30,701 nt of DNA from a virus: the IMG/VR virus record IMGVR_UViG_3300032235_000511, positions 1 to 30,701 of that record; one strand, written 5' to 3'. Shown piece by piece: positions 1-30,701 of this stretch. The number at the start of each line of letters is the position of its first letter. The stretch's first letter is position 1. The notes under the pieces were generated by a model, which had not been told where the DNA came from, made no database searches, and saw only the letters and a list, made by a program, of their open reading frames with translations. The position numbers were made by a program, and so were the translations under genes.

Positions 1-123
1 CCTAGTGCAGTCGGAGGCCGCCTTCCGCTGCTCAAAGAGGTCTATGATTGTGAGATCGAGTTTATGGGCGTGCATGACCAAAGCTGGCCAATCAACCTCG
101 TGACCAAAGCAACTTTCGTTGGA
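1..123. repeat. Terminal direct repeat, left copy (circular overlap)
   Basis: The first 123 bases are identical to the last 123 bases (30579-30701). An open reading frame runs through the overlap without a break, so this is the overlap left by assembling a circular or circularly permuted molecule rather than two separate loci. A genuine short terminal repeat of a linear phage cannot be fully excluded, but such repeats do not usually fall inside a small gene. Confidence 0.93.
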
Positions 124-135
124 GGTGTCAAGTGA
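1..135 (+). CDS. Hypothetical protein, 3' end (gene continues from 30441 across the junction)
   Basis: This is the last part of a 90-residue protein whose start is the GTG at 30441. Joined across the 123-base overlap, the frame reads through to a TGA at 133-135. The stop overlaps the GTG start of the next gene by four bases (GTGA), which suggests translational coupling. I recognise no family. The protein alternates short beta-like stretches (VIHVVIP, IEFMGVH) and has no membrane segment. It belongs to the small rightward genes of the early block. Confidence 0.75.
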   Translation, partial: PSAVGGRLPLLKEVYDCEIEFMGVHDQSWPINLVTKATFVGGVK

Positions 136-374
136 AGATTGAAGTTTTCCGCGAAGACGGTGCCGTCTGTGTTGGCGACCCAGAAGGTGAGCGTATCCGT
201 ATCCGCCCCGACCAAGAGCTGCTCCGGTGTCTTTCTTACGGCGATATTGAGCCGCTGGAGCTGCTCCTCACAAACTGCGTGGTCGACCTGACATCCCGGG
301 CAGGCTCTCGCCGCCACCCTGCGAGAGAGGAGGTCCTGCGGCTGGTGATAGACGTGATCGAGACGCAACGCTGA
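132..374 (+). CDS. Hypothetical protein, 80 aa
   Basis: The GTG start at 132 is preceded by GGAGG at 121-125 with good spacing, and it overlaps the stop of the upstream gene. The 80-residue product starts MKIEVFREDG, has several charged beta-like stretches (ERIRIRPDQE) and an amphipathic C-terminal helix (REEVLRLVIDVIE). I recognise no family. The leader (GGAGGTGtCAAGTGAAG) closely matches that of the preceding gene at 30431, so the two may share a translation-initiation design or descend from a duplication. Only one base separates it from the next gene. Confidence 0.7.
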   Translation: MKIEVFREDGAVCVGDPEGERIRIRPDQELLRCLSYGDIEPLELLLTNCVVDLTSRAGSRRHPAREEVLRLVIDVIETQR

Positions 375-375
375 A

Positions 376-777
376 ATGTACCGCGATCAGGTGCCAGACC
401 CGTCCCTGATTGTGGACGGGAAGTACGACGGCCACACGATCTTGGATCGCCCCCCTGGGTCCAAGGTCATGCGGGCCGGACCGTATTACGGGGTGGTCGA
501 GCCGGCGGTTGCCAGCTATTCTAATGCCCCCAAGACCTGGGTGATCATCCGCTTCGGGCGCCTCGGCGAGCAGACGGAGCTGAACTCCTGGGGCTTGAGT
601 ATTGATACGGAAGCCAGCATAAGCGAGAGGCTGGAGAGGCTGGTGCAAAATCCACCCGAAGGTGCCCCGCCGTGGGTGCCGGTGCTGCGGTGCGGCACGC
701 ACTGGGTCGACCTGGGGTGCTCGCTGCCTTACATGGCGGCGGAACTTTTGCTGACTCTCAAACTCCAAAGCCAATAG
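376..777 (+). CDS. Hypothetical protein, 133 aa
   Basis: The ATG at 376 follows the upstream TGA by one base and has no clear Shine-Dalgarno of its own, so translation is probably coupled. The 133-residue product has aromatic and glycine-rich beta-like stretches (GPYYGVVEP, TWVIIRFGRLG), a helical middle (ISERLERLVQN) and no membrane segment or cofactor motif that I can see. I recognise no family. It lies in a run of small rightward genes of unknown role upstream of the terminator at 2226. Confidence 0.7.
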   Translation: MYRDQVPDPSLIVDGKYDGHTILDRPPGSKVMRAGPYYGVVEPAVASYSNAPKTWVIIRFGRLGEQTELNSWGLSIDTEASISERLERLVQNPPEGAPPWVPVLRCGTHWVDLGCSLPYMAAELLLTLKLQSQ

Positions 778-786
778 TCCGTCTAT

Positions 787-811
787 CCCTTCCACCGTAT
801 AGGTGGGAGGG
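787..811 (+). promoter_or_regulatory. Hairpin that hides the ribosome-binding site of the next gene
   Basis: CCCTTCCACC at 787-796 pairs with GGTGGGAGGG at 802-811 around a five-base loop (GTATA), giving ten pairs with one G-U. The right arm contains the GGGAGGG Shine-Dalgarno used by the ATG at 816, so the folded RNA would block ribosome entry. The pairing is visible in the sequence. Its use as a translational switch is inference. Confidence 0.5.
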
Positions 812-815
812 GATG

Positions 816-1202
816 ATGGACCTGCATGAAGTTCGACAAGTCATCGAGCACAAGTTGCCTGTTGGGCTGGTGTTGCGAGCCCAAGGTATCGTGCCGCTCA
901 CGATCACCTATCACGCCTGGGGCAAGAGGGATGGGTGGGTGCACGTTCGGGACGCCTCAAAATGGAGTCAGAACGCCCAAATCCATATTCGTGCTGTCTC
1001 TGGCGGATGGGTGGCTGAAGCATCCGCATGGAGGGACCACCGCAGCGGCCTAGCGGCGCCGTGCGATGAAGCCCACCTCGCGGCAGCGGCTAAGATCGCG
1101 AGTAAGATCTGTGACTGGCTACCGGCGCCCAAACTTCAAACCGAAGTTCCTGATGGTGAACTGTTCGAGATCTTGGACGAGGTCGCCAATGGACAGGGAT
1201 GA
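816..1202 (+). CDS. Hypothetical protein, 128 aa
   Basis: Two ATG codons stand in tandem at 813 and 816. The second is chosen because GGGAGG at 805-810 leaves five bases to it but only two to the first. The 128-residue product opens with a short helix (LHEVRQVIEHKLP), then a beta-rich stretch with several Trp (GWVHV, GGWVAEASAW), then an Ala-rich helix and an acidic C-terminus. I recognise no family. The gene end overlaps the start of the next gene by 14 bases. Expression may depend on the hairpin at 787-811, whose right arm carries the ribosome-binding site. Confidence 0.7.
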   Translation: MDLHEVRQVIEHKLPVGLVLRAQGIVPLTITYHAWGKRDGWVHVRDASKWSQNAQIHIRAVSGGWVAEASAWRDHRSGLAAPCDEAHLAAAAKIASKICDWLPAPKLQTEVPDGELFEILDEVANGQG

Positions 1203-1764
1203 AGAGCTGAAGCTGCTGATTGCCTCCCAAAAGAAGGACGCCGCCCGTGACGTGGGGCGGGGGTCGTACAGCAAGCAAAAGCTGCCCAAGGTCGAATCGC
1301 TGACTGAGCGGGTCGAGGCCGCATATCGACCACCACCCGACCTCGGCCCGGCGTGGTCAAACCTCGTATCATGGCTGCCAACCGCCATCAAAATCCCGCT
1401 CGAAGTTCAGTATGCCGCAGGTGGTTACAAGGCTAAATGCCTCGGATATCAGGCATATGGCATCAGCCAGTCGGCGTGGTCGAAGCGCGTGAAGTGGGCT
1501 GAGGAGTCGCTGACGGCCATCGGGCCAGAGTGGGCAAGGCTGGGCCGCCCGCACCTGGACGATGTCTTGGCACGCCTGGACCAACCCGAAATCGTCAGGG
1601 CAGTTGTCGAGCATGGTTCGACAAATGCCGCGTCCAAAGTCCTCAAGTTGCCACAAGGTCGCGTTTGGCGCACCTGGGCCGCCGCATCAGTTGCCGACCT
1701 GATGATCCGGGTCGTGCGAACCTACCGTCTCAACCGTCGTGAACTTACGAGAGGTGCAAAGTGA
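1189..1764 (+). CDS. Putative helix-turn-helix DNA-binding protein, 191 aa
   Basis: The ATG at 1189 overlaps the end of the previous gene. The 191-residue product has a charged N-terminus, then two stretches that look like helix-turn-helix units: around residues 90-110 (YGISQSAWSKRVKWAEE) and around residues 150-172 (GSTNAASKVLKLPQGRVWRTW). In the second, alanines and a Leu-x-x-(G)RVWRTW recognition-helix pattern resemble Fis/CENP-B-like HTHs. It ends in a basic tail (RTYRLNRRELTRG). A role as a phage transcription regulator is inference from these patterns. The stop overlaps the next GTG by four bases. Confidence 0.65.
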   Translation: MDRDEELKLLIASQKKDAARDVGRGSYSKQKLPKVESLTERVEAAYRPPPDLGPAWSNLVSWLPTAIKIPLEVQYAAGGYKAKCLGYQAYGISQSAWSKRVKWAEESLTAIGPEWARLGRPHLDDVLARLDQPEIVRAVVEHGSTNAASKVLKLPQGRVWRTWAAASVADLMIRVVRTYRLNRRELTRGAK

Positions 1765-1841
1765 CCATCACGATCTGCTTGATCTTGTTTGCATTTGCCG
1801 TCGGAGTTGAGATCGGCAAGGAGGTGTTCAGTGGATCATGA
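1761..1841 (+). CDS. Small membrane peptide, 26 aa
   Basis: A GTG at 1761, overlapping the previous stop as GTGA, opens a 26-codon frame whose first half is strongly hydrophobic (ICLILFAFAVGV) and ends in a short charged tail. The preceding GAGAGGTG can serve as its ribosome-binding site. The end of this frame carries the AAGGAGG used by the next gene, so it may act as a leader or as a genuine one-pass membrane peptide. Size and context are the only support. Confidence 0.45.
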   Translation: MTITICLILFAFAVGVEIGKEVFSGS

Positions 1842-2004
1842 CACGAACCTGCCCCTCGTTGTGGACCGGGCGTTCTTCTTCCTCTTTATCGTGTGCATGC
1901 TCACAATGACGGTGCTTGAAGCAGCGTTTGCGTTGCTGTTCGCCTTAGTCTATTTGCCGATAGTCCTCACGGCTGAGGTTGTTTTCGGCGTGGAGTGGGC
2001 CTGA
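1831..2004 (+). CDS. Small membrane protein with two hydrophobic segments, 57 aa
   Basis: The GTG at 1831 has an excellent AAGGAGG at 1818-1824. The 57-residue product has two predicted membrane spans, roughly residues 13-29 (AFFFLFIVCMLTMTVLE region) and 31-50 (LFALVYLPIVLTAEVV region), with a short acidic N-terminus. It could be a holin-like or superinfection/host-takeover membrane protein. It is not next to the endolysin and sits on the opposite strand, so a lysis role is only one possibility. Its TGA overlaps the ATG of the following gene. Confidence 0.65.
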   Translation: MDHDTNLPLVVDRAFFFLFIVCMLTMTVLEAAFALLFALVYLPIVLTAEVVFGVEWA

Positions 2005-2219
2005 TGACAAATCGTGACAAGCCCAAGCTCCCGTGGACACCCGAAGATGATGAAGTTCTCGACCGCTTGATCGAGAACTTCCGCCGCACAGATCTTGGCT
2101 GGCCCGTCAACCTGGCTCTGCCTGATGATCCGCGAGATCTTGTCAAGCCCGGCACTGAGGTAAGTAAAACACCGGGTGATCCTAAGTTCTCGGTTGCAAC
2201 CCGCATCGCAGAGGGGTAG
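2004..2219 (+). CDS. Small protein with SANT/Myb-like N-terminus, 71 aa
   Basis: The ATG at 2004 overlaps the preceding TGA (TGATG). The product begins with the pattern WTPEDDEVLDRLIENFRR, which looks like the first helix of a SANT/Myb-type DNA-binding unit (Trp, acidic cluster, Leu spacing), followed by a proline-rich, probably disordered tail. The remaining Trp residues of a full Myb repeat are not evident, so DNA binding is a guess. It is the last gene of the rightward unit before the terminator at 2226. Confidence 0.65.
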   Translation: MTNRDKPKLPWTPEDDEVLDRLIENFRRTDLGWPVNLALPDDPRDLVKPGTEVSKTPGDPKFSVATRIAEG

Positions 2220-2225
2220 AAAAGA

Positions 2226-2258
2226 CTGAGGGGTGATGGACCACCCATCACCCCTCAG
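2226..2258 (-). terminator. Terminator at the meeting point of the two transcription units
   Basis: CTGAGGGGTGATGG at 2226-2239 and its exact complement at 2245-2258 form a perfect 14-bp stem with a five-base loop. On the minus strand the stem is followed by TCTTTT, so it is a good Rho-independent terminator for the leftward virion/lysis operon that ends at 2384. In the plus direction there is no immediate T-tract, but the stem is strong enough to slow rightward transcription as well. Confidence 0.82.
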
Positions 2259-2307
2259 CGGGCGCTGCGACCGAGAACCACTTTTGCGCCCAAAGGACTA
2301 TACCCAA

Positions 2308-2400
2308 ATGAGCCCCATCGAAGTTCTCGTCCCCGTCGTCACAACCCTGTTGATCATCGGGCTGATCGAGCTGATATCCCGCCTTAGACGCCGGCCTTGA
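2308..2400 (+). CDS. Possible one-pass membrane peptide, 30 aa
   Basis: An ATG at 2308 with AAAGGA upstream (2292-2297) opens a 30-codon frame. It encodes a short acidic start, a hydrophobic span (VLVPVVTTLLIIGLIEL) and a basic tail (SRLRRRP), which is the topology of a small inner-membrane protein. It lies after the terminator and its last 17 bases overlap the end of the endolysin gene on the other strand. If real, it would need read-through or its own promoter. A small holin or lysis helper is possible. Confidence 0.45.
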   Translation: MSPIEVLVPVVTTLLIIGLIELISRLRRRP

Positions 2401-2818
2401 CGGCATGGACCTGCCAATGCGGCCCGTCCTTCAGCGTCGGCCACGCACCCCCCCATTCGAGGATCAAGCCATCGACCGCTTCATCCGGCAGGGCGTCCCA
2501 GACCTCAACGACGATGGGCGCAAGCTGGTGATAATACTTCCAATCCCACGACACCTGACCGTCGATCAAGGGTGCAAGGTCGATAGCGAGGCTCGGAAGC
2601 TGATTATGCTTCGACTTGGGCCAACGGAGCTTGCTTGCACCCGACCGAACCGCAGCGTCTTGATCTTCCTTGGAACGGTGGCCGCATAGAACCGTGAGGT
2701 CGAAGGGCAGATCTTGCCGCTGGATGAGTGCGTGGGCCAAGGCTTGCAAGGCCGGATGGCAGGTCGAGATCCTGTCGAGCGAGGTCTTGCCCCACTTGAA
2801 CTTGCTGGAAGTTGTCAC
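2384..2818 (-). CDS. Endolysin, M15-type peptidase
   Basis: This 144-residue protein cleaves peptide stems of host peptidoglycan to release progeny. It has the zinc-peptidase M15 (VanY/L-alanyl-D-glutamate peptidase) pattern: a CGHRSKEDQ stretch near residue 45, then S-K-H71 followed by a spaced D80 (KHNQLPSLAIDLAP), and a C-terminal D-G-P-H134-W-Q. H71, D80 and H134 are the expected zinc ligands. The length matches single-domain phage M15 endolysins; there is no signal peptide or cell-wall-binding domain, so a holin or pinholin partner is expected. It is the last gene of the leftward unit and overlaps the upstream membrane gene by four bases (ATGA). Confidence 0.92.
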   Translation of the reverse strand: MTTSSKFKWGKTSLDRISTCHPALQALAHALIQRQDLPFDLTVLCGHRSKEDQDAAVRSGASKLRWPKSKHNQLPSLAIDLAPLIDGQVSWDWKYYHQLAPIVVEVWDALPDEAVDGLILEWGGAWPTLKDGPHWQVHAVKAGV

Positions 2819-3186
2819 GACTTGTCTCCAGTCTTGGACAACTTAGTTACGTCACGACGAAGGGCGTTGATATCCTTGGATTGCTCGTCCAGGTCACCGC
2901 GCATGGCTGCAAGCTCGGCCTTGAACACCGAAGTCATGCTCTCAATCGAGGCCTCAATAGCCTCGATTGCGGCGGAGACGCGGTTCATCGCCTGAACTTG
3001 AGCCACCGCCTGCTCGCGCTGGCTCTTGACGTGCTCAAGGTAAGCTGGCAGGATGTACTTGACGAACAGCCCCGAGAATACGAGAACGACGACCAGCACG
3101 GTGACCAAGCCCGCAGTCGGGCCTGTCAAGAGCGGCGTCACCGCCTCCACGAGACTGACTGCCTGTTCCGGGGTAACTGGGTTCAT
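2815..3186 (-). CDS. Membrane-anchored coiled-coil lysis protein (i-spanin or holin type)
   Basis: The 123-residue product has a single hydrophobic span near residues 26-48 (GLVTVLVVVLVFSGLFVKYIL), then a long charged helix up to the C-terminus (residues 50-118) with heptad-like spacing. This N-in, one-span plus coiled-coil layout fits a Gram-negative phage inner-membrane spanin (Rz type); XhlA-like haemolysin/holin proteins have the reverse order. No separate outer-membrane lipoprotein (Rz1) with a lipobox was found in or around it. It overlaps both neighbours by four bases, inside the lysis cluster with the endolysin. Confidence 0.7.
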   Translation of the reverse strand: MNPVTPEQAVSLVEAVTPLLTGPTAGLVTVLVVVLVFSGLFVKYILPAYLEHVKSQREQAVAQVQAMNRVSAAIEAIEASIESMTSVFKAELAAMRGDLDEQSKDINALRRDVTKLSKTGDKS

Positions 3187-3419
3187 GACTGACCTCCAGA
3201 TCTTGCAGCCAAGACCGCATCGAGAATGGCCCGCAGCACGGGGCGAGCGTCAGAGACAGACGGTGAAGTTCCAGAACTTGGATCGTAAGCCGCAAGAAGG
3301 CGGTCAAGTTCTGACCCCTCGATCCACAAGGATAGGGGCGTACCCTCAGCAGGTGTGCCGCCTGGGGTCAGGTCGCGCCACTCTGCGGCACCGACAGACA
3401 AGACCTTGATCTCGTTCAT
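3183..3419 (-). CDS. Hypothetical protein, 78 aa
   Basis: This small gene overlaps its neighbours by four bases on each side (fibre upstream, membrane coiled-coil protein downstream), so it is translationally coupled in the fibre/lysis sub-operon. The product starts MNEIKVLSVGAAEWRDL, has a Pro/Gly loop, a beta-like SLWIEG and a helical Ala-rich C-terminal half (PVLRAILDAVLAA). I recognise no family. It could be a chaperone or cap for the fibre protein encoded immediately before it, but that rests on position only. Confidence 0.7.
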   Translation of the reverse strand: MNEIKVLSVGAAEWRDLTPGGTPAEGTPLSLWIEGSELDRLLAAYDPSSGTSPSVSDARPVLRAILDAVLAARSGGQS

Positions 3420-4828
3420 GGGAGTGTCCTCCGGTAGATCGTGATGTAGTGCATCTCGCTGTACTGTAGACCCAGGCCGTTGGCCGTGCCGTTGGCCGTG
3501 TAATGCTGCACGTACACGGTGTTCTTGCCACCCCAGACGCCGGGACGAACGGCGTTAGAGGCGGGCGTGGTGCCAACTTGCCCAAGATCAGCTTGCGGTC
3601 CGGGGACACCCCCCGCGCTCATGTAGACGATTCCACGGGTTGAACGCCTGGGGTAGAAGATCGTCTCGGTAATGACCGTAGAGCCGTCCTGCCAGACCAG
3701 GGGGCAAGGCGGGGAAGAGGCCTGGGTGATGATGGCCCCCGAAGAACCTCCAGCGCGAAGGTAGAGCGCGGTGTTGGCCCCGCTCCGAAGGAGCCGCATC
3801 CCCTGAACGGCTGCTGCGTCCTCGGACAGGTCATCCGCCGGAGAGACCTGCCAGTACCAGCTGTTAGCAGAGACGTTGTTCAGCCCCTTGCCCGTAATGA
3901 CTACCAGCAAGTCATCATCGGCACCAAGTGTGACGCCCAGCGGCACACCCATCCGGCTGCGGATGTACGTCGCAGACGCCGTAGCTGCGAACAGCCGGCG
4001 CCACCCACCGGTTGCGCCAAGCCCATCAGGGCAAGTGGCGTAGCTGCCGAGGCCCATGCTGATGTTGACCGGCACATTCGCGAAGGTGCGGCCATCATCA
4101 GAGGTCAGAGTGACCGAGTTCGCGCCGGAGACGAATGAGACGGTCCCCTGAGCCTTGAGGTCGAATCCGACGAGCTTCTGCCACACAAGAGGAGAACTTG
4201 CAGTCGATTCGACGCTCACAACTGCGAAGGCGTCAGCCACAAGAGGGGTCACTGGCGTGGAATCGGTCGCCCGCAGTCGAACCAGGGTGACCCCAGAGGG
4301 CGTCAAGGCGGTGAGGGACGCGGAGGTTCCAGTGTTGCTCACGCTGCCAGGACCGCTCACGACCGTCGCAACGTAGGTGACGGGGGCTACGAAGGTTCCG
4401 CCCACTGCTGAGAAGCTGATCGACGCCGTGGTCTGGTCAGAAGCGAGGGTCTGCGAAGCCGGGAAGGCACCCGGGGTCATGGTTCCAGCGGCTGCCGAAG
4501 CGACAAGCACGACTCCCGTTGATGACGCTGTGTTGCCGGAAGCATCCTCGACCGTCATCGTGACCTGCAAGAACTGGCCGTTGGTCAGGGCCGCAAGGCT
4601 TACGTCCTCGTCAGCTACAGAGCTGATGTAAGCCGTGTAAGACCCCGTGCTATCGCCCGTAATCACGGCCGAATAGCTGTAAGGGGCCGTCCCGCCAGCC
4701 GCGATGGGCCAAGTGATCGTTGCGGTCGTGGAGTTGAGCGGGCGAGAGACGGGCGCAGGCGAGCCGATGATGAGAGGCTGGGCTGAGGGGGTCGAAGGAC
4801 TCTCAGGGAAGATGGGCACGAGAGCCAT
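3416..4828 (-). CDS. Tail fibre/adhesin with Ig-like domains
   Basis: A 470-residue, Ser/Thr/Val/Gly-rich beta protein. Residues about 25-112 and 113-208 look like two Ig- or PKD-like sandwiches (SATITWPIAAGGTAPYSYS-type strands, DASGNTASSTGVVLV, then TPSGVTLVRLRATDSTP). Residues 215-470 form a separate C-terminal beta region with several Trp and Tyr (SWYWQVSPADD, VQHYTANG, YSEMHYITIYRR), a typical place for receptor binding. There is no signal peptide. Position between an appendage gene and the lysis genes fits a host-recognition fibre. The receptor cannot be predicted. Confidence 0.75.
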   Translation of the reverse strand: MALVPIFPESPSTPSAQPLIIGSPAPVSRPLNSTTATITWPIAAGGTAPYSYSAVITGDSTGSYTAYISSVADEDVSLAALTNGQFLQVTMTVEDASGNTASSTGVVLVASAAAGTMTPGAFPASQTLASDQTTASISFSAVGGTFVAPVTYVATVVSGPGSVSNTGTSASLTALTPSGVTLVRLRATDSTPVTPLVADAFAVVSVESTASSPLVWQKLVGFDLKAQGTVSFVSGANSVTLTSDDGRTFANVPVNISMGLGSYATCPDGLGATGGWRRLFAATASATYIRSRMGVPLGVTLGADDDLLVVITGKGLNNVSANSWYWQVSPADDLSEDAAAVQGMRLLRSGANTALYLRAGGSSGAIITQASSPPCPLVWQDGSTVITETIFYPRRSTRGIVYMSAGGVPGPQADLGQVGTTPASNAVRPGVWGGKNTVYVQHYTANGTANGLGLQYSEMHYITIYRRTLP

Positions 4829-4831
4829 GTT

Positions 4832-5275
4832 TCACTCCGCCCATCGAATGGTGGTCTGTTGGAGGTTGGCCGTGCCAGTGTCAACACGAACCCAAAGGTA
4901 TACCTTGGAATCGGTCGTGTCAGGCGCCCAGTTGTCGAGCAAAACCCCGCCTGGGATGCTGTAGATCGCCGTCTTGCGCGTCGCCGTGGCGATGCCCCCC
5001 TCAGCCGTCGTGAATGGGGCCTCGGTCTCGCTGATGATCAGCTCATCCCCAGCCGCATCGGCCGTGAGTTTGAAGTAGACCGCCTGGGGCGTGCCCGCAC
5101 CATGGCAGTGGATGCGGATGGAGTGCAGGAAGCCTCGCCAGAACTTAGCCCCCGAAATCCATGCGGGGAGGTTCTCTGCGAGGTCGTGCTCACGGGCGAC
5201 CGTGTAGCTGGAGGTCAGCACGTCCAGACCCGTGGACGTGCTGATATGGGTCAGGTGGGTAACGGGGGCAGCCAT
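4832..5275 (-). CDS. Virion appendage/structural protein, 147 aa
   Basis: The start at 5275 has AAGGAGAG ahead of it and lies 46 bases downstream of a late-promoter motif. The 147-residue product is beta-rich (AVYFKLTADAAGDELIIS, KVYLWVRVDTGTANLQQTTIRW) with an N-terminal TSTGLDVLTSSYTVA stretch, as in small jelly-roll or beta-sandwich virion proteins. No known family is recognised. It is the first gene of the fibre/lysis sub-operon, three bases before the fibre gene, so a fibre-attachment or accessory tail role is likely. Confidence 0.65.
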   Translation of the reverse strand: MAAPVTHLTHISTSTGLDVLTSSYTVAREHDLAENLPAWISGAKFWRGFLHSIRIHCHGAGTPQAVYFKLTADAAGDELIISETEAPFTTAEGGIATATRKTAIYSIPGGVLLDNWAPDTTDSKVYLWVRVDTGTANLQQTTIRWAE

Positions 5276-5320
5276 AGAGGTCTCTCCTTCATCATCGTTG
5301 GACCGTCTATGACTGCCTGG

Positions 5321-5338
5321 ATATGCCCCCGCTATTCG
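5321..5338 (-). promoter_or_regulatory. Late-promoter-like 18-bp motif, copy P2
   Basis: On the minus strand it reads as the shared motif ending in TAGCGGGGGCATAT. It overlaps the stop codon of the 1424-residue gene (5332) and lies 46 bases before the start of the appendage gene at 5275. Four other copies (12208, 17907, 19648, 24681) sit ahead of leftward sub-blocks, which supports a promoter or activator site for the fibre/lysis genes. Confidence 0.6.
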
Positions 5339-8300
5339 AGGACTTTCTTAGCCCTCTTCGCCGCCTTGGCCGTTTCGTCCGCAAGCCCGACAGGCTCCCC
5401 GAGGTAGACCGCTGCCACACCCTCTGGCCCATGCGGCATGATGGACTCGGCGTTGACCGATGGGGCGATTTGGATCGCTCCATAGACCCCATATGCCTGC
5501 TCGACAAGGTCAGGCGTCAAGTTTCTGATCGCTTTGAGGTTTGCCTTGCCACGGGGCGATGGGCGATAGACCTGGAAAATGGCGTTGCCATCTTGGTCAT
5601 CACCAAGGTAGAGGTAAGGCGTGCCCTCCGGCGGGGCGGCGATCCATAGAGAGGGGTCTGTCGGGCTGGCATACGCTTTGGGCGGCATGACAACCTGGGG
5701 GTCGATGATGGACACCACGGTGTCCCACTTGCCGTTCGCTCGGTCAGGATCCGCAAGGTCTGCCACAACCAGGGCCTGCCAGAACGCCAGTTCATCGCTG
5801 ACCTTGCCGGTCTCAGACTGCTGCGACTCGTAAACCTGGCGCTGGCGCAGGAGGTCGAGCATAGCCCCGATTTGAGGGGCGACTGCGTCTGCGGTTCCAC
5901 GTCCAGCCTGACGAGCGGCCTCGATCAGGTCACCCTCCTGGACCGCTTGGTAGGTCGAGCTTGCCCCATGCAGCAAGCCCAAAGCCTCCTCAACCGGCTC
6001 GAAAATCGGGGCGGAAGGCCCAAGCACCGAAACCTCCTTGCCAGGACTGCCAGCCCGATAGATGCCCAGCGATTTCAACCCTTTGTCGCCGTAATAGCCA
6101 TAGGGGTCTGTCGCCTGCTGTTTAGCCCGCCATGCCTTCAGAGCCGGGGTGATGGCCCCTGAGTCACGAGAGACAAGGTCAAGGAAAGTGGCTGTGGCGT
6201 TGTACGACTCAGCCGCCGTTGCGAAAACCCGCCCCAGCTGCTCACGGATGACCGGAGGGGTGCCCGAATAGTCCCAGAGGGAGCGGCGTGCGATTTCCGC
6301 TGCCTGATCGGCGGGCAGACCACGAGCCAGCCCGTCAGCAAAGACAGCTTTGCGATACAGCCTCTCGCTCTGGTCAGCTGTCCTCTGAGCCCAACCCATC
6401 ACGGCAGGATCAGCGTACAAAGCAGCTTTCTCGACCGGTCCTGCCGTGCTTGCCTTGGCCGCATCGTCCAAAATATCCTGAGCCAGCCGGCCCATACGCT
6501 CTTGGTCCACCGCCGTGGTGCCGATGCCATACTGACGGGCCAGCCGCTCGATTTGCTCAGCCGTGAAGTGAGCGCCCGATGGGGTCGTGACACCACGGCC
6601 CATGATGATGCTCGGAAGCCTGGAGGAAGCCCCAAGGGTTCTGGTCGCTCCGATTTGGGCCAGGCTGATGATCGGTGCTGCTGCTGCCCGGCCCATAAGG
6701 AACGGGAGGTTGGGCACAACGTAACCGTACTTCGCCCCACGCTTGGCTGCCTTGCCCCATGCCAGCGCATCCCGAGCCAAGGTCGCCCACCCATCACCTC
6801 GGCGGGCGGTGGGCACACTGTCAACCAGCTTGAAAAAGTCCTCGGCCCCCTCGCCAAACTTCGACTCAGTCGAGAGGAAGTTGAAGGTTTGGTCACCGAC
6901 CTTGACGGCCATGCTCTCGTTGGCGCGCACGGCACCAACGAGGTTGAGGATGCCATAAAGGTCACCAGGTTTCTCGTTGACGCCATAAGCGCGCACGAAG
7001 GCATCACGGGCCTCTCTGGCAACCCGCTTGCGCACGCCTTCCTCGAAGATGATTTTCAGCATGTTGCGATCAAAGTCCGGCCGACCAAACCCAGGCACCC
7101 GCTCGATAACTGATGGCACGTTGTCAATGGCTCGGATGGCAGCCATGGTCGGCAGTTGGGTGAAGTCCACCCCGGCATCAGCCAGCCGACCGGCAACGTC
7201 TTTGGCGATGGCCTCGCCGCCATAGGACTCCTCAATCACCTTCATCCACAGTTCTTTGGCTTTCTCCGGCTGGAACTCCTGCCTGATAACGGTGTTGAAA
7301 ACCTCGTCAACCGACCGGCCCTCACCCGCCAGCTTCACAAAATCGGCCTTGACCGCCCGGATGGCCTCCTGCGAAGCTGCTGTAAGCTGCCGCTCAGCCT
7401 GAGCCACAATAGCCCGACGTGGCGCCGGGGCATCGGTGAACAGCTGCCTCGCCCGCCGGGCCATGACCGTGTCGGAGAGGGCGGGTTTCAAGTCATTGAA
7501 ATAGACCTGGATATCGCTCGCACGCCGAAGGTCGGTTTTCTTGGGCAGCGTCTGGACGATATCCCCAACGATGGTTTCGCGCAGTTCTTGTACGAACTTC
7601 AACCGACCGTCAGGGGTCAGGCTTGCCAAGTGCTGCTTGGTCACTGGATCGGTCAGGGCGTCTTTCAGCTCCTTGTCCGCCATGCGGCGAACTTTGGCCA
7701 CGTCATCCCGACGGACGGCCCACCGTGCAGAGACAGCGACTGCGTCATCAGGCACGGCCCGTCGCAGAGCATAAGCAGCAGGCAAAAGCCTCTCCACGTC
7801 CAGCCTACCTGCCAAAGCCGCCTCCGCAGCATACGCCGAAGGGTCGCCAAGTTTGCGAGCATCGCTGGAGAACTTGACACCAGGGAACATTTTCTCGGCT
7901 GCAACCTCCAAGATGCGCGCGTTCAGAACCTCGTCGGGGCTGGCCAACGCAGCCGCAGACTTGGCAATATCCGCACCTTGACGGGCTTTGGTAGCCGCAG
8001 CCAGGAACGGCCCCTTGACCACTGCTGGAGCCTTTGATCCAGCGATGGCCCCCTCGACGGCCTTAGCCCCGCTGACGATGGGTGCCAACCCTGCCTGGAC
8101 GGCTTTGGCTGCCTTTGCGGCTGTCTGCGTGCCTTTGGCAGCACTGAAGGCAGCCCCGCCCGTGCGAAGCGCCGTACCAGGCCCCATGGGGACCAGCATG
8201 GAAAGCAAGGTGCCCTGAGCAAACCTCACGTACTCCGAGCCCGCCCCATACAACTCGTCGTAAGCCTTGACAAGTTCTGGCGCTGACTGAAGTTCATCAG

Positions 8301-9606
8301 CCAAAGTCCGACCACGGGTGATGGCCCGAGCCAGTGTGGTTGCTGCATCCGTCCCGGCTGGTGCAGCGGGGCGGCGGGATTTGGGGTCGAAGATCTCGCT
8401 GCCCTCGTACCGGCCTTCCTCGCGCCTGGTTGCGACTCCAGGCAGAGGCAGGGGTGCACCCTGGAGCTGCCGCGCGGAGGTGTCCAGGGCCACGCCCAAG
8501 GCCGCTGGGCGGGCGTCTCCGGTCAAGGCGGTGCCGAGCTTGCCTGCTGCCCGTGCGCCCTCCCCAATGACGTTCAGAGCCGTCTCAACAACCGGGCCAG
8601 TGGCCCTTACGGTCGGCTTGTCCGTCATGCCCAGTTCGTCAAAGACAGACTTGCGGACCTCAGCAACTTTGTATCCGAAATCAGACTTATCGACTGGCTG
8701 ACCTTTCTCGTCAACCTCGTACCCAAGACCTCGGAAGTATGCCTCAGCAACGGCTGTCTCGAAGACCGCAGGGACAGACCGCAGAGCAGCCCCCAGCGAG
8801 GTTTCGATCATCCCTTTGCCGTCACCCGCACGCTCAGAGAGCACACCGGAAATCTCCGGGGCGTCCCTCTCCCCCCTGCGAATGGCGTCCTCGATGGCCT
8901 TGGCCTCGTCAACCGACATGACCTGTTGACGTGCGAAAGACTCCGTCAGCTCCTCTTTCGGGGTTGGCTTGCGGAGGTTGCCCGTCTTGGGGTCTCGATA
9001 CAAAACCTCAACCCGGTCAATGGGTTTCTCGGAAACCTCATAACCAGACCGGCCCATTTGGACAACAGGGGTCGTGACCTCTTCGGTGCGATAGATGGGC
9101 TCTCCCCGCATGGGGTCGACTACCACCTCACCTTTATCGTTAACGACAGGGACGCTCTCCTGAGCACCAGCCAGGCGCTCAATACGGCTAGGGCGAAAGA
9201 TGGGGAGTCCGCTGACGCTGGAGTCAGACGACACTTTATCGTCCGAACCGGCGACCGCGACCTGGGCCCTCTCTTGTGCGAAATCAGTCAGAACCTCAGC
9301 ACGGATCTTGTCCGCCTCCCCCTCTTTGAGCAGACGGCCGCGCTTAGCGACAAGTTGGTCGACCCGCTTGTCGATTTCCTTTCGATCTGCCTCGATCTTG
9401 TCAGCCTCAGACGGCCGCTCGACAGGCACACCAAAACGGGGCAGGTCTGGCGGAGGTTTCGGAGCAGGGGTCAAAACCTCCTCGGCCGGAGTCTCTTCCA
9501 GACGTGCCGCTTTGGCCCGCGCACCCAAGCGCCGGGCCGTTTCAAGATCCCCGGCAGCCGCAGCACGCCGGACACCTTCCATCCACTGCTCGTAAGTTGG
9601 CATCAC
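5332..9606 (-). CDS. Giant internal virion (ejection) protein, 1424 aa
   Basis: The largest gene of the window. It lies third in a row of three internal virion proteins, which matches the T7 gp14-gp15-gp16 order. The product is mostly helical and Ala/Arg/Glu-rich. It has an acidic, Pro-containing N-terminus, a long coiled middle, a region near residues 960-1000 with hydrophobic helices (YGYVVPNLPFLMGRAAAAP), and a C-terminal part rich in Trp and Gly. T7 gp16 carries a lytic transglycosylase domain; I do not see its catalytic Glu-Ser type motif here, so murein digestion is not claimed. The likely role is forming the DNA ejection channel in the host envelope. Its start overlaps the preceding gene by four bases. 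Confidence 0.75.
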   Translation of the reverse strand: MMPTYEQWMEGVRRAAAAGDLETARRLGARAKAARLEETPAEEVLTPAPKPPPDLPRFGVPVERPSEADKIEADRKEIDKRVDQLVAKRGRLLKEGEADKIRAEVLTDFAQERAQVAVAGSDDKVSSDSSVSGLPIFRPSRIERLAGAQESVPVVNDKGEVVVDPMRGEPIYRTEEVTTPVVQMGRSGYEVSEKPIDRVEVLYRDPKTGNLRKPTPKEELTESFARQQVMSVDEAKAIEDAIRRGERDAPEISGVLSERAGDGKGMIETSLGAALRSVPAVFETAVAEAYFRGLGYEVDEKGQPVDKSDFGYKVAEVRKSVFDELGMTDKPTVRATGPVVETALNVIGEGARAAGKLGTALTGDARPAALGVALDTSARQLQGAPLPLPGVATRREEGRYEGSEIFDPKSRRPAAPAGTDAATTLARAITRGRTLADELQSAPELVKAYDELYGAGSEYVRFAQGTLLSMLVPMGPGTALRTGGAAFSAAKGTQTAAKAAKAVQAGLAPIVSGAKAVEGAIAGSKAPAVVKGPFLAAATKARQGADIAKSAAALASPDEVLNARILEVAAEKMFPGVKFSSDARKLGDPSAYAAEAALAGRLDVERLLPAAYALRRAVPDDAVAVSARWAVRRDDVAKVRRMADKELKDALTDPVTKQHLASLTPDGRLKFVQELRETIVGDIVQTLPKKTDLRRASDIQVYFNDLKPALSDTVMARRARQLFTDAPAPRRAIVAQAERQLTAASQEAIRAVKADFVKLAGEGRSVDEVFNTVIRQEFQPEKAKELWMKVIEESYGGEAIAKDVAGRLADAGVDFTQLPTMAAIRAIDNVPSVIERVPGFGRPDFDRNMLKIIFEEGVRKRVAREARDAFVRAYGVNEKPGDLYGILNLVGAVRANESMAVKVGDQTFNFLSTESKFGEGAEDFFKLVDSVPTARRGDGWATLARDALAWGKAAKRGAKYGYVVPNLPFLMGRAAAAPIISLAQIGATRTLGASSRLPSIIMGRGVTTPSGAHFTAEQIERLARQYGIGTTAVDQERMGRLAQDILDDAAKASTAGPVEKAALYADPAVMGWAQRTADQSERLYRKAVFADGLARGLPADQAAEIARRSLWDYSGTPPVIREQLGRVFATAAESYNATATFLDLVSRDSGAITPALKAWRAKQQATDPYGYYGDKGLKSLGIYRAGSPGKEVSVLGPSAPIFEPVEEALGLLHGASSTYQAVQEGDLIEAARQAGRGTADAVAPQIGAMLDLLRQRQVYESQQSETGKVSDELAFWQALVVADLADPDRANGKWDTVVSIIDPQVVMPPKAYASPTDPSLWIAAPPEGTPYLYLGDDQDGNAIFQVYRPSPRGKANLKAIRNLTPDLVEQAYGVYGAIQIAPSVNAESIMPHGPEGVAAVYLGEPVGLADETAKAAKRAKKVLE

Positions 9607-11423
9607 TCCACTCCAAGTTCTTTCAGGAGTTCCTCGTCTGACTTGTCGAGGTTGTTAACCCTCGGTTTCGGCTTGACCACGGGTGCAGGTTTGGCGACAG
9701 GGACTGGGTCGGGTTTCGGTGCCGGTTTGGGGGCAACCCGCCTGCGGATGATTTCGTCAGGGTTCGGTGCCGGTGGTGCCGGAACAGGTGCGGGTGCAGA
9801 TGCCGGTGTTTGGACTGGAGCGGGCGCTGGCGCTGGCTGAGACTCCACCTTGATGACAGGCGGTGCTTTGGGTGCCAGAGCATCGGCACGAACGGCCAAG
9901 GCTGACTCCCGCGCTTTCTCAGGGCTTACCCCGCTCTCCACAAGCACTCGGTAAGTCTCGTGTGCCTGCTTCAGCGCGTCGTTCTCCGCAGCCTGCTTGG
10001 CCCGGAAATCAGCCACCTGCTCCGGGGTCGAGTCAATCGTAACCTTGCGCTTGGCTTCCGCAGCCGCGAGTTTCTCAGCACGAGCAGCATCGGCCTGGGC
10101 CTTGGCTGCGAAATCCTCGACCCGGCGCATGGCAGCATCAGCGTTCGCCTCGCGCTGAGCTTGGAGCTTCTTTTCAGCCTCCTGCAACTTCACCTGATCG
10201 GGAGTCGGCACACCCTCACGGGTCTGTCGGTCCAACGCCAGAGCAAAGCCGATGGCCTCGTCAAGCTCGTCTTTCTCCAAGCCAAGTTTCATCAACTGGC
10301 GTTCAAGTTGCTTGGTCGTCCAATCCTGGCCGGACTTGTCATACTGAGTCAGCAGACGGCTGACCTTGACCTGGGTCGGTGTAGCCGGGGTGATGGACTG
10401 CGAAGCTTTGGAAACCTGGTTGTAGATCCGATCAGCGATCTTGACGTAAGCCAGATCAGGGGAGCCGATAAGATCTGCGTAGTCGAAATCTTCCTTGGCA
10501 ACGCCCATAGCCGCAAGCTGGCGACGGGCCGCCTCAGCCTCTGGATCCTGAACCGCGCCGCTGGCGTAAGCAGCCTGTAGCTGGTCCTCAGCCAAGCTCA
10601 AACGGGCCTGAGCGTCAACCCAGGTCGGCTCGAAATACTTTTTCATGCCCATGACGTACGAGCCAGACGCCTTGGCCTGGTCATATACGGCACGAGCCCT
10701 CAGCAACGCATCTTCACTACCGAACTCTTCAACAGTTGCTCGGCCGTCCTCCAAGGCTTTGAGGTACGCTGAGAGGTCTGCGTTCTCCGCATCGGTGCGG
10801 GCAGCAGCCATCGCCTCGCCGCGCATCCCACCGGCATAGGAAGCCTCTCCGCCCTCACCCAAAGCACCAAGGGCGACCTCGTACTTTTCGAGGTCCTTTT
10901 GCTGCTCAGGGGTGAACCCGGAAACCTTGACCGTCTTGCGATCCTTGACCGTGTTCGCAGCCGACACCACCCGTCCAGTGTCCACCCCAGCCCGGCCCAG
11001 AGCCCCCACAATCGCGTTCACGGTGTTCTGTGGCACCGAGGGCGAGGCCACCATTTGAGCCGCCATAACGGCCGCACGCTCCCTGTCAGCCGGTGCCCGG
11101 GAGTTGAGCAGACCCTGAATCTCCGCAGGCACCTGCCCCGCTTTCGTCTCGGCTGCCTTCTCGGCGGAGTACCTCTTGGTGGTGTTGATCTGCGCTTCCA
11201 GCTGACTGGCAAGCAGCTTGGCACCAATCATATCGTTCGACTGCCGAACCCGGAAAGTGTCCTCCAGGTCAGCAACCGTTTTGGCCATATCGGCAACAGT
11301 CTTTTGCAGGGCGTCGTAACGCTCCTGCTCGCCTTTGACAGCCTCCCTAATGGCTTTGTAACTGGCCGCAGCCTGCAAAGGGGGGTGGTACGCCTGGACG
11401 TAAGATGCGCGACGGGAAGCCAT
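9603..11423 (-). CDS. Internal virion protein (gp15-like position), 606 aa
   Basis: A 606-residue, almost entirely alpha-helical protein with long stretches of charged coiled coil (QEKDLEKYEVALGALGE, AEKKLQAQREANADAAMRR) and many Ala. The C-terminal 90 residues are a low-complexity Pro-Ala-Val-Lys linker (PAPAPVQTPASAPAPVP), ending in an acidic helix (KSDEELLKELG). The order with the 213- and 1424-residue proteins matches ejection proteins of T7-like podoviruses, so it is probably packed in the capsid core and released at infection. Family membership is inferred from position and composition, not from a conserved motif. Confidence 0.7.
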   Translation of the reverse strand: MASRRASYVQAYHPPLQAAASYKAIREAVKGEQERYDALQKTVADMAKTVADLEDTFRVRQSNDMIGAKLLASQLEAQINTTKRYSAEKAAETKAGQVPAEIQGLLNSRAPADRERAAVMAAQMVASPSVPQNTVNAIVGALGRAGVDTGRVVSAANTVKDRKTVKVSGFTPEQQKDLEKYEVALGALGEGGEASYAGGMRGEAMAAARTDAENADLSAYLKALEDGRATVEEFGSEDALLRARAVYDQAKASGSYVMGMKKYFEPTWVDAQARLSLAEDQLQAAYASGAVQDPEAEAARRQLAAMGVAKEDFDYADLIGSPDLAYVKIADRIYNQVSKASQSITPATPTQVKVSRLLTQYDKSGQDWTTKQLERQLMKLGLEKDELDEAIGFALALDRQTREGVPTPDQVKLQEAEKKLQAQREANADAAMRRVEDFAAKAQADAARAEKLAAAEAKRKVTIDSTPEQVADFRAKQAAENDALKQAHETYRVLVESGVSPEKARESALAVRADALAPKAPPVIKVESQPAPAPAPVQTPASAPAPVPAPPAPNPDEIIRRRVAPKPAPKPDPVPVAKPAPVVKPKPRVNNLDKSDEELLKELGVE

Positions 11424-11426
11424 TGA

Positions 11427-12068
11427 TTACCTCGCAATCCGGCTGCTGTACGGGGAAGGCTTAGCGCCTACCTGCTTTTTCAGCGTGCCGACAGTGGGGG
11501 CACCGCCCATTTCAGCGATGAGCAGCTTTTCGTCATGCTCCTGCTGAGCTTTGGTCATGGCCACCTGAGCGCCAGTGTCGGCCACACCCGCCAGTCCGCC
11601 AGTGAGAGCCGAGACGATGCCCTGCTTGCGACCCTTTTTCATGGCCTGAAGTTCAGCGATGCGGGCCTGCTGCTCACCACGGCGAGCCTCAGAAACCTGG
11701 GCGATTTCCTGACCCGCCTTCTGTTGAGCCTCTGCAAGCGCCTGTCCCTGCCCAAGTTGGCGCAGGAACAGGTCCCGACCAGACACCCCACCACCTGCCG
11801 CAGAACCAGCCGCAGCCGCCTGGGTCATCCCCTGGGCCTGCAAATCCCGTGACAGTCCAGCTTGACCAGCGAGGGCGCGTTGCTCCATGCCCTCCCTCTC
11901 ACGGTCACTGATGCCAAGCCGGCCCATCGACCGACGACGGAGCAGCCGGTCAAGTTCTGCTTGATCTTCCTTGTTGAAGGACTTGGCAGCGGCAATCGCA
12001 CCGCCAACGCCTTTAGTTACGGCCGATCCAGCACCGATAAGAGCTGCCAGGGTCAACGGGTCCATCAC
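11427..12068 (-). CDS. Internal virion protein (gp14-like), 213 aa
   Basis: The 213-residue product opens with a glycine/alanine-rich hydrophobic stretch (LTLAALIGAGSAVTKGVGGAI), then a charged helical middle (KEDQAELDRLLRR, REREGMEQRALAG), a Gly/Ala-rich centre and a second hydrophobic patch (GIVSALTGGLAGVADTG). This composition and its place as the first of three internal virion genes fit T7 gp14-type ejection proteins that enter the outer membrane at the start of infection. Two Met codons stand in tandem at the start; the first is used here. A late-promoter-like motif lies 140 bases upstream, inside the preceding gene. Confidence 0.7.
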   Translation of the reverse strand: MMDPLTLAALIGAGSAVTKGVGGAIAAAKSFNKEDQAELDRLLRRRSMGRLGISDREREGMEQRALAGQAGLSRDLQAQGMTQAAAAGSAAGGGVSGRDLFLRQLGQGQALAEAQQKAGQEIAQVSEARRGEQQARIAELQAMKKGRKQGIVSALTGGLAGVADTGAQVAMTKAQQEHDEKLLIAEMGGAPTVGTLKKQVGAKPSPYSSRIAR

Positions 12069-12075
12069 TCAAACC

Positions 12076-12780
12076 TCAGAGGTAAAAGGCTTCGATTGTA
12101 AAGCCCCAGTTGATCACCGCAGACCGGTCGATTTGGCTGTAGTAGGCAAGCCCCACAATCGCCTCTCCTGCGCTGGCCTCAAAGGCAAGGGTTCCATCCC
12201 TCTGTCCATATGCCCCCGCTACCGCATAGCATCGGGAGGCGCCGTAAGGGGCGGACCCTGCGAAACCGACCTGGTGGTTCTGGACAGTCTGCAACGCCTG
12301 TTTGCTGACAAGCCCCACGTTGCTGATATAAGGAGCAACGTATGCCAGCCTCTCGGTTGATGCGTAGTTCCGACCGGCAACGTGCGGGAGGTCATCGGGG
12401 CCAGCCTCAACCTCGACCCACCAATGATAAAGGATGCGAGCATCACGCCGAATGGGCAGCTTGACAGCCGTGTTCGGCAGAGGCGCCCAAGTGTCACCTA
12501 CAGACGAGCTATAGCCCTGTCCCGTCGTGTATGACGTGATGAAGGCCATCCGTGTGGTGAACCCTCCGCCCCACTGTCCGCCCTGGTGTCCAGTGACCCC
12601 GTGCTGCACACCGGTGAACGCATCCAAGGTTGGGATCTGGACGTGTCGTGTGTCGAACGGGCCGACAAGGTCACCTTGCGGCACGGCGTGCAGGTACTCC
12701 CGAAGGTCGTCGAAGTTCTCCTGAACTTCAGACGCTTCAAGTTTAGATCCAGCCGTGAAAGTGGTTGGGCTAAAAGGCAT
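12076..12780 (-). CDS. Tail appendage/minor structural protein, 234 aa (third of three look-alikes)
   Basis: A 234-residue beta-rich protein. An N-terminal helical piece (SKLEASEVQENFDDLREYLH) is followed by a sandwich with Trp/Tyr strands (RILYHWWVEVEAG, YASTERLAYVAPYI) and a C-terminal strand (AVINWGFTIEAFYL). The layout, a short helical anchor plus a beta-sandwich, is shared with the two genes immediately upstream, so all three may be paralogous or co-evolved fibre/knob proteins attached to the tail. No known family is recognised. It also contains, in frame, the promoter-like motif P3 that probably serves the ejection-protein genes. Confidence 0.65.
   Translation of the reverse strand: MPFSPTTFTAGSKLEASEVQENFDDLREYLHAVPQGDLVGPFDTRHVQIPTLDAFTGVQHGVTGHQGGQWGGGFTTRMAFITSYTTGQGYSSSVGDTWAPLPNTAVKLPIRRDARILYHWWVEVEAGPDDLPHVAGRNYASTERLAYVAPYISNVGLVSKQALQTVQNHQVGFAGSAPYGASRCYAVAGAYGQRDGTLAFEASAGEAIVGLAYYSQIDRSAVINWGFTIEAFYL
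12208..12225 (-). promoter_or_regulatory. Late-promoter-like 18-bp motif, copy P3
   Basis: The minus strand reads GCGGTAGCGGGGGCATAT, the best match to the consensus of the five copies. It lies inside the 234-residue appendage gene, 140 bases upstream of the first ejection-protein gene. Here it also encodes AVAGAY, so coding constraint could explain it, but the match in all 18 positions makes a regulatory site more likely. Confidence 0.55.
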
Positions 12781-12783
12781 AGA

Positions 12784-13665
12784 TCACCCCAAAGTGTGCG
12801 TGATGGCAGAAATCACGCCAGACGTGTAATGCAGCACCTGACCTGCCCCGCCAGCGTTCGCATCCCAAACGAGGTGGTTGGTGCTGCCAGACCGATAGGG
12901 GTGTGCCATGCCAGCCAGGACCACGCGAAGGCCATAGACCGTCACGCCAGCCAGAGGTTGAACGTAATAGCAGCCAGAGACACCCCGCCAGCCGATCCGC
13001 TGGTCAGACATCGACCCGGCCCCAAGTTCTCCGTCCTTTGCGCCGTCTGCTCGCTCAATCCATGCTGGAATGGGCACAAGGCTTGCGGAGTTCGAGATCG
13101 GACCACCATAAATCGATCCGCTGATATTCGTGTCGAAGTTGTCCTGGTTCGGAACCTCAGTCCAAGTGGTCAGGGTCGGCTCCAGGCACCATTGAAGCCA
13201 TGCCAACCACACGGTCGCAGACGTTGCCATGGCAGTTGCAGGGCTGATCAGCACGTTGCTGTATGACCCTGCGGCGTTCCACGGGGTGCCGAGGTATTCA
13301 GGGCTGACCTGCAAAGACCAGTAGACGCGCAAGACCTGGTTGGTCGCCAGAGGGATCGGTCCGATCAGTCTGGTCGGGCTCAGGCTGAAATCGACCACCT
13401 CAACAGGGGTCGGGTAAGTCGCTCCTGTATAAGATGACACCGTGTTGTAGGTGCTATGGTCAATGGACAGTTCACCCAGGTTTGCAGTCCACAAACCCTG
13501 AGTGACCGTGTCAGCATCGAACTGAGGAAGGTCGAGGGCCTGGTCTCTCACGTTGGCTGCGTCAATAGACCCTGTAGCCGTCGCCAGAGCAGACAGCGGG
13601 GTGTTCAGCGATGCCGCAGTGAGAGCATCACCCGGCTGGATTGTCGTGATGGTTGGACGGCTCAC
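12784..13665 (-). CDS. Tail appendage/minor structural protein, 293 aa (second of three look-alikes)
   Basis: The 293-residue product begins with a short helical region (ALTAASLNTPLSALATATG, IDAANVRDQALDLPQF) and continues as a beta protein with Trp-containing strands (VLRVYWSLQVSP, ATVWLAWLQWCLEP), ending in VYGLRVVLAGMAHP and a short Gly-rich tail. It overlaps the preceding gene by four bases and is three bases from the next. No known family is recognised. Its position after the nozzle gene and its common design with both neighbours suggest a virion appendage such as a fibre or tail knob. Confidence 0.65.
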   Translation of the reverse strand: MSRPTITTIQPGDALTAASLNTPLSALATATGSIDAANVRDQALDLPQFDADTVTQGLWTANLGELSIDHSTYNTVSSYTGATYPTPVEVVDFSLSPTRLIGPIPLATNQVLRVYWSLQVSPEYLGTPWNAAGSYSNVLISPATAMATSATVWLAWLQWCLEPTLTTWTEVPNQDNFDTNISGSIYGGPISNSASLVPIPAWIERADGAKDGELGAGSMSDQRIGWRGVSGCYYVQPLAGVTVYGLRVVLAGMAHPYRSGSTNHLVWDANAGGAGQVLHYTSGVISAITHTLG

Positions 13666-14333
13666 CGATACCTCCCCATGATGAATACCTTGGACCCGTA
13701 AAGGTGGGCCTGAGCCAGCCGGGAGCCAAGGTTGTCAACAACCGCATCGTCCGCACCGATGGGCGTTGGCTGGAACTGCAACAGAACTTGGTGATCACCA
13801 GCCGGCATATACTGACACCCCATCGCCCGCCAAGCCTCGTGATAACCTGGCCCGAGCCTCTCGCAGAAACTTACTCCACCAACGAGGATCCGCAGCCTGA
13901 CGTGCTTGGGGTTGCCAGGGTCGAAGTTCTCCTGAGTGTTGGTGAACGCCGGCCACTGCCAACCGATGCCTGACCACTCGACAAGCAGCGACCCGCCCTT
14001 GAACCCAGTTAGAGTGATGGGTGACCCCACGTTCAGCCAACCGCCTTGGGCCTCCTGATAGGAGAAACACCGCCAGTTGTTCGTCAGGCTGATGGTGGAG
14101 TCTCTGACAGCCTGCTGCTCCCCCTCGCTGCCAGACGTGAGGGGATACCGGGGGTAGAACCAGACTTGGTGCAGAGCGTTAGTCGCCAGTGTGGCGTCAT
14201 CGACCCCACCTGCCGGGAGCTGCGACCGGTCCAACGTCTGCAAAGAACTTGCAGCGGTCCTAAGTTCGTAGTTGATTTGGGTTGGCTGAGCGGCGTTGCC
14301 GTCTCGTGCCTCCCACACGGTCCACTTCTTCAC
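13662..14333 (-). CDS. Tail appendage/minor structural protein, 223 aa (first of three look-alikes)
   Basis: The 223-residue product has an N-terminal segment TAASSLQTLDRSQLPAGGVD, similar in style to that of the next gene (TAASLNTPLSALATATGSID), then a beta-sandwich with Trp/Phe strands (GSLLVEWSGIGWQWPAF, VRLRILVGGVSFCE) and a C-terminal strand (AHLYGSKVFIMGRYR). It overlaps the nozzle gene and the next appendage gene by four bases each, so it is expressed with them. I recognise no family. A structural protein at the tail tip or collar is the best reading. Confidence 0.65.
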   Translation of the reverse strand: MKKWTVWEARDGNAAQPTQINYELRTAASSLQTLDRSQLPAGGVDDATLATNALHQVWFYPRYPLTSGSEGEQQAVRDSTISLTNNWRCFSYQEAQGGWLNVGSPITLTGFKGGSLLVEWSGIGWQWPAFTNTQENFDPGNPKHVRLRILVGGVSFCERLGPGYHEAWRAMGCQYMPAGDHQVLLQFQPTPIGADDAVVDNLGSRLAQAHLYGSKVFIMGRYR

Positions 14334-16498
14334 GACCTCACCCCCGCGATTACTTTCTTGCCAGTTGCGACAAACTCAACGTCAAGACCAATCAGGCTCA
14401 CGTCTTCCTGCGTCTCGAAACCGACACTGAAAGACTGACAAGCCATGTTGTTGCAGCTAACTCGGATCGGAACCATCCGTCCGTCTTGCCACACGGTGCC
14501 TTTGGAGTCCAGAACAGACAGCCCATACGTCGGGGCTGCCGCTGCATCGGGAGGCTGCGCCAGGTAAGGCCGGGCGTCCGTCCCGCTGACCTCGAAGTCC
14601 TTGTAGTAGGTCACCCGTACAGACGGCCCCGTGGTGGTCGATCCAGTGGTTCGCCCACCGGTCACCCAAAGCCAAAGCGTGACGTACTGGACCTGTTTGA
14701 GAACTTGAAGGTCGCCGAAATCAAGCCAAGCCGACTGAAACTTAGAAACTGGCGGTGCAGTGTCAGTCATCACCGGAGGGTTAGACCCGACAAGCTCCGA
14801 GCCAAGAGCACGTTTGCCGGACAGGACAAACAGACCTGCCTGTTGACCCGAGCCTCCGAGGTTGTGACCAAACACGGGGGTTCCGTCATAGAGGGTCGTG
14901 ATGCTGCCCACCGGGAAACCTGACCGAGTCGACCACCTGGGGCTGTCACCATCCAGGTGCAAAATCAGTCCGAGGTTAGGCCTGTCAGACCCGTCAGCAG
15001 GAACCCACAACTGGTATTCCTTGACAGAGGGGGAGTAGATGGCACAAGCCCTGGCCATGCAGTCAGAAGTGATCCGGCGGATGACCTGCCCCATATCCTT
15101 GGTCAAGTCCACCACCTGAGTGACAGACCCACCGACCAAACCACCGGTCAGGGCAAACACACCCTCAGTCCCAAGGAACACCACACCGATGCCAGGAACC
15201 GTCACGATGCTTTTGGGCGCCTTGCAGGACACAGAGTGGCTGATCGCCGTTGCCTTGAACCCTTGCTCAGCGTCACCCTGGACCACGTCGATACCAGCCT
15301 CTCTGAACACCACAAGGCTGGTGTAAGATCCATACAGAGCGGTGACACCACCACCAGGACCAGTCAAGGTCAGGTAAGCAGCCGGCGAGAACTGCTCCAC
15401 CGCACCGGGGGCTGAGTAGAACAGCGTCCTGGGGTCGTCGGTGCCACCATCAAGCCATAGGCAGGAAGCATACACTGCAGAGAACCTCGCACGGGGCGAG
15501 GGCAAGATGCCCGTCTCGATTTGCGGTGCTGGCGTGCCAAGGTTGGTGGTTCTGATCACGTCGTGGAACTGCTCCTCGACGTTGTTTTGGATCAGCCCGA
15601 CAAAGTACAGCGTGAGGTCACCCGGTGTGGTGTAGTCGTCGCTGTAGTTGCCGGTCCGGTAAACCTCACGGGCAACCGTTCCAGGCGGGCCAGTCGGCAC
15701 GTCCAACACCACACCATAGCGCATCCCCTCGTGTGTCCCGTTCAGGGTCCACACGGTGTTGGCAAGCGGGGTCAGAGGTCCACGGCTTCCCGTGTCGCTG
15801 ATCATGCAGCAGGCCCAAGCAAAAGCACTCTCTTTGCCTGAACCTGTCGAGAAACCGAGCCCCCATCGACCACCACCAGCGGAGGTGATACCGGTCGCAG
15901 ACGAGGGGACCCAGAGGCTTGTAGCACCACCACCAGTCTTGCGGCTAGAGTCCCTAGGGTCTGCAAGCGGGGTGTTGCGGCGAGGTGTTGGAGGGACTGA
16001 GGCGGAGAACCCAAAATCCCTGGTGAGCAGTGCCTGGACTGCCGAAGCATCGGCATCCTGCCCAAGAGGCCAAGGGCGGACCAACACGGGGCGGTCCACA
16101 CCGTTGGTGATGACCACACCCCCTGCGATTTCGGTGAACCATGACCCGCACTCAGTGGGTGATGGTTGGTGACGGTCTGACCGCAGAGTCAGAACCTGCA
16201 CTCCACCCGATGCCTCGTAAGCAAGGCAGAGCTTGCCATCAGCCTCGTATATGATGCTTGACCGACCACCGCCTGCCGTCTCCTGGGTCGCGTAGAGGCT
16301 GTAGATTGGTCCGGTCGTGCTGAACGGGGCGAAGGTCGACGACCCCACCACAAATCGCTCATAACCGACCCTGGAGGACCACGCGCCGGTGTCCGGGTCG
16401 ACCCTCCAGTTGTCCAGCACCGTCACGTCGGAAGCGTCCTGCGGCAACCGCAAAGACAGACCTTCGAGCAACGGGATTTTGATGGTCGTTCCGTTCAT
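14330..16498 (-). CDS. Tail tubular protein B-like nozzle (beta-propeller)
   Basis: A 722-residue protein that should form the distal tail tube or nozzle, like T7 gp12. The middle of the protein shows the typical signature of this family: PRARFSAVYASCLWLDGG, then a stretch on data from a sample (LFYSAPGAVEQFSP), then GGVTALYGSYTSLVVFREAGID and further repeats (GVVFLGTEGVFALTGG), as expected for a beta-propeller. The N-terminus (IKIPLLEGLSLRLP, DNWRVDPDTG) also fits. It follows the adaptor gene with nine bases between them and overlaps the first appendage gene, which is the standard podovirus order. Confidence 0.85.
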   Translation of the reverse strand: MNGTTIKIPLLEGLSLRLPQDASDVTVLDNWRVDPDTGAWSSRVGYERFVVGSSTFAPFSTTGPIYSLYATQETAGGGRSSIIYEADGKLCLAYEASGGVQVLTLRSDRHQPSPTECGSWFTEIAGGVVITNGVDRPVLVRPWPLGQDADASAVQALLTRDFGFSASVPPTPRRNTPLADPRDSSRKTGGGATSLWVPSSATGITSAGGGRWGLGFSTGSGKESAFAWACCMISDTGSRGPLTPLANTVWTLNGTHEGMRYGVVLDVPTGPPGTVAREVYRTGNYSDDYTTPGDLTLYFVGLIQNNVEEQFHDVIRTTNLGTPAPQIETGILPSPRARFSAVYASCLWLDGGTDDPRTLFYSAPGAVEQFSPAAYLTLTGPGGGVTALYGSYTSLVVFREAGIDVVQGDAEQGFKATAISHSVSCKAPKSIVTVPGIGVVFLGTEGVFALTGGLVGGSVTQVVDLTKDMGQVIRRITSDCMARACAIYSPSVKEYQLWVPADGSDRPNLGLILHLDGDSPRWSTRSGFPVGSITTLYDGTPVFGHNLGGSGQQAGLFVLSGKRALGSELVGSNPPVMTDTAPPVSKFQSAWLDFGDLQVLKQVQYVTLWLWVTGGRTTGSTTTGPSVRVTYYKDFEVSGTDARPYLAQPPDAAAAPTYGLSVLDSKGTVWQDGRMVPIRVSCNNMACQSFSVGFETQEDVSLIGLDVEFVATGKKVIAGVRS

Positions 16499-16507
16499 GC
16501 GCGATCC

Positions 16508-17881
16508 TTATGGGATGAAGCGGAGAGGCCCATACCACGGCGGCACGTTTGCCAGTCCTGTTTGAGCGGCTCCCTTTTGGATACGACGGGCCGGGGTTGA
16601 CAAGAACCTCTGCTCCATCCCCTTCAACAGCTGCTCTTTCTTGCGCCGCCATGACTCAGCCAAAGGAAGCTGGCTGAGCTTCATTGAGATCTGCTCAAGA
16701 GCGGCGAAAGCGATGATTTGGGCGTAACTTTCAGGCACAAGAGGCACGTCCTGATCTTCCATCATCGGGCTTGGGCTGATCAGACGGCGGACCTTCATAT
16801 CCGTATCGGTGGACGGGTGTGGGTACAGCAGGAACGACTGATACACCCCGTTGCTCGGCACCAGCCGAATAGACCTCGTCTGAAAGGTCTGAGAGGTCAG
16901 GTTCGTGGTTGAGAGGTCAGGGTTCAGCGTGGTCGATCCGGTCGGTGGCACGGTGTCCACGTTGGCAGCGGCCTTGCCCTGCCCACCAGCCGAACGGATG
17001 CGGACAGGGGCCTTGATCCCAAGGGCGGGGCAGGTGAAGTAGTACCGGCGATAGAGTCCTGAGACGTTGGGGATGGTCTCAGGGGTGAACTCAAGAGTCT
17101 CGTTGTCTGCCAGGTCATACGAAGCGACCTGAGACAGACCACTCTCTCGCCCACCACTGGCATCAGCCGGATAGACCGACGGGGTCGGAACCAGCGGACC
17201 CCACACGTTGACCATATAGACGTTGATGGTCCTGGCACCTTGAGAACTGGCAGCCACAACCGACACACCGTTCGGTGTCCGAGGAGCTGGGACGCGTGCA
17301 CCAACAGAGGGGATGAAGGCTTGCGGGACGCCCAAAATCGCAGGGTTGTAGTTGTATACATCCCTCTCGAACTTAGACAGCACAACCTGGTTGCGCGGGA
17401 TTGAGTTCTCAGCAGTCCACTGTACGTTCATGCACGTCGCAGTATCGGGAGGGAGGTAGATTTCCCGCTGCTTGAACACTGCATCATAAGTTCCAGACAC
17501 GCCAAGGAAATCAGTCGTGAGGTAAAGCTGACTGGAGCCCGACACCCAAGCGACCCGGTAAGTCCCTTTCTTGCCGCTGGAGTCAGTGATTTCGACCTCT
17601 CCACCATCAAGCGGAGAGCCTGGAGTCACGACAGACGAGGAAACGGGGAAAGAACCACCTGCGACAGACCCTGACCCGTTGACTACGATGACCTCGATGG
17701 TGGTGTCGGTCATCACTGACGCCACACCCTCGCGCTCGCAGAAATCCCACGGACGGTCAGTGAGCACCCTGGATTGTGCGTCGTTCAACAGGGCGACGAT
17801 TTGAGCGTCATAGGTCGGGTTTGTCGGGTCGTAGTCGAGCAAGTTGCCGACGAAATCCCGAAGATCAGCGAGGTTCATCAT
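16508..17881 (-). CDS. Head-tail adaptor (tail tubular protein A-like)
   Basis: The N-terminal 50 residues (DLRDFVGNLLDY, AQIVALLNDAQSRVLTDRPWDF) carry the pattern of phage adaptor/tail tubular A proteins, with helices that dock under the portal and the characteristic Asn-Asp-Ala plus Pro-Trp-Asp-Phe. The C-terminus (SYAQIIAFAALEQISMKLS, SWRRKKEQLLKGMEQRFL) again matches the helical adaptor body. At 457 residues it is more than twice the size of T7 gp11; residues about 65-350 are an inserted beta-rich part with Pro/Ser/Thr loops that may be an extra domain. AGGAGG precedes the first of two tandem ATGs. Promoter-like motif P1 lies 26 bases upstream. Confidence 0.78.
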   Translation of the reverse strand: MMNLADLRDFVGNLLDYDPTNPTYDAQIVALLNDAQSRVLTDRPWDFCEREGVASVMTDTTIEVIVVNGSGSVAGGSFPVSSSVVTPGSPLDGGEVEITDSSGKKGTYRVAWVSGSSQLYLTTDFLGVSGTYDAVFKQREIYLPPDTATCMNVQWTAENSIPRNQVVLSKFERDVYNYNPAILGVPQAFIPSVGARVPAPRTPNGVSVVAASSQGARTINVYMVNVWGPLVPTPSVYPADASGGRESGLSQVASYDLADNETLEFTPETIPNVSGLYRRYYFTCPALGIKAPVRIRSAGGQGKAAANVDTVPPTGSTTLNPDLSTTNLTSQTFQTRSIRLVPSNGVYQSFLLYPHPSTDTDMKVRRLISPSPMMEDQDVPLVPESYAQIIAFAALEQISMKLSQLPLAESWRRKKEQLLKGMEQRFLSTPARRIQKGAAQTGLANVPPWYGPLRFIP

Positions 17882-17906
17882 CCACGTCCTCCTCTCTTAT
17901 TCGGCA

Positions 17907-17924
17907 ATATGCCCCCGTAAACGA
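17907..17924 (-). promoter_or_regulatory. Late-promoter-like 18-bp motif, copy P1
   Basis: On the minus strand this copy ends in TTTACGGGGGCATAT and lies between the hairpin at 17928-17961 and the start of the adaptor gene, in a truly intergenic stretch. It is one of five copies that stand ahead of leftward gene blocks, and the clearest because no coding constraint can explain it. Confidence 0.65.
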
Positions 17925-17927
17925 AGC

Positions 17928-17961
17928 CGCCCCCTATCGGCGGTGATGCCGATAGGGGGCG
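17928..17961 (-). terminator. Terminator after the capsid genes
   Basis: CGCCCCCTATCGG (17928-17940) pairs with its exact complement at 17949-17961 to form a 13-bp, GC-rich stem with an eight-base loop, starting 14 bases after the stop of the decoration gene in the leftward direction. The following minus-strand bases (GCTTCGTTT) form only a weak T-tract, so it may be a partial terminator that trims capsid-gene messages before motif P1 restarts transcription. Confidence 0.65.
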
Positions 17962-17975
17962 GGTTGGTGGTTGGA

Positions 17976-18425
17976 TCAGAACCGGGGCGGGAAGTAGACC
18001 AGGGCGGTCGTGTCCGTGGTGACAGCCTCACAAGCGACGGCGAAAACCGGCTTGCCAGAGGTCACCTTGACGAGCTTGCCACCGGAGAGGCAGAGACCGT
18101 CGCCAGCCGCAACCGCAGTGCCCGAGCCGTCAACAGCCACGGTGTAGAGCCCCTTGGTCAGGACCTTCACCTTAGCGCCAGCAGCCGCAGCAGATTCAGT
18201 GGCCGCACCAACCACGCAAGTGCGGGTGGCGGTGCCGGAAGCAGCGGTGATGACGTACAGCGCCTTGTCCACGTCGCTGGTCTGAGCCAGGTCGAGGGAG
18301 ACGATGGCGTCAGCAGCGATAGCAGCAGAGGCGAGGAAGGTTTCGACCTGGAACCGGTTGCTGGTGTCGCGAGTCGCGCCGTCAGCTTCCGTTGCCAAGA
18401 ACTGGACCAGAGTAGAGGTAGCCAT
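17976..18425 (-). CDS. Capsid decoration protein
   Basis: The gene is five bases from the major capsid gene and shares its transcript. The 149-residue product is small, Ala/Thr/Val-rich and beta-structured, with a central AAAAGAKVKVLTKGLYTVAV and a closing AAGDGLCLSGGKLVKVTSGKPVFAVACEA stretch that resembles DUF2190-type or other capsid-bound beta-barrel proteins. The likely role is binding the outside of the head and stabilising it. It ends PPRF. The family assignment is by pattern and gene order, and the hairpin at 17928-17961 follows it. Confidence 0.7.
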   Translation of the reverse strand: MATSTLVQFLATEADGATRDTSNRFQVETFLASAAIAADAIVSLDLAQTSDVDKALYVITAASGTATRTCVVGAATESAAAAGAKVKVLTKGLYTVAVDGSGTAVAAGDGLCLSGGKLVKVTSGKPVFAVACEAVTTDTTALVYFPPRF

Positions 18426-18430
18426 GATGA

Positions 18431-19456
18431 TCAGGCCTCCGCGTTCAGGAGAACACCGTGCGTCGCGAGCGACCCGGTAATGAGGTTGGTGCGGACAAGG
18501 GCGCGAGCGGCGTAGGTGGCGGTGCCGGGAACCGGGACCATCTCACCAAGCTGGAACTCGGCGTCAGTGTCAAAGTACATCTCCATCATATCGCTGGAGA
18601 TCACGTAGCCGCTGACCGGCACACCCGCGGCGTTGGCGAACCCAAGGCGGGGGTCGACGTAGATCTTCATGCCGCGCCACTCAGCAGCCATATCGTTCGA
18701 CAGGCTCTTCTGGTCGCTGACGTTGATGAACCGCGTCAGGTCGGTGACCTGGGACAAGAACTTCGCGTAAGCCTTCTGGCTCAGGAAGCAAATATCCGGG
18801 CGCTTGCCCTGCGGGTGGTAGAGCGAGCAGGCGATGCTCAGCTCGTCCAGGTGGTTGATATCGAACGCTGCGCCCGAGTTCTTGACCTGGTTCTGCCAGT
18901 TGTCGTTCTTGTAGGCGTTCTTCGACAGACCACCGACAGAGTTTGCAGTCTGACTGCCGAAAGCAGCGCTCTCGAACCAACCGGTCGTGTCAGCCGCCAA
19001 GGATGCGGAGCCCATGCCGTTCAGCGTCTGGAGGGGGGCTGGGATGGCGCCGCCGCCGACGAAGATGCGCTCGGACATTTGCTGCTTGAGGTCGATCATC
19101 ACGTTCTTGACCTTGGACTCCAAGATCGGAACGATGGCGAGTTCACCTTTGTTGGCCAGCTGCTCAACGTCCGTCATCACGACCGGGGCCGTGAAGGTCG
19201 ACCACTCAAAGATGGCCTTGCGGAACGGGTCGGTCACGGCGAGAGAAACAGGCTCGTAGCCGTTGCTCAGGTTGGTGACGCTGGAGTGCTTGCCCAGGAT
19301 GACCGGCTGCTCAATGCGCTGCCCACCAGAGACGCGCTTGACGTTGCCAGCCGCATCCATGGCGCGGAACAGGGGGTGGCTGATGAAGCTGTTGTCGATC
19401 AGCCGGTCACGCAAGATCTGCAGCGTGGTGCTGAGGACGGAGTTCGGGATGCCCAT
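18431..19456 (-). CDS. Major capsid protein (HK97 fold expected)
   Basis: The 341-residue product matches the style of phage major capsid proteins: an N-terminal helix (LQILRDRLIDNSFISHPLFRA), then GGQRIEQPVILGK, a long helix (ELAIVPILESKVKNVMIDLKQQMSERIF), and C-terminal strands of the P/A domains (RGMKIYVDPRLGF, EMYFDTDAEFQLGEMVPVPG, YAARALVRTNLITGS). Gene order (scaffold before, decoration protein after) agrees. There is no N-terminal delta domain, consistent with the separate scaffold gene. A 202-base untranslated region with a hairpin and motif P5 precedes it, as expected for the most highly expressed gene. Confidence 0.88.
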   Translation of the reverse strand: MGIPNSVLSTTLQILRDRLIDNSFISHPLFRAMDAAGNVKRVSGGQRIEQPVILGKHSSVTNLSNGYEPVSLAVTDPFRKAIFEWSTFTAPVVMTDVEQLANKGELAIVPILESKVKNVMIDLKQQMSERIFVGGGAIPAPLQTLNGMGSASLAADTTGWFESAAFGSQTANSVGGLSKNAYKNDNWQNQVKNSGAAFDINHLDELSIACSLYHPQGKRPDICFLSQKAYAKFLSQVTDLTRFINVSDQKSLSNDMAAEWRGMKIYVDPRLGFANAAGVPVSGYVISSDMMEMYFDTDAEFQLGEMVPVPGTATYAARALVRTNLITGSLATHGVLLNAEA

Positions 19457-19551
19457 TGGAAAGTCCTCCTATTTAGGACAGGTTGAAGTCGCGTTGCGAT
19501 CCTTTCAGCGTGTCCCTCACAGGAGGGGTGCCGGCATCCCTTTAGCATGGA

Positions 19552-19582
19552 GGCTTGGTGGCTCACACGACACCACCAAACC
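19552..19582 (-). other. Hairpin in the leader of the major capsid gene
   Basis: The 202-base gap 19457-19658 between scaffold and capsid genes holds no gene. Within it, GGCTTGGTGG (19552-19561) pairs with CCACCAAACC (19573-19582), nine of ten positions as Watson-Crick with the tenth as a wobble on one strand, around an 11-base loop. No T-tract follows on the minus strand, so it may be an mRNA-stabilising leader structure or processing site for the capsid message rather than a terminator. The rest of the gap shows motif P5 and nothing else I can name. Confidence 0.4.
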
Positions 19583-19647
19583 TTGTTGCGCCGCCTGGAG
19601 TCCAGGGTGGGCGCGGTGCCACTTCGAGGGCTGCTATCTTCCGCTAA

Positions 19648-19665
19648 CTATGCCTCTGTTATCGC
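19648..19665 (-). promoter_or_regulatory. Late-promoter-like 18-bp motif, copy P5
   Basis: The minus strand reads GCGATAACAGAGGCATAG, two or three positions off the consensus. It overlaps the TAA of the scaffold gene, 192 bases upstream of the major capsid start, and would begin a long leader for the capsid genes. It is one of five related motifs ahead of leftward blocks. Confidence 0.55.
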
Positions 19666-20453
19666 TGACCGGCCATTTGCTTCGCCAGAGCCAAGATCTC
19701 AGCATGGCTCATGCTCGCAAGTTCCTTCTTGGACGGCGGGGCGGTCGGGCTGGCGTTGCGGGGCATAGACACGGCCTGGGCGGACTTTTTCTGAGCCGCA
19801 CGCTGAGCCGCATTGGTCCGTCGTGACGCCTCCAGTTCAGCCATGGCGCGCTGCCCCCGGACAAACTTGATCGCCCGTTCAAGCGAAATGTTTTCGTCCT
19901 CCATCAGGACGGCGGCGACCTCCTTCTTGAACGCCTGGTCTGTCTCCAGGTCGGGGTTCTCCAACAGGATGGACCGATAAGCGACCTCCTCCTCAGCCTG
20001 CCGTGCCCGCTCTTCCATGGGGGCCAGGACCTGCTGGAGCATGGCCGCAGCCTTGGCCGCAGCCCGTGCATCGACCGACTCGTTGGAGTAGTCGAAATCA
20101 GGCAGGTGCTCAGGGACGATGGCGATTTTCCGAGCTGCCTCCAAACTTGCACGCTCAGCCTGGAGAGCCTTCCTCTGTTGTGCAAGTTCCTGAGACTTCC
20201 GCGTGTAATCAGCCTGCATCGACTTCAGGAGCTTTGCTTGCTCAGGGGTAGCCGACTTCAGAGCTTCCGCCCACGAGAGCTTGGGAGCCTCTACAGCCTC
20301 GACCTCAGCCTCAACCTGTCCTGACTCGGCCGGCTGCTGAGCCGCAGTCTGGGGCGTCTCAGGCTCGCCAGACGGGGTCAATCCAGCACGGGAGTACGCC
20401 TCTGCCAAGATTGCAGCAGCGTCAAAGCCGCCACCATTTTCGTCACCCATCAC
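19659..20453 (-). CDS. Scaffold protein
   Basis: A 264-residue, highly charged and helical protein lying directly before the major capsid gene, the usual place of the podovirus scaffold. The N-terminus is acidic and Ala/Pro/Glu-rich (EVEAVEAPKLSWAEALKS). The middle is coiled coil (YTRKSQELAQQRKALQAERA, ARQAEEEVAYRSILLENP), and the C-terminus is basic with a final helix (KELASMSHAEILALAKQMAG), typical of the capsid-binding end of scaffolds. It should guide procapsid assembly and leave or be degraded during DNA packaging. Confidence 0.8.
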   Translation of the reverse strand: MMGDENGGGFDAAAILAEAYSRAGLTPSGEPETPQTAAQQPAESGQVEAEVEAVEAPKLSWAEALKSATPEQAKLLKSMQADYTRKSQELAQQRKALQAERASLEAARKIAIVPEHLPDFDYSNESVDARAAAKAAAMLQQVLAPMEERARQAEEEVAYRSILLENPDLETDQAFKKEVAAVLMEDENISLERAIKFVRGQRAMAELEASRRTNAAQRAAQKKSAQAVSMPRNASPTAPPSKKELASMSHAEILALAKQMAGQR

Positions 20454-20480
20454 ACACCTCCTTAGAACTTTGGTTGGAAC

Positions 20481-20963
20481 TTAGCGGACAGCCCGCTTGC
20501 GCATCATGGCTTCGATGGACTCGTCCGAGTGCTCAGGCTCGCTTGCCTCTTCCTCGACAGACTCCATGCCCTCCATTTCAGGGCTCTCAGGCTCCTCGCT
20601 GACTTCCTCTTTGAGCCAACGAGCAAAGTCCTTGTCCTTGCCCAGCATCGTCAGAGCCGAAGCCAAAGCGATCAACTCGTTGTCGCTGCGCAGGTTCTCG
20701 ATATCCACTGGCAGGGGCTGGCCGTAGTCAGCAGCGGCCTTGGCCACCATTGCCAGCGCACGGGCCACGTCCGGCAGCTGAGGTTCACCCTGGACTAGCG
20801 GGGCGCCAAGAACTGTCAACAGACCGTTGAGGGCCTTGTTCAGCACCTCGACAGACCGCTTGGCATACGGAGTCACGGGGCCGCGCATCTTGGACGCGAA
20901 CTGTCCAGCGAGGTTGGCATCCACGGCCTTGGCCTCAGTCATCAGGTCAGACGGCATTTTCAT
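20481..20963 (-). CDS. Acidic head-associated protein, 160 aa
   Basis: The start at 20963 is chosen because GTGGAG lies seven bases upstream on the minus strand; longer frames would run deeper into the portal gene. It overlaps the portal end by 17 bases. The 160-residue product is helical in the middle (VEVLNKALNGLLTVLG, PDVARALAMVAKAAADY) and has a very acidic C-terminal third rich in Glu and Ser (EEVSEEPESPEMEGM) before a basic end (MMRKRAVR). Between portal and scaffold, it may be a second scaffold-like or portal-associated assembly factor. No known family is recognised. Confidence 0.65.
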   Translation of the reverse strand: MKMPSDLMTEAKAVDANLAGQFASKMRGPVTPYAKRSVEVLNKALNGLLTVLGAPLVQGEPQLPDVARALAMVAKAAADYGQPLPVDIENLRSDNELIALASALTMLGKDKDFARWLKEEVSEEPESPEMEGMESVEEEASEPEHSDESIEAMMRKRAVR

Positions 20964-22602
20964 CGGGGGGCTCCACTGGCGCGGGCTGTTGCGCCGGTTC
21001 TGAGGCTTTGAGAAAAGATTCAGGGAGGTCATAGACGCGGACAAGTTCTTTCAGCAGAGCTTCCCGGTTGGCACCGAGAGTCAACAGAGCCTCAATGTTT
21101 GCAGTGAGGCTGTCACGGCGGGCAGCATCAGAGCTTGGGGTGCTGCCAGAGTCAGTCGCGACGTAGTCGAAATCACCCTTGAGGTCTTCGGCTGTCAGAA
21201 TGGTCGGACCAACGCCCGGCAGGTTCAGGGGCTCGCCGTCGTCGTCAAGGATGACGGCAAGCATGGTGTTGTAAACACGGGCGATTTGGGCGATGGCAGC
21301 GTCACGGGTTCGAGCCATACGACCAAGCTGGTTGGCCGTGTACTGCTGCAACAGCCTGTTTTCGGTTGCGGTCACACCCGTAACCTCGCCGCTTGTGAAC
21401 GGGGCGTTGACACCGGCCTGCTGGATATCCTGCTCCACCTGGGCCTGATACAAGGCGATATCGGGGGGGATGGGGGCAGTCGGGACAGGGATGATGCTGC
21501 CTTCAAGGTCCTGGCCTTGGCTCAGAGAGACCTCAATGATTTCGCCGTCCATGCCCTGAGAGATCTTCGCCGAAGCCTCTGCATCGAGCATCCCAGCCCG
21601 CATCAACCACTGACGAGCCATGCGGCGAACACCCTGAGCGTTGTACGTCCGCATCAGGTTCGTCTCACGGATTTGGTCGTAGATGCGGGCAACGAGGCTG
21701 TAGCCCCGCATCGGCTCGGCAGGATCGCGTGAGAAGAAGATGGGGATGATGGGCACAACGGGGCGGTCACTGGCAGAGCGGAAGGGGATCGAGGACTCGA
21801 CCACCTCCGTGACCTCAGCATCGGAGGCGTCAACCGAAGGATCCGTCTCAGCACCACCAACCTGGACCTTGACTCCGCGGAACAGAAACTTGTCTCCACC
21901 CTTGTAATCGGGCGACCACACGAGCATGCGGTCTGCAACCAAGTCATAGATTTCGACCACACGCACCCAAGCCTGATCGGCATATCCAGTCTCTTCGGTC
22001 GTATCGAGAGACACCCCGCGATACTCTCTGGCGTACACCCCATGATCCAGCCACCTGCTGTATGCCCTTGGGGTGATCCCCGATTTGCGGCCATAGCGGG
22101 CCTTGACCTCGGCAGCCGGCACAAGGTGGGCGTGACCGACCCAACGCTGCTGCTCCCACGAGGTCGCCGTGTGGTCGACCACCACCTCCCAAGGTGGGAG
22201 GGCAGCGGCTGCAACGCGGCGCAGTGGGTCCGAGGACAGGACTGGCGCCAGCTTGACAGCCGAGAACGGGAAAATCAGAGCAAGGCGTGTGCTGTCCTCG
22301 ATAACTTCGCGGAAGGTTCCGAGCGCGCGGTTAGAGACGGCTCGTGCTACAGCGGGGTCACCGTCTGCCCGCAGGTCTGGGAATACCTCGACCTGCGGGT
22401 TGCGGCTGTAAAGCGAGCCGATATAGGACTCGATGACCTGGAACGTCTTTGCGACCTCAGTTCGCAGGATGGGGTCAAGTTTCTGCTTGTCCCAAAACCT
22501 CGTCATATACGCCCGGTGGTAGTCGAGCATGAACGACCGCTGGCTCTCCCAGTAGCCGTCATGGGAGAGCAGGATGGAACGGCAGTCTGATGGGCTCAAC
22601 AT
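20947..22602 (-). CDS. Portal protein
   Basis: The 551-residue product fits a podovirus portal (head-tail connector) by position right after the large terminase, by length and by style. It has an N-terminal helical part (YWESQRSFMLDYHRAYMTRFWD, LRTEVAKTFQVIESYIGSLYSRNPQ), a central beta wing (WVRVVEIYDLVADRMLVWSP), the stem and crown helices (MRGYSLVARIYDQIRETNLMR, TATENRLLQQYTANQLGRMAR), and a Pro-rich acidic end. Twelve copies should form the DNA entry ring. The start overlaps the terminase stop by one base (TAATG). Confidence 0.87.
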   Translation of the reverse strand: MLSPSDCRSILLSHDGYWESQRSFMLDYHRAYMTRFWDKQKLDPILRTEVAKTFQVIESYIGSLYSRNPQVEVFPDLRADGDPAVARAVSNRALGTFREVIEDSTRLALIFPFSAVKLAPVLSSDPLRRVAAAALPPWEVVVDHTATSWEQQRWVGHAHLVPAAEVKARYGRKSGITPRAYSRWLDHGVYAREYRGVSLDTTEETGYADQAWVRVVEIYDLVADRMLVWSPDYKGGDKFLFRGVKVQVGGAETDPSVDASDAEVTEVVESSIPFRSASDRPVVPIIPIFFSRDPAEPMRGYSLVARIYDQIRETNLMRTYNAQGVRRMARQWLMRAGMLDAEASAKISQGMDGEIIEVSLSQGQDLEGSIIPVPTAPIPPDIALYQAQVEQDIQQAGVNAPFTSGEVTGVTATENRLLQQYTANQLGRMARTRDAAIAQIARVYNTMLAVILDDDGEPLNLPGVGPTILTAEDLKGDFDYVATDSGSTPSSDAARRDSLTANIEALLTLGANREALLKELVRVYDLPESFLKASEPAQQPAPVEPPDENAV

Positions 22603-24158
22603 TAGAATGGCATCCCCATTGCTCGGATTCGTCGGGCGCGGTTTGCGGCGATCAAGTCATCGACCCTGGCTTTTGGAGCCAAGTTCGCAGCGAGCCGCCA
22701 TGCAGGAGGTACGTCTACTAGCGCCTGATATGCCAGAGCTAGCGCCATCGCAGAGTCGTCATGGCTGCCCGTCGGTGCCTCTGGACAGATCTTGCCTGGC
22801 TTGATGATCAGTGACCGAAGTTCCATATAAGTTGTCCGGTCGATCATCTTGATCAGCGGCAAAGAGTCTCTCAGCACGTTGAAAGCAGCTTGCTTAGATT
22901 GCAGCGTGGTGGTCCACCGCTTGCCTTTAGGCGACGCCCACAAGTTCATGTATCGGCAAGCGTCAAGTTCCGCGAACAGAGCGTGACCGTGGTTGTTCTC
23001 CTCAGCCAAGATGAACGCGGTGTTGTATCGAGTCGCGACCTGGATGACCTTGTGGGCAAACCCCGTGGGGCTGATACCGTTGGACCGATAGAGGTATACC
23101 GGCTGATGAGTTGAGACTGAGACGACCGCAATGGTGCTAAAGTCCCTGCCCACGCCCCCACCTACGTCCACACCCATGACGTAGCGGTCGTGGTGGTGAG
23201 GCGCTTCGAGTTCTCGCACGCCGTCTGCGGCCACTGCAAACTCAAGAACTTGCATGTGAGAGGTTTCAAGTTCGCTAAAGAACCCACCCTCTTTGCTAAG
23301 GAAACAGTCATCAAGGCAGGCTGGATACTCACGCGCAAACTTGTGGTGCACCTTGATGGTTGCAAGTTCTTGACGCCGCCATGCCAGCTGGTCGAGGTCG
23401 AGGTTGTACCGGCTTCGCAAATCGACCTCGTCTGAGGTCAAGTCCTGCACCGAGAGGTTATGCCCAGCGGTCCGATAGGTCGGGTGCTCCCACCACCAGT
23501 GAGTTATGACGTGCCAGCCCTGATCACGAGCCGAGACAATCTTCGAGAAAAGGTCAGACGGGTTGTTCGCCGTGGACTCGATGATTACCAGACCGTTCTT
23601 GCCAACGGCCGGCAAGATCTGGCTGAGCAGTTCTTCCTGATCGGGGGCAAATGCAAACTCAGAAAGCACCACGGCTGATGGACTGAAAGACCTCATGCCG
23701 CTGGCAGACCGAGAGGTGTACCCTCTGAGGCTGGCGCCGGTGTCCGCATAGACAAGTTCTGTCTTGGACTTGCTGGCAAGTTTGCGCTGCATCGGTGCAG
23801 GCAGATCTTGTGCCCACAAGTTCGACTCCGCAAGGAGGGCCTTGGCTGAGTCGTCACGAGAACTTAGGATGGCGAAAGTTTCGTTTGAGGTCGCGGTGTA
23901 TGCTAGCCAGTGCAGCACCATCTTGGATGCTGTTGTTGCTGCAACCTGCCGAGCCTTGACCACGGCGATCCTCTTATGGCCGGCTTTGACTGCCTCGAAG
24001 ATCTTGAACTGCATTGGCAGCGGCATGAACTGCACGCGGCAGGCAAGTTCTTTGTTGATGACCTTGTGCAGCTGCGCGAACGACCCAGGATCTTCCAAAA
24101 GCTGCATGACCTTTGGACGCAGGGCGGCAGGGACGGTCGGAGGACAATAGGCGGTCAC
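22602..24158 (-). CDS. terL: Terminase large subunit
   Basis: A 518-residue DNA-packaging motor. The ATPase half shows a Walker A-like KARQVAATT (residues 68-76), a Walker B-like VVLSEF (163-168, with Ser in place of the usual Asp, a variant also seen in other terminases) and a coupling motif ESTANN (194-199). The nuclease half shows D331 in VMGVDVGGG, D339 in GRDFSTIAVV, E386/E387 in ILAEENNHGH and D467/D468 in SHDDSAMALALA, the acidic metal ligands of the RNase H-like fold. It overlaps the zinc-ribbon gene upstream by four bases and the portal gene by one. No intein or frameshift is seen. Confidence 0.95.
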   Translation of the reverse strand: MTAYCPPTVPAALRPKVMQLLEDPGSFAQLHKVINKELACRVQFMPLPMQFKIFEAVKAGHKRIAVVKARQVAATTASKMVLHWLAYTATSNETFAILSSRDDSAKALLAESNLWAQDLPAPMQRKLASKSKTELVYADTGASLRGYTSRSASGMRSFSPSAVVLSEFAFAPDQEELLSQILPAVGKNGLVIIESTANNPSDLFSKIVSARDQGWHVITHWWWEHPTYRTAGHNLSVQDLTSDEVDLRSRYNLDLDQLAWRRQELATIKVHHKFAREYPACLDDCFLSKEGGFFSELETSHMQVLEFAVAADGVRELEAPHHHDRYVMGVDVGGGVGRDFSTIAVVSVSTHQPVYLYRSNGISPTGFAHKVIQVATRYNTAFILAEENNHGHALFAELDACRYMNLWASPKGKRWTTTLQSKQAAFNVLRDSLPLIKMIDRTTYMELRSLIIKPGKICPEAPTGSHDDSAMALALAYQALVDVPPAWRLAANLAPKARVDDLIAANRARRIRAMGMPF

Positions 24159-24649
24159 TTCGCCACCGGGGTTGTCAACTGGACCATCGAGAGGGCAGCC
24201 ATCAAATCAGCGTCTGCGGCGATGGCCTGCTGCTGCTGCTGCTTTTGGTACAACTCGATAAGGGAAGTTCTGTAAGCGCGGCGGTCCTGGATGAACCAGC
24301 GTAGGAACTCCAGCTTGTCACGACCTGGGTTGGAACCTTGGGCCAACGCGTCGTCTACAGCGACCAAGATCTTGCCCAGACGGGCCTCTAGCTCCGCTTC
24401 GAGGTCTGCTAGCTGGCGGGTCGGAGCAGAGGGCAGAGGCACCGCGCCGGGCACCGGACCGCCTGGGTTCGGCGAGGACTGCTGCATCCAGGCCTCACGA
24501 TACTTGACGAACTTGTCTGCTTGCACCTCCACGGTGCCCCAAGTTCTCTGGCACGTCTGGCATCGACGCTTGCGCCTAATCGTCCCGTCCTTTTGCGACA
24601 CGGTCGCATATACCGTCAGGTCATCCCCGTCGCAGTGCTCACACCTCAT
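24155..24649 (-). CDS. NrdR-like zinc-ribbon protein in the small-terminase position
   Basis: The 164-residue product starts with a zinc ribbon: C3-x2-C6 and C30-x2-C33, with basic residues IRRKRRC between, in the same positions as the N-terminal ribbon of the ribonucleotide-reductase repressor NrdR. The ATP-cone that makes NrdR a nucleotide sensor is absent. Instead there is a Pro-rich linker and a helical C-terminal half (LADLEAELEARLGKILVAVDD, KLEFLRWFIQDRRAY), then a run of five Gln. It overlaps terL by four bases and has GGAGG before its start. The position suggests a small terminase that recognises the packaging site with a zinc ribbon; a late regulator is the alternative. Confidence 0.7.
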   Translation of the reverse strand: MRCEHCDGDDLTVYATVSQKDGTIRRKRRCQTCQRTWGTVEVQADKFVKYREAWMQQSSPNPGGPVPGAVPLPSAPTRQLADLEAELEARLGKILVAVDDALAQGSNPGRDKLEFLRWFIQDRRAYRTSLIELYQKQQQQQAIAADADLMAALSMVQLTTPVAK

Positions 24650-24680
24650 TTGGATACCTCCACTATCTACTTTACCTTCA

Positions 24681-24698
24681 ATATGCCTCCATTACTGC
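24681..24698 (-). promoter_or_regulatory. Late-promoter-like 18-bp motif, copy P4
   Basis: The minus strand ends in AGTAATGGAGGCATAT, 32 bases before the start of the zinc-ribbon/terminase genes, inside the only divergent gap of the genome (24650-24744). This is where the main leftward promoter is expected. It shares the core with four other copies. No canonical sigma-70 -35 box (TTGACA) is found upstream of it. Confidence 0.65.
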
Positions 24699-24744
24699 CA
24701 GCCCCGTATGGTGCAGTAGTTGTGTGATTAGTGGGGAGGCAGGC

Positions 24745-25491
24745 ATGGCTTGGACTGAGGCGGACACTGCGCGATATTGGGCTGAAGTCAATGACTTCGA
24801 CAACCGGTTGCGGTGGGCGATGGAGCGGGGGGAGGCCGGCGTTGACCCCTTCGGGGCGCAAGTGCGCCGGGTTGCCGCCAGACAGGTTGAAGAACTTGAT
24901 CTTGAACGCGAGAAAGAACTTGACGAGCGAGAGCAAGAACTTGTCTTATTGACCGAAGCCAAGAAACTGATGCCTCACGACCTCCTTATGGTCATGGAGG
25001 CTCGCATCGCTGGAACTGGCCCAACCGCACTCGCCAGACAACTTGGGATGCGGCAGGCAGGGGTTTCCTGGAACTGGTTCAAAGGACAGGTCTATCTTGC
25101 CTTCTGCACCCGGCTGGTTCGGGATGGGGTCACCTACGGCAAGATCTTGTCCACCACCAAACACCCTGAACTTGCGAAGTCATACATCAAGACCTGGTCC
25201 ACAACTTACGCACACCAAGAGCTTGGTGCCAGGAGCACCAGCCAAGGGCGAGCCTACCACCGGATCAAGGGGGACGGGTCTGGCCTGGCTAGGATCCTCA
25301 ACCGGAACTGCGGAGAACTTGCGGAGGTTGCAAGAGAACTTGCAAACAAGAACTCGTCGAAAATGCTGACGAGGTTTGCTGATGAGCTTGCCGCTCGCGC
25401 TGAGGTGGTGGCCGCTCGGCGGGCGGCGGGGGCGGCGACCAAAACCAGGCACAACCGGGCTCGCCGCCGGGGTCGAGAGCGTAACGGCTGA
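24745..25491 (+). CDS. Helix-turn-helix protein, candidate phage regulator, 248 aa
   Basis: The ATG at 24745 is preferred over an upstream GTG because GGGGAGG at 24732-24738 is well placed before it. The 248-residue product has an acidic helical N-terminus (EELDLEREKELDEREQEL, residues 49-66), a helix-turn-helix resembling sigma region 4 or related HTHs near residues 82-116 (GTGPTALARQLGMRQAGVSW), and a strongly basic C-terminus (TKTRHNRARRRGRERNG). It is the first rightward gene, divergent from the terminase operon, so it is well placed to control both units and perhaps the five late motifs. A replication-initiator or small-terminase role is also possible. Confidence 0.65.
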   Translation: MAWTEADTARYWAEVNDFDNRLRWAMERGEAGVDPFGAQVRRVAARQVEELDLEREKELDEREQELVLLTEAKKLMPHDLLMVMEARIAGTGPTALARQLGMRQAGVSWNWFKGQVYLAFCTRLVRDGVTYGKILSTTKHPELAKSYIKTWSTTYAHQELGARSTSQGRAYHRIKGDGSGLARILNRNCGELAEVARELANKNSSKMLTRFADELAARAEVVAARRAAGAATKTRHNRARRRGRERNG

Positions 25492-25507
25492 GGGGTCTTG
25501 CCGTTAC
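25481..25507 (+). other. Short hairpin over the stop codon of the HTH gene
   Basis: GTAACGGC (25481-25488) pairs with GCCGTTAC (25500-25507) around an 11-base loop that contains the TGA of the HTH gene. The eight-base stem has no following T-tract. It may help to separate the HTH message from the RHH-replication cassette, but the support is modest. Confidence 0.3.
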
Positions 25508-25517
25508 ACCTTCGGCC

Positions 25518-25579
25518 AGTCGATTACTTGGGAGACTGTGCCAAACAGCTATTAGGCACAGTCTCCCAAGTAATCGACT
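25518..25579. repeat. Perfect inverted repeat IR1 upstream of the RHH gene
   Basis: Two 25-base arms (25518-25542 and 25555-25579) are exact reverse complements around a 12-base spacer. Each arm contains GATTACTTGGGAGACTG. A related, less perfect pair (IR2, 25935-25995) stands after the RHH gene. The 87-base stretch between IR1 and the RHH start is AT-richer and contains the only TATATT of the area. Possible uses are operator for the RHH protein, binding site for the replication protein at an origin, or a transcript hairpin. Length and perfection rule out chance. Confidence 0.9.
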
Positions 25580-25600
25580 CTGTTTGTTCAATCGCGTTGC

Positions 25601-25606
25601 TATATT
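25601..25606 (+). promoter_or_regulatory. Possible -10 box of the RHH gene promoter
   Basis: TATATT stands 60 bases before the RHH start in an AT-rich patch. The -35 position (about 25578-25583) falls on the right end of IR1 and has no good TTGACA match, so an RHH or Rep protein bound to IR1 would cover the polymerase site. This fits an autoregulated promoter but rests on one box. Confidence 0.35.
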
Positions 25607-25665
25607 TTACTCAGTAGTGTAGAGTGGGTAAGGTGATCCACACCTCCTCCCCCTCGGAGCACCGA

Positions 25666-25923
25666 ATGTCCAAGACCCGCACCCGCCTTGCCTCCCGTGG
25701 CAAAAGGACCACCCTCTCTCTTGCTGCCTCTGCTATGGAGGTCGTCCGTGCTCAATCCCTGATCGCTGGGGCACCCTTTGGGGCTTGGGTGGAGACGTGC
25801 ATCGAGGTCGCCATGCTCCACCACGCAGAGCTGCGGGCCGCGATCCAGTCCAAAATCGACGCAGAGCTTGCACAGCGTGACGGTCGCACCACAAACCTTG
25901 ATACCACCGACAGTGACGGGTAA
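25666..25923 (+). CDS. Small ribbon-helix-helix (CopG/Arc-like) protein, 85 aa
   Basis: The ATG at 25666 has CGGAG six bases upstream; an in-frame GTG at 25624 would give a longer form but lacks a better site. The 85-residue product has a basic start (SKTRTRLASRGKR), a short strand (RTTLSL, residues 14-19), a helix (AASAMEVVRAQSLIAG), a turn at G-A-P-F and a second helix (GAWVETCIEVAMLHHAEL), the strand-helix-helix order of CopG/MetJ/Arc dimers, then an acidic tail. Inverted repeats flank it on both sides and the replication gene follows, as in plasmid copG-rep modules. The fold is inferred from pattern only. Confidence 0.6.
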   Translation: MSKTRTRLASRGKRTTLSLAASAMEVVRAQSLIAGAPFGAWVETCIEVAMLHHAELRAAIQSKIDAELAQRDGRTTNLDTTDSDG

Positions 25924-25934
25924 ATCGCCCTCTT

Positions 25935-25995
25935 GTCGATTACTTGGGAAACTGTGCCTAGAAGAAGGATTGGCATTGTCTCCCGAATAACCCCC
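25935..25995. repeat. Imperfect inverted repeat IR2, related to IR1, before the primase gene
   Basis: The left half (25935-25958) matches the IR1 arm in 23 of 24 positions. The right half (25972-25995), inverted after a 13-base spacer, matches the same arm in about 17 of 24. IR2 ends 19 bases before the primase start, which itself lacks a strong Shine-Dalgarno, so binding of a protein or folding of the RNA here would affect primase expression. Confidence 0.85.
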
Positions 25996-26014
25996 CTCTC
26001 TCGGTGCCTGAACC

Positions 26015-28168
26015 ATGTTGACGACTTTCGGACCTATCGGCGGCTGGACCGCTTCGACCCCCGGCGCTCCAGAGGCAGCCCTTGTGCAGCCATGGCCCGC
26101 CCCACCGACCGGCCTGGAGCACGCCCCCCGGCTCGTGCCCGTTGACCCTTCGACCCCCGGCTCTGCTCGGGACCTCTTCGCCACCACTGGCCTTTTCGCT
26201 GTAGGCGCTGCCTCCCACACCATCCGTGACCTTCGGGGCATCGACTGCCTTGGGCTCGATGCCGACGCTTCCGATTGGTTGGTTCACGAAGGCCGGTTCT
26301 CCCAGCCAGGCCTGGCCAAAGTCTGGATGGCGCAGGGTGGCAGCACCGAGGTTGAGGAACTTCTGGTCCAGCATCGCGAACTTGTGGCGCAAGTTGTTCA
26401 GGAAGCTGGGTTCGGCGTAACTCGAATGGTCTACTCGGGCTATGGCCATCACGTCTGGATCCACCTGGATCGACCAGTTCTGTCCACTGACCCGAACTTC
26501 GGTGCAGTTCTGCTTGGTGTTGAGGCGATGGTCGATGTTTTGAACCGGCGCGCTGGCTTCAAGATCTTCGACACCGCGGCCAAGGATGCCGGAACCCGCC
26601 TGCTCCGCCCGATTGGGGCGTACAACTCGAAGCGTGGAGCCCACCGCGTCACCAAACTTGCCGGGTGGAGCGATTACCGCCTGGCCGTTGAAGATCTGGT
26701 GCAGGTTGTCGCAGCCTACACCGGCTCCAACGGCATCAAAATCGTCGCCAAAGCTGCGGGAGGTCGCCCCCTGGTAACTCGGACTGGCCCGCAAGGCCAG
26801 TCTGGCGGCCGATATGAAGTGCGATACGTCGACCTCGCCACCATGCGGACCAACACTGGCAGAACTTACGCCAGCATCGCTGAGGCACTCCAGCCAGGGC
26901 ACGGAGTACAGGCACCTTCCCCCGAAGGTCGTGATGGCGACCACGGCTGCAAAGTCGTAAAATCCACGTCGGGGCAGGTCGAGGTTATCGACTTCCCCCG
27001 TATGGCCCGCTACATCCACTGCCCGCCCGCCCCCCTGCTGACCACAGACACTGAGCTTGCAGACTTTTTCAGCGAGGTTGTGGTCCCCGCCGTGAACCGG
27101 CACGCTGAGTGGCTGGCCGAGCGGGATGCAGCATACAACCTGACCGCAGAGGGCCGCATCCAGACGCGGTTGTCGCAGGCCGCAGACCGCCACCTGACGG
27201 GGCACGCCTCTTTGGAGCGGGAGCCCGTGCAGCTGCCGGACAGCCTGGACGACCTGCTGCGCGAGGTTGAGGTTTCCAGCCGCAAGCACTGGTCCGCCCA
27301 GCAAGTTCGGGGGCTCGCAGCTGCGCGGAAGGCTTGCCCCACTGGCATGGCCCTTTTCAGCCGGGGGCAGGACCAGACCTCCATCGACGCTACGAGCCGG
27401 GCGTGCCTCTCCTACGGCTGCGCGGTCTGCGGGGCTTACAGCTTGGCTTCGGCCCAGGCTGCTTATTTGGGCACCCTCGACCACCTCGTGAGCATCGGGT
27501 GGGTCTGCCGCACCATCCCTGCCGAGCACGCTGGATCATCCTCTTTGGAGGCGTGGATCCAGAAATCCCCGACGACCCGTGGGTGGACTGGCATCCCGAT
27601 TGCCGACGACTATATCTACATTTTCCACGCTGACACCGTTGAGGACGCGCCAGCCAAGGCGAAAAGGGGCAAAGTGGCGTCCTGGGTCGCTGCCTATCAC
27701 GCAGCCGAGGAGCTGCCCATTGAGGCGCTGATGGGCATGAGCCGGGCGTCCTGGGAGGCTCTACAGCCCTCCCAGGTGGCTCAGGCTGGCGTCCGGATGC
27801 TCGTTGGCTCCCAGCACGTCAGGGGGCTTATGGCAGCAGCACGGGCCATGCTGCTGGGTCGTAGGCCCTCCCTTGCCTCCCCTCCCGCCCACGTCAAGGC
27901 TCCAGGCAGTGCGGTCATGCTGGTGGCCACCCCGACCACTGCGGCCCAGGCGGTGGGCCGCCGGCTCCAGACCGACACCAGGGTCTTGACCCACATCGAC
28001 CGTGCCGGCGGGGTAAGCGCAAAGATCACGGCAGGGACGGGGGTTCCCGCGTATGATGCACTGCTGGCCCAAGTGGAGGCTGGCGTACTTCGGGCCCCCC
28101 GGCAGCGGAGCAGCGGGTGGACGGTGCTGACCGGCATGGCTGACGACGAACTCGAAGACCTGATCTAA
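26015..28168 (+). CDS. Archaeo-eukaryotic-type primase / replication protein
   Basis: A 717-residue protein and the only recognisable replication gene. The first 210 residues carry the AEP primase motifs: D82-A-D84 in CLGLDADASDW (motif I), SGYGHHVW (141-148, motif II) and D186 in FKIFDTAA (motif III), followed by TRLLRPIGAYNSKRG, the R-x-G-x-x-N-x-K pattern of phage and plasmid primases. Further on is a cysteine cluster C464-x4-C469-x2-C472 (possible zinc site), and residues about 655-706 look like a winged helix (GGVSAKITAGTGVPAYDALL). No helicase Walker motifs are seen. It may prime, or also polymerise, at an origin near IR1/IR2 and recruit host enzymes. Downstream genes follow within ten bases. 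Confidence 0.8.
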   Translation: MLTTFGPIGGWTASTPGAPEAALVQPWPAPPTGLEHAPRLVPVDPSTPGSARDLFATTGLFAVGAASHTIRDLRGIDCLGLDADASDWLVHEGRFSQPGLAKVWMAQGGSTEVEELLVQHRELVAQVVQEAGFGVTRMVYSGYGHHVWIHLDRPVLSTDPNFGAVLLGVEAMVDVLNRRAGFKIFDTAAKDAGTRLLRPIGAYNSKRGAHRVTKLAGWSDYRLAVEDLVQVVAAYTGSNGIKIVAKAAGGRPLVTRTGPQGQSGGRYEVRYVDLATMRTNTGRTYASIAEALQPGHGVQAPSPEGRDGDHGCKVVKSTSGQVEVIDFPRMARYIHCPPAPLLTTDTELADFFSEVVVPAVNRHAEWLAERDAAYNLTAEGRIQTRLSQAADRHLTGHASLEREPVQLPDSLDDLLREVEVSSRKHWSAQQVRGLAAARKACPTGMALFSRGQDQTSIDATSRACLSYGCAVCGAYSLASAQAAYLGTLDHLVSIGWVCRTIPAEHAGSSSLEAWIQKSPTTRGWTGIPIADDYIYIFHADTVEDAPAKAKRGKVASWVAAYHAAEELPIEALMGMSRASWEALQPSQVAQAGVRMLVGSQHVRGLMAAARAMLLGRRPSLASPPAHVKAPGSAVMLVATPTTAAQAVGRRLQTDTRVLTHIDRAGGVSAKITAGTGVPAYDALLAQVEAGVLRAPRQRSSGWTVLTGMADDELEDLI

Positions 28169-28177
28169 GGAGGCAAG

Positions 28178-28648
28178 ATGAAACCGTTGAAACTCAAAGC
28201 AGACCGGGCACGGCCAGTGGTCATCCGGTTCCTGACTCCGCAAGGCAAACTTGCGGAAGTGGTCGCGTGGTTCTACTTCCCCGCTGGCGCAGGGCTCCAG
28301 TGCTCAATGTACGTCATCCATGGGATGAACTGGACCCGCAAGAACAGCTGCGGTCATGCCATTTTCGACCTGCTGCGTGCCGTTGTGCCGAAGCTCCATA
28401 CAGCCTGGACCACGTCGGGCCATATCCCCTCCGTGTGCAGCATCACCACCCACCTGATCGAAATGGGGGGGTCCATTGCGGGACTCCCAGAAGCGTTGTG
28501 GGTCGGCACCTACCGCGACGAGGACCTGGCTGTGCACGGCGTTGATGACGCTATGCACCTGGTGGCCGATCCGACTGCCACCAAACGAAACTGCACACAC
28601 ACGGCCCCTCTGATCGTCGCAAGTTCATCAGAACTTGCCTACCACTGA
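28178..28648 (+). CDS. Hypothetical protein, 156 aa
   Basis: The ATG at 28178 has AAGGAGG at optimal distance, nine bases after the primase stop, so the two are one operon. The 156-residue product is mixed alpha/beta (RPVVIRFLTPQGKLAEVVAWFYF, SMYVIHGMNW) with His/Cys scattered (C-G-H near residue 58, CSITTHLIE). I recognise no family or metal-site pattern. Being coupled to the primase suggests an accessory replication or early function. Confidence 0.7.
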   Translation: MKPLKLKADRARPVVIRFLTPQGKLAEVVAWFYFPAGAGLQCSMYVIHGMNWTRKNSCGHAIFDLLRAVVPKLHTAWTTSGHIPSVCSITTHLIEMGGSIAGLPEALWVGTYRDEDLAVHGVDDAMHLVADPTATKRNCTHTAPLIVASSSELAYH

Positions 28649-28656
28649 GGTTGCCG

Positions 28657-28740
28657 ATGCGGAAAGAACTTGAGTTTCGTATCGAGCGCCCCGAGTGGTG
28701 GGTGGACGGCATGGCCGATTGGTGGACCGTGACCGACTGA
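28657..28740 (+). CDS. Trp-rich peptide, 27 aa
   Basis: An ATG at 28657, with TGAGG overlapping the preceding stop as ribosome-binding site, opens a 27-codon frame ending in TGA. The peptide holds four Trp in its second half (EWWVDGMADWWTVTD) and is otherwise charged. It starts only eight bases after the previous gene. Such a short frame could arise by chance, but its spacing and codon-like composition favour expression. Confidence 0.4.
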   Translation: MRKELEFRIERPEWWVDGMADWWTVTD

Positions 28741-28750
28741 TTGTAACGAT

Positions 28751-28780
28751 TTGTCACCACCAGCAGAATGGCGGTAATAG
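28751..28780 (+). promoter_or_regulatory. Possible sigma-70-type promoter for the 28878 gene
   Basis: TTGTCA (28751-28756) and TAATAG (28775-28780) are separated by 18 bases in a 137-base intergenic gap. Both boxes deviate from consensus by one or two bases. A GC hairpin (28806-28847) and a strong ribosome-binding site follow before the next gene, so a transcript starting here would have a structured leader. Confidence 0.45.
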
Positions 28781-28805
28781 TCGTTCAATAAGTGAGTAAG
28801 TATGT

Positions 28806-28847
28806 GTGCGGGGGCGATGGAAGTCCACGCCTTCGGCGCCCCCGCAC
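28806..28847 (+). other. GC-rich hairpin in the leader of the 28878 gene
   Basis: GTGCGGGGGCG (28806-28816) pairs with its exact complement (28837-28847) around a 20-base loop that itself can form GCC-TTC-GGC. There is no T-tract directly after it, so it may protect the 5' end of the message or act as an attenuator. The ribosome-binding site at 28862-28868 lies outside the stem. Confidence 0.5.
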
Positions 28848-28850
28848 CTA

Positions 28851-28880
28851 CCACCCCCCTCTAAGGAGAACTTGACCATG
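28851..28880 (+). repeat. Repeated ribosome-binding-site cassette, first copy
   Basis: A 30-base block from a run of C through TCTAAGGAGAACTTGACC to the ATG of the 28878 gene is repeated at 29220-29251 before the next gene, with a two-base (TC) difference. It carries a near-perfect Shine-Dalgarno (TAAGGAG) seven to eight bases before ATG, so the two genes share one translation-start module. Confidence 0.8.
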
Positions 28881-29201
28881 CTTGCCCCCAACGACGACAC
28901 CGTGACCACCACCCCTATGGAGTGGGGTTCTGCCGAGCACCTTCGGGACCGCCGCGATTGGGCGAACACCTTCGCTATCCGTTGGTGCACTGACCGCAAG
29001 TGCCTGCGGCACGTAGAGACGGCCAAGGCAGTCCTGCTCGGTGCCTTGCTCGCCTACGACTCCGAGCAGCGCGTCGATGCCGCTGGCGATATGGACGTGG
29101 ACGGTGAGATCGACGGGTTCGAGTACGTCGATCAGATGCACGATCCGAGTTATATGAATGACTTGCTCGACGGGATCCTCAGTTCTGTCATCCCTTACTG
29201 A
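28878..29201 (+). CDS. Hypothetical acidic protein, 107 aa
   Basis: The ATG at 28878 has TAAGGAG upstream in the repeated cassette; a longer in-frame reading would run through the hairpin and is rejected. The 107-residue product is acidic, with a helical centre (VETAKAVLLGALLAYDSEQRV) and a Asp/Glu-rich C-terminal part (DMDVDGEIDGFEYVDQMHDP). I recognise no family. The strong translation signal suggests high expression, as for an early host-takeover or DNA-mimic type protein, which is speculation. Confidence 0.7.
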   Translation: MLAPNDDTVTTTPMEWGSAEHLRDRRDWANTFAIRWCTDRKCLRHVETAKAVLLGALLAYDSEQRVDAAGDMDVDGEIDGFEYVDQMHDPSYMNDLLDGILSSVIPY

Positions 29202-29219
29202 CTCAGCCTCTCCCACCAA

Positions 29220-29251
29220 CCACCCCCCTCTCTAAGGAGAACTTGACCATG
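29220..29251 (+). repeat. Repeated ribosome-binding-site cassette, second copy
   Basis: This copy differs from 28851-28880 only by an extra TC and ends with the ATG of the 29249 gene. Such an exact leader repeat next to unrelated coding sequences points to duplication of the leader, or to selection for the same translation strength. Confidence 0.8.
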
Positions 29252-29575
29252 TCCAAGCCTAAGCCTAAGTCCAGCCTCGCACAGTGGGTCGAGGACGCCG
29301 TCTCGACCGCCAACCTCACCATCACCCGACCCGATTACCGCTGGGTTGTGCACACCCCGCGCGTTGCCAGCCTCCAGACCTCGCAGGGGTGGGTCATGGA
29401 CGTGAGGTTCGCCCTTCGAGGCGGCAAGGTGACCGTGACATACGTTGACATCGACCTGCCTGCTCCGGAGCGCGAGCGTGTGCCTGCTATGGCAGAGCAC
29501 GTCTTTGCAGCCCTGGCCTCGGTCCGCATCCCAGATCTCGACCCCAACCTCGAAGAATCTGAGGGCCAGAGCTAA
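29249..29575 (+). CDS. Hypothetical protein, 108 aa
   Basis: The ATG at 29249 follows the repeated TAAGGAG cassette. The product has a Lys/Pro start (SKPKPKSSLAQWVEDAV), a beta-rich middle (YRWVVHTPRV, GWVMDVRFALRGGKVTVTYVDIDLP) and a helix (VPAMAEHVFAALASV) before an acidic end. It resembles small alpha/beta phage proteins but no family is recognised. It does not look related to the preceding gene despite the shared leader. Confidence 0.7.
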   Translation: MSKPKPKSSLAQWVEDAVSTANLTITRPDYRWVVHTPRVASLQTSQGWVMDVRFALRGGKVTVTYVDIDLPAPERERVPAMAEHVFAALASVRIPDLDPNLEESEGQS

Positions 29576-29661
29576 GACGGTCCAGCCCCACCGGGGACAT
29601 CCCCAACGACAGTGACGCGAAGCACCTTCCTCATTCCCATCAAGTTCTGGAGACAACGACC

Positions 29662-30174
29662 ATGACCCTGCTGACCTACTACCTCGCTGGCCCCGCCAAG
29701 TATGCGGAGTACCTGACCCGCTGGTCTGATTCATGGGGTCACGATGTGGAGCAAGTCTTGCTGCAATCATCGGCAGAGCAGGACGCGCGCAACGCCCGCC
29801 TGGACAAGGTTCGGATTGCTGGCTGTAGGCCGGGCTTGGCCCGGATGCTCCAACAACGCCTGACGAAGGATGTGCTCCACCAGTGGACCTTGGATGCTCA
29901 CGCCGAGTACCTGCGCCTCATCGCAGCCGGCGTCTCTCCAAAGGACGCTGAGACCCAGGCTGACGCGACCCTTGACGAGGTCGAGGTCGACGACGGGCCA
30001 GCCCGATCCGCCGCATTAGCAGTGCTGGATCGGGAGCTGAGCGCATACGAGGCATGGATCCAGGCGCAGGAGGATATGGACCTCCTGCCGGATGCGGAGT
30101 GGCCTGCCGCCTATGCTGCCAGGAAGGCAGAGCTTGACGCTGCTATCGCTGCTATCGAGGAGTCAATCCGATGA
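29662..30174 (+). CDS. Hypothetical helical protein, 170 aa
   Basis: The ATG at 29662 follows a CTGGAGACAACGACC leader with GGAG about nine bases upstream. The 170-residue product is largely helical and acidic: N-terminal LLTYYLAGPAKYAEYLTRW, a middle with GCRPGLARMLQQRLTKDVL, and a C-terminal coiled part (AAYAARKAELDAAIAAIEES). I recognise no family. The stop overlaps the ATG of the acidic peptide that follows (ATGA), so the two are coupled. The 86-base gap before it (29576-29661) shows no clear promoter. Confidence 0.7.
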   Translation: MTLLTYYLAGPAKYAEYLTRWSDSWGHDVEQVLLQSSAEQDARNARLDKVRIAGCRPGLARMLQQRLTKDVLHQWTLDAHAEYLRLIAAGVSPKDAETQADATLDEVEVDDGPARSAALAVLDRELSAYEAWIQAQEDMDLLPDAEWPAAYAARKAELDAAIAAIEESIR

Positions 30175-30323
30175 ACCATGATTACGACGATGACGACGAC
30201 GATTTCGAGAACGACGGCGGCAAGTTTGTGAACTGGCGCGACCGCCGCACCGGAGGTATGACCGGGTCATACGCACCTGACGACGTCTCCGAAGACGCCG
30301 ACGTCTCCGAAGACGCCGACTGA
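30171..30323 (+). CDS. Extremely acidic 50-aa protein, possible DNA mimic
   Basis: The ATG at 30171 overlaps the previous stop by four bases. The 50-residue product begins MNHDYDDDDDDFEN and ends in two copies of DVSEDA, encoded by an exact 18-base tandem repeat. I count about 18 Asp/Glu against four Lys/Arg. Such charge and size are seen in phage DNA-mimic proteins that inhibit host restriction or nucleoid proteins, but no family is recognised and a disordered acidic tail-like factor is as likely. Confidence 0.6.
   Translation: MNHDYDDDDDDFENDGGKFVNWRDRRTGGMTGSYAPDDVSEDADVSEDAD
30282..30317 (+). repeat. 18-bp tandem repeat in the acidic gene
   Basis: GACGTCTCCGAAGACGCC occurs twice in direct succession (30282-30299 and 30300-30317), adding six residues (DVSEDA) in frame. 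Exact identity at the DNA level suggests a recent slippage duplication. Confidence 0.9.
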
Positions 30324-30350
30324 TCTTCTTCGGATTATTCGCCAACCTCC

Positions 30351-30383
30351 CCAATACCCCATCTATCAAGGGCGGGGTATTGG
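30351..30383. terminator. Hairpin after the acidic gene, possible terminator
   Basis: CCAATACCCC (30351-30360) pairs with GGGGTATTGG (30374-30383) around a 13-base loop. It lies in the 117-base gap between the acidic gene and the gene that crosses the junction. Neither strand has a T-tract after the stem, so termination would be weak or factor-dependent. The rest of the gap shows nothing else I can support. Confidence 0.45.
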
Positions 30384-30440
30384 TGTCAACGCGGTCGTGA
30401 GCGATGAAGCCGACGCCGCCGTTGTCCCAGGAGGTGCCAA

Positions 30441-30701
30441 GTGAAGTTCGTGGGCCAAGTCGTCACAAAACCTGAGCCGAGAGGTTTGTACATGGAAAAC
30501 GGCCAAGTGGTCGTATGCGCCGCAACCAAACTTTTGGGTTACGCCCAAGATCGTGGGGTGATTCACGTCGTCATCCCGCCTAGTGCAGTCGGAGGCCGCC
30601 TTCCGCTGCTCAAAGAGGTCTATGATTGTGAGATCGAGTTTATGGGCGTGCATGACCAAAGCTGGCCAATCAACCTCGTGACCAAAGCAACTTTCGTTGG
30701 A
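30441..30701 (+). CDS. Hypothetical protein, 5' part (continues at 1-135)
   Basis: The GTG at 30441 has GGAGGTG at 30430-30436, the same type of signal as for the gene at 132. The frame runs off the window after 87 codons and, when the circle is closed, ends three codons later, giving 90 residues. Content is mixed with beta-like stretches (GQVVVCAATK, GVIHVVIPPS) and no known family. The unbroken frame across the overlap supports circularity. Confidence 0.75.
   Translation, partial: MKFVGQVVTKPEPRGLYMENGQVVVCAATKLLGYAQDRGVIHVVIPPSAVGGRLPLLKEVYDCEIEFMGVHDQSWPINLVTKATFVG
30579..30701. repeat. Terminal direct repeat, right copy (circular overlap)
   Basis: Exact copy of bases 1-123. Removing one copy gives a circle of 30,578 bp. 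Confidence 0.93.

Follow-up and report, generated by a model that had tools for sequence, protein, structure and literature searches.

A candidate exchangeable primase cassette under negative control in a phage family, with a repeated symmetric element in one phage and antisense-facing terminator-like hairpins in its relatives

In the window (the whole 30,701-nt stretch of viral DNA analysed here, IMG/VR record IMGVR_UViG_3300032235_000511) a perfect inverted repeat (IR1), a small gene for an RHH-like protein, an imperfect copy of the repeat (IR2) and a gene for an AEP-type primase follow one another in series, an order and a set of coordinates that agree with the original prediction (Table 1). 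We tentatively interpret the stretch 25518-28168 as an early replication cassette that is exchangeable and negatively controlled, IR1 and IR2 being likely regulator sites, and judging from the sequence comparisons described below we place this interpretation a little short of an even chance. A small gene for an RHH-like putative repressor would be followed by the primase gene, and sequences located at both gene starts would restrain the supply of primase. The expectation that the same symmetric element stands in both leaders of this phage also held, with IR1 before the small gene and IR2 before the primase gene.

Table 1. The candidate cassette and the ORF upstream of it, in window coordinates; gene starts are those of the ORFs.
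Feature	Coordinates	Strand	Description
255-aa ORF	24724..25491	+	5' of IR1; its transcripts would enter IR1
IR1	25518..25579	.	Perfect 25-bp inverted repeat, 12-nt spacer
Promoter match, small gene	25597..25625	+	Sigma70-like TTGCTA, 17 nt, TAGAGT; 8/12, weak
Small gene	25666..25923	+	85 aa; RHH-like from residue pattern and position
IR2	25935..25990	.	Imperfect IR1 copy between small gene and primase gene
Primase gene	26015..28168	+	AEP-type, 717 aa; lacks the VapE-like domain that some relatives have

The two arms of IR1 (25518-25542 and 25555-25579) are complementary at 25/25 positions. The left arm of IR2 (25935-25958) is identical to the IR1 arm at 23/24 positions and its right arm (25972-25990) matches IR1 at 15/19, the IR2 spacer being 13 nt; together the two repeats supply three half-sites of 24 bp, nearly identical to one another, that flank the small gene. 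A search of the window with the 15-mer GTCGATTACTTGGGA, allowing up to three mismatches, identified four sites where 0.5 were expected, three of the four inside IR1 or IR2. Searches farther afield, with the 24-mer and with a pattern for the gapped palindrome, gave no match in IMG/VR besides this phage, no further copy of IR1 or IR2 was present in the window, IMG/VR, or the phage or plasmid collections, and nothing meaningful among phage and plasmid records matched the stretch 25490-26020. Rfam contained no family matching at the cassette; a sub-threshold Rfam match to Acido-1 at 25428-25505 was put down to chance. Downstream of IR1, 17 nt separate its end from the best -35 match for the small gene, and the repeat does not overlap the promoter match; in this IR1 is unlike the CopG operator, which covers its promoter. 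A stricter promoter scan did not recover this match, and all our promoter calls presuppose sigma70-type sites. The ATG of the small gene is preceded by GGAG. As a separate observation, the primase start at 26015 has no clear Shine-Dalgarno sequence, and GAGG can be read from the sequence before the starts of several relatives.

We consider it most likely that IR1 and IR2 are bound by a regulator, with a purely RNA-based explanation close behind. In the latter, which we regard as somewhat unlikely, both repeats would act as RNA: IR1 would be a long-stem terminator or processing hairpin insulating the operon from the 255-aa ORF, and IR2 either an mRNA hairpin acting by attenuation or a copy that has decayed. 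The fold of the IR1 region fits this well (-53.6 kcal/mol, z -8.1, equalled by 0/200 shuffles), as do its position 27 nt past the stop codon of the 255-aa ORF, its fairly U-rich sense tail (CTGTTTGTTC, nT 1.59, at about the 95th percentile) and the presence of other intercistronic hairpins in this phage (17927-17962 and 2226-2258). However, such a role leaves unexplained why three half-sites should have stayed almost the same over 24 bp, intrinsic terminators seldom have stems as long as 25 bp, and IR2 forms a weak hairpin as RNA (z -1.5) that has a U-tract on neither strand (nT 0.13 for the sense tail and 0.01 for the antisense tail) and is not terminator-like. Weighing these points, we see IR1 as a likely regulator site that is possibly also a sense-strand terminator.

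Our searches for a close relative of this phage found none, and relatives were reached via the large terminase, which gave a broad contig group (the longest ~30 kb) whose terminases were, in the first set, 50–57% identical to that of the window. Among bacterial genome contigs a single terminase relative was found, in L090 (JAKMDG010000547.1, 40% identity); this 4-kb contig has been binned with a MAG of the Longimicrobiales, which hints weakly at the host. The order of a small RHH-like gene followed by a primase gene was seen in L007, L014, L026, L035, L036, L039, L047, L057, L063, L087, L089, L091, and L102, and many relatives have a 60–85-codon gene upstream of the primase gene with a similar strand-helix-helix pattern. 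A profile of these small proteins aligned with CopG in register by hhalign, at low probability (E 0.0033, probability 9.7%), and its best matches in the PDB were weak ones to the omega repressor (E 0.28) and ParD (E 0.88). For the window's own 85-aa protein the predicted RHH identity is that of a candidate: the residue pattern fits, and the RHH label is a pattern match, but the single-sequence AF2 model (pLDDT 73.5) has two helices and zero strands, this model matched no fold in the PDB, and the protein is missed (E=97) by a profile built, leave-one-out, from the small proteins of the relatives. Searches of Pfam, PHROG and NCBIfam with it gave no match. An RHH dimer needs less than a 24-bp perfect arm, a point against our interpretation. 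The upstream 255-aa ORF looked convincingly similar by eye to a 250-aa ORF of L089, yet only short collinear matches were found (E 0.015), and the L089 ORF is at most a possible weak relative.

The predicted AEP type of the primase is borne out by motifs, as GLDAD, SGYGHHVW and GTRLLRPIGAYNSK fall on columns invariant with six relatives; when the protein was tested for membership of the AEP superfamily, all three of the motifs sought were present, namely DxD, SGxGxH and one further conserved motif. The structure model was unusable (pLDDT 35) and the assignment as a putative AEP primase is one by motifs; the 717-aa protein matched no Pfam family, and an HUH family sought in it gave no match. 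The primases of L007, L026, and L102 carry a VapE-like domain (PF05272), and their N-terminal AEP motifs align with those of the window protein. In this they are like the AEP primases with a VapE-like domain of phages and islands and unlike the primases of the window (26015-28168), L089 (636-2993), and L091 (5872-8229), in which a search for the VapE-like domain gave no match and which have in common a C-terminal region with conserved cysteines. In L063 and L087 the primase type is a different protein again. The prediction that the phage is without a polymerase also agrees with our scan, in which no polymerase family appeared among the proteins covered.

In 13 relatives, belonging to nine lineages by a hand count and not from a tree, a GC-rich hairpin lies between the small gene and the primase gene, starting 1–17 nt past the small-gene stop and usually ending 11–45 nt before the primase gene. 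It has a perfect stem of 10–13 bp in 11/11 relatives tested (each P <=0.006 against dinucleotide shuffles), and the stem sequences vary from lineage to lineage. Across all 13 hairpins the antisense tail has 5–7 T in 10 (nT 1.4–4.2) and the sense tail 0–2 T in 10 (nT <=0.31), while gene-end controls reached nT 1.4 in 12.5% and nT 2.5 in 1%. When we scanned up to 75 nt downstream of RHH-like genes, we identified a hairpin in 12/40, with an antisense U-tract in 11/40 and a sense U-tract in 0/40; the same scan of other ORFs gave 23/967, 7/967, and 4/967, respectively (antisense terminator, 11/40 vs 7/967, Fisher 2e-12, relatedness ignored). The possibility that the gap holds a terminator on the sense strand was rejected on testing, and the idea that these are ordinary intercistronic terminators was abandoned once the strand asymmetry of the U-tracts emerged. 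Judged by stem and tail, the gap hairpin of the relatives looks like an intrinsic terminator for an RNA against the primase leader, facing away from the primase. The hairpin is missing in many members of the group where the small gene overlaps the primase gene or other ORFs intervene, and a scan of the window's own gap for a comparable antisense terminator found none. By eye, five relatives had a candidate antisense promoter at 42–44 nt from the hairpin; the pooled test for a common distance gave P=0.16, and we therefore do not claim a common position. A loop consensus seen in relatives, GG..GCA..CC, was deemed too weak.

Alternatively, the gap hairpin of the relatives could be an mRNA stability or processing element between co-transcribed genes, its antisense U-tract arising from the A-rich context of the stop codon. 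Perfect hairpins do occur between structural genes as well (at window position 17927 and in L045, L069, and L087), and the antisense promoter search gave nothing significant; however, gene-end controls are seldom as U-rich as these tails, the sense tails are strikingly T-poor, and the hairpins between structural genes lack the antisense bias, and we consider this explanation unlikely. Some features elsewhere in these genomes may be recorded in their own right. The structural-gene hairpin of the window (17927-17962, minus strand) marks a second conserved intercistronic site: here and in L045, L069, and L087 a perfect hairpin of 10–16 bp stands between an MNLxDL-type gene and the gene that comes after the one for the major head protein, without antisense U-tract bias. 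A perfect 14-bp hairpin (2226-2258) just past a 74-aa early ORF has an antisense U-tract (nT 2.78), as in the relatives' primase-gap hairpins, and a 232-aa early ORF (1066-1764) has a sub-threshold LysR-type HTH match (E 1e-5).

Upstream of the small gene, significant palindromes were found in the window and in L089, L014, L039, L063, L036, and L007; the same test identified no significant upstream palindrome in L091, L026, L102, L035, or L087. The L089 palindrome, GCACGCGGAC-N10-GTCCGCGTGC, surrounds a -10-like TAGGAT, and CTATATATAG is a recurrent motif of this upstream region in L036 and the contigs akin to it. We compared the gap with the upstream region of the small gene in 11 relatives and nothing significant was shared (clearly so in ten, with L089 borderline at P=0.05), by which the possibility that the gap hairpin is a copy of the upstream sequence was rejected. 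Because the gap hairpin of the relatives does not repeat their upstream sequence, the two-copy element is, as far as these comparisons reach, peculiar to this phage. One symmetric operator serving both leaders, as originally predicted, is thus not a conserved device: the prediction would have had the repeats kept in close relatives that have both genes, and with no sharing between gap and upstream region in the 11 relatives, distant as these are, the two-copy element is absent from them. IR2 occupies the site at which the relatives have their gap hairpin.

The layout invites comparison with the pMV158 family of Rep_2 rolling-circle plasmids. The antisense RNA of pMV158, RNAII, is 48 nt long, starts within the 5' end of repB and spans the region before the repB start; it is made up of a 5' tail and, in the gap between copG and repB, a terminal hairpin that is GC-rich and carries poly(U) (PMC4485353, PMC5703833). 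As in these plasmids, a small RHH gene (RHH-like in the phages) lies directly 5' of the replication gene, the gap hairpin of the phage relatives is GC-rich, its antisense strand carrying the U-tract, and palindromes lie near the start of the small gene. Unlike in pMV158, the replication protein here is an AEP primase and not an HUH nickase, this phage lacks the antisense terminator and has a repeated symmetric element in its place, and antisense RNA and repression in the phages are predictions from sequence. The likeness to pMV158 that was predicted therefore survives as a layout of the phage family, in the gene order and in the antisense-facing terminator of nine lineages, and not as a shared operator in two leaders, which is not conserved. 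The cassette falls outside the pMV158 family: it has no HUH nickase, and the window is without the antisense terminator. A second system, in the Synechocystis plasmid pSYSA, has ssr7036, asRNA1 and slr7037 (CyRepA1), asRNA1 being a cis-antisense RNA located at the small gene (PMC9978351). There too, a small-protein gene is followed by the gene for a Rep with primase and helicase domains, but asRNA1 is 153 nt long and lies over the small coding sequence and not in the gap before rep (PMC9978351); pSYSA is moreover a plasmid, and our likening to it is by description. Among open-licence papers, we found this layout undescribed in phages.

We propose that in the relatives a short antisense RNA would begin in the 5' region of the primase gene, span the primase leader and end at the hairpin, limiting translation of the primase as RNAII does that of repB in pMV158, while the small protein would repress its own promoter at the upstream palindromes. 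In the phage of the window, IR2 as a copy of IR1 would stand in place of the missing antisense terminator, which makes IR1 and IR2 most likely binding sites of a regulator. This cassette regulator, the 85-aa protein or another factor, would bind both repeats and act on both leaders, and IR1 may in addition stop transcription coming from the 255-aa ORF. That the 85-aa protein itself binds IR1 and IR2 is a proposal, and the shared two-leader element is not a conserved one. Taken as a whole, the picture would be of a phage family that meters its AEP primase by a dual brake, an RHH-type autorepressor and a cis-antisense RNA, in an exchangeable replicon cassette, with the antisense arm replaced here by a duplicated symmetric element before both genes; we hold this broader picture to be possible and more doubtful than the cassette interpretation with which we began.

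A natural exchange bears on the cassette as a unit. L087:4887-17642 and L089:3396-16151 come from two different metagenomes, yet share 99.99% identity along 12,756 nt, and the identity stops 4 nt short of the L089 palindrome. Beyond this break the small gene, the hairpin and the primase gene of the two are non-homologous, similarity returns at 90% past the primase gene, and the order of small gene, hairpin and primase gene is unbroken in both. We read this as an indication that the cassette and its control sequences travel together, with the proviso that a chimera is possible because both are metagenome assemblies. Upstream of the L089 palindrome are two 52-bp direct repeats (L089:3416-3522; 94% identical, 55 nt apart), which are also present in L087.

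The exchange also touches on an explanation in which the inverted repeats are a replication origin or priming sites of the primase. In RSF1010 the inverted repeats of ssiA and ssiB lie near the gene for the primase RepB', and a plasmid origin may lie upstream of cop. Hairpins or palindromes adjoin the AEP primase gene in many relatives and the palindrome switches together with the primase between L087 and L089, but no GC skew switch was found at the site, the lineages have no sequence in common, and the gap hairpins of the relatives, unlike the sites of RSF1010, look like one-strand terminators and stay put across very different primases; we consider this explanation improbable. It is still more improbable that IR1 and IR2 play no part in regulation and are copies of a small MITE- or REP-like repeated insertion, as two similarly oriented copies flanking one gene and absent from the relatives might suggest, for the early genes scanned gave no transposase match, no more copies were found in the window, IMG/VR, or the phage and plasmid collections, and IR2 sits exactly at the hairpin site of the relatives.

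Regulator binding at IR1 and IR2 predicts that the 85-aa protein would bind two defined DNA elements in this phage, and the antisense reading of the gap hairpin that a short antisense RNA would be found at a defined place in the relatives. To our knowledge, phages are not usually thought to restrain their own replication protein in the manner of plasmids. If our interpretation is true, an exchangeable unit in which a primase gene is joined to a small repressor-like gene and a terminator facing the antisense direction would link the replication control of phages to that of plasmids, and would point to timing, or to restraint of copy number, in the course of infection.
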